Below are positions 1 through 64,000 of a stretch of DNA of 64,000 nt, piece after piece (within the stretch, counting starts at the first letter, position 1; each line of letters starts with the position of its first letter). Position numbers and translations under genes: made by a program. Origin of the DNA: Gimesia sp. (GTDB lineage Bacteria > Planctomycetota > Planctomycetia > Planctomycetales > Planctomycetaceae); the NCBI RefSeq assembly GCF_040219335.1, contig NZ_JAVJSQ010000021.1, positions 1 to 64,000 of the forward strand. The letters run 5' to 3'. Under the pieces are notes generated by a model. The model saw nothing but the letters and a program-made list of their open reading frames with translations, ran no database searches and was not told the DNA's origin.

Positions 1-279
1 TGTGATATCAATATGCAGCAAATCCGGGTACAGCTGTAAGGACAGCAGGAACAGGACTAAGGGTGTGATTCCCAACAGTACCAGGATCAGGATCAGCCGG
101 ATGACCATGAAAGACTCTGCCCGATACGAGTCTGTTTCTTCCACGCTGCGTGACATTCTCGTCGCGGGAGTTTCCACGTAAGGTGTAATCTGTGAAGCAC
201 TCAGCCTCTCAAACGAACCCTGTGTGTGTCGCCTGATTATCCGGCGGGAACGGGTTTCATGATTTAATTTCATCAGCAT
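1..279 (-). CDS. Membrane-anchored hypothetical protein (3' end outside window)
   Basis: Reading leftward from 279 there is an open frame of 93 codons running off the window edge. The start is chosen because a GGAGGG ribosome site (286-291) lies 6 nt upstream of the ATG at 279; a second in-frame ATG lies two codons later. The first ~57 residues are basic and polar, with clustered arginines, and residues ~58-82 form one strongly hydrophobic segment, so this looks like a cytoplasmic N-terminus followed by a membrane anchor with the main domain beyond the window. I do not recognise the family. It is divergent from the NsrR-type gene at 497 and shares its 217-bp intergenic region. Confidence 0.7.
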   Translation of the reverse strand, partial: MLMKLNHETRSRRIIRRHTQGSFERLSASQITPYVETPATRMSRSVEETDSYRAESFMVIRLILILVLLGITPLVLFLLSLQLYPDLLHIDIT

Positions 280-420
280 GTTCAGCCCTCCTACATCAGG
301 GACATTCGTGGATTGAAAACAACAAATCTCAATTTCAGTAGAGAAGCAAATCGCGGGCCAGAACAACAAAATCCGTTTTTTGTGAGGTGAACACGAAATT
401 CTTCGCGCTGCTGGTTTTGA

Positions 421-449
421 TTGACAAAAGGGACCCCGGGGTCTATATT
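421..449 (+). promoter_or_regulatory. Sigma-70-type promoter of the Rrf2/NsrR gene
   Basis: A perfect -35 box TTGACA (421-426), a 17-nt spacer and a -10 box TATATT (444-449) lie about 50 nt upstream of the regulator start. Transcription would begin near 456, at the left edge of the NsrR-like operator. The spacer contains a perfect 12-bp palindrome (432-443, GACCCCGGGGTC). Confidence 0.75.
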
Positions 450-455
450 TGGTAA

Positions 456-478
456 AAGATGCATCACTTATACATGTT
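456..478 (+). promoter_or_regulatory. NsrR-like operator overlapping the transcription start
   Basis: A 23-bp imperfect dyad reads AAGATGCAT, six central bases, then TACATGTT. By hand it matches 17 of the 22 defined positions of the published enterobacterial NsrR consensus (two AAGATGCAT-type half sites in inverted orientation). It sits just downstream of the -10 box and 18 bp before the regulator ATG, a classic place for autorepression. The factor assignment is inference from the regulator encoded immediately downstream. Confidence 0.6.
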
Positions 479-496
479 TAAGTTCGAGGTTGAATC

Positions 497-916
497 ATGC
501 AGCTTACCATCCAGACCGATTATGCGTTGCGGACGCTGATGTATCTCGCTTCACGCGATGATCGAGCGACTGTAGCAGAGGTCGCGGCCCTGTTTGATAT
601 TTCCGCCAATCACGTGGCGAAGGTTGTCAACCAGTTGTCTCGCCTGGGTTACATTCGCAGTGTGCGGGGCCTGGGAGGCGGGATCGAACTGGCGATGCCT
701 CTATCCGAGATTCGACTGGGGGAGGTCATCGAACGCTTCGAAGGGAATCTGCATCTGCTGGAGTGTGTGGGAACGGAGGGCGTCTGTGTGATCCAGCCCT
801 TCTGTAAATTGAAGGGGGTGCTGGCGGAAGCGGAACGGCTGCAACGGGAGTATCTCAACAGCGTGACCCTGGCAGATGTGGCGCCGTCCCGCAGACAGTT
901 GAAACAGGTGACCTGA
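497..916 (+). CDS. nsrR: Rrf2-family transcriptional regulator, NsrR type
   Basis: This 139-residue protein has the Rrf2 layout: an N-terminal winged helix beginning MQLTIQTDYALRTLMYLA, a recognition helix around residues 35-50 (ISANHVAKVVNQL), a wing with RGLGGGIEL (residues 57-65), and three cysteines C90, C97 and C103. That cysteine spacing resembles NsrR proteins, where they ligate a [4Fe-4S] cluster that reacts with nitric oxide and releases the repressor from DNA. The promoter overlaps an NsrR-like dyad, so autoregulation is likely. The PAS gene follows after 46 nt. IscR-type function is less likely given the operator. Confidence 0.85.
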   Translation: MQLTIQTDYALRTLMYLASRDDRATVAEVAALFDISANHVAKVVNQLSRLGYIRSVRGLGGGIELAMPLSEIRLGEVIERFEGNLHLLECVGTEGVCVIQPFCKLKGVLAEAERLQREYLNSVTLADVAPSRRQLKQVT

Positions 917-962
917 ATCCCCCGGGACGCTCGTTTGAAATCGGCCGACAGGAACATGAAGA

Positions 963-1379
963 ATGAAGCACCTTTCGAATAAGCCTCTGCAGGAAACAGT
1001 GGAGGGAGCACAGTTCGAAGTCCATTTACAGGCACTGATTGAATCTGTAGGCGATGCCGTTGTCAGTGTGGATCGCGAAGGTCGGTTTGTGTTATGGAAT
1101 CCGGGGGCAGAACGACTTTTTGGCTATACAGCCGAAGAAGCGTTGAGGGAGACGTTGGATCTGATCATTCCAATGGATTCTCGTGCAGCGCACTGGGCGG
1201 GCTTTGAAGAAGCGATGCGTACCAATCAAACACGATTGGGCAGTTCTGTTATCAGGGTACCCATGTTAAGAAAGGATCAAAGCCGGTTTCCAGGTGCATT
1301 AACTGTCGGGATCGTGCGTGGTGCTCAAGGGCAGATCAGACAGATTGGTGCCATCATTCGCAATGAAGAGGCAAAGTAG
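963..1379 (+). CDS. Stand-alone PAS domain sensor protein
   Basis: A 138-residue soluble protein that is almost entirely one PAS domain (residues ~19-136), with the typical motifs GDAVVSVDREGRFVLWNPG and RLFGYTAEE. There is no kinase, cyclase or DNA-binding output domain, so it would act through a partner. H77, in SRAAHWAGF, falls in the helix where FixL-type PAS domains carry the proximal heme histidine; heme binding is only an inference, and the FixL arginine does not line up exactly. The upstream ATG at 956 runs into a stop after eight codons, so 963 is the start. It lies between the NsrR-type regulator and c-type heme proteins. Confidence 0.75.
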   Translation: MKHLSNKPLQETVEGAQFEVHLQALIESVGDAVVSVDREGRFVLWNPGAERLFGYTAEEALRETLDLIIPMDSRAAHWAGFEEAMRTNQTRLGSSVIRVPMLRKDQSRFPGALTVGIVRGAQGQIRQIGAIIRNEEAK

Positions 1380-1383
1380 AAGA

Positions 1384-1905
1384 ATGCCTGTGAGGAATTT
1401 CAGGCTGCAGTCAGTCCACATAGATCAAATAGGCACGAATGCAGAAGGAGAATTTGTCTGGGTCGAAAATGGTGTTCCGCCGAAATGGGGTGATCAAGAG
1501 CTGCACTGGTTTTCCGAGATTGTACCACAGCGCAGATTGATGGACTGGTATGCGTTATCTCCCGACAGGTGGTATGAATTTGCCCGACTATTCAGATTAC
1601 AGCTTAGAGAACAGACTTCGAAATGTGAGAAATTAAGGCAAATGGCGCAGAAGAGTCAGCTGAACCTGGTTTATCAACAGGGGACTCTGAAGCAGAACAT
1701 CGCTACTGTTTTGGAAGGGTTTGTAATTGAACTGGAGTGCCAGCGGCGTTGGGAATCAGGCTTGATGATTGGCGGTTATACAAAACCAGTCAGGGAGCAG
1801 ATCCTTGCGTTGGGGGGATTGTGGTTTACCAAGCATAAAACCTGGATGATGCCGGATGAGTCGAGCTGGAAGGTGATTGTTGATTTGCTCCCCGGTGATT
1901 TTTAA
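1384..1905 (+). CDS. Hypothetical protein with HARP-like C-terminal segment
   Basis: The ATG at 1384 begins 4 nt after the PAS gene stop, giving 173 residues; the frame extends further upstream (to 1318) but that would overlap the PAS gene. The N-terminal half is rich in Trp and Tyr, the middle (~residues 70-110) looks helical, and the C-terminal ~45 residues (GGYTKPVREQILALGG, then FTKHKTWMMP) resemble the short HARP/SMARCAL1-type annealing-helicase accessory domain. That resemblance is by eye and weak. The tight spacing to the PAS gene suggests cotranscription. Function unknown. Confidence 0.6.
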   Translation: MPVRNFRLQSVHIDQIGTNAEGEFVWVENGVPPKWGDQELHWFSEIVPQRRLMDWYALSPDRWYEFARLFRLQLREQTSKCEKLRQMAQKSQLNLVYQQGTLKQNIATVLEGFVIELECQRRWESGLMIGGYTKPVREQILALGGLWFTKHKTWMMPDESSWKVIVDLLPGDF

Positions 1906-1934
1906 GTGCTCTGATGATGAGATGGGAAAGTGTG

Positions 1935-2522
1935 ATGGATGCAGGTAGACGAAAATGGGCAGAACTGAGATTTATACTACAGGGGGCCATTCTGGTGGTG
2001 GTACTTTCCAGTCTGTTCCTGCTGCTGGAAGAGGTGCCTGCGGAAGAATCTCAGCAGAAAGCGGATCTTCCCAGACAGCTGCATTATCCGACAACCGCCG
2101 TTGAGGCCCGGGTCCGGGCACGCATCTTACACGAAACCGTGCATGGTGCGCTGCAGGTAATTCATCGGGACTTCTTCGAGGAAGAGGAGAGCCGGGTGAT
2201 TCCCTCGCATTCGCTGGAAGATGTGTTTAAGGAACTGGAGCGGAGCCAGGGCATCAAGGTGCGCTGGCTGGCCGTGAACGCGCGGGCGATGAATGTCGAC
2301 AATGAACCGCGGACGGAGTTTGAGAAACAGGCCGTCAAAGTGCTTTCGGCTGGGAAGGCCGAGTTTGAACAGGTCACCGACAAAGAGTATCAGTTTACGG
2401 GAAGCATCCGGCTGGCTTCACAGTGCCTGAAATGTCATCTGCCCATGCGAAAAAGTAACGAGGCGCGGGTGGCCGGGCTGGTCATCTCGATGCCCCTCAA
2501 AGCAGCGGACAAAGAGAAATGA
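1935..2522 (+). CDS. DUF3365-like (Tll0287-type) c-type heme protein, membrane anchored
   Basis: A 195-residue protein with an N-terminal hydrophobic segment (residues ~11-31) and a periplasmic domain ending in a heme-attachment motif CLKCH (C164, C167, H168). The core shares with the downstream gene the pattern K-x-RW-x-AVNA-x-AM-x-VD-x-EP-x-TEFEKQA. DUF3365/Tll0287-type proteins bind c-type heme and are proposed gas or redox sensors. I favour the ATG at 1935, preceded by GGGAAAG, over ATGs at 1914 and 1917. It lies 29 nt after the previous gene, so probably the same operon as the NsrR and PAS genes. Confidence 0.8.
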   Translation: MDAGRRKWAELRFILQGAILVVVLSSLFLLLEEVPAEESQQKADLPRQLHYPTTAVEARVRARILHETVHGALQVIHRDFFEEEESRVIPSHSLEDVFKELERSQGIKVRWLAVNARAMNVDNEPRTEFEKQAVKVLSAGKAEFEQVTDKEYQFTGSIRLASQCLKCHLPMRKSNEARVAGLVISMPLKAADKEK

Positions 2523-2686
2523 GCCGGTCGAAGCATGCCGATTGCTATGTAACGGACTTGGACAATCCCCGTGAATCCCTCGAGATTCAGGGCACCAAAC
2601 TTGATTTGTAAACAAGGTTAATTTAGATTCACGTCAGCCTTGACGGTTAGTTGCTTCGGTTTTTCGCATAGTCCCGGAGTAACGGG

Positions 2687-2731
2687 CCCGCCCAATGACT
2701 GGCGCTTAACTTATTGGGCGGGTCTTTTTTT
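2687..2731 (+). terminator. Strong rho-independent terminator
   Basis: A perfect 10-bp GC-rich stem (CCCGCCCAAT, 2687-2696, pairing with ATTGGGCGGG, 2713-2722) with a 16-nt loop is followed by TC and seven T. It separates the two heme-protein genes. The 160 nt between the upstream stop at 2522 and the hairpin hold no reading frame I can support, so this could also be the 3' end of a small RNA. Confidence 0.85.
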
Positions 2732-2832
2732 GTATCCACTCAAGACAAGTGATTCCGAATGTTCGACGTAGTTTGAGATTTTCGCTGAGACGCACTTCAT
2801 GTGCAGTGATTTACCAGGAGGCAGAGAGAACG

Positions 2833-3444
2833 ATGAGAGCGATGCGAAACTGTCTGGTTGTTGTGATGTTGAGTGCCTGTCCCCTGGCCGTAGTTACGTT
2901 GGCCCAGCCTCCCGCGGAGGAGAAGGCGAAACAAAGTGCCTTCCCGAGGGAAGGAAAGCAAGACGCCTCAGAGAAAGCGGCTCCGCAGTTGTCACTGCCC
3001 GAGGCGCGTGAGCGCGCCCGACTGGCGCACCGTTTTTACTCGGCTACGCTGGACGCGATGCACCGGAGTTATTTCAACAGTGCGACAGCGCCGGTGCCGG
3101 CTCGTGTAATGGAGCGAATGTTTGCCGACCTGGAAGCGGATGAAAACATCAAAGCCCGTTGGATTGCCGTGAATGCCAACGCCATGAGTGTCGATCATGA
3201 GCCCGAAACGGAATTCGAAAAACAGGCAGCCCAGGAGATCGCAGCTGGGAAAGGAACTTATGAGCGGATCGAGAACGGCGTCTACCAGCGGGCAGGCGCC
3301 ATTTCATTAATGAATCACGGCTGCCTGACCTGCCATCTCGGGTTTGGAAAAAAGAATACCAAAGATCGCTTCGCAGGCTTGATCATTTCCATCCCGGTTA
3401 AAGGCGCGCCCGTGAAAGCAAAGACGGGGAGTAACGGAAACTGA
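2833..3444 (+). CDS. DUF3365-like c-type heme protein, secreted paralog
   Basis: A 203-residue protein with a cleavable signal peptide (MRAMRNCLVVVMLSACPLAV, cleavage near residue 24) and a heme motif CLTCH at C164, C167, H168, the same residue numbers as in the upstream paralog. Both share the HR-x-(Y/F)F and TEFEKQA blocks, so the pair arose by tandem duplication, although this copy has a signal peptide rather than an obvious anchor. Start 2833 is chosen because AGGAGG (2816-2821) precedes it; an upstream in-frame start at 2749 would put an arginine-rich stretch before the signal peptide. It follows a terminator and so has its own promoter. Confidence 0.8.
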   Translation: MRAMRNCLVVVMLSACPLAVVTLAQPPAEEKAKQSAFPREGKQDASEKAAPQLSLPEARERARLAHRFYSATLDAMHRSYFNSATAPVPARVMERMFADLEADENIKARWIAVNANAMSVDHEPETEFEKQAAQEIAAGKGTYERIENGVYQRAGAISLMNHGCLTCHLGFGKKNTKDRFAGLIISIPVKGAPVKAKTGSNGN

Positions 3445-3518
3445 GTCGGAGATAAACTGCACGAAACTCGGAAACGGAATCTAAGCAGATTCGCTCTGCA
3501 ATTAACGAAAATAAAATC

Positions 3519-3562
3519 GGCCAGGAGACATCGTCAGATCGACAATTCCCTCCTGGCCTTTT
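3519..3562. terminator. Bidirectional terminator between convergent genes
   Basis: A perfect 9-bp stem (GGCCAGGAG, 3519-3527, with CTCCTGGCC, 3550-3558) is followed by TTTT on the plus strand and preceded by an A-rich tract that becomes T-rich on the minus strand. It can serve both the heme-protein gene ending at 3444 and the G8 gene ending at 3568. Confidence 0.75.
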
Positions 3563-3567
3563 GTCGT

Positions 3568-5733
3568 TCATTTCTCGCTGAGCAGATGATCTGCTTGACT
3601 GCTCTTGTGGGAATAATTCACCTGATGCGGCAGCATTTCCTGATTGCCCTTCATGTCTTCTGCTGAGGTGACGAGGCGCAGGTTGCCGGACTCGGGAACA
3701 GGCAGGACGATTTCCCACTCCTGGAAGTTGGTTGCTGTGGGACGCACCGGTTGCTCATTCACTTTGACCTGTTTCACGTCGTAATTATCTGAGGTGACGC
3801 CGCGAACCAGGATTTGCCCGGATTGCTGCGGTTCGATGTGAGTGATGACCGTGACGGGGGGTAAATCGTCAATGGGTTCCAGGTCGAAGTAGTCTTTGAG
3901 CGAGTACGCATAGTCGGAGTCGCCGGCGGCACGCGGGAAGAAGACGGTGGTGTTGACTTCAGAAAAATTCAGACGCCGATACTCGTGCCGGTGCATGACA
4001 CAACGCCATAATCCATAAGCACAATCGTGCAAGTCGAAATCTTCAATGCGAACACAGGGAGTCCCGCAGTGGAAGGCCCAGTGTGAATCCCAGACTTTAG
4101 TATTCCGCATCAGAAACGGATGCTGGTAGTCGGGGCCGATCCCTTCGACATCACTGTCTTCCTTGTTGAATCTTCCCCCGGCAAAACCGCCGAGGTTGAT
4201 GGCAAACAGTCGCTGGCAGTGTGCTTCGTTTCCATCGAAGCGCACAAAGGGCAGAGTGCGAATATCGACTTCTTTCATGGAACCATCTTTTTGCAGGATG
4301 GGCAGGGTCGGGTTGAAATCTTTCCGTTCGACCACTTCAAAACGGAACCCGTCTTCATCACATTCGGCGGCGACGTTTCTGGTAAAGGTATTCAGGCTGT
4401 TAGCCCACCAGAACCCGGAGCCCAGGTTTAAATCGTAAGGCAGCACCTGCTTGGGAAGTGGTTTACCGCCCAGTGCCTGGACCGCCAGATTGCGGTCAAA
4501 GATATTATAAACTTCGGTTCCATCTTCCAGGAAAAATCCGTGACCGACACTTTTGTAACCGACGCAATCCTTGACCACCAGGTACTGGGTTCCGTGGACC
4601 GTGATCCAGCGGTTATGACTGTCCCAGACCGAGAGCCCCGTCAGACTGCTGCCACGCATGGAATCGCCGACAAGGTGATAGTGGATGGGGTATTTTCCGA
4701 GCGTGTCTTTTTTCCCCAGATGACGAAACTCGGCATAGCTGATGCTGCCCTTGGAATCAGCGTGATACATCGTGTGTCCGCGAATCCCTTCCGGGTCGGC
4801 TGACTCGACAATCACGTTACGGGAAAGGTTAGCCACTTCGGCCCGATATTCACCACTTCCCAGATGATCAAACTCCAGCGGTTTGTCGAAGCTGACGATC
4901 TGCCACTTCGAATCAAAGCCGCCCCAGTGCCGCATTTTGGTGATGACTCTTTCTTCCGTCGTGGGATTATCTGCGACACTGTTATCGTCGCCTGATTTTC
5001 GGTGCCGGGTGCCGATGTAGCCAAACTGTCTGGTGGTGCCCGAAAGAATGATGCGGTCTCCGACTTTCCAGCCGGGAAGGGGATACGGCATCACGACCCG
5101 CGCTTCACCCACTTTGGCAGTCTGATAAGGGAGCTTGACCCAGGTACGTTCCAGGGGAGCACCATGAATATCCATGCGACCGCCGCAGCAAATGATGGCC
5201 GGGCAGGTCTCTTTGTTCATGCCCTCAATGTAGTGCAGGCGGATGAGAGCCGTATGTTTCGCGGGGATGGGGGAATCAGGACGTCCCACTTCGAGGGTGG
5301 GGGCAGGACGCGCGAACGAAAATGCGTTCTTCGCGTTTTTTCCGTCCGACTCAACGACCATCTGACAATCAAAGCCTTCTTCACAGTAGTGATCGAGGTC
5401 TTCGATCCGAATCAGCCCGACTTCGAGTCGGGTATTGCGATCGGAAGCGAATTTGAGTGTTCCCGAGATCTGGATACCACGAATGACGTCTTTCGAATCC
5501 ACATCATAGACGATCTGGTGATCACGCTGAATTAAGACCTGGGCACCCGCGCCAGGGACTTTGCCTCCCTGCCAGGTTTCAGCGGAAGACCATGGTCCGC
5601 TTTGAGCGGAATGAATGACTTTCATTTCTGCATGGTTATGCGTTTCATGTGCCAGCAGGGGCGAAGCTCCGATGACCAGACAGGTAAGTCCAGCGAGGAA
5701 ATGCACGAGCAGATTTGATGGGAAATGATGCAT
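3568..5733 (-). CDS. Secreted G8-domain protein with parallel beta-helix
   Basis: A 721-residue protein with a signal peptide (residues 1-28). Residues ~37-150 match the G8 domain (WSSAETWQGGKVPGAG, then VLIQRDHQIVYD and LEVGLIRIED), named for eight conserved glycines and found in CEMIP/KIAA1199 and PKHD1. The rest is rich in Asn, His and Gly with rung-like repeats (NRWITVHGTQYLVVKDCVG), as in right-handed beta-helix proteins that bind or cut polysaccharides. It is the last gene of a leftward group with a DUF1559 protein and a lipoprotein, 63 nt after the latter, so it is probably exported and acts on an extracellular glycan. The substrate cannot be told. Confidence 0.8.
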   Translation of the reverse strand: MHHFPSNLLVHFLAGLTCLVIGASPLLAHETHNHAEMKVIHSAQSGPWSSAETWQGGKVPGAGAQVLIQRDHQIVYDVDSKDVIRGIQISGTLKFASDRNTRLEVGLIRIEDLDHYCEEGFDCQMVVESDGKNAKNAFSFARPAPTLEVGRPDSPIPAKHTALIRLHYIEGMNKETCPAIICCGGRMDIHGAPLERTWVKLPYQTAKVGEARVVMPYPLPGWKVGDRIILSGTTRQFGYIGTRHRKSGDDNSVADNPTTEERVITKMRHWGGFDSKWQIVSFDKPLEFDHLGSGEYRAEVANLSRNVIVESADPEGIRGHTMYHADSKGSISYAEFRHLGKKDTLGKYPIHYHLVGDSMRGSSLTGLSVWDSHNRWITVHGTQYLVVKDCVGYKSVGHGFFLEDGTEVYNIFDRNLAVQALGGKPLPKQVLPYDLNLGSGFWWANSLNTFTRNVAAECDEDGFRFEVVERKDFNPTLPILQKDGSMKEVDIRTLPFVRFDGNEAHCQRLFAINLGGFAGGRFNKEDSDVEGIGPDYQHPFLMRNTKVWDSHWAFHCGTPCVRIEDFDLHDCAYGLWRCVMHRHEYRRLNFSEVNTTVFFPRAAGDSDYAYSLKDYFDLEPIDDLPPVTVITHIEPQQSGQILVRGVTSDNYDVKQVKVNEQPVRPTATNFQEWEIVLPVPESGNLRLVTSAEDMKGNQEMLPHQVNYSHKSSQADHLLSEK

Positions 5734-5796
5734 GGAATCTCTTCTTAAAACGAATTGATAATTTTGGCTATATCCGGCTGCTGTAAGCAGGTTGTG

Positions 5797-6291
5797 TTAT
5801 TCATCCAGTTGGTCAGCATCCTGCGTTTTACGCCTGCGGACCGGTCGTTTCGTCAATTGAACATTTTCGAGTTCGATCGGTGTCAACTGGTTATTTCCTT
5901 CTTCGACGGTAATGGTGATCTCTGAATCCTGGGGGATCGAATATTTTTTCCCCAGTTTGTTCCAGGGTTTGTCGGAATTCGGATTGTCGAACCAGAGGAT
6001 CCCCACTTGATACTCGCCTGCGGGGGCGCCGTCGCCGTGCTGATAGGTGGTGAGCTGAAAATGCCCCTGTTCATTCACCTTGGCCCGTGGTCTGGTGCCC
6101 CGTGAATCAAATTCCTCGCCATCGGCAGGATAGAACACCATGACTGCTCCCGATGCCGGTTCTCCGTTGATGGTCAATATTCCCTCTACCGTCTGCAAAT
6201 CAGGCCGCGGATCTTGATTTCCACAACCAGAGAACAGCAACAGGCTCAAGATCGCGATGCTGCAGGGGACATTGAAAACAGACGACTTCAC
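5797..6291 (-). CDS. Small lipoprotein with transthyretin-like fold
   Basis: From a GTG at 6291, with GGAG (6299-6302) 7 nt upstream, this is a 164-residue lipoprotein: a short signal peptide ending in the lipobox LLFSGC (C23), then a domain with GILTINGEPASGAVMVFYP and APAGEYQVGILW, the carboxypeptidase-regulatory/transthyretin-like pattern common in planctomycete lipoproteins that accompany DUF1559 genes. The frame stays open further upstream to 6549, but that would overlap the DUF1559 gene and add a basic stretch before the signal peptide, so I reject the longer version. The C-terminus is basic (RPVRRRK). Confidence 0.75.
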   Translation of the reverse strand: MKSSVFNVPCSIAILSLLLFSGCGNQDPRPDLQTVEGILTINGEPASGAVMVFYPADGEEFDSRGTRPRAKVNEQGHFQLTTYQHGDGAPAGEYQVGILWFDNPNSDKPWNKLGKKYSIPQDSEITITVEEGNNQLTPIELENVQLTKRPVRRRKTQDADQLDE

Positions 6292-6401
6292 GGAATCACT
6301 CCAGCTAAATGGTGGGGAAGGAATGTGGTAAGAGAACATTCCACAGGGGACGCCGCGGGCAGTTCCCCGGCGTCCTGAACTCAACCAGGTCAAAGCGTTG
6401 T

Positions 6402-7370
6402 TTAAAACTCGCCTACAACTTCTCCGCCTCCGTAAGTGCAGAGCGCGATAAAGGTGAGATTGCTCATGTTTTCGCTGAGGAAACGGACTGAACCATCGGC
6501 GAGTGCCACCTGCACGCCTCCTGTATGAAAGGAGAGGGGATTGGCCCACTTGTTGGTCGAGTTGATGAAGTTCGGCCCATAGCGTGTGACGCCATCGTCT
6601 TCAAAGCCATACATCCAGCCGGCACAGGGGCCTGCCCAGTAATCAAACCAGCCTCCAAACTCGGGGTTGTTCGTGACGAAGGTTCCCGAAGTGCGGTCCT
6701 TGTAAATCCACTGCGATCGTCCCGCTGATTCATGCACGATGATTGTGTTCGATGTGCCATCGACGATATCGCGAAACCGTTTCCCAGATCCACCGCCACC
6801 AAAGATCCCCAGATTGGAATCCGCGGTGGCACCAGGCACATACACCTGATGGGAGTTACTGTGAATTCCCCGCTGACCGGCGTAGTCCGAAGTAAATGCG
6901 CCTCGGTTGGCATCGATGGTCCAGCCGCTGGAGAGACGCATGCGTAATTCCGGCGTCATCTGTGTGCCACCTGGAGTAGACGGGCATTCAAAGAGTGTAA
7001 GTTTGGTTTCGATCGCATCCTGGTTTTCGGTATCCCAGAAGGAGTAATCGTGGTTGTAGATGTTTCCGAGAGATGCCTGATCGAAATAGCTCAATGTCTG
7101 TGGGATCCAACTGTTGTAGTGAAAGGATCCATCAGCGCGCTGTCCGTAGTAAGTCTCTAACGGAAAGATCTGGTGGGTGCCTGCGTAGTTGTGCAAAGCC
7201 AGCCCGATCTGTTTGAGGTTATTCTTACATTGCGTACGTCGCGCCGCTTCACGCGCCTGCTGAACGGCAGGGAGTAACAGTGCAATGAGGATTGCGATAA
7301 TCGCGATCACGACCAGCAACTCAATTAAAGTGAACCCGCGGCGCGCACGGTTGGATTGCGAACAGGACAT
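6402..7370 (-). CDS. DUF1559 protein with type IV pilin-like N-terminus
   Basis: A 322-residue protein beginning [20 protein letters not shown]: a prepilin-type N-methylation site (G before FTLIE) and hydrophobic helix, then the DUF1559 (SBP_bac_10) domain with [25 protein letters not shown] and the C-terminal [21 protein letters not shown] typical of planctomycete families present in many copies. Start 7370 is chosen over 7463 because GGAG sits 6 nt upstream and the pilin signal becomes N-terminal. First gene of the leftward group DUF1559, lipoprotein, G8 protein. Probably a secreted pseudopilin or surface protein. Confidence 0.9.
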
Positions 7371-7934
7371 GGGAATCTCCGGAGTAGATCTTAAATCGAC
7401 AACACACAGGCAAACTGTTTCAGTCGCGGGGTTGTCTGGAAGCAATTCCGGTGGGGCTGGCATCGCTGAGATGTTGGCAGGGAATCACAACAGGAATGAT
7501 TTCTGTTTTGGTTGAGAGTGAGATTCAGTCTCACTACCAAGAGGATAGTCGGTCAGCATTTGAATGCAAGGGGGATCGTTAGAGATCCCTGAAAAAAAGG
7601 CATTCTGGATCAATACGTCTTTTGATAGCCGGCTGTTTCTCAGCTTTTGTGACTGATTTTAGACCAGGAAAACCATCGAAGTGAACTGGTCTCTCTCGTT
7701 TCGCTCGCGTTCGCGGCTGGGGACCCGGGCAACCACCAGTTCTTGTGTGTAAGGTGCTGATATTAAGCCGCTTACGCCGTTTCCAGTCGTCTCACCATTC
7801 TCAGTTCAATGTGTTCCTGTTTCAGACCGGCGTCTTTGAAGAAGAAATCGGCAGTTTTCCGGAATTCGATTGCACTGCGTGCAATCATTCATCGCCAAGT
7901 CTGGTGTGAGCCATTTCATTAAGAGGATACGACG
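7371..7934. other. Divergent intergenic region, no gene seen
   Basis: This stretch separates the leftward DUF1559 gene from the rightward dockerin protein gene and must carry both promoters. I found no convincing -35/-10 pair, RNA gene or repeat by eye. The only defined element is the ribosome site AGAGGA just before 7935. Confidence 0.4.
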
Positions 7935-10900
7935 ATGAAAAATAACCAGAGACGATTCGAAACGTTGACCCGTTTGACACGACGGCTGCACCAGAGCCTC
8001 TTTGCCAGACCACGACGACAGTCTGCTGCCCGGGCACAGCAGCAACGCTTTCAGCCGGCGAACTGTCAGATTGAAACTCTGGAAGACCGCAGGCTGCTCA
8101 CCGCCGCCTTTTCGGAGTTGCACAATCCGAATCCCAGTGATAATTCCGACTTTGGTGACTCCGTGGTCACGCTGAGTACGGGCAATATTGTTGTCACAGA
8201 TCCGAATTATGATGGCTGGAGAGGAGCCGTCTATTTGTTTGACGGTCAGACGGGGGACTTGATCAGCACGCTTACGGGAGACACGCGCCATGAACGAGTC
8301 GGTATTGGCGGGATAACGGCGTTACCCAACGGGAATTTCGTGGTGAGCAGTCCGAAGTGGAGCGGTGGCAATATGGGCTCGGAAGTGGGGGCGGCCACGT
8401 TAGTCAATGGTGTGACTGGCCTGAACGGAGTCATCTCTACGGCGAACAGCCTGGTGGGAAGTTCTGAGGATGACGGCTATGGAGGCGGACGAATTCTGGT
8501 TTTGGAGAACGGTAATTACGTGGTCACCAATCCTGGCTGGGATTATGGTGAGATATCCAATGTCGGCGCCGTCACGTTTGGTGATGCGACCACCGGTGTG
8601 ACTGGTGTGATCTCGGCGGCGAACAGTCTGATCGGTGCCAGTGAGCATGATCGTATTGGACATCACTACGGCAATGATACGGGAATCAAACTGCTGGCGA
8701 ACGGGAATTACCTCGTCGGCAGTCCGTTCTGGGATAACGGATCCAGCGAAGACGCCGGCGCGTTGACCTGGGGGAATGGCACGACGGGGACAGTCGGTAT
8801 TGTCTCATCAGCAAACAGCCTGGTCGGTTCTACCACAGATGATTTTGTGGGAGACTTCACCAATGGCGATGTAAACATCACCTTACTGGCCAATGGAAAC
8901 TATGTGCTCACCAGCCCGACCTGGGATAACGGAACAGTGACTGATGCGGGAGCCGTGACATTCGGTGATGGAACCACGGGAGTGGCCGGTGAGATTTCCT
9001 CGGCCAATAGCCTGGTGGGAACGACGGCCGGCGACAAGGTGGGAGCCCTGTATTACCTCACTTCCAGTGTGACAGAACTTGCGAATGGCAATTACGTTGT
9101 GTCCAGTCCCACCTGGGACAATGGTACGGTGGTCGATGCGGGGGCCGTGACGTTTGGCAGTGGCACGACTGGTGTTTCCGGAGTCATTTCCGCGACGAAC
9201 AGTCTCGTCGGCGTGACGAAAAATGATCGTCTGGGGCGAAATGGACTCAATACAAACGGTGTGACGCCCCTTTCCAACGGAAATTATGTCGTCAGCAGTC
9301 CGGGTTGGAACAATGGTTCGATTGCGGGGGCGGGAGCGGCGACGTTTGGTGATGGAACTACGGGCATCAGTGGTGTGATCACTGCCGACAACAGTCTCGT
9401 CGGTACGACGAAAAATGACCTGGTGGGATACGCCGGGGTCACGGCATTGACCAACGGGAACTATGTGGTGAGCAGTCCTGCCTGGAGTGACGATTTTGAA
9501 TTGGCAGTTGGTGCTGTTACGTTTGGAAACGGCACTACCGGAATTACCGGGGCGATTTCGTCCGCCAACAGTCTGGTCGGCTCCGGTGGTGCGGATAACG
9601 TGGGCCGGGGAGGCGTTGTTGCACTTCCCAATGGTAATTATGTCGCCGTCAGCAATTACTGGTCACGCAAAAAAGGGGCCGTCACTTTTGGGAATGGAAC
9701 GACTGGAATTACAGGCATTCTTTCAGCTGAGAACAGTCTGGTCGGTACGAGGGATCTATCTTACGTCGGTATGGACGGTGTGACCGTGCTCGCGAACGGG
9801 AATTATGTGGTCGTCAGTACGGAATGGGCGAATGCCGAGAATTATGATCTGGGAGCAGTCACCTGGGGGAGTGGAACCGCTGGCGTTCAGGGGGTCGTCT
9901 CAGCGGCCAATAGTTTAGTGGGAACCAAACGAGGCGATCATATAGGCTCTGATGGTGTCGTGGCTTTGACGAACGGAAACTATGTGGTCAGTAGTTCGGG
10001 CTGGGACAATGGTGCGATCATTGATGCGGGAGCCGTGACCTTCGGTAATGGGACCACCGGCAGCAGTGGACAGGTCTCATCCACCAACAGCCTGGTCGGT
10101 TCCACGACTGATGATCAGTTAGGTTACCATTATTACTCGGGGCACTCCGTAACAGCACTTGCCAATGGGAACTATGTCGTTGTGAGTACAGAATGGGACC
10201 ATGGTTCGATTGTAGATGCCGGGGCAGTGACGTTTGGCGATGGCACGACGGGCATCAGCGGTGAGATCACCTCTGACAACAGCCTGGTGGGAGCGCATGA
10301 GGATGACCAGGTGGGAGATCACCGGGCGGGGGTTTCCGGAGTGACGGCACTGCCTAACGGAAACTACCTGGTTACCAGTGCATACTGGGACAATGGTTCT
10401 ATCGATGAAGGTGGGGGAGTCACCTTCGCTGATGGCACCACAGGGGTGACTGGTTTTCTAACGTCGAGCAACAGTGTGGCATCGGAATTGGGAGACAGTT
10501 TTTTGATTAAACTCGTGCGGGATGATGTGAATCAGAGTTTCCTGGTGGCCTACGAGGAAGAAGACACGATCTGGGTCGGTTCGCAGGTTGATGGCTTTAG
10601 AGGGACGACCTTTGATCTGATCGAAGATGTGGTCGTTTCAGAGCATGATCCGGAAGAGACGATCGATCTTTCCGGACTGGAACCTGTCACCGAGGGGCCC
10701 GTGATCTGGTCGGCTACATCTGATAATCCGGATGTGATTCCCGATTCCGGGCTGACTGTGCTGGATGAGGGGGGCAGGCCGCGATTGCGCGTCTCGCCGC
10801 TGACAGGCAGGACCGGCACTGCTGAGATCACCGTGCAGGTTGAAGATGGGGGCCTGGATCATGATCTGACGACTCCCGAAGATAATGGCACGTTCCAGCG

Positions 10901-12212
10901 TTCCTTTGTTTTCACGATTAACGCGATCGAAGAGTCGACGGAGGAAACTCTCGCGTTGCGAGTCGTAGAGACGCCAACCGACGTGGATGCCAACGGGGAA
11001 GCGGCTGCTCTGCCTGGGAATGCAACCTGGATCGGTGAGTGGACCGAGTACTGGGTGGAGATCTGGGTGCAGACCGAAAATCTGAGCAGCGCGGGAGTGG
11101 CCCTGGTTGGACTTGAGCTGGAGTATCAGACCGCTGCGACTTCCGCGACTGAAATTCAGTTTGGCCCCGCATTCACTCAGAACCAGTCCGGCACAATTGA
11201 CGATGTGAATGGCGTCATCAGTCAACTGGCGGCGGTCACTGAGACGGTTGATTTGGGTGTCGACAAACAACTGCTGTTTGCCCGCATCAAATTTGAGGCG
11301 CTCGTGCAGGATGAACTGGCTCTGGATCTGGCGGGGCACAGCCTGAGTTCGGAGACTCTGTCGTTCGAGATTACGAGCTCGCTGGTGGGGCTGGGGACCG
11401 GGCATGTGGTCGAACCTCTGAACATCGAACATGCCCAAACGGAGATCTGGGCCAATCCCTATGACCTGAATGACGATGGTCAAATCAGTTTCCAGGACCT
11501 GCTGCGGTTTGCCAGCGTGTATGGGGCTGTGCCGAGTGAGTCAGGTTCCGATTATGCCTGGCTGGCCGATCTGAATCAGGATGGTCGGGTCAATTTCCGA
11601 GACCTGGTCCTGTTTGCGGGTAATTACGGAAAGAACAAACTGCAGAAAGTGAGACCGACTCCGGTTCATTATCCGGACAATTACCCTTACGGCTGGAATC
11701 AGCAGCTGCAGGCTGCAAGTCAGCCCGTTGTCGTTTCGACAGCAGCCTCACTGACTCAGTCCAAGGCAGATGTAATGCGGGAGAGTGCCGTTGAGGAATT
11801 GAGTCCGCGTCTGTCGTCAACAGAACAACAGAAACTGGAAGAGGTACAGGTCGAAGTCGTCGATCTGGCAGGGACGACGTTGGGACAGGTCGTCGGAGAC
11901 ACGATTTATCTCGACGTAAATGCGGCGGGACATGGCTGGTTCATCGATGACACGCCCCGGGATCACAGCGAATTTCAGGCAGACAGTTCCCTGTCATTGA
12001 TTGCACTGCCGGGCAGTGAAGCGGCGGGGCTGATTGATCTCTGGACGGTCATTCGTCACGAACTGGGGCACCTGCTGGGCGATGAGCACGCCGAGGAGGG
12101 AATTATGGATTCGGTACTGGCGCCGGGAGAGCGGAAACTGCCGGACTGGAATGCTGAGACCGATGACTTCTTTGCTTCACTGAATGCAGACTCGGAGTTG
12201 CTGGCATTCTGA
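7935..12212 (+). CDS. Large repeat protein: LEDR motif, beta repeats, dockerin, C-terminal metzincin motif
   Basis: A 1425-residue protein. After a basic N-terminus comes IETLEDRRLLTA (residues ~44-55), the LEPR-XLL-like sorting motif of planctomycete giant proteins. Residues ~60-870 carry about a dozen repeats of 55-70 residues built on ANGNYVVSSPxWDNG, AGAVTFGxGTTG and NSLVG (12 recognisable NSLVG-type blocks), resembling FG-GAP beta-propeller blades. A cadherin-like domain follows (~905-1000), then a cohesin-like beta domain, a dockerin with two Asp-rich calcium loops (from residue 1177), and a terminal module with HELGHLLGDEH (H1375, E1376, H1379, H1385) and a downstream GIMDSV, the HExxHxxGxxH plus Met-turn pattern of metzincin proteases. 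Probably secreted or cell-surface; peptidase activity is inferred from the motif. Confidence 0.85.
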   Translation: MKNNQRRFETLTRLTRRLHQSLFARPRRQSAARAQQQRFQPANCQIETLEDRRLLTAAFSELHNPNPSDNSDFGDSVVTLSTGNIVVTDPNYDGWRGAVYLFDGQTGDLISTLTGDTRHERVGIGGITALPNGNFVVSSPKWSGGNMGSEVGAATLVNGVTGLNGVISTANSLVGSSEDDGYGGGRILVLENGNYVVTNPGWDYGEISNVGAVTFGDATTGVTGVISAANSLIGASEHDRIGHHYGNDTGIKLLANGNYLVGSPFWDNGSSEDAGALTWGNGTTGTVGIVSSANSLVGSTTDDFVGDFTNGDVNITLLANGNYVLTSPTWDNGTVTDAGAVTFGDGTTGVAGEISSANSLVGTTAGDKVGALYYLTSSVTELANGNYVVSSPTWDNGTVVDAGAVTFGSGTTGVSGVISATNSLVGVTKNDRLGRNGLNTNGVTPLSNGNYVVSSPGWNNGSIAGAGAATFGDGTTGISGVITADNSLVGTTKNDLVGYAGVTALTNGNYVVSSPAWSDDFELAVGAVTFGNGTTGITGAISSANSLVGSGGADNVGRGGVVALPNGNYVAVSNYWSRKKGAVTFGNGTTGITGILSAENSLVGTRDLSYVGMDGVTVLANGNYVVVSTEWANAENYDLGAVTWGSGTAGVQGVVSAANSLVGTKRGDHIGSDGVVALTNGNYVVSSSGWDNGAIIDAGAVTFGNGTTGSSGQVSSTNSLVGSTTDDQLGYHYYSGHSVTALANGNYVVVSTEWDHGSIVDAGAVTFGDGTTGISGEITSDNSLVGAHEDDQVGDHRAGVSGVTALPNGNYLVTSAYWDNGSIDEGGGVTFADGTTGVTGFLTSSNSVASELGDSFLIKLVRDDVNQSFLVAYEEEDTIWVGSQVDGFRGTTFDLIEDVVVSEHDPEETIDLSGLEPVTEGPVIWSATSDNPDVIPDSGLTVLDEGGRPRLRVSPLTGRTGTAEITVQVEDGGLDHDLTTPEDNGTFQRSFVFTINAIEESTEETLALRVVETPTDVDANGEAAALPGNATWIGEWTEYWVEIWVQTENLSSAGVALVGLELEYQTAATSATEIQFGPAFTQNQSGTIDDVNGVISQLAAVTETVDLGVDKQLLFARIKFEALVQDELALDLAGHSLSSETLSFEITSSLVGLGTGHVVEPLNIEHAQTEIWANPYDLNDDGQISFQDLLRFASVYGAVPSESGSDYAWLADLNQDGRVNFRDLVLFAGNYGKNKLQKVRPTPVHYPDNYPYGWNQQLQAASQPVVVSTAASLTQSKADVMRESAVEELSPRLSSTEQQKLEEVQVEVVDLAGTTLGQVVGDTIYLDVNAAGHGWFIDDTPRDHSEFQADSSLSLIALPGSEAAGLIDLWTVIRHELGHLLGDEHAEEGIMDSVLAPGERKLPDWNAETDDFFASLNADSELLAF

Positions 12213-12223
12213 TGTGTTTTGCT

Positions 12224-14512
12224 CTACTCCGGCTTGCCGATGGTGTTTGTGAAAAACATAAGCGCTTCCTGAAATGCGAATTCGTGATGTCCGGGGGGCG
12301 CGCTGAATTTGGGGGTTTTGCCTCCGACCTGTTGATACAGGGGAGTGATCAGCTTGAGACAGCGTTTCGCTTCGGCGGGGCTGAAGCCGTCCGAGACCGC
12401 GTTAGAGATATGCAGCGGACGGGGGGTGACCAGCAGAGCCATCTCGGGGAGGTCGAATTTGGGGAGCAGGCCGGGAATGGCGCCGCAGTGACAGTGGCGC
12501 TGACGGTCGCGGATGAAGGAGACGCGCATGCTGCCGAAAATTCCCTGGACGGAAGTGGCTGCGATTCGTGGTTCGAAGGCGGCGGCGGAGAGCGCGAGCA
12601 GTCCCCCTGTTGAGACGCCGGTCGCACCGACTTTGGCCGGATTCACCTGCGGATCCGCAAACACGTGCTGCAGCAGGATCTGCTGGTGGGCAAACAGCAG
12701 GCCGTACCAGCTATAGCCATCCAGGCGTAACAGGTGATCCAGTTCATGGTGCCGGTCGCTGCCTGGTTCCATGCCGACGTTCTCCATCGCATACACAAGG
12801 TATCCCTGTTCGGCAAACTGAGCGGCACAGGCATGCTGATAGCTGTTCGGCTCGGAGAGAATCTGGCTGACTTTGCCATGCCCCATGAAACAGACAATGG
12901 TTGGCAGCTTTTTTCCTGGCTTAGTCGGAGGAGCGAGACGGAAGAAGCGAAAGATCCGATGGCCATCATGGTAGACGGCGAATTCCTGTTGATGGAACAT
13001 GCCTCGATCTAAGGCTGCCCCCACCGGTTTGATTGTGAGCTTTCCCGGATAAGGATAGACGAGCTGTTCCTGGAAGGCCTGGCGTTGCGACTCCTGCCAC
13101 TGGGCCCATTGACGGTTGTTTTGAAATTCGGGTACTTGCAGCGGACGGGCGCGGGTGGCCTCGGCCTCGTAAGAGTAAGTGGAGGGCACGTTGATTGGTC
13201 CGGAGGTGCCTGCCTGAAAACCGGGAACCTGACTGGCGGCGTTCGCGTCCATAATCGCCAGGCATAACCACCAGGGGGGCAGTCCCGAGAGTTTCTGGCC
13301 GGCCTGGAATTCACAGAAATAGATTGAAGCGAAGTGAGGTTTGTCTTTCACGGTGCCATTACTCGTGCCCCGATAGGCGGCGTTATCGAGTTTTCGCCAG
13401 CCATGGTCGCGGGGAGAGCGTCCCTGGGGGAAAGACCAGGCACCGGTGTTGTTGTATTCAAGCGCCGCGAAGACCACAGTTGGCTTTTTGAACTGCAGTT
13501 CGACACGCTGGCCGCTACCGCCATCAAACAGATAGCGAGGCTGTCCCTGCAGTTCCTGTGGTAACGCGAGCATCTGGTAATCGCGATTCAAAAATGTGTT
13601 CTCATCTACGCCACTGATTCCGGGGACCAGTGGCGAGCCTGCGGTTTTCTCAATCAGATTGTTCAGCTTCGCAGAGACTTTCTGGCTGGCTTTGAGTTGC
13701 TTTAACGTGGCCTGCAGGGTGGCGACGTCATCGACGAGCAACGAAGCGGGGTTGTGTTTGAGTAGGGGGATGATTTCATCTGGTTTGCCCGTGGAGCCGT
13801 TGAGGTGCAGTTTGACTCCCTGACGTTTGATGGCGGGGACGAGTGACTCATCGTCGAGCCAGCGGGGCCAGAGGCGGATATATTCCACGCCTGCCTGGGC
13901 GAAGGCATCGATGGATTCGGGATCAGGAATGAAGCCCAGTTGCTGCGCCTGGGGTAGCAGTTTACGAAACAGCTGCGCCTGTTCCAGGCTTCTGACGCCG
14001 ACGATGGTCTGCCGCGGATCGCCCTGTTCGCGCACCGTTTTCGCGACCGCTTCGGCATAAGCGGTGCCTTGTTCCTTGAGGTCCAGCAGTACGTTGATTT
14101 TTCCCCGACAGAGCTGCAGGGCTTCTCCCAGAGTGGGGATTCGTTCGCCCGCGTATGCTTTGTTGAATGCAGAACCGGCGTCGAGCTGTTTTAGCTGAGA
14201 CATGGTTAGCTCGGTGGCCACTCCAGTGCCGTCGGTGGTGCGATCGAGTTTGGCATCGTGGAGCAGGAAGAGCGTGCCATCTTTGCTGGTCCTTACATCG
14301 ATCTCGACGGCGGTCGCTTTCAATACGATGGCCCGCTGCAAAGCAGACAGTGTGTTCTCGGGCCGGTCACTGCTGGCACCGCGATGTGCCACGATCTGTT
14401 GGAGAGTGTCAACGGCTGCTCCCGGATCTGATTCTCCCGGGAAGCTCCAGGCCAGGGGGGAAAGCAGCGTCGTCAGACAGACTGCCAGCACGCAGTAAAG
14501 TGAGTGTCTCAT
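12224..14512 (-). CDS. Glycerophosphodiester phosphodiesterase-alpha/beta hydrolase fusion
   Basis: A 762-residue exported protein (signal peptide 1-23). Residues ~38-275 are a GDPD domain: VAHRGASSDRPENT with H43, E70 and D72 in VEIDVR, and H85 in LLHD, the metal and catalytic residues of that family. The middle (~290-460) is a less recognisable region, and the C-terminal ~300 residues are an alpha/beta hydrolase of the acetyl-xylan-esterase/dienelactone type with LPTIVCFMGHGK, nucleophile motif GVSTGG (S634) and a late PGHHEF histidine. GDPD enzymes cleave deacylated phospholipids to glycerol-3-phosphate and an alcohol; the second domain's ester substrate is unknown. It is convergent with the preceding gene, only 11 bp apart. 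Confidence 0.85.
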   Translation of the reverse strand: MRHSLYCVLAVCLTTLLSPLAWSFPGESDPGAAVDTLQQIVAHRGASSDRPENTLSALQRAIVLKATAVEIDVRTSKDGTLFLLHDAKLDRTTDGTGVATELTMSQLKQLDAGSAFNKAYAGERIPTLGEALQLCRGKINVLLDLKEQGTAYAEAVAKTVREQGDPRQTIVGVRSLEQAQLFRKLLPQAQQLGFIPDPESIDAFAQAGVEYIRLWPRWLDDESLVPAIKRQGVKLHLNGSTGKPDEIIPLLKHNPASLLVDDVATLQATLKQLKASQKVSAKLNNLIEKTAGSPLVPGISGVDENTFLNRDYQMLALPQELQGQPRYLFDGGSGQRVELQFKKPTVVFAALEYNNTGAWSFPQGRSPRDHGWRKLDNAAYRGTSNGTVKDKPHFASIYFCEFQAGQKLSGLPPWWLCLAIMDANAASQVPGFQAGTSGPINVPSTYSYEAEATRARPLQVPEFQNNRQWAQWQESQRQAFQEQLVYPYPGKLTIKPVGAALDRGMFHQQEFAVYHDGHRIFRFFRLAPPTKPGKKLPTIVCFMGHGKVSQILSEPNSYQHACAAQFAEQGYLVYAMENVGMEPGSDRHHELDHLLRLDGYSWYGLLFAHQQILLQHVFADPQVNPAKVGATGVSTGGLLALSAAAFEPRIAATSVQGIFGSMRVSFIRDRQRHCHCGAIPGLLPKFDLPEMALLVTPRPLHISNAVSDGFSPAEAKRCLKLITPLYQQVGGKTPKFSAPPGHHEFAFQEALMFFTNTIGKPE

Positions 14513-14810
14513 CGTGAAAACCTTTGATATTCCAGCTGTAAAGAGGACCAGCTGTCCTCCTGAATTCCGATAACAATTGCGCTGTTTATAACGTACCTAA
14601 GGACCTGGTGTTGAGCAAATCATCCGCTGGTGATACGGCACAATATTCATAGACTCTTCATGCAGTATCCAGGAACGAACCAGTATCGGGGGAGAAGCTG
14701 GAAACTCAGCTTTCCCGGTTGGTGCCGATCTGTATGATTTGTCAGTTCCTGTTTCACAAAGTGATCGGGGGAGTGGTTTGTGGTTCATCCAGTCAGACCA
14801 TCTTGTCGAA

Positions 14811-15150
14811 CGGCGTGGGGGCGTCAAGCGGAAAGTATGAGTCGAGATCTTCTGAAAGTTCAGTGAGGTGGGTGTGAGTCTGCTGCGAAATGCTCTGAAT
14901 GTGCTCCGAAATGATTTGAAAAGGAACGAGACATTGGGAACCGGTTCATTTTGTGCTGGTGAAAAACTGGAAAAATCGACGCCGATTCAGGTGCTTCTGA
15001 GTCACTTGTGCGTCGTGTTCCGGTGCACGCATCATCCGCCTCGCGCGCGAAGCACAATTACACAAGAATAGGATTCGGGAAGTGCCGATCAAGGGCATTC
15101 TATTCAGTTCTGGAGACAGAACTGCACTGGATATCGGGAAGGAGATTGAG
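14811..15150. repeat. Dispersed ~340-bp noncoding repeat, copy A
   Basis: This segment matches 52497-52832 over its whole length by eye, with some gaps near the left end. Shared blocks include GGCGTGGGGGCGTCAAG, TTCAGGTGCTTCTGAGTCAC, GCACGCATCATCCGCCTCGC, TTACACAAGAATA and TCTGGAGACAGAACTGC. Short frames differ between copies and end at different points, so it does not look protein-coding. It occupies most of the 833-bp divergent spacer between 14512 and 15346; the rest of the spacer shows nothing else I can name. Confidence 0.8.
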
Positions 15151-15345
15151 CGCATGCTGAAAATTCATGAACGTGAGGGTAGTGAAGGTGAATCGACAGC
15201 CTCTACAGAACTTACCTCCGGTGGACTGGGGGACTGTGCACACGATATACTTTTAAGCAGCCGTGCGGGATACAGTGATTGTGACTCACACGGTAGTTTG
15301 TTTTTGTCTACAGAGTCTTCAACGTGTTTTACAACTGGGATGTTC

Positions 15346-17424
15346 ATGAATCGTCTACTGCAAGTCCTCACCATTACACTTGTCTCCTGGCTGCTTGTGG
15401 GACCGCTGGCTGCGGAGCTCACGCGCTTTGAAATTACCGTACGCGAACCGTTTGCCGATGGTCAGAAATTTGGGCCTGTCGGAGAGTACGAACGGATTAA
15501 GGGCCGCGTGTATTATGAACTCGATCCCGAATTGCCACAAAATCAGAACGTTGTCGATCTGAAGCTGGCACCGCGCAACAAAGCGGGCCGCGTGGAACTG
15601 TCGGCGGATCTAATCATTCTGGCGCCTAAGGATTTGAGCAAAGGCAACGGGGCGCTGCTGTATGATGTCAATAATCGGGGCAACCTGACTGCCTTGCGGA
15701 TGTTAAACTTCGCTTCGGGGGGGAATGATCCCCAAACGCAGAAACAGGCGGGTGACGGTTTTCTGATGCGAGAGGGCTTCACCTACGTTTCCAGCGGCTG
15801 GGACGGAGAGCTGCTGCCGGGAAGCAGTCGTCTGAGGCTCGTTCCCCCGGTGATTCAGCAGCCGATCACTGGAAAAGTCCGTTGTGAAATCGTGCCGGGC
15901 AAGGACACCACGCGGACTGTGGTCAACTGGGCGAACCATGGTTCCTATCGTCCGACGGCCAAGGGGCTCCAGGAGGCGACGTTGACGCATCGTCTGCTGG
16001 CCAGTCATCCTCGGGTGCCGATTCCCCGTTCGGAGTGGAAGCTGCATGTCACGGAAGTCGACAGCGATTCGCACGCACAACTGCCGAAAGTGGAACTCGA
16101 GTATCCCGCCGGGCTGAAGAAGCTGCAGATCTACGAACTGATTTATGAGGCCCAGAATCCCGTCGTGATGGGAACCGGCTTCACCGCGGTACGCGATCTG
16201 GTTTCGGCTTTGAAGCAGGGGACGGGCGAGGGCAATCCGTTACTGGTCGAAGGCAAGCCTGTGATCGAACGGGCGCACTCTTTTGGTGTCTCACAAAGCG
16301 GTCGTTTTTTACGCGAGATGATGTACTGGGGCTTCAATGAAGACGAAGCGGGGCAGCGGGTCTTCGAGGGGATCATTCCTCACGTCTCCGGATCAGGGAT
16401 GGGATCGTTTAACCATCGTTTTGCCCAGCCCACCCGGCATGCGGGACAGCATGACCATCACGATTACCCGCCGGACCGTTTCCCCTTTGCTTATGCTGCC
16501 CAGAAGGATCCGCTGTCGGGGCTGACTGAGGGAATTCTAACCCGGTCCGAAGCCAGCGGTACTGCACCCCTGGTGATGCATACGCAGTCTTCTTCGGAGT
16601 ACTGGAACCGCAGCGGTTCACTGTCGCATACCGATCCTCTGGGGACTACTGATGTTGCGCTGCCTGAGAATGTGCGGTTCTATATCATCGGCGGGACGCA
16701 GCATGGTCCGAGCCGATTCACGACCGAGAAAGGGGATGGTCAGACGGCTCCCAATCCCGCGGATTACAAACCGTTCCTGCGTGCCTTGCTGCTCTCGCTC
16801 GATAACTGGGCGAAAGAGGGAACCGCGCCTCCGGCCAGCGTCTATCCGAAGATCAGTAAAGGGACGCTGGTGAGCTGGACTCAGAATGCTACCGGGTTTC
16901 CAGAGATTCCCGGCATTCGTTATCCGGGTGTCATTCAGCAACCTGCTTACCTGGATTTCGGTCCCCGCTGGCAGAAGGAACGTATCGTGGATCTGCAACC
17001 TCCCTTGCCGCGCGGCGATTACAGGGTACTCGTTCCTCGATCCGGGCCGGATGGGAATGAACTGGGATGTCTGTCGGCTCCCGAGGTCGCGGTGCCGGTG
17101 GCCACTTATGCCAGTTGGCGCTTACGCAGCGAGAACGGTCCGGCCGCCAACCAGCTTTACAGTCTGTCGGGTTCGTATATTCCCTTTCCGTTGACGAAAG
17201 CAGAACGCGAACAACGGGGAGATCCCCGAGCGTCGGTCGAAGAACGTTATGGCACCCTGGCAGCATATCTTGAACAGCTGGCCGCCCAATGCGAGGCTTA
17301 TGAGAAAGCAGGCTATCTGCTGCAGGAAGATAGAGAGCGGATTCTGCAATCGCAGCGTGAGCGGGTGGTACCGCTGTTTGCGAAAATCAATGCGAAAGCA
17401 GAACCCGCAGAGCAGGGTAAGTGA
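15346..17424 (+). CDS. Secreted alpha/beta hydrolase (Abhydrolase_10-like)
   Basis: A 692-residue protein with a signal peptide (MNRLLQVLTITLVSWLLVGP, cleavage near residue 24). The domain begins ITVREPFADGQKFGPVGEYERIKGRVYYEL and carries SFGVSQSGRFLREM, a G-x-S-x-S-G nucleophile motif with S316, followed by a conserved PHVSGSGMGSFNHRFAQP block; this is the large alpha/beta hydrolase family often annotated Abhydrolase_10. The start at 15346 is taken because earlier in-frame ATGs (15082 onward) lie in the dispersed repeat and would bury the signal peptide; 15340 is a close alternative. A strong hairpin follows the stop. Substrate unknown. Confidence 0.8.
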   Translation: MNRLLQVLTITLVSWLLVGPLAAELTRFEITVREPFADGQKFGPVGEYERIKGRVYYELDPELPQNQNVVDLKLAPRNKAGRVELSADLIILAPKDLSKGNGALLYDVNNRGNLTALRMLNFASGGNDPQTQKQAGDGFLMREGFTYVSSGWDGELLPGSSRLRLVPPVIQQPITGKVRCEIVPGKDTTRTVVNWANHGSYRPTAKGLQEATLTHRLLASHPRVPIPRSEWKLHVTEVDSDSHAQLPKVELEYPAGLKKLQIYELIYEAQNPVVMGTGFTAVRDLVSALKQGTGEGNPLLVEGKPVIERAHSFGVSQSGRFLREMMYWGFNEDEAGQRVFEGIIPHVSGSGMGSFNHRFAQPTRHAGQHDHHDYPPDRFPFAYAAQKDPLSGLTEGILTRSEASGTAPLVMHTQSSSEYWNRSGSLSHTDPLGTTDVALPENVRFYIIGGTQHGPSRFTTEKGDGQTAPNPADYKPFLRALLLSLDNWAKEGTAPPASVYPKISKGTLVSWTQNATGFPEIPGIRYPGVIQQPAYLDFGPRWQKERIVDLQPPLPRGDYRVLVPRSGPDGNELGCLSAPEVAVPVATYASWRLRSENGPAANQLYSLSGSYIPFPLTKAEREQRGDPRASVEERYGTLAAYLEQLAAQCEAYEKAGYLLQEDRERILQSQRERVVPLFAKINAKAEPAEQGK

Positions 17425-17441
17425 GGTCCGTCATGACATTG

Positions 17442-17478
17442 ATTACACCTGTCTGTACTTTCTGCAGACAGGTGTAAT
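17442..17478 (+). terminator. Hairpin terminator after the hydrolase gene
   Basis: A perfect 14-bp stem (17442-17455 with 17465-17478; arm ATTACACCTGTCTG) and 9-nt loop begin 17 bp after the hydrolase stop. No clear T-run follows, so it may act as a transcript-stabilising hairpin instead of an intrinsic terminator. Confidence 0.6.
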
Positions 17479-17594
17479 GCTGCGCCGAGGGGAGTTTTAT
17501 CTACTTCCCTGATGAGCTCTGATTGTGAGTGGTGTGTGTCTGTAACTACTGACTATTAAAGGGGATGTCTGAAATTGTTTCTGTTATGGTGATG

Positions 17595-17621
17595 TTTCTG
17601 ACCTGCGATCTTTGTCAGAAA
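17595..17621 (+). promoter_or_regulatory. Inverted repeat upstream of ECF sigma operon
   Basis: TTTCTGAC (17595-17602) and GTCAGAAA (17614-17621) form a perfect 8-bp dyad with an 11-nt spacer, 110 nt before the sigma start. It could be an operator or a leader hairpin. No regulator can be assigned. Confidence 0.3.
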
Positions 17622-17731
17622 TCTGCAGATTCTTTTCAAAACGCGACCTGAAATCAACTTTGAGTGTACGATTACTTATAGAACCGAAACATCGCGAGTT
17701 GGCTTGCCTCGAATGCTGGTTGAAATATTTC

Positions 17732-18256
17732 ATGGAACAGAAAAAACAGGAACTGCAGTTCACAACATTGCTGACGGCCCATCGTCGTCAGTTGTATGCG
17801 TTTATCTACTCGCTGCTGACCGATCATACGGACGCGGAAGATGTCTACCAGCGCTGCAGCATGATCCTGTGGGACAAGTTTGATCAGTTTGACGCGGAAT
17901 GCGATTTTCTGCCCTGGGCCATGGGCATCGCCTTTTATGAAGTGAAAAACTTCCTGCGCGTCTCGTCCCGTGATCGGCACCATTTCTCCGAACAGTTGCT
18001 GAACCAGCTCTTTGAGCGAATGCAGGGCAGCAGTGCTCCCAATGTGCAACTCTCATCGTTGGAGAAGTGTTTGAAGTCTCTGCGTCAGAAGGATCTGTGG
18101 CTGGTGCAGCAGGTTTACTGGGAACGACGAAAATGTGCGTCCGTGGCGGAGGAGATGGGAATGAAAATCAACGCCCTCTATGACCGGGTGGGCCGCATCC
18201 GCAGTCAGTTGAGAGACTGTGTGCTGCGACGTGTGTCGGAGGTGGAACATGCCTGA
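17732..18256 (+). CDS. ECF RNA polymerase sigma factor (planctomycete/verrucomicrobial type)
   Basis: A 174-residue sigma-70 family factor. The sigma2 region contains YAFIYSLLTDHTDAEDVYQ and FLPWAMGIAFYEVKNFLR; the sigma4 region has CLKSLRQKDLWLVQQVYWERRKCASVAEEMGM and KINALYDRVGRIRSQLRDCV. This is the group expanded in planctomycetes and verrucomicrobia next to FecR and PSCyt genes. The ATG at 17732 is preferred to an upstream one at 17612, whose extra 40 residues resemble no sigma N-terminus. Its stop overlaps the start of the FecR gene by 8 bp, implying translational coupling and a sigma/regulator pair. Confidence 0.85.
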   Translation: MEQKKQELQFTTLLTAHRRQLYAFIYSLLTDHTDAEDVYQRCSMILWDKFDQFDAECDFLPWAMGIAFYEVKNFLRVSSRDRHHFSEQLLNQLFERMQGSSAPNVQLSSLEKCLKSLRQKDLWLVQQVYWERRKCASVAEEMGMKINALYDRVGRIRSQLRDCVLRRVSEVEHA

Positions 18257-19907
18257 AAAAGAACAACGGAACGTAGCAGAATTTCAGCGGCTGTTACATC
18301 GGCTCGCCGACGGTTCGCTCGATCAGACGGAAACAGAACAGCTGGAGTCGTTGCTGCTGGATCAGCCGGAACGTCAGACACAGTACCTGGAACTGATGTG
18401 TCTCGATGCTTCCCTGATGGAGCTGGGGGAAATCAGCAGAAGTGTCCCCGACTATAACATCAGTTACCCGCAAGAGAAGAAATCGGTCCCCTGGGGCGTG
18501 TGGATGCTGACAGTTTGTGCCGTGGCCTGCCTGGTCGTGGCGGCTGTCCTCTTTGTTTCCACAGGCAATGAACTCAAAAGCAAGGTAGCGCAACAGGAAG
18601 TCCCGACGCAACAGGAAGTCCCCGCACCACTGTCTGGCTCTCACCAGACCGCCGACAAACAGCCAGCGCAGGAACAATTCTCTAAAGCGACATTGATCGC
18701 AGGACACCGGGCGGTCTTCCGAGGAACACATTATCCCACGCTGACGGGCAGTCGCCTGCGGTTCGCTGAGAACTATATGCTGCAGGACGGCATGGTCAAA
18801 ATCCGCTTTGCCTCGGGAGCGGAAGTGATTCTCAAAGCACCCGCACTGTTCCAGGTGGCGGATGAAGAGGAACTGGTAGTGAACCTCGGCAAGTGCTCGG
18901 TCTATGCACCCGAGGGGGCCGAAGGTTTTAAAGTCAGCACGCCGACCAGTAATGTGGTTGACCTGGGGACGCGTTTTTCCGTGACGGTTACTGAAGACGG
19001 TGCCTCGAATGTGGCCGTTGTGGATGGTGAGGCGGAAGTCTCTTCGCTGAGCGATCCCCGCAAAAAGCGTCTGCTCAAAGGGGAGACCGCTTATGTGGGT
19101 ACCGACCTGAATGTAATGGACGGAGACCGCGAGCAGTCGCCTCAAGACTATATCGACGCCATCCCCGACCACCTGATTGCTTATGAATCGATTCCGGATG
19201 AACAGGGGCGGGCAAAGTCGCTGGCGTCTGTCTCCGTGCAGCGGGCGGGAGTGCAGCGCATTTATCAGGCCGACGATTTCATTCTGCCGGTCGTCAATCA
19301 TTACCGGCCCGGCTCTCATGCGTTCGGGGTCGTTCCCGCCGAGTCTCCCGCTGAGGAATTTAACCGGTTCGGCCCGATGAATCTGTTGTTTGCTTCGGGT
19401 TTCATCAACCCGGGCGGAGAGAAAGAAGTGCACCAGGGCGAATTTCAACTGGGACGCAACGGTACCCCCGGCATGAACCTGGTTTTCGATCAACCGGTGG
19501 TGAATGGACCTGGTCCTGACCTGATTATTTTCGATGCCCAGTCGATTGCCCACTCACTGGAGGGGGATGTGTTCCATTTGTACCCGCAGACCGATCACCC
19601 GACTGCCCGGCCGATAACGGTGCGGAAGTATGACATCGATGGTCATTCCGAGCAGGCACAGATCATGACCGGCTGCCGTTTGACCCAGTTGAGTCCCGAT
19701 TTCGCCGACGATGGAACGCCGCTGCCAATCGTAGCACGCTCGCAACTGGTGCATCAGGTTCCCTCGCGGCTGTTTGCCGTCGGGATTGATCTGGATGACA
19801 TGCAGATTCCGCCGGGCGGATCGATTACCGGACTGTTCCTGCAAGATGCCCAGGACGACGCCGACCGGATTGACCCGGTAGTCATTGTTGGACTTCCCCC
19901 CCGTTAA
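18249..19907 (+). CDS. FecR-domain transmembrane regulator (anti-sigma-like)
   Basis: A 552-residue protein: cytoplasmic helical N-terminus (residues 1-75, FQRLLHRLADGSLDQTETEQLESLL), one transmembrane helix (~80-103, VWMLTVCAVACLVVAAVLFV), then a FecR domain (~165-280) with MVKIRFASGAEVILKAPALFQV, VSTPTSNVVDLGTRFSVTV and VAVVDGEAEV. FecR-type proteins hold and release partner ECF sigma factors in response to an outer signal. The long C-terminal extracytoplasmic part is not recognised. GGAGG precedes the ATG at 18249, inside the sigma gene's 3' end. Start 18219 rejected as lacking this site. Confidence 0.8.
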   Translation: MPEKEQRNVAEFQRLLHRLADGSLDQTETEQLESLLLDQPERQTQYLELMCLDASLMELGEISRSVPDYNISYPQEKKSVPWGVWMLTVCAVACLVVAAVLFVSTGNELKSKVAQQEVPTQQEVPAPLSGSHQTADKQPAQEQFSKATLIAGHRAVFRGTHYPTLTGSRLRFAENYMLQDGMVKIRFASGAEVILKAPALFQVADEEELVVNLGKCSVYAPEGAEGFKVSTPTSNVVDLGTRFSVTVTEDGASNVAVVDGEAEVSSLSDPRKKRLLKGETAYVGTDLNVMDGDREQSPQDYIDAIPDHLIAYESIPDEQGRAKSLASVSVQRAGVQRIYQADDFILPVVNHYRPGSHAFGVVPAESPAEEFNRFGPMNLLFASGFINPGGEKEVHQGEFQLGRNGTPGMNLVFDQPVVNGPGPDLIIFDAQSIAHSLEGDVFHLYPQTDHPTARPITVRKYDIDGHSEQAQIMTGCRLTQLSPDFADDGTPLPIVARSQLVHQVPSRLFAVGIDLDDMQIPPGGSITGLFLQDAQDDADRIDPVVIVGLPPR

Positions 19908-19931
19908 ATATTGCTTACACCCTGGAATATT

Positions 19932-22900
19932 ATGCTTCAAAGATTCACAACAACCGTGTGCTGGCTTTTCATGACTCTGCTGACGATGTCTGCGGCAAAC
20001 GCTGCTGATATCTCGCCGGAAATGATGAAGTTCTTCGAGAACGAAGTCCGTCCGCTGCTGGCGGAACATTGCTGGTCCTGTCATGGGGCCAAGGAACAGA
20101 AAGGCGACCTGCGACTCGACACGCGCGGCCACACTCTGCTGGGAGGCGAGTCGGGCACTTCTGTGGTTCCGGGCAAGCCGGAGAAAAGTTTGCTGATTGA
20201 GGCGGTGCGTTATGAATCGTACGAGATGCCGCCCGCGGGAAAACTGCCAGAGCAGCAGATCAAGATCCTCGAAAAATGGGTTGCGCTGGGTGCACCATGG
20301 CCCGGGGCCGACGATACGGTTCCGCTGCGCAAAGAGCGGGGGCCCCGGTTTACTGCAGAAGACCGCGCCTGGTGGGCGATTCAGCCTCTGCAGGCTGTGA
20401 CAGTCCCTGCCGCGACCGGTGACGGGAGCAAAAACGAAATCGACCGGTTCATCCTCGCTCGTCAAAAAAAGCAGGGGTTAACACTGGCTCCGGAGGCGGA
20501 TCGGGAGTCGTTAATCCGACGGGTCTATTTCGATTTGCACGGCCTGCCTCCCACGCCACAGGAGGTGCAGGAGTTTGTGCAGGATCAGCGTCCCGATGCC
20601 TACGAGCGGCTGGTCGATCGTCTGCTGGCCAGTCCGCGTTATGGCGAACGCTGGGCCCGGCACTGGCTCGATGTGGTTCGCTATGCGGATTCCGACGGCT
20701 ACCGGGCCGACGGCTATCGTTCAAATGCCTGGCGCTATCGCGATTATGTGATCCGGTCGCTGAATGAGGATAAGCCTTACAGTCAGTTCGTGCTGGAACA
20801 GCTGGCGGGAGACGAGCTGTTTCCTGGTGACGTCGACGCCCAGATCGCCACCGGCTTTCTGACGCACGGGATTTATGAGTGGAACAGCCGTGATGTCGCC
20901 GGTCAGTGGGATATCATGTTGAACGAATTGACGGACACGGTCGGCGATGTCTTCCTCGGCGTGGGGATGCAATGTGCCCGCTGTCACGATCACAAGTTTG
21001 ATCCCGTGCTGCAGAAGGACTATTTCCAGTTACGCGCCTTCTTCGAACCGATTCTGATTGAGACCGCCCAGGAAGTGGGGACGCCGGAGCAACTGAAACA
21101 ATACCGCAGTGAACTGAGTGCCTGGGAGCAGGCGACCAAAGCGATTCGCGATGAGCTCGCGGTACTGGAAGCCCCGTATCGGAAGAAAGCCCGGGCTGTC
21201 ATCATCTCTTTTCCGCCTGATATCCAGGCGATGATTCACAAACCGGAAGAGAAACGGTCTCCACGGGAACAGCAGCTGGTCGAGCTGGCATGGCGGCAGG
21301 TAGAGCACAACTACCGGAATCTCGACAAACAGCTGAAGGGAGATGCGAAAGAAAAGATTTTGGCCCTGAGGCGTAAGCTGGCGAAGTTCGATCAACTGAA
21401 GCCGGAACCGCTGCCGCTGGCACAGCAGGTCCGGGATGTCGGGGCGCAGGCGCCTCAGACCAGGATTCCCAAGAAACGGACCGAATGCGACCCCGGTTTC
21501 CTGACGATTCTGGAAACACCGGCGGACGATTATTATGGCGCGCCGCAGCCGGGGACTACCAGTCGCAGGACCGCGTTGGCCCGCTGGCTCACGCAGGACA
21601 GTAACCCGTTATCGACGCGGGTGATCGTCAATCGCATCTGGCAATATCACTTTGGCAAAGGGCTGGCGCCGCACAGCAGCGATTTAGGTCGACTGGGTGG
21701 CCCGCCTTCGCATCCCGAATTGCTGGACTGGCTGACACAGCGGTTTCTGAACGGAGGCTGGCGGTTCAAGAGTCTGCACCGTCTGATCGTCACCTCAGCC
21801 ACCTATCGACAGTCGACGCAGCATCCTCAGGAAGCGTCGATGTTCGCCCTCGATCCTGCCAACAAATATTACTGGTGTGCGGAGACACGCCGCCTGGATG
21901 CGGAACAGATTCGCGATTCGATCCTGGCGGTGACCGGCCAGCTGGATCTCAAGGCGGGCGGCCCCGGTGTGACTCCCAGCGTCCCTCGCCGGTCCATCTA
22001 TTTGCGGATGATGCGCAACAGCCGTGATCCATTGCTGCAGGTGTTCGACATGCCCCGGTTCTTCACCAGCGTGTCGGCCCGCGATACGACAACCTCTCCC
22101 GTGCAGTCACTGCAGCTGTTCAACAGCCAGCAGATGCTGCGGTTCGCCGATCAGCTTGCGCAACGGGCCTTCCAGGAAGCGGCCGCTGTTCCCTCAGCCG
22201 ATCAGGAAGAGTTGGCTCTGAGGCGCGCGTGGCAAATCGCCTTCGGGAGACCGGTGACCTCGGGTGAACTGTCACAGGCCCGGGAGTTTCTCGATCGTGA
22301 ATCCAGACTGCTGTCGGAACAGAAACCGACCGTCGATCTGCAGCAGTTCGAAACCGCGACGATGCCTTACCGCAACGGGCAGTCGGTGGTGTTTCACGCC
22401 GATAAGCCCTCTTCGTTCTATGTCGCCGATAACCGGCGGCTGACGCCGAATGATTTTACCATTGAAGCCTACTTCCAGATTAAGTCGATCTATGAATCCG
22501 GGGCGGTGCGGACGATTGTTTCGAAGTGGAGCGGCAAGGTATCTGAGCCGGGCTGGCTGTTTGGCGTGACGGGCCGCGGTTCGCGCCGCAAGCCGCAAAC
22601 GCTGGTCTTTCGGACCTATGGTAAAAAGCGGAACGGAAAGCTGGGCGACGAAATTGTCTTTTCGGATCAGCATATTGAATTCAATACGCCCTATTATGCC
22701 GCGGTCAGTTTTCATGTGACGGACGAACGGGCCGGCTCGATTGACTTCTTCCTGAAAGACCTTTCGAACGACGATGAGCAGCTGGGGAAGATTACGAAAC
22801 AGCACCAGACTGTTGAGGTGCACGACAATCGTCTGGCACTGGCCATCGGCCGCATGGTCCAGAATAAGAACAGCCTGTTTGACGGGCTGATTGACGAGGT

Positions 22901-23144
22901 CCGCCTGTCATCGGCGGCGCTGGATGTTCCGTCCCTGCTGTATACGCAGGAATCCATTACTGAGAAGACGCTGGGGTACTGGCGGTTCGATCCCGTACCG
23001 GGCATGTTTGAGGACAGTTCGTCCCATCAGTATGACATCACGCGGGATGACCGGCCGACAGCAGCCAGTGATCCCCGTCGTGCGGCGTTTGCTGATCTGT
23101 GCCACATTCTGTTGAACTCGAATGAATTTTTATACGTTGATTGA
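19932..23144 (+). CDS. PSD1 planctomycete cytochrome c protein (PSCyt1-DUF1549-DUF1553) with LamG insertion
   Basis: A 1070-residue exported protein. After a signal peptide comes the planctomycete cytochrome domain with heme motif CWSCH (C47, C50, H51), then DUF1549/PSCyt2 (IDRFILARQKKQGL, YGERWARHWLDVVRYADSDGY) with a second CARCH motif, then DUF1553/PSD1 (NPLSTRVIVNRIWQYHFGKGL). Residues ~815-970 form a LamG/concanavalin-like segment (NDFTIEAYFQIKSIYESG, LFDGLIDEVRLSSAAL) placed before the last PSD1 block (ADLCHILLNSNEFLYVD), i.e. inserted in the domain end. The ATG at 19932 is preferred over TTG 19911 because GGA precedes it. Cotranscribed with the sigma, FecR and DUF1501 genes. Confidence 0.9.
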   Translation: MLQRFTTTVCWLFMTLLTMSAANAADISPEMMKFFENEVRPLLAEHCWSCHGAKEQKGDLRLDTRGHTLLGGESGTSVVPGKPEKSLLIEAVRYESYEMPPAGKLPEQQIKILEKWVALGAPWPGADDTVPLRKERGPRFTAEDRAWWAIQPLQAVTVPAATGDGSKNEIDRFILARQKKQGLTLAPEADRESLIRRVYFDLHGLPPTPQEVQEFVQDQRPDAYERLVDRLLASPRYGERWARHWLDVVRYADSDGYRADGYRSNAWRYRDYVIRSLNEDKPYSQFVLEQLAGDELFPGDVDAQIATGFLTHGIYEWNSRDVAGQWDIMLNELTDTVGDVFLGVGMQCARCHDHKFDPVLQKDYFQLRAFFEPILIETAQEVGTPEQLKQYRSELSAWEQATKAIRDELAVLEAPYRKKARAVIISFPPDIQAMIHKPEEKRSPREQQLVELAWRQVEHNYRNLDKQLKGDAKEKILALRRKLAKFDQLKPEPLPLAQQVRDVGAQAPQTRIPKKRTECDPGFLTILETPADDYYGAPQPGTTSRRTALARWLTQDSNPLSTRVIVNRIWQYHFGKGLAPHSSDLGRLGGPPSHPELLDWLTQRFLNGGWRFKSLHRLIVTSATYRQSTQHPQEASMFALDPANKYYWCAETRRLDAEQIRDSILAVTGQLDLKAGGPGVTPSVPRRSIYLRMMRNSRDPLLQVFDMPRFFTSVSARDTTTSPVQSLQLFNSQQMLRFADQLAQRAFQEAAAVPSADQEELALRRAWQIAFGRPVTSGELSQAREFLDRESRLLSEQKPTVDLQQFETATMPYRNGQSVVFHADKPSSFYVADNRRLTPNDFTIEAYFQIKSIYESGAVRTIVSKWSGKVSEPGWLFGVTGRGSRRKPQTLVFRTYGKKRNGKLGDEIVFSDQHIEFNTPYYAAVSFHVTDERAGSIDFFLKDLSNDDEQLGKITKQHQTVEVHDNRLALAIGRMVQNKNSLFDGLIDEVRLSSAALDVPSLLYTQESITEKTLGYWRFDPVPGMFEDSSSHQYDITRDDRPTAASDPRRAAFADLCHILLNSNEFLYVD

Positions 23145-23152
23145 GGCGCTCC

Positions 23153-24586
23153 ATGTACTCTACACCACATATTGAAACACCCCGCACCCGACGCGAGTTT
23201 CTGGAACGCAGCGGGCTCGGCTTTGGTTCCGTTGCCCTCGCCAGTCTGCTGGCACAGGCAGAGAGTTCCTCTGCTGCGGGGGGATCAGTGCCTGTTACAG
23301 GGCCTGTTCCTCATCACAAGCCGACGGCGAAGAATATTATCTTCCTGTTCATGGAAGGGGGACCGAGCCACATTGATCTGTTCGATCCCAAGCCGCTGTT
23401 GAACAAGCTGGCAGGACAGACTCTGCCGGACAGCTTCGGTCAGATTCTGACCGCCGCCGGGGAATCCCGGTCTCCCTTGCTGATCTCGAAGCGAAAGTGG
23501 AAACAGCATGGCGAAGCGGGGACCTGGGTCTCGGACTGGCTGCCCGAAATTGCGACCTGCGTCGATGACATCGCCGTGATCCGCTCCTGCTGGGCCGATG
23601 GTCTGAACCATTCCTCCAGTGTCTGCCAGATGAATACGTGCTCGCTGATCGGCGGTCGTCCTTCGCTGGGAAGCTGGGTGACGTACGGGCTCGGTTCGGA
23701 AAACAGGAACCTCCCCTCGTTCGTGGTCATGCAGGATAATCGTTCTTCCGTGGTGAATGGTCCGCGAAACTGGGGCACCGGGTTCATGCCCGCGGTGTAC
23801 CAGGGAATTCGATTACAGGAAGGCAAGCAGCCGATTCCGAATCTGAATAATCCGGAAGGTGTGACAGACGCCCGACAACGCGAAAAACTGTCGTATTTGA
23901 AATCCTTGAATCAGGGATATGCCCGGCAGCACGCCCGGCAGACAGAGCTTGATGCACGCATCGCCAGTTACGAACTCGCCTTTCGGATGCAGTCCGAAGC
24001 ACCCGAGGCGGTCGACCTGAGCCAGGAGACCGCAGCCACCCGCAAGCTGTACGGGATGGATCAGCAGGAAACATCGTCCTTCGGGCGACTCTGCCTGATG
24101 TCACGCCGACTGGTGGAGCGGGGCGTCCGTTTCGTGCAACTGTATCATGGCGCCGGCAGTAAGTGGGATGCCCATTCGGGGATTGAGAAGAATCACACCC
24201 AGCACTGCAAGGCGATGGATCTCCCCGTAGCCGGACTGATCCGGGACTTGAAGCAACGGGGATTACTGGATGAGACACTCGTGGTGTGGGGAGGCGAATT
24301 TGGACGCACTCCCATGTCGGAAAAGGGAGACGGCCGCGATCACAACCCGACCGGATTCACTATGTGGATGGCTGGCGGTGGAGTCAAAGGGGGACAGACC
24401 ATCGGGTCTACCGATGAACTGGGGCTGCGGGCGATTGAAGATCGGATGCACGTTCACGATCTGCACGCCACGATTCTGCACCTGCTGGGCCTGGACCGGA
24501 TGAAACTCACATACGAATACAACGGCCGCCCCGAACGTCCTACGGTCAATGAAGGTGAGTTCCAAACGAAGCTGGTGACTGGTTGA
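23153..24586 (+). CDS. DUF1501 (sulfatase-like) Tat-exported protein
   Basis: A 477-residue protein with a twin-arginine signal (TRREFLERSGLGFGSVALAS) and the DUF1501 domain, an alkaline-phosphatase-superfamily relative: IIFLFMEGGPSHIDLFDPKP near the N-terminus, ARQTELDARIASYELAFRMQ in the middle and VVWGGEFGRTPMSE followed by RDHNP near the C-terminus. DUF1501 proteins are almost always encoded beside a PSD1 cytochrome protein in planctomycetes and are thought to work with it. Start 23153 has GAGG 6 nt upstream and leaves an 8-bp gap after the PSD1 stop. Enzymatic activity is unproven for the family. Confidence 0.9.
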   Translation: MYSTPHIETPRTRREFLERSGLGFGSVALASLLAQAESSSAAGGSVPVTGPVPHHKPTAKNIIFLFMEGGPSHIDLFDPKPLLNKLAGQTLPDSFGQILTAAGESRSPLLISKRKWKQHGEAGTWVSDWLPEIATCVDDIAVIRSCWADGLNHSSSVCQMNTCSLIGGRPSLGSWVTYGLGSENRNLPSFVVMQDNRSSVVNGPRNWGTGFMPAVYQGIRLQEGKQPIPNLNNPEGVTDARQREKLSYLKSLNQGYARQHARQTELDARIASYELAFRMQSEAPEAVDLSQETAATRKLYGMDQQETSSFGRLCLMSRRLVERGVRFVQLYHGAGSKWDAHSGIEKNHTQHCKAMDLPVAGLIRDLKQRGLLDETLVVWGGEFGRTPMSEKGDGRDHNPTGFTMWMAGGGVKGGQTIGSTDELGLRAIEDRMHVHDLHATILHLLGLDRMKLTYEYNGRPERPTVNEGEFQTKLVTG

Positions 24587-24629
24587 ACTGACTATTTAAA
24601 CAAGGGGGCATCATCAGTGGAGATCCCCA

Positions 24630-24652
24630 GGATTAAGCATTTCGATTAATCC
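24630..24652. terminator. Weak hairpin between convergent operons
   Basis: GGATTAA (24630-24636) pairs with TTAATCC (24646-24652) across a 9-nt loop in the 89-bp gap between the DUF1501 and DUF1552 stops. No strong T-run is present on either strand. Confidence 0.4.
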
Positions 24653-24675
24653 AGTCCTGTTTGTGTTTTCAGATC

Positions 24676-26064
24676 TCAGGAGCTGGTGGGGATCTCTGAG
24701 ATCTGTTTGGTGGCGATTCCGACGGGGCGGTCCAGCGGGATGCCGGCACAGGTCAGTAACGTCGTCAGCAGGTCGCCCTGGTTGCCCTTTACATCGGGCA
24801 GGAAGCGTCCCGTGTTGATCGCACCGCCGCCGCTTCCGGCGAGGATGAAAGGCAGGTTGGCGCGGGTGTGGCGGTCGCCGTCTTCGAGGCCTGAGCCCCA
24901 CATCATGATGCAGTTCTCGAGCAGGGTGCCGTCCCCTTCTTTCAGGCTGTGCATTTTGTTGACCATGTAGGCGAACTGGTCGATGTTGAATTTCGTGATC
25001 GCTGCGACTTTATCGACTTTTTTCTTCTCACCATTGTGGTGGGTTTGCGAATGGTGCTGGTCTCTGAAACCGAGTTCAGGGTACGAGACGCCATTCGGGG
25101 TCGAACCGATGTAGGTGCAGACGCGGGTCGTGTCGGTCTGGAAGGCGAGCACGTTGAGATCGCACATCACCTGCATGTATTCGCTGCGTTTGTCTCCTTC
25201 GGGAATCTTGATCTCGATAGGAGGTGAGTCAGTTTTGTGACTGCGGCTGGGGCGGACTCCCGCTTTCTCGAGGGCCGCTTCTTTCTGACGCATTTCGATG
25301 GCGGCGATCCGGCGTTCTACCGAACGAACACTGTCGAGGTATTGATCCAGTTTCTTCTGGTCGGTCGAAGACAGCGTACGACGCAGATCGCGGGCGCCGC
25401 CGATCACCAGGTCCAGCATGCTGCGATCTAAACTGCTCATTCCGTTTGCCGACAGTCCGTCCCCTTGTTCCTTTTTGTTGAACAGACGGTTCAGCACGTT
25501 GCGAGGATTGGTCTCGGCGGGAACCGCCTGGGTCGGCGAGCGGAAGCTGCAGTGGGAATAGTAGGCTTCGTTCAGGCCCGCCTGGTTTTCCTTCCAGGTT
25601 TGGGGCATTGTGGCCAGTTCCAGTGACGGGAGGGCGGTAAACGCACCCAGGGAATTCGCGGCGATCTGATCGGCGGAGATGGAAATACTGATCTCGTCCC
25701 GCTTGTCCGGATCAGGCAAATCCGCGGTCAGCCAGGTCGAGAGTTCCAGCGCGTGTGGCGCGCCGCGAAACGGACCGTTGGAAACACCCTCGATCCCCTT
25801 CATCAGCAGACACTGGTCGATCACCGGGCGCAGCGATTCCAGGGCTGGGGGCGGCGATTTCAGAAACGTCTGGGGATCCTTGGGCCAGAACTGATCCATA
25901 ATCACGCCATGTGGCATATACATGAATCCCAGGCGGACCGGCGGCTTGAACGCTTTTTTCTCGCTGGCTTCGGCCCAGCCCATGACATCCAGTAGAGGCA
26001 GAGCCAGGGCGGCTCCGAGGCCTTTCAGACAGGTACGACGATCGATTGCTTTATAATTGCTCAT
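24676..26064 (-). CDS. DUF1552 Tat-exported protein
   Basis: A 462-residue protein with a Tat signal ([20 protein letters not shown]) and the DUF1552 domain: [19 protein letters not shown], a central [18 protein letters not shown] with HHSQTHH, and [31 protein letters not shown] near the end. In planctomycetes DUF1552 genes lie directly downstream of DUF1592 cytochrome genes, as here, where the gap is 93 bp. The pair parallels the PSD1/DUF1501 pair on the opposite strand. Function is unknown; the family shows distant similarity to DUF1501. Confidence 0.9.
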
Positions 26065-26157
26065 GGGAAAGCCTTTGGGTGGGTTGCAGAGGAAAACTTA
26101 AATTGTACGACGGGTTGCAAGTCCGTCATGCAAAGAGGGTGCTGTGTGGTCCGCCTG

Positions 26158-28083
26158 TCACTCAATTCGACGATGCGTGAAGGGGTAACTGGTGACGACC
26201 TCGGTGATCAGCGTCTGCATGCGATAATCGTCTTTCGCGATCTTCTGCATCAGTTCATCGATCACAATTTCGTCATACCCTTCCAGGCGTCGGCATAATG
26301 CATAGGCTAACAGACGCTCGACCAGATTGCGAGAAAACTTTACGCTCTGGTCGGAGATAATGGCTTTGAGTTCCTGGGGATTGGAAAAATTCCTGCCGCC
26401 CGGAAGCTCACCGGAAGCATCGATGGACTGGCCGTTTTCGTCTTTGTCGCGCCAGCGTCCGATAGCGTCGAAGTTCTCCAGACCGAATCCGATCGGATCG
26501 AGCAGGCGATGGCAGTTGGCGCAGACCGCTTCGGAGCGGTGCAGTTCGGTCCGTTCGCGGAGCGTCAGGTTGGCGATCTGTTTTTTGTCCTGTTTCTCCA
26601 GCGAAGGGACATTGGGCGGGGCGGCGGGAACGTGATCTCCGAGGACCTGTTCCAGCACCCAGACGCCCCTGTTGACGGGGCTGGTGCGGTTGGGGAACGA
26701 TGTTGCGGCCAATACGCCGGGCATTCCCAGGATTCCACCTCGATTGCCGTTGGTCAGTATGACCTTCCGCATCCTGGGGCCGGTGACGGTTTTTTCCAGG
26801 CCGTAGATTGTGGCCAGGTTCCCGTTGAGGTACGTGTAATCGCTGTTGATGAAATTCGAAACGCTGCGGTTCTCGCGGACGATGCTTTCGAAAAACAGGC
26901 GGGCCTCGTCGTACATGGCTGTCCGCATGTCGGCGGTCATCTGCGGGAATTTCTCAGGGTCGAAGGTCCGCGTGTGTATATCTCCCAGCTTGAGCCACTG
27001 CGCTCCAAAGCCATCAAACAGGGCTCGTGATCGCGGATCCAGCAACATACGCGTGACCTGAGCTTTCAAGACCGGTAGCTCATGCAGTTTTCCCTGGTCG
27101 GCCAGTGTCATCAGCTCCGCGTCAGGCATGGTGGCCCAGAGCAGATACGAAAGACGCGAGGCGAGCTGAAAATCATCAAGGGGCACGATGTCCTTTTTCG
27201 TCTCCACCTCTTTGGCTGGAGTGATAAACAGGAACTGCGGCGACACCAGGATCGCCTTGAGCATCAGTCGGCAGGAGGCCTGGTAGCTGAGCTTGTTCTG
27301 TTTTGCCAGATCAAACACATTCAGCAGGACATCGATTTCTGCAGAGGTGGGCGGGCGGCGATAGGCTTTTCGTGCCAGTGACTGCGCGACCTTGCGTACG
27401 GCTGCCTGCTCGTCTGACCCGGACCGGGGAGTTTTTCCAAAGAGCTGCTGTTGTATTTCAGTAGGTGGTTCTCCTTCCGGTGCCACCACCTGATTCAGGA
27501 CTTTTTCAGAGATGGTCAGGTACTGTTCGAGTTGCAGCGGGGACAGCGAATTGAGATAGCCTTCGCCGCTGACTTCGTCCGGCAGACTGGCAACGATGTC
27601 TGGATCGACGTCTAAGAGGTCGTGGAGCGTGTTGCCATATTCCGTTTTTGTGAGCCGCCGAATGACAAACGGGCCTGGATCTTTGGGGCTGAGATATTTC
27701 ACTTTCTGCAGCCATTCTGCAAACATCTGACGTTCTTTGTCAGATGGCTGATCCAGTCCTTCGGGGGGCATGTCGTGCGCTTTCACGCGGGCTGCGGACT
27801 TTTTCCACTTCTCGCTGAAGGCGGCATGGCCGGGACTTTGCAGAGCCGGGTCAAAGCTGAGGCCGGCTTCGGTGGGTCGCCTGTTCTGATGACAGTCGAT
27901 GCAATATTTTTTGATGAAAGGTTTAACCTGTTTATCGAAAAACTGCTTGGCGTCCGTTTTGTGTGCAGCCAGCGTTTTATCTGCGTTGGACTCAGCGTGA
28001 CCAGTGACAGGGCTGGCCCACAGGATGCCCAGCACCATCACGGTGATCGCGCTACGGACAAAATGTGCCTTAGTGATACTCAT
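26158..28083 (-). CDS. DUF1592-type planctomycete cytochrome protein
   Basis: A 641-residue exported protein with signal peptide (residues 1-30), an N-terminal cytochrome segment with CIDCH (C61, C64, H65), then the DUF1587-DUF1595-DUF1592-DUF1588-DUF1585 string: [58 protein letters not shown], a second heme-like motif [22 protein letters not shown], and [17 protein letters not shown] at the end. GGAG lies 7 nt before the ATG. Upstream partner of the DUF1552 gene. Likely a periplasmic multidomain redox protein; substrate unknown. Confidence 0.9.
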
Positions 28084-28262
28084 TCAAAAACTCCTCAGTC
28101 AGCATACTTTATACACATGCATTGTAGTTGCTGTCTGGTACACTGTAAATAACGGGCCGAGCTGAGGTCGCTTCGGGAGAGCCTGGCAATGACAATTCAC
28201 GGAATTTTCACTCTTAAAAAAACGTGCGAGACGTATCAAACCATATTCGAGGGTGAGGCAGA

Positions 28263-28775
28263 ATGAATTCACAACATGACACTGAGGATGAGCAGGCCTG
28301 GGTTACCTCACATCAACCTGACTTGTCAGACATGGGATTTGAGCTGGTGACTCCAGATCGGAATGCGGGGCTTCTCAAGCAACTTGAGCTCGAACTGTCG
28401 CCCGGGCATCCGATTTACGGGATCAGTGCCAATGTGCTGGGGGCTTTCAGTGGGACTGATGATATCTTGCTCAAGCTGGACTCTGAAGTTGAAGGGGCGA
28501 GGTATGCCCTGGTGCATCTGACCTGGGGAGGCACGCAAACGCCACCCTGGCCCTCGACGCAATTGATCTCTGATCTCGATGAATGGTTGGAATCGGTCAT
28601 GCCGTCTCCCGAACAAATGGCGGAAATCAACAAATTCAACGAAGCGCGGAGGCGGCGTGAACAGAGACGCCATCAACTCAGCCAGCTGGGATTTTATCTG
28701 TTTATTGTCTTAGTGATTGTCACACTATTCCTCGCGTTCATGACTCAGGTTAAGCCTGAATGGTTTGGACTGTAA
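28263..28775 (+). CDS. Hypothetical protein with C-terminal membrane anchor
   Basis: A 170-residue protein with an acidic soluble N-terminal region and a single hydrophobic helix near the C-terminus (residues ~142-163, GFYLFIVLVIVTLFLAFMT), i.e. a tail-anchored arrangement with a basic stretch (EARRRREQRRHQ) just before the helix. GAGG lies upstream of the ATG. The segment WGGTQTPPWPSTQLISDLDEWL resembles small immunity/SMI1-like proteins only loosely. Divergent from the DUF1592 gene and convergent with the CHAT cluster; no functional link seen. Confidence 0.65.
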   Translation: MNSQHDTEDEQAWVTSHQPDLSDMGFELVTPDRNAGLLKQLELELSPGHPIYGISANVLGAFSGTDDILLKLDSEVEGARYALVHLTWGGTQTPPWPSTQLISDLDEWLESVMPSPEQMAEINKFNEARRRREQRRHQLSQLGFYLFIVLVIVTLFLAFMTQVKPEWFGL

Positions 28776-28857
28776 CGTGGAAAAGTTGATTTCTGATCGC
28801 GACGAGATTTCGCGTGCTGATGAATTCCATCCGACGCTTCCTGGTGAGCCAGGTCTG

Positions 28858-31800
28858 TCAGTCGCTGCCAGTCAGGGTAAAAGCCGCCCAGAAGAAGGGG
28901 TGGGCGGCTCCGTTACGTTTCTGACGTGAGTCAATCCGGTTGAGTTGCGCCTGCCGTAATGCTTCTGATTTGGTTTTTCCGGCAGCGAGATGTTCAAAGA
29001 AGTCCTTCATTAAAAAGGCGGTCTGGCGATCTTCGATTTTCCAGAGGTTGGCCACAACACTGTTGACGCCGGCAAGCTGAAATGACTGCCGGAGCCCTGC
29101 AACGCCTTCTCCGTTATTGATCTCACCCAGGGCCGTATCGCAGGCACTCATCACCACCAGGTCGGTGTGTTCCAGGTCCGTTTCCAGAATTTCCGCTCCC
29201 GTCAACACCCCTGCCGAACCTGACCTGGATTGATTGAATCCTGCGAAGAGCAGACCTGACCTCAGCAGCGGGTTATTCATTTCTGAGCGAGAGTCGGAAT
29301 CGAATGTGAACTCACTGGCGGTGACATCATTGTCGCTGGGCAGGAAGATTCCATGTGTGGTCAGCACCATGATTTCAGGTGAAGATGCTGCTTTAACCGA
29401 TTGTTCTGTCGCCTGCTTTCCGGTCAGCACAACAGGCGGACGTCCACAAAGTTGCTCAATGGCAGGTGTGATACTGGCGGCTTCTGCAGCAGCGAACTTC
29501 AGACGCGGCACAGGACTGAATTTATTGAAAATTGCGGATCCTCGTGTTTCGATCGCTGGGGGAGCAGGGGACTGGTCAGCGACTGAGATGTTGGTTTCGA
29601 AATCCGGATCCGCAACAATCAGCGGTGCATTAGCAGAGGCACTTTCGTCTGATGGAAGCAGATCCCGTCCACTGACAACCAGGCGGAGCTGATGTGCTTT
29701 GATTAACGGTTCTCCTTTTAAGGGAAGTGCTGCCCAGGGGACGAGCCAGAGGGAGGCATCGGGGCTGATGATGATATTTCGGGACTGTTTCACACTGTCC
29801 GGCAGAGGGGACCAGAGCTTCTGACTGAGCTGCTGGAGCGCAGCGTTACAGGCTTCTTTCGCTTTTGCTTCCCCCTGCGATACGATTAGAGTAACGCTGC
29901 TTTGCAGTTCTTGTGAAGCGGCGTTGATCTGGGCGTCAATGGGGCCCGCTGGGCCGATGTCGATGATTTGCACCGGTTCCTCCCCGGCCGAGGTGGTCCA
30001 GGCTACATAGCGGGATTCTTTGCTCTGATCATCGCTGAGCTCTGCGGGGATCTGCAGTCGGATGAAGTCAATCAAGACCGTCTCCGGTTTTAAGGTCTCT
30101 TGTACGGACTGATGTGTTACCCAGGCCTGCCCAGACAGCGCCTGATCCTCTTTCAAATTCAATTCGGATTTGAGACGTGTAATACGATCATTGATTTCTG
30201 TATTCCGGGGAACCTGGCTGCCGGCAGCAGCTGCGGCCTGAATTCCTGTAATCGCTGCATCAAGCTTCTCCAGGCGTCCTGTCTGGGCTGCGATTCGGTG
30301 CAGGCGATGTTGTAACGCCAGCGCTTCATGCGAGGTTGCTTTTCCGTTGATCATCCACTCTGCAGATTGTTTTATGGATGGAGCCCCTGTCTGTTGCTGC
30401 CAGGCCATGGCCAGGGACTGGTGCAGAGAGGGGCGGTCCTTCCGATTCAAGTAACTTAACTGATGCGTATCACTCAGGAATGGCAGCTGATCCCTGATAT
30501 GGCGGCGCGATAATCGGCGTGCCTTGTCGCTGGATTCCAATGCCGCATCAACCTGACCGGACACATATTGATATTGCGCCAAATCGGAAAATGCCTGGAC
30601 GGTCAGGGGATGTGCGCCCAGGTCCTGGCTGGCGATTTCACTGACTTCCTGCGCCAGGGACAATGCTTGTGCCAGTTCGTTTCGTTGCTGGTGGATCCGT
30701 GCTATCAGTAAGCGTAATTGTGAGACCTGCTGGTGTCTGAGTCCCTGAATGGGCATCCGTTTCTTCAATGCCTGTTCGCAGTTTTCGAGGGCAGCATCAA
30801 GTTGCCCCTGTTTCAGGTAAACGCGGGCAATGGTGCTGAGTGTGACAGCGGTATGTAGTTTACGGTTGTGTTGTCCGAAACCTTTTAATGCGCGTTGCAG
30901 ATGAGGCAGCGCTTGTGTCAGCTTGTCTCGGTGAAGCAGGTCTTCGCCTAAGCGGCGGTAGGCATCTGCTGCTCCCATGGAAAACTTCTGCGGACTGTTC
31001 TGATAGAGCTTCACACTCCGTTCGAGATAATCGGAGGCGCTGGGATCGCCAATCGCGCCCAGTCCAAATCCGAGTGCACTGTAATAGGACGCGACCGTAA
31101 GGGAATCGGTTCCGCCCGCTGCTTCGGCGATCTCGACGCCTTTGCGAAAGTGAGCCAGCGCACTGGCGTGATCTCCCGCTTGAGAACAGAGGTAACCAAG
31201 CTGGGAATGTGTGAGAGCGGTTTGCAGATTGTCTGCAGGGAGTTGTGCGGCACGAATTGCCAGTGCCCGTTCCAGCAAAGTTCTGCCCCGGGTTGGTTCT
31301 CCTAACAGAAATTGATTCCAGCCGGCTTCATGCAATAAAGTGGCTGTGTTGAGATGATCGGTTCCATAATGCTGTTCATACAGAGGCAGGGCCTGCTCCC
31401 ACTCAGCAGCAGCTTCCCGTCGCTTGTCCTGTGAGAGCAGGACCTGTCCCAGTAGATTATGTGTCAAACCCCGGGCCTGGCCACTCATCTGATCGGCTGG
31501 TAATTCCAGAATCTTTCGATACAGGCGCGCCGACTCAGCGGAGCGATTGAGACGTTGTGCGATTGCTGCCTGGTCTGACATGACCAGAAAGGCCGTTTCG
31601 GTATTTGTCAACTGATTCTCCTCAACCAGTTTCCACGTTTTCGCAGCATACTTTTGTGCCAGGGGATTCTTGCCTGCCCCGATCAGAGAAGTCACGATTT
31701 CACGATGTTTCCTGATATTTTCGGCAGGGGCAGTCTGGTAAATCTTGTCGTAAAGATCAAACAGTCGCTGATAGTTGTTTAAGGCATAGTCTTGATCGAT

Positions 31801-32460
31801 ATCGAGAGCGAAGCGGGCTGCCAGATGATAGGCGCCCGCCAGGGCAGGGCTGTTGGGAGCGAAGAGGGCTTCCTGGGTGGCGACTGCTGCATCAATCTGC
31901 TTACGCCCTTCTGCTGGCTGTCCCGTCATGGCCGTCAGCCAGCCGACCGCGATGAGTTCATTGAGCGTCTGTGGATGTTCGTCGCCGTAGAGTCGGCGAT
32001 GTTCCTCAACGGACTCTCGGGCGGCTTTGAGAGCTGACTGATACTGTTTCTTACTGGCCAGCTTTCTCACCTGGGTGGCTGCAGCGTCGGCCTGTCGTTT
32101 CCATTGTTTTGCCTGTTGGGGATCCAGTTGACGCACCTGCAAATGAGTTCCCTTTGTCCAGCCCCGCTTCGAGGAACCAGGAATTTTGATCAGCAGCCAG
32201 CCTTGATTTTCCTGGAAGCCCCAGACGGTGCTACCCTGTTGCAGACGGGTAACGACCTGTTTGCCTTCGTAGACATCCGCGGCACCATCGATCACCACAT
32301 ATTGTTGAACGGTCGGCTTTTTCTCCTGAGCCAGCAGTGAAACGGGCAAAGCCAGCAGGAGTGCCTGGCAGAGAATTCCCAGAAGTAACGTGTTGTGGGA
32401 GAGAGTTGTCATCGCTTCGATCTTTTCTTTAAGGAGATCTATCGGGCTGATGAGTTTCAT
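28858..32460 (-). CDS. Secreted SH3-TPR-CHAT protease
   Basis: A 1200-residue exported protein. An N-terminal signal segment (best from Met17, position 32412, an alternative start) is followed by a bacterial SH3-like domain (~48-112, YVVIDGAADVYEGKQVV and QENQGWLLIKI), many TPR repeats (~120-720) and a C-terminal CHAT caspase-like domain (~770-1195). The CHAT core has ISPDASLWLVPWAALPL, catalytic H1036 in VLTTHGIF and C1107 in VVMSACDTALG, and the terminal block RNGAAHPFFWAAFTLTG. CHAT is a clan CD cysteine protease fold. It is the last gene of the leftward cluster; a signal peptide implies action outside the cytoplasm. Confidence 0.85.
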   Translation of the reverse strand: MKLISPIDLLKEKIEAMTTLSHNTLLLGILCQALLLALPVSLLAQEKKPTVQQYVVIDGAADVYEGKQVVTRLQQGSTVWGFQENQGWLLIKIPGSSKRGWTKGTHLQVRQLDPQQAKQWKRQADAAATQVRKLASKKQYQSALKAARESVEEHRRLYGDEHPQTLNELIAVGWLTAMTGQPAEGRKQIDAAVATQEALFAPNSPALAGAYHLAARFALDIDQDYALNNYQRLFDLYDKIYQTAPAENIRKHREIVTSLIGAGKNPLAQKYAAKTWKLVEENQLTNTETAFLVMSDQAAIAQRLNRSAESARLYRKILELPADQMSGQARGLTHNLLGQVLLSQDKRREAAAEWEQALPLYEQHYGTDHLNTATLLHEAGWNQFLLGEPTRGRTLLERALAIRAAQLPADNLQTALTHSQLGYLCSQAGDHASALAHFRKGVEIAEAAGGTDSLTVASYYSALGFGLGAIGDPSASDYLERSVKLYQNSPQKFSMGAADAYRRLGEDLLHRDKLTQALPHLQRALKGFGQHNRKLHTAVTLSTIARVYLKQGQLDAALENCEQALKKRMPIQGLRHQQVSQLRLLIARIHQQRNELAQALSLAQEVSEIASQDLGAHPLTVQAFSDLAQYQYVSGQVDAALESSDKARRLSRRHIRDQLPFLSDTHQLSYLNRKDRPSLHQSLAMAWQQQTGAPSIKQSAEWMINGKATSHEALALQHRLHRIAAQTGRLEKLDAAITGIQAAAAAGSQVPRNTEINDRITRLKSELNLKEDQALSGQAWVTHQSVQETLKPETVLIDFIRLQIPAELSDDQSKESRYVAWTTSAGEEPVQIIDIGPAGPIDAQINAASQELQSSVTLIVSQGEAKAKEACNAALQQLSQKLWSPLPDSVKQSRNIIISPDASLWLVPWAALPLKGEPLIKAHQLRLVVSGRDLLPSDESASANAPLIVADPDFETNISVADQSPAPPAIETRGSAIFNKFSPVPRLKFAAAEAASITPAIEQLCGRPPVVLTGKQATEQSVKAASSPEIMVLTTHGIFLPSDNDVTASEFTFDSDSRSEMNNPLLRSGLLFAGFNQSRSGSAGVLTGAEILETDLEHTDLVVMSACDTALGEINNGEGVAGLRQSFQLAGVNSVVANLWKIEDRQTAFLMKDFFEHLAAGKTKSEALRQAQLNRIDSRQKRNGAAHPFFWAAFTLTGSD

Positions 32461-32512
32461 TAGAAACCTATGCAGTTGAGACCTGTTTAAGTGAGCGGCT
32501 GATTTTTATCTC

Positions 32513-34033
32513 TTATTCTGCTGGTGGCTCGTCTCGGGGCGTTGCGTTTAACGCGGCGAGATTCTGCTGAGCCTGAATGGTTGCCCGATGATCGGCCCCC
32601 AGTGCTTTCTGGTTAATTTTCAGCGATTGAGAGAGCAGTGGTTCTGCCTCTGATTTCATTCCCTGCATCCGATACAGGTTTCCCAGTCTTCCGAGTGCGA
32701 CAGCGGTAGCAGGATGTTCTGCGCCCCTGGTTTTTTGCGTGATTTCCAGAGCTTCCTTGAAGTAAGGCAGTGCCTGGGAATACTCTTGCCTGGCAAAGTA
32801 ATAGTTTCCCAGACTGTTGAGCGAATAGAGCAGGTCGGGATGCTGTTCATCCAGAGCATCGCGGCGGATTTCGAGGTTTTTTAACATGAGTTGCTCAGCC
32901 TGGGCGTATTTGTCCAAATGATCATAGATCATGACCAGGTTATCGCGCAGGATTGTAGTTTGCAGATGATTTTCTCCAGTCTCGCTGGAAACGAGTTCCA
33001 GGCACTTAAGGAAGATCGGTTCTGCTTTCGCATATTTTTCCTGCATCACGTAAATTCGTCCCCGCTCATGTAAGGCATTGACCGTCTCGGGATGCGTTTC
33101 TCCCAGGGATTTTTTTCGGATCGCATGACACTGTTGCATATGTTGTTCTGCCTGGGGATAAGCCTGCATCTGCAGATAGAGTTTCGCCATTTTGTTATGC
33201 ACAACTGACGTTCGGTAATGATCTTTCCCGTAGTTCTGAGTCATCACAGACAGGATCTGCCGATAAAGCGTTTCTGCCTGTTTATATTTTTCCATCGCTT
33301 CGTAGAGGGACCCCAGATTAATCATCGCGGAGACGGTTCCCTGGTGCTTTGGCCCCAGTTGGGTGCGGGCCAGGTTGAGGCTTTCCTTGAGCAGTGGCTC
33401 AGCCTTGGAATAGCGTTTCAAAGTTACGTATAGCGATCCCAGGTTATTCAGTGAAGCCGCTGTTTCAGGATGAGCATTTCCGAAGACCTGGCGACGAATC
33501 TCCAGGCATTCTTCCGTGTAAGAAGTGGCTTTTTCCAGGTCCTGCAGTTCGTGGTAGGCGACTGCGGGAAAGGACATGACGGATGAGGTATCTGGATGAT
33601 ATTTTCCGTGGACCGCTTTTACCTGTTCCAGAGCCTGTAGTCCGAGTTGCACAGCCTGTTTGCGATCCCCGCTGGAATACAGCTTCATGGCTGCGGAGTA
33701 TGTCTCTTGCGCTGACTTGATTTTCTGCATTTGCTCTGTGGTTAACTGAATCGGGCTGGCCTGCTCGCGGGAGATCCAGCCGTGCTGCTGGGATTTTGGA
33801 TCCTTGACCTCATACCAGTTTTCAGTCGCCGCAAACGCCCAGAACCGGTTTCCCTGTTTGACTGTTCTTAAAACTTTCGCATCCTGACTGCGATCGACTT
33901 TGATTTCTGCCTCGGGAGTGTCGACGATCAGCATCGGCCCTTCCGCAGACAGTGCAGGGCGAGTCAGCACAACACACAAAAGTCCGATCAAATAACCTGT
34001 ATGAATCAGTCTGGTTGTTTTCGTGGCTTGCAT
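32513..34033 (-). CDS. Secreted SH3-TPR protein
   Basis: A 506-residue protein with a signal peptide (MQATKTTRLIHTGYLIGLLC, ending near SAEG), an SH3-like domain (~30-95, KVDRSQDAKVLRTVKQGNRFWAF, ENWYEVKD) and eight or nine kinesin-light-chain-type TPRs (~105-490) with the repeated theme HPETAASLNNLGSLY and YAKAEPIFLKCLEL. There is no CHAT domain, so it may be a scaffold or substrate-binding partner of the neighbouring proteases, whose SH3 and TPR parts it resembles. Start 34033 has GAGG 5 nt upstream; the frame extends to 34102 without a ribosome site. Confidence 0.8.
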   Translation of the reverse strand: MQATKTTRLIHTGYLIGLLCVVLTRPALSAEGPMLIVDTPEAEIKVDRSQDAKVLRTVKQGNRFWAFAATENWYEVKDPKSQQHGWISREQASPIQLTTEQMQKIKSAQETYSAAMKLYSSGDRKQAVQLGLQALEQVKAVHGKYHPDTSSVMSFPAVAYHELQDLEKATSYTEECLEIRRQVFGNAHPETAASLNNLGSLYVTLKRYSKAEPLLKESLNLARTQLGPKHQGTVSAMINLGSLYEAMEKYKQAETLYRQILSVMTQNYGKDHYRTSVVHNKMAKLYLQMQAYPQAEQHMQQCHAIRKKSLGETHPETVNALHERGRIYVMQEKYAKAEPIFLKCLELVSSETGENHLQTTILRDNLVMIYDHLDKYAQAEQLMLKNLEIRRDALDEQHPDLLYSLNSLGNYYFARQEYSQALPYFKEALEITQKTRGAEHPATAVALGRLGNLYRMQGMKSEAEPLLSQSLKINQKALGADHRATIQAQQNLAALNATPRDEPPAE

Positions 34034-34102
34034 GATAACCTCGCATTCTGAGAGTGTGTTTTCAGGAGACGAACTCGGTGAGATGACTCCGCAGCATCTC
34101 AA

Positions 34103-35482
34103 TCAGGGGCGATAATAGGTGATCGTGACCGACATGATGGGCGTGGGATCAGCCTGGAACTTCACTGTTTTGACTTTGTTATCCGTTTGTGCGCCCTGCA
34201 CGATCAACCCACCGCGGGTTTCCGGTTGTTTTTTTCCGGCCAGGCGAATTTGAGACTTCAAGGCTCCCAGATTTGCAGGTTGCTCTTCAGGCTGAACTCC
34301 TCGCAGCATGGCAACCAGGTCCTGTTCATCTTCATTTAAAATCGTGGGTTGGGGTTTGGCTTGCTGGAGTTCCTGAAAGACGGTCATCTGGATCTGGCCG
34401 GTGTGCCGTCCGTAGTCCATGGCACGTCTGGCCGATTCTGCTTCCGAAAGAACCTGAAACTGCTCAGCGGTGTTGTCATCTTCCATCTGATACCCCTTGA
34501 CCACGGTCCGTGTGTGATCGGGGGAGAGAATCCATTTGTTGCAGTCGAGGTCCCGCTTGACCTGACGGTACAATGTATTTTCGCCGTTGACTTTGAGCAC
34601 GATCCCCAGACGCCCTTTGGCTGAGCTGTTACGAATCAGTGCCATTTCGACTTTCTGGCCCTCTTCCGGTTCAGCAACAAACGCCTGGCCGTCTTTCATT
34701 GTGACGGGCACCTTCCGGCCGTCATAAAAGATTTCAAGTTTTACCGGAGCAGCGGCGTCCATTAGCGGGAAAGTGTCCTGCTGCTTTTTCACGCGGGCTG
34801 CTGTGCTCAGGATCTGCTGTTGTTTCTGTTTCTGCTGGTCGTTGAAGGATAGCTGTGTCGAACCGCCGTCAAAGGCGCCTCGCAGGAAGAAGCTTTCTCC
34901 GATACCTCCGATTGACTCGGCGTCCAGGTCGACATCAAAGACTTCGCAGGCCCGCTCTAATTTGCCGTTTGCTTTAACAAAACAGAGAATGCCGACCGAA
35001 GCACGCTGATTATCATCATGGACCAAAACGATGCCTGTCAGAAAAGCATCGGCTGCCTTTTTTTCTTTGCCCCATGCCAGTTTGAATTCAGGGCCAAAAA
35101 ATACCTGGCGCCCTGCTTCCGTTAAATGATCAGCGTCTTTGAGTTCAGCGGCTTGTGCGCTCGCATCTTTGATGATATTGAGCTGGCGAGCTTCATCAAA
35201 TGGATTTGCCAGGATCAATCCGACTTCCAGGCGGTCTGCCAGCAACGAATTCAGGGCACCCGCACTGGCGGTGATTTTCTCACCCGGTTTTTTGACACGG
35301 AACTTTAAAACTCCGACGGTTTTGAGTTGGCGCTGATTGAGATAGTCGATGACCTGGGGGATCTGTTTCTGGAGTCCCTGTTGAATGGTCTGGGCCTGGC
35401 TCATCCCCGGCACGACCATGATTGTTATCGACGCGATCAGGAGTGTGAATGTCATTTTCATGATGCGGACCTGGTTATTCAT
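34103..35482 (-). CDS. Secreted protein of unknown function in CHAT cluster (LpoB/CsgG-like N-terminus?)
   Basis: A 459-residue protein with a signal peptide (residues 8-31, ending MSQAQ). Residues ~33-190 (QLKTVGVLKFRVKKPGEK, SLLADRLEVGLILANPFDEA, DAFLTGIVLVHDD) have the alternating pattern of LpoB/CsgG/TolB-N-type domains, a tentative match by eye. Residues ~235-330 (APVKLEIFYDGRKVPV, EEGQKVEMALIRNSSAKGRLGIVLKVNG) look like the DUF4384-type beta domain often found with caspase-like peptidases. An ECF-type promoter lies 61 nt upstream. It is the first gene of the second transcription unit of the cluster. Confidence 0.6.
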   Translation of the reverse strand: MNNQVRIMKMTFTLLIASITIMVVPGMSQAQTIQQGLQKQIPQVIDYLNQRQLKTVGVLKFRVKKPGEKITASAGALNSLLADRLEVGLILANPFDEARQLNIIKDASAQAAELKDADHLTEAGRQVFFGPEFKLAWGKEKKAADAFLTGIVLVHDDNQRASVGILCFVKANGKLERACEVFDVDLDAESIGGIGESFFLRGAFDGGSTQLSFNDQQKQKQQQILSTAARVKKQQDTFPLMDAAAPVKLEIFYDGRKVPVTMKDGQAFVAEPEEGQKVEMALIRNSSAKGRLGIVLKVNGENTLYRQVKRDLDCNKWILSPDHTRTVVKGYQMEDDNTAEQFQVLSEAESARRAMDYGRHTGQIQMTVFQELQQAKPQPTILNEDEQDLVAMLRGVQPEEQPANLGALKSQIRLAGKKQPETRGGLIVQGAQTDNKVKTVKFQADPTPIMSVTITYYRP

Positions 35483-35542
35483 GCTAAGTTAGTTCCCTAT
35501 GCGTTCATTGAAGAATGAGAGTGAGTCGTTCACTTTCTACAC

Positions 35543-35573
35543 TGTAAACGACTCAGAATCGTAAATCTTCCCG
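35543..35573 (-). promoter_or_regulatory. ECF-type promoter (copy 1) upstream of the unknown-function cluster gene
   Basis: Read on the minus strand this is CGGGAAGATTT, 9 variable bases, AGTCGTTTACA. The same 11+9+11 layout occurs at 42204-42234 with both 11-mers identical and the nine spacer bases unrelated, which is what a -35/-10 pair looks like. GGGAA and CGT(C)/GTCGTT fit ECF -35 and -10 elements. It is preceded by an A-rich tract and lies 61 nt before the ATG at 35482. Confidence 0.7.
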
Positions 35574-35773
35574 TCATTTCTGAATTTTTTGGAATCAGCG
35601 TCCGCAGCCCTAGGTTTGTATCTTCAAGTGGTCAGTCCTGAATTAACGTTGTGTCTGAAACTGTACGAAGACAAGGGGTTAAGGAACGGTTCAAAAGTAG
35701 GTAAAGAGTGTGCCACAATGTGAAATGTGACCTCTTTTAACTTGTTTCGTGGTTCAGATTGACTGATTCACGT

Positions 35774-38700
35774 TCAACGACTTTCGTTTTTACCTGTGTG
35801 TGTAAACGCGGCCCAGAAGAATGGATGAGCGGCTCCATTCCGATCGCGGCGGGCCTGGATGCGTTTGAGTTGCGCCTGCCGGAGTGCGGTCGATTTATTC
35901 ATTCCCTGGGCGAGATTGGAAAAGTATTCTTCCATCAACAGGGCTGTTTCCTGATCGGGGATACTCCAGAGTGATGCGACGACGGATTCTGCACCGGCCA
36001 GTTGGAAGGCCTGCCGGAGTCCTGCAACACCTTCCCCCGAACGGATTTCACCAACGCCGGTTTCGCAGGCACTGAGTACGACCAGACGCGTTCCACGCAG
36101 GTCGGTACTGATGATTTCCAGACCGGTCAATACGCCATCATCTTTCTGTTTTCTGAGTGCTTCCGGTCGGTTGTTGCACCCCGCCAGCATCAGGCCACAA
36201 CGGAGCAGGGGGTTGACATCTCCCTCTTGATTGGTCGGATAGGTCTGCACCATCCGCGACATCTGATCCAGGGCGGCTGTCCGCAGGGCTGCCAGGTCGG
36301 GATCGATGGGCTCTGTCTGTTCGGTTGTGTCTTTTTGCTCTGGCGTAGATGGCTTCGTTGAAGCGGATTCTTTTTTGCTACTACTTGGCTTCTTGAGCTT
36401 CAAGCCGGTCGCGTCCATCTGTTTCTGATAATGGTCCCGTTGCTCGGGATCGTTCAATTTATCGAAAACCTGAAAGAGGCGGTAATAGGAACCGAACATC
36501 AGTTTTTTATTATCCGGCGAGATTTTTTCCCGGATTTCAACTGCGCGTTGCAGCTCGGTGGCCGCGTCCTGATAGCGTTTGCGGCGTTCCAGAAACTGAC
36601 CGAGCAGGCTATGGGCCAGAGCAGTCCGTTCGGATTCCGCCCCATAGACTTTTATTCGCAGGGCCAGATTGTCCCGAAAACGTTTTTCTGCTTCGTCAAA
36701 CTGTTGGTTCCGTTCCAGCAGCCGGGCCATCTTCAAGTCGGCAGCAATCGTATTGATGTTTTCCAGTCCGTATTTCTCTTTGTAATATTTGATCTGATCT
36801 TCTCTGGCTTCACAGGCGAGGGCGTAGTCTGCTGATTTTTCGGCAGCGGTGATTAACAGGGAGCGGATAGTATGCACGGCTTTCTCATTGGGGCCTCGGA
36901 CCCGGGCTCCCATGCGCCAGGCCTGTTCATAAGAGTTTGTTTGCGTCTGGTAATCTTTCAGGGAACCACAGAGGCTGGCCAGGTTTTTGAAAGCGTACAT
37001 GGTTTTGGTGCTGGGGCCGTCGTTCAATAATCTGTAATCCAGCTGAAATTCATAGTAGGGGCGCGCTTCCTCATAACGTTTCAGGGCCCTCAGTATCCGG
37101 CCTGAAAGTCGGGCTGAGTTGAAGGTGGCAATGCCATTGAGGCCCTGGATTTCGTTACAGATTTCAAAGGCCCATTGGGCGGGGACCAGGGCTTTCTGAT
37201 ACTCTTTGGCCTTGTAGGATTTGTTAGCAGCATTATAAATTCTGGCTGCATGGTAGAGTGCTTTTTTCTGTTCCAGGCTGACGGCAGCTTCATCGGGCAG
37301 GAAGAATCCATGCGTGCTCAAGACGAGTACTTCGGGGCTGTGGATCGATTTGAAAGCGGCCTCCGTAGCCTGGGCTTCGGTCAACAGACGTGGGGGACGC
37401 GTGTATTTGCTGATGGGGGGCGCAATTCTCAAGGCTTCCTGGGCCGTGCCGGGCAGCAGACTGACCGGCCCCAGTTGTAAGCCGGACTCTGGCTGCTCGG
37501 TCTGACTGAGTCCGAACAGATTATAATCCGGATTGGCAAAGATGACCGGGGCCGTCACGCCTGAGCTGGAACCTTGGCGATCTGCCAGAAGTTCCCTTCC
37601 GGAGACGACAAAGCGAAATTCGAACTGTTCGACGGCGAAACGGTCTTTCTCCAAGGGGAGAGCCGCCCAGGGAACCAGCCAGAGCGAGGCGTCCGGAGAT
37701 AGAATGACCTGCTGCACGTTGGTTAAATGCGGGAGCAGAGGTTTCAGTGTCTGCTGGAACAGGGCCTGCAGTCGTTTTTGAGTCGCCGCGGTCGCCTGTG
37801 ATTCGCCGGTCTGCAGGGTTTGAGCGGCCCCTTTCTGAATGGATTGCAGCCCCGTCCGTAGAGTGGCTTCGATCTCCGAGGCAGAGCCCAGGTCAATGGT
37901 TTGGATGCGGCCCTTGCCAGTGGGGGGAATGATCCAGGCGGCGTAGCGGTGTTTTTCCGATTGAGCACCATCTGCTTCGATTGTGTAGGGAGTGATGCGC
38001 ACAAATTCCACCAGTACTGAGTCTGAGGGCAGTTGTGCCCGAATCTGTTTCAGGGTGACCCATTCGCTTCGATTGAGTTCCGCATCGGCAAGACCCAGCT
38101 GCTGGATCAGTGTCTGTTCCTGGCGATTCAGCGCATCCAGCCGAGCCTGTTTCTGCTGTTCGTTGAGATCGGATTTTAATGCGAGGGACGCCAGTTCGCG
38201 TCGAATGGCAAACAGGTTTTCCGCAACCGAGCGGGCGGCTCCTTTGAATTGTCTTAATAGACGCTCGTGGCTGGAGAGGGTTTCCTGGACCAGGGCTTTG
38301 CGGTTGAGAATCGCTTCCAGACTTTTTTCCATCAGGTACTCGTTATCACGCTGCGACCACATGATGCCCAGTGCCTGTTGGTACTGCCAGGCATCATAGC
38401 CGGTGAGAAAACGGAGCTGCTCCTTCTGGCTCAAGCCGGGCAGCACTTTGTCGGTAAAGCGTTTTGAAATGCGGCGTTGACGATCGAACGCGTCCGCAGC
38501 CTCATTCCAGTTTCCGGAATGCGCTTCCACCACCGCCAGCATGCCCAGGACCTGGGCCAGCTCGCGGTCATCCGAATTCTTTCTGTCTGCAGTCTGTCCC
38601 AGCTGCTGGTAAATCTTAAGAAGTTCCCGCAAGCTGCGCGCTGCGACTTCCCGGTTGCCATTCCTGTATTCCTGGGAGGCCAGCTGATACTGAAGCATTA

Positions 38701-39856
38701 ACGTCTGGGGGTGATGTAAGCCCTGGGTGCGTTGGGATGCGGCTAATGCTTCCCGGGTGAGTTGAATCGAAGTCTGGTCATCGCCGGTCAGGAGGGCGAT
38801 GGCGGAAGAGGTTTTGATATACAGCGGGTGATCTTTGCTGAACTTGCGCTGCACCAGCGGCATGAGTTCTTTGCTCAGTTTGATGGCCTGTTCCCATTCC
38901 CCGCTCTGTTGTAACAATAACATCAACTCATATTGGACTTCGATGTTGTCGGCGCTTTCTCCACGGTCCGCTTTGCGATTTGTGAGGATGATTTCTTCAT
39001 ATAGTTTGCGGGCTCCGGAAACATCTTCCAGTACATACAACATCCCCGCCAGTTGCCGTTTGCCTGAGAGCGTGTCTTTATGTGAAGGACCAAATGCTTT
39101 TGTACGCAGCTCAACCGATCGTTCGATCAGAATGCGTGCCTGGGTGATATCCCCCTGGCGTTCATACATGACTCCCAGGTTGGCCAGAACAGTGGCCTTA
39201 CCTTCGATATCTTCCGGGAAGTGGCGTTCGCGAAGTTTACTGACCCGTTCCAGAGTCGTTCGTGCGTCCCGGTATTGTGCGGCCCGGAACTGAATTGCGG
39301 AGAGCATTTCCAGGGCGCGCACCGTATCGAGATGGTCTTCGCCTTTCCAGCGTTCCAGTACGGGTAAAGTCTCTTTCAGAATGCGGATGCTTTTGAGGTA
39401 CTCGCCTTTTTTATCCAGTTCGATCCCGTAGTTCGCCAAAGCTGCTGCGGTGTCGGGGTGATTCGATCCGTAGACCTGCTGCAGGTTCTGCCAGACTTTC
39501 TGCTGGGCCTGATGTCTTTCAGCGGAATAGGTCGTCGATTTGATGTTCTCGATCTGCTTGAGTAGTTGAATTACTTCTTTCAGGAGTCGTTTCTGCTGAT
39601 CGGTTTGTTTCGGGGTTTGATGATCGGCCAGGGGGATCCAGCCTTTTTCGTTGAACTCGGGATGCTTGACCCAGGTCCATTTGCCCTCGGTTTTGAAGGC
39701 CCAGACTGTCTGTCCCGGCTGCAGGGCAGCGATGTTCCGGTTTTCCACCCGGAGGCTGGTGGGCTTTGTGATCTCCACCAGCTGTTCGGCTGAGGCAGAC
39801 TGGAGCAGCATTGTTCCAATCCAAATCCCGAAGATAAGTCTCGAGAGCAATTTCAT
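35774..39856 (-). CDS. Secreted SH3-TPR-CHAT protease with a TPR array inside the CHAT domain
   Basis: A 1360-residue exported protein (signal peptide 1-23). SH3-like domain ~25-80, TPRs ~100-470, then the CHAT domain begins (~600-870: WVTLKQIRAQLPSDSVLVEF, LSPDASLWLVPWAALPL) with catalytic H849 in VLSTHGFF. Instead of the usual short link, about 340 residues follow (~865-1205), including more TPR-like helices (HSLLGQFLERRKRYQDAATE) and a Lys/Ser/Thr-rich stretch, before the domain resumes (NPLLRCGLMLAGC) with catalytic C1264 in VLSACETGVGEIRSGEG and ends RNGAAHPFFWAAFTHTG. The His-Cys distance is 415 residues against 71 in the paralog at 28858. It is second in its transcription unit, 93 bp after the cytochrome gene. 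Confidence 0.85.
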   Translation of the reverse strand: MKLLSRLIFGIWIGTMLLQSASAEQLVEITKPTSLRVENRNIAALQPGQTVWAFKTEGKWTWVKHPEFNEKGWIPLADHQTPKQTDQQKRLLKEVIQLLKQIENIKSTTYSAERHQAQQKVWQNLQQVYGSNHPDTAAALANYGIELDKKGEYLKSIRILKETLPVLERWKGEDHLDTVRALEMLSAIQFRAAQYRDARTTLERVSKLRERHFPEDIEGKATVLANLGVMYERQGDITQARILIERSVELRTKAFGPSHKDTLSGKRQLAGMLYVLEDVSGARKLYEEIILTNRKADRGESADNIEVQYELMLLLQQSGEWEQAIKLSKELMPLVQRKFSKDHPLYIKTSSAIALLTGDDQTSIQLTREALAASQRTQGLHHPQTLMLQYQLASQEYRNGNREVAARSLRELLKIYQQLGQTADRKNSDDRELAQVLGMLAVVEAHSGNWNEAADAFDRQRRISKRFTDKVLPGLSQKEQLRFLTGYDAWQYQQALGIMWSQRDNEYLMEKSLEAILNRKALVQETLSSHERLLRQFKGAARSVAENLFAIRRELASLALKSDLNEQQKQARLDALNRQEQTLIQQLGLADAELNRSEWVTLKQIRAQLPSDSVLVEFVRITPYTIEADGAQSEKHRYAAWIIPPTGKGRIQTIDLGSASEIEATLRTGLQSIQKGAAQTLQTGESQATAATQKRLQALFQQTLKPLLPHLTNVQQVILSPDASLWLVPWAALPLEKDRFAVEQFEFRFVVSGRELLADRQGSSSGVTAPVIFANPDYNLFGLSQTEQPESGLQLGPVSLLPGTAQEALRIAPPISKYTRPPRLLTEAQATEAAFKSIHSPEVLVLSTHGFFLPDEAAVSLEQKKALYHAARIYNAANKSYKAKEYQKALVPAQWAFEICNEIQGLNGIATFNSARLSGRILRALKRYEEARPYYEFQLDYRLLNDGPSTKTMYAFKNLASLCGSLKDYQTQTNSYEQAWRMGARVRGPNEKAVHTIRSLLITAAEKSADYALACEAREDQIKYYKEKYGLENINTIAADLKMARLLERNQQFDEAEKRFRDNLALRIKVYGAESERTALAHSLLGQFLERRKRYQDAATELQRAVEIREKISPDNKKLMFGSYYRLFQVFDKLNDPEQRDHYQKQMDATGLKLKKPSSSKKESASTKPSTPEQKDTTEQTEPIDPDLAALRTAALDQMSRMVQTYPTNQEGDVNPLLRCGLMLAGCNNRPEALRKQKDDGVLTGLEIISTDLRGTRLVVLSACETGVGEIRSGEGVAGLRQAFQLAGAESVVASLWSIPDQETALLMEEYFSNLAQGMNKSTALRQAQLKRIQARRDRNGAAHPFFWAAFTHTGKNESR

Positions 39857-39949
39857 TCGATCACCTGACTTTGATCCGGGTTAGACAGAAGAATCTGGTA
39901 AAGCTGTGAACGCGATCAATATAAAACAACGGACCCGCAGGCTTAGTCG

Positions 39950-42148
39950 TTACCTGGTTTCAATACTGATTGTTTTCTTAATCAGCTGGCTGGGGTTATT
40001 TTTGAGCCGACGCTGGTCGTCTGCGAAATTGTAGAAATCGTGAACGAAGCGATCGTTGACATTCTTTCCCCGCAGCAAAACCCCGGGACTGAATTGTTGG
40101 GGGCTGGCAAAGACGGTAATGAATTCGGTACCCAGTTGCGGTTGAATTTTAATCGAACCGGTTTCCGGGAAACGATATACGCTGCCATTTTTTAAGGGCA
40201 GCACCTGTTTGGTTAAAGCGACTTTGCGACCACGGGCGCTGGTGCCTACCAGTTCGATAAACAGATCGACGCCGGTTTCATTTTTGATGTTGATCACCAT
40301 CTCGTCGCCGGGTGAGAACAGATTGCTTTTCTGGTTAGTGCTCACTTTCAGGTTGCGGGCCAGTCCTTCGGCTAAATGGTCCGGACGAGTCAGACCATCG
40401 ACGGCAGCGATGGGAGTGCCGATACCCAGCTGGCGTACGACCCGGTCGTAATAGTCCTCCCAGGTATCGCGGCGGATCACACCGCCGGTGGATAAGCCTG
40501 CCAGTCCCAGTTGTGTGAACTGGGGAAGTTTGAATACCGCATTCAACTGCCCCGGTTCTTTGAGGCCCAGTTCGCCGGCGGCCTGGGTGAGTGTCAGTGG
40601 CGCGTCGATGAATTTACGGGTGGTGGCGGTTAAGGGTTCATTTTTCACGTTGCCCCCCAGAGCTGCCTGCATGGCGGACTGGAAGCGTGCTTCATCCTTA
40701 TCGAGCAGCTGGTCCATTTCCTGCTTGGGGATGTAGAGGCGTAGAATGTCTCGTGTATTCAGGCCGGTGTTATTCGGGAGTGCCTGAAATGCAGGGCGGA
40801 TGTTGTCCGAGAAACGTTTCATTCCCCGGTCATGACAGCGCATGCAGGCCAGCCCGTTACGGACGACTTTGTCTTCCGAGAATTTGTCGGTGACGATTGT
40901 AGTGGGAGCTTCCAGGATGCGGTTGCCTGCGTTGTCGGTGACCAGATAGGCCTGCAGTCCGTTGGGCAGATTCCAGATCATCTCGCCGCCGGCATAATGG
41001 AAATCGAGCGGGTCGGCGAACATGTTCTGCAGACCTTTGCTGGTCTCGAAATCAAAGCTTTTCCAGTAAGCACCGTCTCGAGAAGGGTGCCGTTCGACAA
41101 TGCGATTGTTGCGCGAAACTCCGGAGAGCGTCATGCCCGCCCGGCTGGCAATAAAGTTCTGCAGGTTTGCTTCACTGTCGACGCCGATCAGCTGTTCGAG
41201 CTGATTCAATTCATGCGGCAGTTCGAGAAGATCTTCATAGAGTGGCGATTGGGTGGCGACGCTGATCAACCAGTCAATGCGGACATAGGGTACCGGTCTG
41301 ATCAGACCAGCTGGCTGGAGGTAGACCTCCCGGAGTTGCTCGAATGTTTCTGCGTTTTCATAGGCGATGCCATACGGGTATTCGAGCAGGATCATGTCGA
41401 ATTTGTCGACGTTGGTATTGCCGGGCAGCTTGTGAGGTGAAACGGGGGTGACGACCGATTCATGCCAGCCCAGTTTGCGAATATCAACGGCGAAGATCGT
41501 ATTAGTATCCGGATCGACGGCAATCGGTTTGACGATGTCGGGCTGCCAGGACAGGTGGTTCAACGCTTTGGTCAGTGCAAATTGCTGTTCGCGCAGTTCT
41601 TCTGCGGTCGCACCTGCGGTCAACAGGTGGTTGCTGCTGAAGAAACGCAGAAAGGGACGGTCAGAGCGGGGCGTGGCCTCCACGAATTTCAGAATCTGCT
41701 TTAAGACAAATTCGGTGCCGATGGTATTGGCAAACGCGGGATCCTGACTCGCTTGAGCAGGGACGGCAACATCTTCGGGAAAAGCAGGGGCTTTGGCTTC
41801 GATCCATTTGCGGACGATTTCAATTTCTCCCGCACTGAGCGGAGGCCGCGGTGCTTCCGGCATGCGGAAGTCTTCATCATCGGAAGCGATGTAATCGTAG
41901 AGCACGGATTCATCGACATTGCCCGGCACGACGGAGCCTGCTGCACCGACAAACGTGCTCAGGTCGAGAATATTGATGTCTGCTTCCCGACGCGTGTCTC
42001 CGTGACATTCCAGGCAGCGTGTGCGGAAAATCTGTTTGACTTCCGCTGACAGGTTTTCTTCCTGTGCCCTGACCGTCATCGTTAAACATGACAAAGATAT
42101 GGCAATTAGAGACAGTAATTTCCACGGGTTTGACCGGCTGCGGCTCAT
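39950..42148 (-). CDS. Exported cytochrome protein with DUF4384-like C-terminus, first gene of CHAT cluster
   Basis: A 732-residue protein with signal peptide (1-29) and a planctomycete cytochrome domain with CLECH (C45, C48, H49) and the usual SVVPGNVDESVLYDYI and RMPEAPRPPLS. A second heme motif CMRCHDRGMKRF (C435, C438, H439) suggests two hemes. The last ~130 residues (NLFSPGDEMVINIKNETGVD, KIQPQLGTEFITVFAS) resemble DUF4384, a beta domain commonly fused to or neighbouring caspase-like peptidases. The central part is unrecognised. An ECF-type promoter lies 56 nt upstream. It could report redox state or supply electrons to the extracytoplasmic protease system; that role is inference. Confidence 0.75.
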   Translation of the reverse strand: MSRSRSNPWKLLSLIAISLSCLTMTVRAQEENLSAEVKQIFRTRCLECHGDTRREADINILDLSTFVGAAGSVVPGNVDESVLYDYIASDDEDFRMPEAPRPPLSAGEIEIVRKWIEAKAPAFPEDVAVPAQASQDPAFANTIGTEFVLKQILKFVEATPRSDRPFLRFFSSNHLLTAGATAEELREQQFALTKALNHLSWQPDIVKPIAVDPDTNTIFAVDIRKLGWHESVVTPVSPHKLPGNTNVDKFDMILLEYPYGIAYENAETFEQLREVYLQPAGLIRPVPYVRIDWLISVATQSPLYEDLLELPHELNQLEQLIGVDSEANLQNFIASRAGMTLSGVSRNNRIVERHPSRDGAYWKSFDFETSKGLQNMFADPLDFHYAGGEMIWNLPNGLQAYLVTDNAGNRILEAPTTIVTDKFSEDKVVRNGLACMRCHDRGMKRFSDNIRPAFQALPNNTGLNTRDILRLYIPKQEMDQLLDKDEARFQSAMQAALGGNVKNEPLTATTRKFIDAPLTLTQAAGELGLKEPGQLNAVFKLPQFTQLGLAGLSTGGVIRRDTWEDYYDRVVRQLGIGTPIAAVDGLTRPDHLAEGLARNLKVSTNQKSNLFSPGDEMVINIKNETGVDLFIELVGTSARGRKVALTKQVLPLKNGSVYRFPETGSIKIQPQLGTEFITVFASPQQFSPGVLLRGKNVNDRFVHDFYNFADDQRRLKNNPSQLIKKTISIETR

Positions 42149-42203
42149 GCCTCACCTCTCTTGAATTCTCAGGTTGTGACAGTTCAAAACGGGTAGTTAT
42201 CAA

Positions 42204-42234
42204 TGTAAACGACTGTCCGTTCAAAATCTTCCCG
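42204..42234 (-). promoter_or_regulatory. ECF-type promoter (copy 2) upstream of cytochrome/CHAT operon
   Basis: On the minus strand: CGGGAAGATTT, 9 bases, AGTCGTTTACA, with both conserved blocks identical to the copy at 35543-35573 and again an A-rich tract upstream. The box ends 56 nt before the ATG at 42148. Confidence 0.7.
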
Positions 42235-42443
42235 GGTCTTTCCATTTTTTAGAAGAATTCATCCAGTGCCGGCCAGAGGGCTCTGCCTCCTCTCATTCTC
42301 CAACTGGATCGAAAACTGAGGCAGCGGACCTGCACCATTATAGTGAGGGACTATATTTCATCCGCCTGTTGCCTGTGATGCATCGAAATAACCCCTGTTT
42401 TTAAAGGGCTGGGGAAACATTTTGTTTTTTTGAGGAAAATCGC

Positions 42444-42468
42444 GGAAGAAATCTGACGCGTGCCCGTT
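42444..42468 (+). promoter_or_regulatory. Possible ECF-type promoter for the sigma operon
   Basis: GGAAGA (42444-42449) and CGTT (42465-42468) occur at the same spacing as in the two minus-strand boxes, 73 nt before the small gene at 42542. The rest of the -10 block is not conserved, so this is a tentative autoregulatory promoter. Confidence 0.3.
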
Positions 42469-42541
42469 CTCCTGTTGAAAGCCGGAACAATGCTGAGTCT
42501 GGCAGACAACTGAATCAATTTTATTTTTGAAAGGGAGAACC

Positions 42542-42754
42542 ATGTCCAATCTCATCACATTCGTATTGGATCTGTCCATGATCGTCAGCGGAGTGGGAAT
42601 CCAGGAAGATCTCAGTGATCTGCATCTGGATGCAGACTGTAACCCATCCGAAATTCAGATGCTGGAAAACACCGTGAACTGGGACGACAACATCATCCAT
42701 CAGGGAGTCGATGTCGACGAAAGACTGCTGGAAAAGTACAGCAATCTCGTTTGA
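42542..42754 (+). CDS. Small acidic hypothetical protein
   Basis: A 70-residue acidic protein (MSNLITFVLDLSMIVSGVGI, then many Asp/Glu) with a good ribosome site (AGGGAG) before the ATG at 42542; the frame also offers a TTG at 42527. It has no signal peptide or known domain. It is the first gene rightward from the divergent region and precedes a small secreted protein, a sigma factor and a membrane regulator, so it may belong to that unit. Family not recognised. Confidence 0.55.
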   Translation: MSNLITFVLDLSMIVSGVGIQEDLSDLHLDADCNPSEIQMLENTVNWDDNIIHQGVDVDERLLEKYSNLV

Positions 42755-42816
42755 GTCCCGCAAAGACCATTCAGCTCACAAACTTAAAACCACCAACGTA
42801 AACAGGAGCCATTGTC

Positions 42817-43086
42817 ATGTTTAATATGAAACTTCTCAAAACCGCTTTACTCTGTACCGCTGGCCTGGTACCGCTTTCAGCCGGGCAGGTTGCCCAAGCC
42901 CGTTCCTACGCACAACCGCCGGTGCGGTGCGTGATGAAGCCGGTTGTGACCTACCAGTTTCAGAAGCGACGTTTTACGCATTTTGTCACACGGTACGACC
43001 ACTTTGGCAGACCGTACCGGGTCAGGCAGGTTTGTTACAAAACCGTCCGCGTTCCCGTGACGACCTGGGTTCGCGTGTGTTACTAG
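42817..43086 (+). CDS. Small secreted basic protein
   Basis: An 89-residue protein with signal peptide (MFNMKLLKTALLCTAGLVPL, cleavage near AQA-RS) and a basic, Tyr/Arg/Val-rich mature part containing FTHFVTRYDHFGRPYRVRQVCY and three cysteines, a pattern seen in short planctomycete exported proteins of unknown role. AGGAG lies 8 nt upstream of the ATG. It sits 62 bp after the acidic protein and 110 bp before the sigma gene. Confidence 0.7.
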   Translation: MFNMKLLKTALLCTAGLVPLSAGQVAQARSYAQPPVRCVMKPVVTYQFQKRRFTHFVTRYDHFGRPYRVRQVCYKTVRVPVTTWVRVCY

Positions 43087-43196
43087 ACTGTCGTCTGTTC
43101 CGGGGATGTCTGTACCCATTGCCAGAGACATCCCTTTACCGGGGAAGCGGGCGGAATCTGCTTGAGATCCAGAACGTTCCCGGCTATCGTAGGGGA

Positions 43197-43783
43197 ATGT
43201 CCACATGCGAAAACCTCGAATCCCGATCAGATGAAAAACTGGCGGACCTGATTAAAGGTCAGGGAGAGACGTTCGCGCAGAAACAGGAAGCAGAAGCCGC
43301 GTTTAATCTGTTGTATGGGCGACATGCCTCAGTTCTGCTGGGATTCCTGAAGGTACGCTGCAGTTCGCATATCGTCGCAGGGGACATTCCCAGGAGACCT
43401 GGTTACGGGCCTGGCAGAAAATACCGGAGTACTTTGACGGCTCCCATTTCCGTGGCTGGTTATTTCAGATTGCGAAGAATCTGTTGCTGGACGAATTTCG
43501 AAAAAAGAAGATGACCTCACTTTCTGAAGGGATGAATGCGCCTGAAATGCAGGATGCCGCTCAGGCTTTCATCAATCAGGAAGAGAAACAGCAGTTGCAA
43601 AATTGTCTGAGTCAACTGGATGACTCCCGGCAGCAGATCGTTCGTTTGCGGCTATCAGGGCAGAGTCATCGCGAAATCAGCGATCAGCTGCAGATCGACT
43701 ACACAACGGTTCAAACCCGTTTCCATCGAGCCAAACAGTTCCTGGAAGAGTGCGTCCAGTCGACACGGAAGGAGACTGCCTGA
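43197..43783 (+). pseudogene. ECF sigma factor gene interrupted by a -1 frameshift
   Basis: The sequence encodes one ECF sigma factor in two frames. From the ATG at 43197 one frame gives KLADLIKGQGETFAQKQEAE, then AAFNLLYGRHASVLLGFLKV up to about 43380; the continuation QETWLRAWQKIPEYFDGSHF, then RGWLFQIAKNLLLDEFRKKK (sigma2) and sigma4 (CLSQLDDSRQQIVRLRLSGQ, then SHREISDQLQIDYTTVQTRFHRAKQFLEE) lies in another frame to 43783. Adding one G to the GGGG run at 43380-43383 restores a continuous ~196-residue protein. It may be a sequencing or homopolymer error, a real mutation or phase variation. The stop overlaps the next gene's start (TGATG), as in sigma/anti-sigma pairs. Confidence 0.8.
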
Positions 43784-44661
43784 TGCTGACCGCTTTCAAT
43801 TTACCTGAAGAGACGGATGAACTGCGAGCCTGGCTCGATGGCATACTGCTTCAGCCGGAGCTGATGTCGGTTGTTTCTCAATTAGCGGCCGTGTATGCAG
43901 CAGAGAACGAGGCGCAGCCGAGCCTGGATGACGTTTTACAGAATCAGCGGGAGTCCGTGTTAGAGCAGGGCTGTCAGGTGCTGTCACCACTTCAGATACA
44001 GCAGTTGTTAACCCATCCGGAGCTGCTGCTCGAACTGCAGGAGCAACTCTTTCTGGAGGGAGGGGCTTTCTGGCAGGAGCGGATTGCGGCGCTGACGGAT
44101 GAGACGGAAGTCTCTCGCGGGCAGGACTGGCTGAAGCAGCAGATCACAGAACCGCCTGCGACCGAGATGCAAAATGTAACAACCTCGCCTGCGTTCCAGA
44201 CTGTCTCCTATCGAAAAATTGGAATCATTGGTTTCGTCTCAGCGGCTTTGGTACTGGTGGCTCTGTTTCTGAATCAGGAGCCGGATGCTCCCCAGGGCTG
44301 GGGTTGGAATCGACCAGGCGCATTGACGGCAGATGTGCCACCGGCTGAATATCTCAATCAACTGGCCGATTCCGCGGAAGAGTGGTTTAACAAGCCGACG
44401 GAGACCAAAGCGGCTCTGGAAACACGCTTGAAACAGTTTCGTGCGGGGTGTGAGACTTTGATCAAGGCACCGCATCCACAGTTATCCCAGGACGATCGAA
44501 CCTGGCTGGTCGAACGCTGCCAGGCATGGGCCGGGAAACTGGATGAACAGATCACTGCTTTGAACGAGGGGGCCGATCTGCAATCTGCCGATAAGGCGGC
44601 TGATGCCCTGATCCGAAAACTGGTCAAAGCCCTGCGCACGCGTGCGAATACCGTCGGTTAA
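43783..44661 (+). CDS. Single-pass membrane protein, probable anti-sigma factor
   Basis: A 292-residue protein starting at the ATG that overlaps the sigma stop codon, with AGGAG 8 nt upstream. The N-terminal ~155 residues are acidic, helical and presumably cytoplasmic; one transmembrane helix spans ~158-172 (IGIIGFVSAALVLVALFL); the C-terminal ~115 residues (EYLNQLADSAEEWFNKPTE, KTLIKA-like helices) would be outside. There is no zinc-binding anti-sigma motif that I can see, so the assignment rests on gene order, coupling and topology. It would hold the neighbouring ECF factor until an envelope signal arrives. Confidence 0.6.
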   Translation: MLTAFNLPEETDELRAWLDGILLQPELMSVVSQLAAVYAAENEAQPSLDDVLQNQRESVLEQGCQVLSPLQIQQLLTHPELLLELQEQLFLEGGAFWQERIAALTDETEVSRGQDWLKQQITEPPATEMQNVTTSPAFQTVSYRKIGIIGFVSAALVLVALFLNQEPDAPQGWGWNRPGALTADVPPAEYLNQLADSAEEWFNKPTETKAALETRLKQFRAGCETLIKAPHPQLSQDDRTWLVERCQAWAGKLDEQITALNEGADLQSADKAADALIRKLVKALRTRANTVG

Positions 44662-44791
44662 TGTCGAATCGTCTTCTATGATTGCCTTTGTCTCCAGGCA
44701 AAATCCTGCAATTCCAGCAGAAAGCGAAAGAGGTTGCCAGCGTTGGGGAGCATCCAACCGAGCAAGGTGAATTCGCTGCTGTTACTGTTTG

Positions 44792-46228
<1,437 letters not shown>

Positions 46229-46380
46229 GGTATGCTCTTTCCGTCAAAGGGTGATGCTGATTACCAACTGTTATAAACAAATGGCTGCTTCCGTCCAGCA
46301 AAAAGTTCCTGACGACTTTTTTACTCGTGTCTGTAGGCAGAAAGTGCAGAGTCAGGTTCCATATTGTAAATCTGATCTGA

Positions 46381-46455
46381 CTGAGTATGATACTCAATGT
46401 GCTGATATTATATTCAGTATCTCAGTGTGATATGAAGCTGCCGCGGCAGTATATC
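46381..46455 (+). promoter_or_regulatory. Clustered dyads upstream of MBL-fold gene
   Basis: Three nested inverted repeats lie here: GAGTA-TGA-TACTC near the left end, CTGAG...CTCAG spanning 46381-46425, and the perfect 12-bp palindrome CTGCCGCGGCAG (46438-46449) flanked by GATAT and ATATC. They occupy the 316-bp divergent region before 46545 and could be operators. No regulator is assigned. Confidence 0.3.
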
Positions 46456-46544
46456 AAAACGAATCATCAATAATTTTGCACGGATTTATTCCCTCTCAGA
46501 ACGGGTCCGTGCAGGTTCATCACAAGTTAGATGCCTTTAGAGAA

Positions 46545-47564
46545 ATGACTCTCCACTTCCAGGTGCTGGGAAAACCAGGCCGCGATAATGCACTTTTCGT
46601 TCGCGTCGAGTCGGGACAATCGACCGCGCGATTACTGTTTGACTGTGGCGATGGATGTTTATCGAGCCTGCCATTTTCCGAGATCCAGGCGATCGATCAT
46701 CTGTTCTTTTCGCATCTGCACATGGACCACATTGGCGGTTTTGATTCGTTTTTCCGTTGTACTTTCAATCGTGATGTCAAGTCGAACGTGATTTGGGGAC
46801 CTGCCGGTACGTCTGCCATTCTGCACCATCGATTTCAAGGGTTCTGGTGGAATCTTCACGCGAATCAATCTGGAACATGGTCTGTAAACGACGTGCACCC
46901 GACCCACGTTGAACGATTCCGCTACGAGATTCGCGAAGCGTTTACTGAATGCCACAAAGAGGGTAAGACCGAACAATGCAGTCCGCTACTGGAAACGAGC
47001 GACTATTCGGTCTCTGCGATCCACCTGAAGCATAACGGCCCCTGCCTGGGGTATGTGGTTCGAGAAAACCCGAAGTGGAACATCCAGACCAACCGTGTTG
47101 CTGCAATGGGCCTGCGTCCCGGTTCATGGATGAAAGACCTAAAGAGTGACACTGCGACTCCGACGATTGACATCGAGGGCCGGACATTTGATCTCGCGGC
47201 ACTACGAAACGATTTGTTAGTTGAATCACCTGGCGAATCGATCGCGTACCTGACTGATTTTCTGCTGGACGAAGCAACGAGCGAACAACTGCAGGAAGTT
47301 TTAGGCGATTGCACCACGGTTGTCTGCGAGGCGCAGTACCGGGATCAGGACATCGATCTTGCACAACGCAACTTTCACACAACGACCACAGCGGTCTCCC
47401 AGCTGGCCGCCCGCTCCGGTTTCGGCAAACTCGTCTTATTCCATCTATCCGACCGGTATACGAGAGGTGAATGGGGTGAGATGTTGACCGAATGCCGAAC
47501 GATCTTTCCCAACACCGAGTTCCCCAAAGACTGGAACATCGAAGCGGAGAGCAACGGCAGCTGA
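46545..47564 (+). CDS. MBL-fold (RNase Z-like) metallo-hydrolase
   Basis: A 339-residue cytoplasmic protein from the ATG at 46545. It has the metallo-beta-lactamase signature FSHLHMDHIGG (HxHxDH) near residue 50, an LFDCGDG strand before it, a later YLTDFLLDE (metal-binding Asp) and a C-terminal LFHLSDRYT histidine block of the RNase Z/ELAC type. tRNase Z trims tRNA 3' ends, but many planctomycete relatives are not the housekeeping copy, and the unusual ~90-residue insert (GLRPGSWMKDLKSDT) suggests a divergent role. A TTG at 46476 would add 23 residues; neither start has a strong ribosome site. Confidence 0.75.
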   Translation: MTLHFQVLGKPGRDNALFVRVESGQSTARLLFDCGDGCLSSLPFSEIQAIDHLFFSHLHMDHIGGFDSFFRCTFNRDVKSNVIWGPAGTSAILHHRFQGFWWNLHANQSGTWSVNDVHPTHVERFRYEIREAFTECHKEGKTEQCSPLLETSDYSVSAIHLKHNGPCLGYVVRENPKWNIQTNRVAAMGLRPGSWMKDLKSDTATPTIDIEGRTFDLAALRNDLLVESPGESIAYLTDFLLDEATSEQLQEVLGDCTTVVCEAQYRDQDIDLAQRNFHTTTTAVSQLAARSGFGKLVLFHLSDRYTRGEWGEMLTECRTIFPNTEFPKDWNIEAESNGS

Positions 47565-47627
47565 CAAGGCGTGGCACCTGAGCATGCTCATCTTTTGGTG
47601 ATTCACACAGAAAAAGGGACGGTTTAT

Positions 47628-47664
47628 AAAGGGGGCAGTATAAATAAAAAGTCCTGACCCCTTT
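47628..47664. repeat. Degenerate REP-like hairpin
   Basis: The right arm AGTCCTGACCCCTTTT matches the perfect hairpins at 47755 and 49303; the left arm (AAAGGGGGCAG) is decayed. It starts about 60 bp after the MBL-fold gene stop. Confidence 0.6.
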
Positions 47665-47715
47665 TAATTCCTGCAAACACTTAGACATAAAAGGAAGCTG
47701 GACTGAATGGTACTT

Positions 47716-48159
47716 TCAAGTTTTAACTCGTTTCAAGAGACATTGGGGCGGAATAAAGGGGTCAGGACTATTTAATGTAATTAAGAGTCCTGACCCCTTT
47801 TGATTTTTCCTTTTGTCTGGTGGAAGATCATTAATTGACTTTATGGAGGCATCATCTTCGCTGGGAACCTTGGCCCGAGAATATATCACATATTTGACTT
47901 TCCGTGGCAGGGAAGGTGCGGCGCTTCCCGCAGAAACGGGCGAAGTTTGATTCGAAGCCTCTTTTTTTCCCAGAATGGGCTGATCCCGACAATGACCGTT
48001 CTTCCACGGCTGGCTCCAACTTTTTGAAAGTGGAGTGAGCATGATGGTGATGAAACCGAAAATGAAAACAATCGGCAACTTAATTTGGACTGATTGGGTT
48101 TGCGAAGTCAATTTGTTAATGCCTCTAGAATCCATCCTGAAGCTACTAATATTGTCCAC
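47716..48159 (-). CDS. Doubtful small membrane/secreted ORFan
   Basis: A 147-codon frame from a GTG (or 140 residues from the ATG at 48138) with one hydrophobic segment (~27-45, KLPIVFIFGFITIMLTPL) and no similarity I recognise. No good ribosome site precedes it, its 3' end reads through a REP hairpin, and it lies in an AT-rich accessory patch. It may be a decayed or spurious gene. Confidence 0.3.
   Translation of the reverse strand: MDNISSFRMDSRGINKLTSQTQSVQIKLPIVFIFGFITIMLTPLSKSWSQPWKNGHCRDQPILGKKEASNQTSPVSAGSAAPSLPRKVKYVIYSRAKVPSEDDASIKSINDLPPDKRKNQKGSGLLITLNSPDPFIPPQCLLKRVKT
47755..47800. repeat. REP-like hairpin, copy 2
   Basis: AAAGGGGTCAGGACT (47755-47769) pairs with AGTCCTGACCCCTTT (47786-47800) around a 16-nt AT-rich loop. 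The loop and arms are nearly the same as at 49303-49348. Confidence 0.85.
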
Positions 48160-48502
48160 TGTCAGAAAACTGTGACTGCGTAAAAAAGTACTGGTTCGAC
48201 AGAAGATTATTCATTATGAATGGGATACTAAAGTTTAGTGGTTTTGCAATTTCAGGACAAGTTCAAATAAAAACTCACATTGCATTCAGTTAATAAAGGC
48301 ATAAAGGGGCAGCGACTCTTTTTAATTAGTAATACTTGGATAGCACCGTAAATGCGACCTGTGAATCATTACTGAGAACAAAGTATTTCGCATACTTCGT
48401 GCACTGTAGACAATGTAATAATATTGGAGCTGCAGAATAAGATGCAGCAAGTTTGAATGTCCTGTCCAGCGAAGACACATAATTACAGAATCGCATACCA
48501 GA
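48160..48502. other. AT-rich intergenic region with a REP fragment
   Basis: No gene is supported here. It is distinctly AT-rich and carries a partial REP-like sequence near 48303 (AAAGGGGCAGCGACTC followed by a T-run), similar to one near 50258. Confidence 0.4.
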
Positions 48503-49288
48503 ATGAGTTTTGACCGCGCTGTTTCCCTCGCTCGATACAACTGGCCGCTTTACCTCACCTGCTGCCTGGTGGCAGCTGTTGGATTTACCATCTGGACGAC
48601 CCAGCTGGGGCCGCCGCTCATCCTTTACCTGGGACTCTTCGGTGCTGTGGTTGCGACCTGGTATGCGATCGCGTCTTTCGTCGCATTTCACATCATGTTT
48701 GATCGTCCTGATTTTCTTTCCGGTGATTGGCTGACTCGTTGCGTCGAACTGCCGCCCCAATCATGTGTCCAACTAAGTATCTGCGTCGAGGAAACGACTC
48801 TCCCAGTCCCGAAAATATTTCCTCTCGCCGAATACATCGAACTGGACCTGTTTGACGAATCCCTGATGACCGAACCGGCAATTGCCAGAGCAAAGCAGAA
48901 GTCTGGCGATTCCCCGATTCTCGCCACCAAACCAGATGCACTGCCGCTGTCAGACAACTCTTCTGAATTGACAGTGGTGACTCTCGTTGCGCACGAAATC
49001 CGCGATGCGTCACAGCGCGAAGCACTTTTTCGGGAGCTGGCACGAATCACCACCCCGGGAGGGCGGCTGGTTATTGCCGAACATCTTCGCAACGTTGCAG
49101 CCGCTGCGGTATTTGGCCCGGGGTTATTCCATTTCTACCCTCGGTTCACCTGGATAACGCTGGCGAAAAATACAGAACTCGAAATAGAATACGAATTCGA
49201 TATCACGCCATTTTTCCACATCTTTGTGTTGCGTCATTCGGGATGCAGCCAAAAAGGATATGAACAGAAAAGGTTCCAGGAACCATAA
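48503..49288 (+). CDS. Membrane-anchored methyltransferase-like protein
   Basis: A 261-residue protein with two N-terminal hydrophobic helices (~14-34 and ~39-62) followed by a class I SAM-methyltransferase-like fold: PDALPLSDNSSELTVVTLVA at the motif II region, HEIRDASQREALFRELARI, and TPGGRLVIAEHLRN (motif III). The glycine-rich SAM-binding motif I (normally D/E-x-GxGxG) is not visible where expected (around residues 80-110), so it may be degenerate or use another ligand. Flanked by REP hairpins. AT content is higher than in core genes nearby. Confidence 0.65.
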   Translation: MSFDRAVSLARYNWPLYLTCCLVAAVGFTIWTTQLGPPLILYLGLFGAVVATWYAIASFVAFHIMFDRPDFLSGDWLTRCVELPPQSCVQLSICVEETTLPVPKIFPLAEYIELDLFDESLMTEPAIARAKQKSGDSPILATKPDALPLSDNSSELTVVTLVAHEIRDASQREALFRELARITTPGGRLVIAEHLRNVAAAAVFGPGLFHFYPRFTWITLAKNTELEIEYEFDITPFFHIFVLRHSGCSQKGYEQKRFQEP

Positions 49289-49302
49289 ATTGCGGGAAGA
49301 AT

Positions 49303-49348
49303 AAAGGGGTCAGGACTATATAATGTAATTAAAAGTCCTGACCCCTTT
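49303..49348. repeat. REP-like hairpin, copy 3
   Basis: AAAGGGGTCAGGACT (49303-49317) pairs with AGTCCTGACCCCTTT (49334-49348). The 16-nt loop differs from copy 2 at only a couple of positions. It lies 30 bp before the left end of the transposase element. Confidence 0.85.
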
Positions 49349-49377
49349 TAATTTTCCAGAAAAAGATCAGGGGTGAA

Positions 49378-50129
49378 AAAAGGTGTCAGGAACCTTAATC
49401 TACTTTTCGAGGTCTGCCTCGGGGTTTTAAAGTACTTTCCAGGTCGAGTTGTTGGACTGTATTTTCGGTCCACTCCTTATCTCCAAACGGGGTGCCGCGT
49501 TGAATACTGCGTGTCAGCGCCTGTTCTTCGCGATCAGTCAGACACTGGTTAACATGTTCAAGCCAGCCCGGTTTGCGTCTCTGTGGCCAGGGAGCTAACA
49601 GAGGCTGCGGTTCGGTTGTTCCCTGATTCCAGTGATACAGGCTGCCCCAACGCCAGTCTTCGGCCCGCTTTACGAGTTTCGCCGTTAAGGCATTCCGTTC
49701 GACATAACGGCACACCGTATAGAAGTGCTCGTCCTCCTGGATCGGGAATGATTTGAACCGTCCCTGGTAAACGTGGCCGGAGCCGGTGCTCTTGCGATGG
49801 GCGTGCCAGCGTTGAGTGTGGGTCAGGGTTAGCCAGCCTGTGAAGCGGGAGAGCTGACCATCTTCACTGGGATGGACGACCAGATGCCAATGGTTGGGCA
49901 TCACACAATAACTGAGCAGCCGTATCTCAAACCGCTCGACCGCTTCCGACAAGATCCGTTCAAACGCGGCGTAGTCTTCGTCCGTCTCAAAGATCGTCAT
50001 CCGGGCATTCGCTCGGTTCAGCACATGATAAATATATCCTGCCTGGGCAGCGCGTTTTGGTCGTCCCATAATGAGAGAATTCTAGCGGAAATTACCTAAA
50101 CTGTCAAATTAAGGTTCCTGACACCTTTT
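49378..50129. mobile_element. REP-associated transposase (RAYT) unit with 22-bp inverted ends
   Basis: The transposase gene is bounded by a perfect 22-bp inverted repeat: 49378-49399 and 50108-50129 (core GGTGTCAGGAACCTTAAT in the left end). The left copy contains the transposase stop codon. The whole unit is about 750 bp. The end sequence is related to, but not the same as, the REP hairpins nearby. Confidence 0.75.
49395..50069 (-). CDS. REP-associated tyrosine transposase (Y1_Tnp/IS200-like, RAYT)
   Basis: A 224-residue protein of the TnpA_REP family: N-terminal RAAQAGYIYHVLNRANARM, the HUH metal motif MPNHWHLVVHPSEDG, and the catalytic-tyrosine helix YTVCRYVERNALTAKLVKRA, with the family's basic linker and WRWGSLYHW. 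RAYTs nick and rejoin single-stranded DNA at REP palindromes and spread them through the genome, usually as single-copy domesticated genes. The matching inverted repeats at both flanks and at least three REP hairpins within 2 kb support that role. The C-terminus (LKPRGRPRKVD) is AT-hook-like. Confidence 0.9.
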   Translation of the reverse strand: MGRPKRAAQAGYIYHVLNRANARMTIFETDEDYAAFERILSEAVERFEIRLLSYCVMPNHWHLVVHPSEDGQLSRFTGWLTLTHTQRWHAHRKSTGSGHVYQGRFKSFPIQEDEHFYTVCRYVERNALTAKLVKRAEDWRWGSLYHWNQGTTEPQPLLAPWPQRRKPGWLEHVNQCLTDREEQALTRSIQRGTPFGDKEWTENTVQQLDLESTLKPRGRPRKVD

Positions 50130-50302
50130 ACTTCCTCAAAACGTTTACATCAAACATTAAACTATCAATGTCCCGACCAGTTCGAGAGAATATACGCTCA
50201 ACAACTGGCCGCATAATTCACTCTTCGGGAGTCCGCCAGTCTTGGGCTATCGCAGAGTAACAGCGACTCTTCTATTTACATGATTAATTTCGAGGTACCT
50301 GA

Positions 50303-50683
50303 ATGAACAAATTTCTTTGTAAAAATAATACCTTGCTTGCTTATATCATCTTCTGGTCTAGTTTCTTGATAATTACTGTCCTTGATTATTTATTAATTAG
50401 AGTAATTGGAATGGATTTGGAAGTAGCACCTGGAGAACTATATATATACCCAGATAAAATCTTAGGACCTCTTTTTTTGGCTCTAGCATTTTCTTCTACT
50501 CTGCTACTACTAGTCTCTTCTTTTTACATAAAATTAACGAAGAATAAAGTTATCAACGCATTTCTTGCTGTAGTATTTTTCTTACTCCAAGTAATCTCTA
50601 ATTATGTTATATATATTTTTTTTATTATCATTTACTTTCTGTACATTTTAGGAAGATCTTTAGACGGAGTTCTCTATCAATAG
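50303..50683 (+). CDS. AT-rich multi-pass membrane ORFan
   Basis: A 126-residue, very hydrophobic protein with about four predicted transmembrane segments (~10-32, ~52-74, ~83-105, ~106-120). It is rich in Ile, Leu, Phe and Lys, and its codons favour A/T (many ATA, TTA, AAA), unlike all long genes in the window. GAGG lies 7 nt before the ATG. I recognise no family. Composition and the neighbouring transposase suggest recent acquisition. Confidence 0.55.
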   Translation: MNKFLCKNNTLLAYIIFWSSFLIITVLDYLLIRVIGMDLEVAPGELYIYPDKILGPLFLALAFSSTLLLLVSSFYIKLTKNKVINAFLAVVFFLLQVISNYVIYIFFIIIYFLYILGRSLDGVLYQ

Positions 50684-50775
50684 AGTAAGCCAAATGAATC
50701 ATGAAGCTAAACGAAAAAAATTAAATCGGCTTATTAACCCGAAGATGAAGTTTTAGCAGTCGTTCAGATATTCAT

Positions 50776-50812
50776 GGGAAGAATAAAGGGGGCAGGGCAC
50801 TCTGATTTTTTT
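50776..50812. repeat. Degenerate REP-like fragment
   Basis: GGGAAGAATAAAGGGGGCAGG followed by GCACTCTG and a T-run repeats the flank and left arm of the hairpin at 49303 (there GGGAAGAATAAAGGGGTCAG). It abuts the antiporter stop codon and might also aid termination. Confidence 0.5.
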
Positions 50813-50818
50813 CAATAG

Positions 50819-52225
<1,407 letters not shown>

Positions 52226-52496
52226 GGGCGATATTATAGGGACCTGCGCCGGGAAGAAAAGGAGTCTGGTGGTTTCGCGGTAGAGAAAAAACAACGGGCT
52301 TCGGTTGGCCAGGCTGACCTGTTACCGGCCAGGAAAGCGGTTCTGGTCCTGGTTAACGATGTTCATCTCCGGGGCTGCGTTGCGCTCTGGTAAAATACGT
52401 GCCTGGTTTCCTGACTGCGGTGCCGGTTCTGAAGCAGAGTCTGTCCTTTACTTTTTGGGGCATCCATGGGTGCTGACGATCTGGTATTTTGTGAAT

Positions 52497-52832
52497 CGGC
52501 GTGGGGGCGTCAAGAGGAATGGGGGTGTTGACTGGCTCCGAGTGTGCAGTGAAGTGGGGGGGAGTCTGGTGTGAATTGCTCTGAATGTGCTGCGAAATGA
52601 TTTGAGATTGTAGGAGACAGCGGGAACCGGTTCATTCTGTTCCGGTGAAAAGCGGGAAAAAACGACGTCGATTCAGGTGCTTCTGAGTCACAAGTGGGAC
52701 AGGTTCCGGTGCACGCATCATCCGCCTCGCGCGCGAAGCAGAATTACACAAGAATACGATTCGGAAAGTGACGATCAAGTGCAATTTGTTCCGTTCTGGA
52801 GACAGAACTGCGCTGGATATCGGGAAGGGGTT
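52497..52832. repeat. Dispersed ~340-bp noncoding repeat, copy B
   Basis: Partner of the repeat at 14811-15150, in the same orientation. Conserved throughout, with identical blocks around 52670-52690, 52713-52735 and 52795-52830. It lies in the gap between the antiporter and the giant protein gene. Confidence 0.8.
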
Positions 52833-53323
52833 GCAGATCTACCTGCAAGTAAGATCCATGATTACTGTATACAGGTTCCAGTTTGAGTAAAATGGGTTTA
52901 AATACCTGTTAAAACTGGAAAACGAGCATGATATTCAGATATAAATATATGGTTATGTGCCAGCGGGCCTGCCTATCAGCTGGTGATCAATCCGTTTAAT
53001 GCTTATATGATGGTCTCATTTCTCAAGAGCAGAGATCTGTTCCTGCAGCCATCACATAAGTATTTACCCGCCTGCAGTTTCTATAACAGAACGAGACTGT
53101 GAAAGATGTAAGGATCAGATTGCATGCTACTACCTGCTCGAACTGACGACCTGTCCGCTATTTTGCGTCAACGCATTTCTCTGTGTCGGTCTCATTGCTG
53201 TGCGTGATGCAGTTCTTTACAGGAATCATTCTCTTGGATTGTGTCTCGTTGCATCTGTTCTTTCGGTAGTTTTCCCTCTGCAACAAACCGGGCTGAATCA
53301 CTTACTTCTGAGGAGTTAGCAGG
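52833..53323. other. Intergenic region upstream of giant gene
   Basis: About 490 bp, fairly AT-rich around 52880-52960, without a reading frame I can support. It must contain the promoter of the giant gene; none is obvious. It ends in the ribosome site AGGAG (53311-53315), 8 nt before the ATG. Confidence 0.4.
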
Positions 53324-56300
53324 ATGCTGCTTACTAACTGGCTAAAAACACTCACATCCCGTTTGCGGAGACGGACTGTAGTTCGTTCCCGCGATCGCAG
53401 GGCTCTGCGTCGTTACTGGCTGACGGTCTTGAACAATCAGATCTCCACGGTCGAAGTTCTGGAAGATCGGACCATGCTGACGACGATCACAGGGACGACA
53501 CCAGACGGCACGGTGGCTGAAGAGGATCATCCGGTCAATCAGTACGGTGCTGAGGCACACTGGATCCCCATCAACTATTCCGAATCCGAAGCAACTCTCA
53601 TTGCAGGTGAAGCTCCTCCTTTTTCTGTCAGCGACACGTTTAACCTGAGTTCACTGTCCGGGGCCAACCATACGATTTATCTCGATTTCAACGGCCATAC
53701 GACAACTGGTACGTACTGGAATGAATACTACGCATCCGGTAGTAGCATCGTCACGCCTGCTTATGATACTGATGGCAACGTCGCTGTATTCAGTACTGCT
53801 GAGCATGAAGCGATGCAACGCGTTTGGCAACGGGTTGCTGAGGATTTTGCTCCATTTCATGTGAATGTGACAACTGTAGAGCCGCCAACCAGCGATCTGA
53901 TTAAGAGTAACACCTCAGATACCAGATGGGGAGTGCGTGTCGTCATTGGTGAGAACACCTTCTACGACGACGCTGGTGGCGTAGCATTTCGTGAGTCGTT
54001 CAACTGGAACACGGACACACCAGCCTTTGTGTTCAACACGGAAATGTCTGAAGTCGCCTTGGCAGTCACCCACGAAGCGGGACACACACTGGGGTTGACC
54101 CACGATGGTACATCAACCGAGGAATATTACCGTGGTCACGGCAGCGGTACAACGGGCTGGGCTCCGATCATGGGGGTTGGCTATTACCAGAATCTGGTTC
54201 AATGGAGTAAGGGTGAATATACGGATTCCAGTAACAACCAGGACGATTTGAGTATTATCACAACTCAAAACGGGTTTGGTTATCGTGCCGATGATCATGG
54301 TAGCAGCATTGGCACTGCATCAACTGTTACCAGCGGTATGGCTTCCGGCATCGTTGAACGAAACACGGATGTGGATTATTTCCAGTTCACTACTAATGGT
54401 GGCGATGTCCTTATCGATCCATTTATCGAGGAACCCAACCTCGACATTCTTGCCAGATTATATGATGCAGGCGGTGCTCTGATTCAGACCAGTAATCCTG
54501 TTGGTGCTCTCAATGCTTCTTTTACCGGACTGTCGGCAGGCACGTACTACGTGTCTATCGAAGGGACAGGTGAAGGAAGCGTTTCGGGAACGGGTTACTC
54601 GGATTATGGGAGTCTGGGACAGTATACCATTACTTTCAGTGCGCAGGTTCCGACGCTGGATGTGATCAGCGATATGACACTAACGGAAAACGCTTCTTTA
54701 CAGACGGTGAACCTGAGCGGTATCACTGCAGGCCTTGGAGAGTCGCAGCCTTTGCGAGTCATGGCGTCCAGCAGTAATACGGACCTGATTCGGGATCCGC
54801 TGGTCAGCTACACGTCACCGGACGGAACGGGGACATTGACGTTTACTCCAATTGCTCATCAGCGTGGTACAGCAACGATCACTGTGACGGTGGAGGATGG
54901 AGGTCTTGATGGTGACCTGGATACACCGAATGACAATGTCATGTTCAGCCGTACCTTCGATGTCACGGTGAATGCAGTCAATGGTGTGCCGACCATTTTC
55001 AGCCAGGGAGAACTCCTGCCTGATCCGGCAGCGAATCCGGCAGCAGGTGATGAAACAGGGAATGCAGTTGCCGTGGATGGGGACTGGATGGTCGTGGCTG
55101 CTGCATCTTATGACGATCGCGAGGGAATCGTTTATCTGTATGTTCGGAATGATGTGAATCAAACCCCGGATGATCTGACAGACGACACATGGGATTTTCA
55201 TTCGACAATCTATGCCCCGACGAATGGAGTTGAACCAGGGTATTATTTCTTTGGCCAGTCTGTCGCCATTGACGGAAATGTGCTGATTATTGGTGCCTCT
55301 TATGCAGACGATGGTGACCTTGCCGGCTCTGTTTATCTGTACGAGTTAAATGAGGGGGCGGACCCGGGGCACGAGGATGATGTCTGGGTGCATCAGCGAA
55401 CGTTCACGCAACCAGCAGACGGGCTCTTCGGGGCCCCCTTTCCCAGGGGCTTCGGTCCGTCTGTCTCAAACTTTGGTCACAGTCTGGCGATTCAGGGGCA
55501 GACAATTGTGGTTGGGGCCCCGAATGCCGATGTGGATGAAACAGCGAAAAGAGCAGGGGCCGTTTATGTCTTTATGACGGATGATGGCTGGAACACTTAT
55601 TCCACCAGCAAACTTACGGCCTCGGATGCGACTGAATATGCTTATTTTGGAGAAGCCGTTGCGATCAGTGAAGATGAAAACACGATCATCGCGGGGGATC
55701 CCTATCATAACTTTGGGGATCCTTCTGGTTACCAGGATGGTGCCGTTTACCTGTTCAGCAGAGACACCAGCGGAACAGCGAGTCCGGGAGATGATAACTG
55801 GTCAGAGTTCAAAATGTTGACCGCTGTCGAAACAGACTCACGGTTCGGTTCTTCTGTGGACATTGAGAACGGAATCGCTGTGATTGGCTCTGACGGTGAT
55901 GCTTATGTGATTCAGGAGTCAGAGAACTGGGATGTTCTCACTTCCCTGGCAGGCATTGGTGAGGCAAAGCCGGTTCGATTTGGCTGGGGAGTTGCGATCA
56001 GTGGGGATGTGATTCTCGTCGGTAGCCCGGACTATAATAATCCGGCTGATCCGGGATCCATCTATCTATTCGATGGCTGGAATGGTTGGGGATCTCCTGA
56101 TTTAGAACAACTGTATGCCCTGGATCCGAATCTGAATGAATCCTTATTCACCGAAAGTATTGCCATCAGTGGCGGAACAATTATCGCTGGCTGGCGTAAT
56201 CATGCCCACGATGGAGTTCAGACGGGGGCTGCCTACGCCTATGAATATCAGCCTGTCATCGATCTCAAGGCGGATATCACAGACGGTAGTCTGGTCATCA

Positions 56301-59300
56301 ATAACCTGACCAATGAAAATGCCTCGGTCAGCCTGTCCGTGAGTGAAGGTGCGCTGGTCGTGACTCATCCGGACAATCGCCTGGTTCCGCCTGTAGAGGG
56401 AAATCAGGTCAATTTGACTCAATTCACGATTCCACTGTCCGCACTGATTTCAGGTGAGATCTATATCAACGGCGGCACCGGCAGTGAATTCGTGAGCGTT
56501 GATGCTTCCCTGGAGTCTGCGGGATTGAGGGTGATCTTCACCGGTGGAGAAGGGGGCGGTTTTGACAGTCTGGAGTTAACCGGGACTGCGAGTTCTGCCG
56601 AATATCTTTTTGAAAATGAACACGATGGCAAAATTCAACTGAATGGTTCGGGGCTGGATTTGATCAGCTATACCGGGCTGGAGCCTATTACGTCTTCCAT
56701 CGATGCGGCGCAGGTAACACTGGCCTACAGCGATGCCGACGAAACGATCACTGTCAGCAGTCCCGCGAGTGGCCAACTCAGTGTGGATTCAACCGCCGGT
56801 GAAATTATTACTTTCCAGAACTTCAGCGGCAAACTGACGCTGGATGCAGGGGCCGGAATCAATACGCTGATCCTGAATGATCTGGGAGCCAGTCTCACTG
56901 CAGATTTTGAGATCCTCGACAGCGCGGGGACTGAGACGGTGATTCTGGGGGATACTCTGAATCTGGGGAGCGGGAAGACTACCATCGCTGCCGAAACGGT
57001 TCAGATTGCAGGGGCGGTGACGGGGGCAGGTGATGTCGAGATCGCTGCGACTACTATTGAATTCGCTAATACAAACAGTTCGCTCAATACGGGGGATGGT
57101 GATCTCAGTCTGCTGGCTGAGAATACGATTAATCTCGGGGAAGTGATCAGCACGGGGACGGTCGAGATCACGTCCTTAAATGGCGACATCAATGACAACA
57201 ATGACGGCTTGAACAATATTACGGCATCGCGGGCGATTCTGTCTGCGGTCAATGGCCTCATCGGTTCTACCCTGGAGACAGAAGTCCGAAATCTGGAAGC
57301 GGTGGCATCTGGTGGTATTGATATCACCAATACCGGGGATCTGATCATTGGGGGCATCAGTGGGTTGGAGGGGATCGAATCGGCTTATGGTGCGGTCAGG
57401 ATCTTTTCATTCGGGAGCATAGAAGTACAGGAGAATGTCTCCTCTTATACAAATCTGTTGCTTTGGACGCAGGACTCGGCAGTGGCCAGCCTGGATGAAG
57501 ATATCCTGGTCCACTCAGGGGTGAGGTTGTATTCCGAGACAAACTATGTTGCCCTCTATGCCGACGATGACCTGACAGTCGAGGAGCAGGTGACGCTGGA
57601 GACGCTCTCTTCCAACATCTATCTGCGGGTTAATTATGATAGTGCCGATGGTGTCGGAGGTGTGCTCAATCTGGCTGGAGATCTGGTAACTCAGAGCCCC
57701 ACTTATCGGGCTTTCGTTTACGGTAGCACGCAGGCGGATACCTTCTGGATCGCCCCCTGCCTGAATTCCCAAATGATTGTGAATGCTGATACACCCGCTT
57801 CTCCAGACCTGATTGGGGATACGCTGAATTACTTACTGCCCGACGGGGAGACGGCGACACCGGTTCCGTCAAGTGATGCAAATGGTACTATTTCATTTAC
57901 GGGCGGTTATCAAAACATCTTTTATAATAACGTTGAAACACTGCAGCAGGGAGATCTTTCACAACTGGCTGGTCAGCTAAGGATCGAGGGGACCGCCGCC
58001 AATGATGTGCTCACGATCAATGCGACTGATTCGAATTCCGGAACCTGGCAGCTCAATGCCGGACCAGTAGTGGCATTTTCTGCGATTGACGAACTCGCCT
58101 TTTATGGTCTGACAGGTGACGACCGGCTGGTGATCAATCATCCCGACGGCGCGATTTTCAATCCGGCTGGTGGAATCCTGTTTGATGCCGGCGGTCAGGC
58201 AGGGGACGAACTGGAACTCACAGGAGGGACCGTTCAATCCGTACAACATCGGCTGGACGAGGGACAGAATGCGATCTATTTAAACGGCTCTGTTGCCCCT
58301 ACTGTGCGTTATCAGGGCGTCGGAACTGTCATCGCGGATACCGATGCAGTGGCGACCACAGTGGTGGGTGACAGTCTCACTGTTTCCTCGGATGATGGTG
58401 TGCAAACGCGAGTCACCGGTAATACGGGAGTGCTCTTTACGAGTTATTCTGGTCTCCTGGCGGTAGAGGGAATTTCAGCATCAGCGACGATACAGCTCAA
58501 TTCGCTGGGATCGGGAGTGTCGGGGACGCTGCTGATCGGTGGTAATCAACAGGAAACCGTGATCTTGAACGATGGTCTGAACCTGGGTAGTGCGGATCTC
58601 ACGATCCGCGCAGGTTCCGCGCAGGTGACCGGTGAAGTCACGCGGGCTAGTGATCTTCAGATCGAAGCAAACACGATTACATTTGCAGATGCGAACAGTG
58701 GGATTGATGCCGGTTCCGGGAATATCGAACTGATTTCCAGTGAAGATCTGATTGTTGGCAATTTGACAACGACAGGAGCTGTGGTACTGACTTCGTTGAA
58801 CGGGGATATTCGCAGAGTCAACGCGGGAGCGTTCCTGATCAAAGCCTTCTCTGCTGTGATGTCTGCAGAAGAAGGAGGGATTGGTTCTTCCATTAATTTG
58901 GTTACTGAGCTGAGTCACTTGGAAGCAATTGCATATGGTGAAGTAGTAATCAACAATACCGGGGACCTGATCATTGGTGGCGGTAGTGATCTGGTGGGAA
59001 TTGAAACACTGGCAGGGGGCGTAAATATCTATAATCACGGCAGCCTGAAGGTCTGCGAAGATGTGATTTCATTTGGGAGCCTTTATTTAAGGACACTAGA
59101 TGACACTAATCCATCGGCCAACAGTAATCTTATTGTAGATTCAGGGGTGTTCCTGCAGGGCGGTTCGTCAATAAGTCTCGTTTCCAGTGATGATCTGTTG
59201 ATCGAACAGAATGCATTGCTGACTTCTTTCTACATTGGTCTCTTCCTTGATTCATCCAGTGATGATGTGAGTGGCGGCAGGCTCGATTTACTGGGAGAAC

Positions 59301-62300
59301 TGGTCGTTTGGGGGGGAGCACATGCGCGTATTTACGGTGGCGATCAGGCGGATTCCTATTACATCAGTCCCAGTCAGAGGAATCGGATTCAGGTTTATGC
59401 CAACGCCCCAACCTCTCCCGGGGATACATTGTATTATTATACCCCGGAAGGTGTCACAGCGACGTTGTCCAGTTCCAGTACCACCGTGGGCACAGTGAGT
59501 TTTTCAGATGGTTATCAGGAGATACTGCATGTTGATGTAGAAAATATTGAAAATGCAGGCACTCCTCCTGAACCAGATCCTGCCTGGGTCTCAGTCGCTG
59601 GAACCTCTGGCAATGATATCTTGACGGTCAATGCGACCGATTCGAATTCCGGTACCTGGCAATTGAATGATGGCCCCGTCAACACATTTTCAAACATTGA
59701 GAGCTTTACATTCTTTGGTCTGGCAGGCGATGACCGGCTGGTGATTAATAATCCGGTCGATAGCGTGTTTCATCCGACTGGAGGCATCAACTATGGTGGG
59801 GGCACGGGGGGCGAGACGCTGGGCGATAGCCTGGAAATCATCGGAGGGGGGATCGAAGACAGCGAGTTTGAGTTCATTGCTGAGAACCGGGGCCGGATTT
59901 TTTATGGAGAGGGGGCTACACCAGCGATCAATCACTTCAATCTGGAAGAACTGTCTTCTGAACTCTCGGTTACAAATCAGCAGATTTATTACAGCTTTCC
60001 AGGCACACGGCCGCTCATAATCAGTGACGCCGGAGCAGGTGTGACTGCCTTTGATACTCGATTTGGCACCCCGTTGAAACTGATCTCGCCCATCGAGACA
60101 CTGGCTCTGCAGTTTGGTAATAATCCGCTGAATGTTTATCAGATCAATCTAAATTCCCTGGGAGCGGGGTTCAGTGCCGACTTGATTATTAATGATCGGG
60201 ATGACAATACCAGCATCACTCTCGGAGATGGACTAAACCTGGGTAGTGGCGCTGTCTCCATCACTGCGGAAACCGTGCAGGTCGCAGGAACCGTAACCGG
60301 TAACGGCGATCTTGATGTTATGGCAACCACGATCGATTTTCCCAATACGAACAGCTCTCTCAATACGGGGGATGGGAATCTCAGACTGCAGTCTGAGAAT
60401 TCGATTAACCTCGGGGAAGTAATCAGTACGGGACTCGTTGAGATTACTTCGATAACCGGTGATATCACTGACAACAATGACAGCGCGAACAACATTGCGG
60501 CTTCGCGGGCAATTCTGTCTGCGGTCAATGGTCACATCGGTTATACCCTGGAGACCGAGGTCGGAAATCTGGAAGCGGTGGCATCTGGGGATATCGACAT
60601 CACTAATACCGGCGACCTGATCATCGGTGGTGTCAGTGAACTGGAGGGGATTGAATCGACTTATGGCCGGGTCATCGTCCGGTCTTTTGGGGGCATCGAG
60701 GTACAGGAGAATGTGTCCTCATATACAAATCTGTTGCTTTGGACGCAGGACTCGGCAGTGGCCAGCCTGGATGAAGATATCCTGGTTCACTCAGGGGTGA
60801 CGCTGCAATCGGAGACAAACTATGTTGCCCTGTATGCCGACGATGATGTGACAGTTCAGGAACAGGCCCTGCTTCAAACGACCGCTAATCATATCCATAT
60901 TCATATTAATTATGACAGTGCCGATGGGGTCGGAGGTGTACTGGATCTGGCCGGGAAATTGATTACACAGGATCCCTCTTATCGCACTCTGGTTTGGGGT
61001 AGCTCCCAAGCGGATTCCTACCAGATTGTCCCCAGTTTGGATTCTAGAATTATCATTCAGGGTTATCTTTGGTCCCAGACGGAGACGCTGGATGATGAGC
61101 TGATTTACTATATACCCCAAGGCGAAGTTGCTACGCACAATATTAGTGGGCCGGATCAGGGCCAGATCTCTTTCAGTGGTTCGTATCAAGATATCGGGTA
61201 TAATAATGTGCATACTCATTTCCTGGCCGGCAGCCTGACGCTGGAAGGAACAGCCGGTGATGATGTCTTAACGATCAATGCGACTGATTTCAACTCCGGC
61301 ACATTTCAATTCAACGAGGGGCCGGTCGTTGCGTTTACAGATCTGTCAGACCTGACATTCAGGGGACTGGAAGGAGATGACCGGCTGGTTATCAATCATC
61401 CGTCGGAAGGTCTGTTTGCGCCTCTGGGGGGAGTCCTGTTCGAAGGAGGGGGGCAGACGACGGAAGACACGCTGGAGATTTACGGTGGAACAGCGTCTTC
61501 AGTCGAACATCGATTTATCAACGAAAATGATGGCAGCATTTTCTATAACGGCCAGACGACAGCAGCGATAACCTACACGGGGTTGGAACCGGTGCTGGAT
61601 ACGATTGCCGCGACTGATCGCAGCTTCAGTTTTACTGGCGATGCAGAGACGATCACCTTGTCTGATGAAGGCGATGCGGGCGATGGTGAGTCAATGATCG
61701 ATTCAACACTCGGGGAATCGGTGGTTTTCACTCATCCGACAGGCACGCTGACGATCAATACCGAAGTCTTCGGCGGTACAGGATCGGATACCATCATTGT
61801 CAACCCGGTCGATTCGACTTTCACGGCTAATCTGACAATCAACGCCGGTAACGATGATACGGTGACACTGAATACGATTGATTCTGGATCCGGAAATGTA
61901 GAACTGAATGCCAATGAGATTGACATTGATGGCACCCTGACGACCAGCGGCATGGTTGCGATCCAGGCTGATTCTCTGATCCGTTTTGCAGAAACCGGTG
62001 TCATCGATGCTACGGCAAATACCGTTCAGCTCACTGCAGGTCTCTCTATTCAACTGGGAAAGATCATTACAGCGGGGGATGTCTGGCTGACTTCCACAGG
62101 CGGTGCGATTCTGGACGGTACTTTAAGTGAAAGCAGCCTGGTTCAAAGTAACAGCCTGTTTTTGCAGGCGGCAACTGGAATCGGTGGAGCAGGCGATGCG
62201 GACATCGATATCGAAGCGAATCACATCACTGCGGATTCATACCAGGGTCCGCTCATGATCGAAAACTTCGGGGACCTGTTTGTTCAGCTTTCAGAACTCC

Positions 62301-64000
62301 CTGATCTTATTCTCAATGAAGATGCGGGCGAACAGACGATTCCTCTCTCTCTGATTACGACTGCGGGAGGGACATCTCAACCGTTAAGCGTGACGGCCAC
62401 GAGTAGTCAGCCATCCCTGATTGCAAATTCCCAGATAAACTATGTCGCCGGTGATACCACAGACAGCCTGGTTTTCACACCGGAGCCCGAGCAGACCGGA
62501 ACAGCCACGATCACCCTCATTATCACAGATGGAGGCGTGGATCATCTGCTGGAGACAACGGGAGATAACCGGTCTATCGAGTTGACATTCGATATCACGG
62601 TCAACCCGCAGAATGATGACCCCGAACTGGATCAACCCGGTGATCTTTTGGTGAGTGCAAATGCACCTGAGCAGACGGTTCTCTTGAGTGGTATTACCGC
62701 CGGTGGTGGCGAAGTGCAGCCCTTGCGTGTTACGGCAGAAAGCAATAATCCGGGTTTAATTGCAGATCCGGTGGTGAACTATACGTCGGCTGATGCTACC
62801 GGCAGTCTGAGCTTCACTCCTGTCGCCGATCAGACGGGGACCGCCACCATTACGGTCATCGTGGAAGATGGTGGCCTGGATGGCGATCTGGGGACAACAG
62901 CTGACAATGCCACATTGACTCGAACGTTTGTTGTTACAGTGAGAGTGCTGGAAACAGTCTCCTTGCGGGTCATGGACAATCCAACTGCAACTGACGGGAA
63001 TGGAGAAACGGAATCGTTGTCAGCTGAGGTGGACTGGCTGGGTGAGTGGGACAGTTACTGGCTCGAACTCTGGGTGAGCACCGAAGACCTGAGCTCCCAG
63101 GGGATCGCATCGGTTTCGCTGGATCTGGCGTATCTGACGGATCTGACTTCAGCGACTGGCATCGAATTCGGGGCAGCATTTAACCAGAATCAGTCTGGGT
63201 TCATTAACGACGAAAATGGTCTGGTTGAAGGCCTGTCAGCGACAACCGATTTAACGGACCTGGGAATCAATACGCAGCTGCTGTTCGCACGAATCCAATT
63301 TGAATCACTGGCCGAGGATAACGTTCTGCTGGATCTGGAGGGGCAACGAATCGGTCCATATGATCTCGGTCTCCAAATTCAGACTTCGCAAATCGGACTG
63401 GGAAGTGAAAGGGTGGGCCAGAACGCGAACGTGGATCATTCCGCCGCTGCGATCTGGGCCAACCCGTACGACCTGAATGATGATGGCCAGATCAGCTTCC
63501 GGGATCTGTTGCTGTTTGCGAGTGTTTATAACAGCATTACTGCGGAGTCGAGTTCACAGCTTGCCTGGTTCAGCGACTTCAACCAGAGTGGTCGCGTCGC
63601 TTTCCGGGACCTGGTCTTACTGGCGACGAATTACAATAAATCGAAATTGCAGCAGCAGGAAGTGATTTATCCCAATAATTATCCCCAGGATTGGGATCAG
63701 CAACTGCAGGTTTCATCGGTTGTGGATGCTCCCTCAACGGCAACGGAACTGACTCAAGATCAGGCACAGACCGCTCTGCAGAGTGCTGCGGATGATGTGC
63801 GACCTAAACTGAGTGACGAGGGACAGCAGAAACTGTCACAAGTCCAGGTCGAGGTTGTTGATCTGTCGGGGAACACACTGGGCAGGGTAGAAGGGGACAC
63901 GATCTATCTGGATGTCAATGCGGCCGGCCATGGCTGGTTTGTTGATCAGACGCCCCGGGATCACAGCGAGTTTCAATATAACAGCCAGCTGTCACTCATC
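53324..64000 (+). CDS. Giant secreted protein: metzincin protease, FG-GAP and repeat modules, dockerin, second metzincin module (3' end outside window)
   Basis: One open frame of 3559 codons from the ATG at 53324 to the window end. The basic N-terminus carries VEVLEDRTMLTT (residues 44-54), the LEDR-type motif also seen at 7935. A metzincin-type protease domain follows (~75-330) with HEAGHTLGLTH (H250, E251, H254, H260) and an APIMG Met-turn, then a PPC-like domain (~339-435, VDYFQFTTNGGDVLIDPF), a cadherin-like domain (~443-552), FG-GAP-like repeats (~570-975), three long filamentous modules (~1170-2790), two more cadherin-like domains (~3000-3205), a cohesin-like domain and a dockerin (from residue 3383). 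The last ~80 residues (VQVEVVDLSGNTLGRVEGDT) open the same C-terminal module that carries the protease motif in the 7935 gene. Probably surface-bound or secreted. Confidence 0.85.
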   Translation, partial: MLLTNWLKTLTSRLRRRTVVRSRDRRALRRYWLTVLNNQISTVEVLEDRTMLTTITGTTPDGTVAEEDHPVNQYGAEAHWIPINYSESEATLIAGEAPPFSVSDTFNLSSLSGANHTIYLDFNGHTTTGTYWNEYYASGSSIVTPAYDTDGNVAVFSTAEHEAMQRVWQRVAEDFAPFHVNVTTVEPPTSDLIKSNTSDTRWGVRVVIGENTFYDDAGGVAFRESFNWNTDTPAFVFNTEMSEVALAVTHEAGHTLGLTHDGTSTEEYYRGHGSGTTGWAPIMGVGYYQNLVQWSKGEYTDSSNNQDDLSIITTQNGFGYRADDHGSSIGTASTVTSGMASGIVERNTDVDYFQFTTNGGDVLIDPFIEEPNLDILARLYDAGGALIQTSNPVGALNASFTGLSAGTYYVSIEGTGEGSVSGTGYSDYGSLGQYTITFSAQVPTLDVISDMTLTENASLQTVNLSGITAGLGESQPLRVMASSSNTDLIRDPLVSYTSPDGTGTLTFTPIAHQRGTATITVTVEDGGLDGDLDTPNDNVMFSRTFDVTVNAVNGVPTIFSQGELLPDPAANPAAGDETGNAVAVDGDWMVVAAASYDDREGIVYLYVRNDVNQTPDDLTDDTWDFHSTIYAPTNGVEPGYYFFGQSVAIDGNVLIIGASYADDGDLAGSVYLYELNEGADPGHEDDVWVHQRTFTQPADGLFGAPFPRGFGPSVSNFGHSLAIQGQTIVVGAPNADVDETAKRAGAVYVFMTDDGWNTYSTSKLTASDATEYAYFGEAVAISEDENTIIAGDPYHNFGDPSGYQDGAVYLFSRDTSGTASPGDDNWSEFKMLTAVETDSRFGSSVDIENGIAVIGSDGDAYVIQESENWDVLTSLAGIGEAKPVRFGWGVAISGDVILVGSPDYNNPADPGSIYLFDGWNGWGSPDLEQLYALDPNLNESLFTESIAISGGTIIAGWRNHAHDGVQTGAAYAYEYQPVIDLKADITDGSLVINNLTNENASVSLSVSEGALVVTHPDNRLVPPVEGNQVNLTQFTIPLSALISGEIYINGGTGSEFVSVDASLESAGLRVIFTGGEGGGFDSLELTGTASSAEYLFENEHDGKIQLNGSGLDLISYTGLEPITSSIDAAQVTLAYSDADETITVSSPASGQLSVDSTAGEIITFQNFSGKLTLDAGAGINTLILNDLGASLTADFEILDSAGTETVILGDTLNLGSGKTTIAAETVQIAGAVTGAGDVEIAATTIEFANTNSSLNTGDGDLSLLAENTINLGEVISTGTVEITSLNGDINDNNDGLNNITASRAILSAVNGLIGSTLETEVRNLEAVASGGIDITNTGDLIIGGISGLEGIESAYGAVRIFSFGSIEVQENVSSYTNLLLWTQDSAVASLDEDILVHSGVRLYSETNYVALYADDDLTVEEQVTLETLSSNIYLRVNYDSADGVGGVLNLAGDLVTQSPTYRAFVYGSTQADTFWIAPCLNSQMIVNADTPASPDLIGDTLNYLLPDGETATPVPSSDANGTISFTGGYQNIFYNNVETLQQGDLSQLAGQLRIEGTAANDVLTINATDSNSGTWQLNAGPVVAFSAIDELAFYGLTGDDRLVINHPDGAIFNPAGGILFDAGGQAGDELELTGGTVQSVQHRLDEGQNAIYLNGSVAPTVRYQGVGTVIADTDAVATTVVGDSLTVSSDDGVQTRVTGNTGVLFTSYSGLLAVEGISASATIQLNSLGSGVSGTLLIGGNQQETVILNDGLNLGSADLTIRAGSAQVTGEVTRASDLQIEANTITFADANSGIDAGSGNIELISSEDLIVGNLTTTGAVVLTSLNGDIRRVNAGAFLIKAFSAVMSAEEGGIGSSINLVTELSHLEAIAYGEVVINNTGDLIIGGGSDLVGIETLAGGVNIYNHGSLKVCEDVISFGSLYLRTLDDTNPSANSNLIVDSGVFLQGGSSISLVSSDDLLIEQNALLTSFYIGLFLDSSSDDVSGGRLDLLGELVVWGGAHARIYGGDQADSYYISPSQRNRIQVYANAPTSPGDTLYYYTPEGVTATLSSSSTTVGTVSFSDGYQEILHVDVENIENAGTPPEPDPAWVSVAGTSGNDILTVNATDSNSGTWQLNDGPVNTFSNIESFTFFGLAGDDRLVINNPVDSVFHPTGGINYGGGTGGETLGDSLEIIGGGIEDSEFEFIAENRGRIFYGEGATPAINHFNLEELSSELSVTNQQIYYSFPGTRPLIISDAGAGVTAFDTRFGTPLKLISPIETLALQFGNNPLNVYQINLNSLGAGFSADLIINDRDDNTSITLGDGLNLGSGAVSITAETVQVAGTVTGNGDLDVMATTIDFPNTNSSLNTGDGNLRLQSENSINLGEVISTGLVEITSITGDITDNNDSANNIAASRAILSAVNGHIGYTLETEVGNLEAVASGDIDITNTGDLIIGGVSELEGIESTYGRVIVRSFGGIEVQENVSSYTNLLLWTQDSAVASLDEDILVHSGVTLQSETNYVALYADDDVTVQEQALLQTTANHIHIHINYDSADGVGGVLDLAGKLITQDPSYRTLVWGSSQADSYQIVPSLDSRIIIQGYLWSQTETLDDELIYYIPQGEVATHNISGPDQGQISFSGSYQDIGYNNVHTHFLAGSLTLEGTAGDDVLTINATDFNSGTFQFNEGPVVAFTDLSDLTFRGLEGDDRLVINHPSEGLFAPLGGVLFEGGGQTTEDTLEIYGGTASSVEHRFINENDGSIFYNGQTTAAITYTGLEPVLDTIAATDRSFSFTGDAETITLSDEGDAGDGESMIDSTLGESVVFTHPTGTLTINTEVFGGTGSDTIIVNPVDSTFTANLTINAGNDDTVTLNTIDSGSGNVELNANEIDIDGTLTTSGMVAIQADSLIRFAETGVIDATANTVQLTAGLSIQLGKIITAGDVWLTSTGGAILDGTLSESSLVQSNSLFLQAATGIGGAGDADIDIEANHITADSYQGPLMIENFGDLFVQLSELPDLILNEDAGEQTIPLSLITTAGGTSQPLSVTATSSQPSLIANSQINYVAGDTTDSLVFTPEPEQTGTATITLIITDGGVDHLLETTGDNRSIELTFDITVNPQNDDPELDQPGDLLVSANAPEQTVLLSGITAGGGEVQPLRVTAESNNPGLIADPVVNYTSADATGSLSFTPVADQTGTATITVIVEDGGLDGDLGTTADNATLTRTFVVTVRVLETVSLRVMDNPTATDGNGETESLSAEVDWLGEWDSYWLELWVSTEDLSSQGIASVSLDLAYLTDLTSATGIEFGAAFNQNQSGFINDENGLVEGLSATTDLTDLGINTQLLFARIQFESLAEDNVLLDLEGQRIGPYDLGLQIQTSQIGLGSERVGQNANVDHSAAAIWANPYDLNDDGQISFRDLLLFASVYNSITAESSSQLAWFSDFNQSGRVAFRDLVLLATNYNKSKLQQQEVIYPNNYPQDWDQQLQVSSVVDAPSTATELTQDQAQTALQSAADDVRPKLSDEGQQKLSQVQVEVVDLSGNTLGRVEGDTIYLDVNAAGHGWFVDQTPRDHSEFQYNSQLSLI
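56850..61650 (+). repeat. Three tandem ~1.64-kb modules inside the giant gene
   Basis: Modules begin near 56850, 58490 and 60130. Each encodes LxLGSG..TI.AGxxQVxGxVTxAxDxxI, then a NTGDLIIGG block, a YxxxQADxxxI block and a TINATDxNSGTxQxNxGPV segment. Modules 1 and 3 share long identical DNA (for example over 60 bp starting at 57446 and 60722, offset exactly 3276 bp or 1092 codons), whereas module 2 is diverged. Confidence 0.75.

Follow-up and report, generated by a model that had tools for sequence, protein, structure and literature searches.

Control of caspase-fold proteases usually lies in domains that precede or follow the catalytic core, or in cleavage of a linker. The closest described relatives of the protein reported here combine such a core with helical repeats. 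Like the protein of our window (the whole stretch of 64,000 nucleotides of Gimesia sp. DNA that was analysed), the Craspase protein TPR-CHAT, or Csx29, has TPRs and a CHAT domain, and two papers place its catalytic histidine and cysteine at H585/C627 and H615/C658, that is 42-43 residues apart (PMC9729208, PMC10028731). According to these papers, target RNA alters the TPR region, with reordering of the catalytic His and Cys (PMC10028731, PMC9729208), and Csx29 is linked to an ECF-like sigma factor via its substrate Csx30 (PMC10028731). In Csx29 the TPRs lie outside the CHAT domain and the partner is Cas7-11 with RNA, whereas the window protein carries a putative signal peptide. Human separase, with H2003 and C2029 described as 26 residues apart in PMC9729208, is also a CHAT-like protease with a helical-repeat region, but it is a eukaryotic cohesin protease and its matches were weak both in Foldseek and by profile (9hn0_B, TM 0.13 by target; 5fc2_B, E 0.21). 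The CHAT family (PF12770) with N-terminal TPRs, which includes the neighbouring paralog P0002, shares with the window protein the fold family, the His and Cys motifs and the C-terminal position of CHAT. The window protein adds to this plan a second TPR array within the protease domain.

A CHAT domain interrupted between its catalytic residues

Positions 35774-39856 of the minus strand form one unbroken frame of 1360 aa, with orthologs in six other genomes. All parts of the protein given below lie on this strand. It begins with a putative signal peptide (residues 1-23; 39788-39856), judged by eye from its basic start, hydrophobic stretch and ASA-like end, and continues with an N-terminal TPR array at about residues 120-480 (38417-39499), which is seen with Pfam TPR_12/TPR_10 and as helices in the structure model. 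The N-terminal half of CHAT (residues 590-855; 37292-38089) stops just past the predicted catalytic H849 (codon 37310-37312). About 7 residues past H849 begins the first helix of the inserted TPR array (14 helices over residues 857-1145; 36422-37288), and this is followed by a low-complexity linker (residues 1146-1210; 36227-36421) and by the C-terminal half of CHAT (residues 1211-1360; 35777-36226) with the predicted catalytic C1264 (codon 36065-36067).

The Pfam CHAT profile matched this frame twice, with profile positions 1-168 at 37268-37780 and 156-288 at 35792-36217. Together the two stretches cover positions 1-288 of the profile, and the score is 224.8 bits against a curated cut-off of 24. 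H849 and C1264 are found within conserved motifs and their columns are invariant in a 14-row alignment. Judged from sequence, the two halves make up one CHAT domain. The best TPR_12 stretch (1037-1111) lies inside the insert, where TPR_2 (1079-1109) is also above its cut-off. An earlier note on this DNA had placed a TPR array between the catalytic His and Cys and had described the CHAT sequence as resuming cleanly at NPLLRCGL; our alignment bears this out, with the insert positioned exactly between STHGFFLxD and NPLLRCGL. Its residue numbers also agree with ours: 415 residues separate H849 from C1264, against 71 between H1036 and C1107 in the uninserted paralog P0002 (1200 aa; 28858-32460, minus strand).

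The same note had named the joining of two separate genes by assembly error as one finding that would undo its reading. Since the sigma factor gene of the window is broken, single-base errors are conceivable nearby, but we found no other support for an artificial joining. The identical join is present in six other genomes, including the single-contig G005 and G007 and the 56%-identical G013, and an assembly or frame artefact, its probability being close to nil, is thus ruled out.

From the histidine to PLLR there are 366 residues in the window protein and 27 in P0002. Carriers of the insert have 366-369 residues in this interval, against 11-35 in 11 uninserted relatives including P0002. The other ten, drawn from 8 loci (L074 gave no row), have an H-C spacing of 60-84 and the same range of 11-35 for H to PLLR. 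Both the alignment and these spacings identify the loop that received the insert as the most variable portion of the CHAT domain.

In two AlphaFold2 models the insert is predicted with confidence as a TPR superhelix (pLDDT mostly 88-98 for the insert block in the 771-aa model), and the core of the linker, mostly below 50 in both, is predicted to be disordered. Residues 850-858, at the His-side junction, and some stretches of the C-terminal half were also modelled with low confidence. The strands and helices of the CHAT halves appear in the expected order, with pTM of 0.53 and 0.58, and the models are compatible both with halves that close around the insert and with halves that do not. When the insert-bearing CHAT model was searched with Foldseek, the first 50 of 1591 matches, those listed, were TPR proteins only, and these include peptide-binding ones such as kinesin light chain. 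The 1200-aa insert-bearing model matched Craspase TPR-CHAT (7y8t_B, E 8e-7, TM 0.44 by target), although the Craspase matches, of about 700 columns, are probably too short to extend through the insert as far as the half with the Cys.

Distribution, conservation and possible origin of the insert

Within the genus, 7 of the 17 genomes contain the insert, 5 of them at full length and 2 on broken contigs. Full-length matches to a profile of the insert were confined to the genus: they came from 6 genomes among 170 of the order, G015 being matched in part, and from 4 of 392 genomes of the phylum with at most 5 candidates scored per genome. The search for other inserted CHAT proteins that the earlier note proposed therefore succeeded within the genus, in six further genomes, while the full-length TPR insert was not found beyond it. 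Weaker matches to the profile were TPR arrays elsewhere, several of them the N-terminal arrays of CHAT ORFs. Among the matches listed for 150 genomes, a CHAT domain split within one frame was seen in the proteins of the genus and in one other genome, G050. These surveys covered planctomycete genomes.

In the tree, the inserted proteins form a single clade (support 100/100) nested within uninserted planctomycete CHAT proteins, the nearest of which by path is L068. The neighbourhood of L068 holds homologs of the 459-aa and PSCyt1 proteins found beside the window gene, yet L068 itself lacks the insert, so that such a neighbourhood can do without it.

The protein of G050 (L076) carries a PDZ domain (1147-1219) between H1130 and C1295, which are 165 residues apart. 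This is a docking domain in a planctomycete TPR-CHAT protein at the identical His-Cys loop, although it is a PDZ and not a TPR domain, was seen in one genome of our samples, and is not closely related to the TPR insert. No other match to the G050 region covered the PDZ among 392 phylum and 170 family genomes, in a search that an unlike PDZ would escape. Seven wide CHAT matches (more than 1280 nt) were also inspected. The His-Cys spacing is 58-86 in six of them, L079 being judged by eye, and the extra length of all seven sits upstream of the histidine. A PDZ-like match is found upstream of His, in a different loop, in 5 of the 7, above the curated cut-off in 3 of those 5. Taken with the PDZ of the G050 loop, these matches suggest that the loops of CHAT proteins repeatedly accept docking domains. 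Among the open-access papers listed, none described a domain between CHAT catalytic residues or the present gene set; the PDZ at the His-Cys loop of a different planctomycete and the PDZ-like matches upstream of His are new here.

Purifying selection acts on the inserted TPR part as it does on the N-terminal TPRs, the dN/dS being 0.056-0.112 in 6 pairs for the former and 0.032-0.117 for the latter. Conservation within the insert is lowest in the linker, with 44-54% identity in G013, G012 and G015; the C-terminal half of CHAT is 87-93% identical in the same genomes. These measurements bear on the reading in which an exposed loop merely tolerates added domains and the TPR array contributes little. 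Such a passenger would fit the most variable loop of the CHAT domain, sister proteins such as L068 that manage without an insert, and the 51% identity of the insert to G013 against 87% for the C-terminal half. We consider it improbable, because selection on the TPR part resembles that on the N-terminal TPRs, the insert stays whole across 48-57% divergence in the rest of the protein, and where it was lost it went along with its neighbours, leaving a decayed fragment in G009.

With regard to origin, the insert was compared with 12 proteins, and in a single stretch it matched best the neighbouring SH3-like/TPR protein of 529 aa (32513-34102, minus strand), with 49.3 bits; this alignment begins just behind the SH3-like part. 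Against the N-terminal TPRs of its own protein the insert scores 11.5 bits, and by whole-protein score L067 ranks above the 529-aa protein, with 151 bits over 7 stretches. Resemblance between TPRs is too unspecific to establish the 529-aa protein as the donor. At 0.504, the GC content of the TPR insert lies below that of the other segments (0.536-0.582), a difference insufficient to claim transfer.

Possible roles of the inserted repeats

We are inclined to view the insert as a docking or sensing module next to the active site, in a CHAT protease that is extracytoplasmic and works within a sigma-factor module, and would give this reading a probability of about one half. A functional extracytoplasmic CHAT cysteine protease would have acquired the TPR domain once, in the ancestor of the present carriers, at a hypervariable loop that joins the strand of the catalytic His to the stretch running up to the catalytic Cys. 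Since the array starts so close behind the histidine and a predicted flexible linker connects it to the C-terminal half, it would be expected to lie beside the active-site cleft. There it would most likely bind a protein partner or substrate, recruiting it to the enzyme, and possibly help to order the active site.

The earlier note had suggested an allosteric design in which a ligand on the inserted repeats could open or close the active site. In such a gate the ligand would move the His strand or a lid and thereby switch catalysis on or off. TPR-to-CHAT allostery is established for Csx29/TPR-CHAT in PMC10028731 and PMC9729208, and in the window protein just about 7 residues lie between H849 and the first TPR helix. 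On the other hand, the TPRs of Csx29 precede the CHAT domain rather than sit within it, and the long linker and the low-confidence His-side junction, as modelled, would favour a tether over a lever. A gate seems to us rather unlikely; a tethered docking domain would fit the predicted flexible linker and the independent PDZ at the same loop at least as well.

Caspases become two-chain enzymes through cleavage. A comparable reading of the window protein would have the disordered linker cut, by the protein itself or by another protease, to give a two-chain enzyme with the TPR array as pro-region or anchor. The long low-complexity linker, with its low conservation, would suit a processing site, but its length is nearly constant, varying by a few residues among the carriers that cover it, and we regard such processing as quite improbable, somewhat more so than a mere passenger.

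If the docking reading is true, recognition domains (TPR, PDZ) can stand between catalytic residues, so that the core tolerates insertion at the rim of its active site and evolution may exploit this loop to switch partners.

Neighbouring genes and a possible sigma-factor link

The protease would most likely work in a module with an ECF sigma factor, a protein with a single TM helix and a secreted protein. Neither this gene set nor the putative signal peptide figured in the earlier note. The secreted protein is a predicted one of 459 aa (34103-35482, minus strand), which throughout the genus accompanies the inserted CHAT and matches no Pfam or NCBIfam family. On its other side the CHAT gene adjoins one for a PSCyt1 (planctomycete cytochrome C) protein of 732 aa (39950-42148, minus strand; Pfam PF07635, E 5.8e-9), which was not found in the fetched stretches of G013 and G015. 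The plus strand carries a small protein of 89 aa with a signal-like start (42817-43086), in a conserved position upstream of the sigma factor gene; similar ORFs occur in L065, L122, L123, L124, L125 and L127. The ECF sigma factor gene (43182-43783, plus strand) occupies two reading frames in the window and is intact in relatives, where Sigma70_r2 and r4_2 were matched with E 1.2e-14 and 1e-11 in the G005 copy and 9.4e-16 and 1.2e-12 in that of G013. Overlapping it at its start is the gene of a 303-aa protein (43750-44661, plus strand) with one TM helix at about residues 157-175, taken from a hydropathy peak. It has no Pfam or NCBIfam family and no anti-sigma domain. We propose it as a putative anti-sigma factor or protease substrate, the former role being suggested by gene order and topology.

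In the genus, the TM protein, the 459-aa protein and the inserted CHAT are all encoded by the same 7 of the 17 genomes, which are split over the rpoB tree and do not form one clade, and the sigma gene adjoins the TM gene in all 7. It is tempting to go further and suggest, as an extracytoplasmic parallel to Craspase signalling, that the protease cuts the periplasmic part of the TM protein and frees the ECF sigma factor, that the built-in TPRs sense or dock a periplasmic partner, and that the His-Cys loop of CHAT proteases in planctomycetes is a general slot for recognition domains (TPR, PDZ) that retarget the core; this full scheme we hold to be doubtful. Should the sigma link hold, this would follow Csx29-Csx30 as a second case, here an extracytoplasmic one, of a CHAT protease coupled to transcription, and would offer a bacterial family for testing how separase-like proteases gain regulation. 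A Pfam scan of 12 neighbouring proteins revealed no Cas7-11/gRAMP.

Of the loci compared, L065 set aside, L071 alone has the sigma/TM pair. A role of the pair as a general partner of CHAT found no support: CHAT occurred in 0 of 20 neighbourhoods outside the genus, which came from 19 of the 27 non-genus genomes with a match. In these 20 neighbourhoods a sigma ORF was found at or in the TM gene in 19, and a C14-like caspase in 4 (raw count).

Anatomy of the split CHAT domain

The 1360-aa CHAT protein of the window (35774-39856, minus strand) has its catalytic residues at H849 and C1264, and its uninserted paralog P0002 (28858-32460, minus strand) has the pair H1036/C1107, in both cases as the earlier note had read them from the sequence. 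The Pfam CHAT match of the window protein consists of two pieces which lie in a single frame and jointly cover the model, and in an alignment of 14 sequences both catalytic motifs and all flanks were found intact, bearing out the clean CHAT sequence claimed around the insert. The distance from the His to PLLR, the conserved motif where CHAT sequence resumes ahead of the Cys, is 11-35 residues in P0002 and ten other uninserted relatives and 366 residues in the window protein (369 and 368 in the copies of genomes G013 and G012, loci L065 and L066). In the same alignment the insert stands where the uninserted proteins have the domain's most variable loop. The search that had been proposed for this insertion in other CHAT proteins found it in seven of the 17 genus genomes, L065 and L066 being each counted once. 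The insert is real and old, and the two halves are, judging from the sequence, one CHAT domain.

An AlphaFold2 model of residues 590-1360, built from the 14-row alignment, has 14 helices at 856-1149, with ten-residue blocks mostly at pLDDT 88-98, followed by a linker at pLDDT under 50; the same helices are present at pLDDT 62-96 in a 1200-residue model. Confidence is low at 850-858, just past the His, and over some portions of the C-terminal half; the pTM of the two models is 0.53 and 0.58. Among the matches listed, Foldseek with the shorter model gave TPR proteins, including kinesin light chain and LGN, which both bind peptides. The longer model matched Craspase TPR-CHAT chains (7y8t_B, E 8.0e-7, TM 0.44 by target), but since this alignment of 703 columns is too short to pass the insert it supports the layout of TPR plus first CHAT half only. 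Against PDB, the family profile gave weak matches to CHAT chains within the C-terminal half (8rot_B at E 0.0054, TPR-CHAT chains at E 0.024-0.13).

Origin and divergence of the insert

The insert is full length in G000, G005, G006, G007 and G013; the G012 copy spans from ahead of the His to the protein end, and the G015 copy, split over two contigs, has the C-terminal part of the insert. When the insert columns are dropped, a CHAT tree groups all inserted proteins in a single clade (support 100/100) among uninserted CHATs, and therefore one insertion event is most likely. Nearest to this clade by path is the uninserted CHAT of locus L068 (2362-7308, plus strand), although the support of the join, 85/88, is not strong. 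By eye, the N-terminal part of this protein contains a second cassette of the SH3-like plus TPR type, so the family seems prone to multiplication of its TPR cassettes.

Identity between the G013 copy and the window protein is 51% for the inserted TPRs, 48% for the N-terminal TPRs, 57% for the N-terminal CHAT half, 47% for the insert linker and 87% for the C-terminal CHAT half. Among the four closest genomes dN/dS is 0.056-0.112 for the inserted TPRs (six pairs), 0.065-0.280 for the linker and 0.026-0.083 for the C-terminal half. Genome G009 has a decayed fragment of the C-terminal half alone (L087, around 4631-5085), which is readable in more than one frame; no kin of the sigma, TM and 459-aa genes described below were found in its 18-kb stretch L126.

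Possible docking role and other domains in CHAT loops

Judged by its domain type, the TPR insert would bind a partner, and most likely it would dock this partner or a substrate beside the active-site cleft. Its first helix starts about seven residues past the catalytic His and its other end is loosely tied, an arrangement that could be compatible with docking or gating. An insert-bearing CHAT is of interest for research on caspase-fold proteases and on bacterial signalling.

In a 1400-aa CHAT protein of G050, another genome of the family (L076, 1071-5270, minus strand) a PDZ domain (1147-1219; Pfam 25.6 bits, cut-off 23.2) lies between H1130 and C1295, which are 165 residues apart. This site is the same His-Cys loop as that of the TPR insert. 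The G126 protein, the nearest by its C-terminal half, has an unbroken CHAT match with no space for a PDZ. A PDZ-like match was found in five of seven other wide CHATs (L079-L083, other planctomycetes) in a different loop, ahead of the His. Recognition domains have therefore entered loops of the CHAT protease more than once.

Gene setting and the sigma/TM pair

A signal peptide is predicted at the start of the window protein, clear by eye, and likewise in several relatives. All seven carriers have a 459-aa secreted protein (34103-35482, minus strand, in the window) and a 303-aa single-TM protein (43750-44661, plus strand), neither of which was found in ten non-carrier genus genomes (E 1e-5). 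An ECF sigma gene lies directly 5' of the TM gene in 7/7 carriers, with both Sigma70 regions in the two copies examined (G005 and G013). In the window this gene (43182-43783, plus strand) reads in two frames, by a real lesion or a sequencing error; it is single-frame in the other six carriers (G005, G006, G007, G012, G013 and G015), the G015 gene having a stop solely ahead of its first ATG.

On the rpoB tree, from which G012 is absent (its rpoB was not matched), the carriers are not monophyletic: non-carriers part G013 and G015 from G000, G005, G006 and G007. The CHAT, 459-aa and sigma/TM genes therefore come and go together. Gene order varies, the 459-aa gene being directly before the CHAT gene in G013 and after it in the window. 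The L068 CHAT is adjoined by homologs of the 459-aa (54%) and PSCyt1 (39950-42148, minus strand; 54%) proteins.

For Csx29 it is described that the catalytic residues become reordered when the TPR region changes (PMC10028731 and PMC9729208), and that the substrate it cuts, Csx30, is an inhibitor of a sigma factor (PMC10028731). The window CHAT protease, being encoded in one set with the ECF sigma/single-TM pair, invites a similar reading outside the cytoplasm, in which the TM protein would be a putative inhibitor of the ECF sigma factor, cut by the CHAT protease.

Outside the genus, no CHAT was found in 20 TM/sigma neighbourhoods, which speaks against a general CHAT link of the pair; C14-like caspases were near it in 4/20, and in L071 such a gene adjoins it. 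The TM protein occurs in 31 of 150 family genomes, four of these being genus carriers. The pair of ECF sigma factor and single-TM protein, apparently without description in Pfam and NCBIfam, recurs in planctomycetes (19 of the 20 loci L158-L177), where the TM protein has a WGWN-P-G motif after its TM helix.
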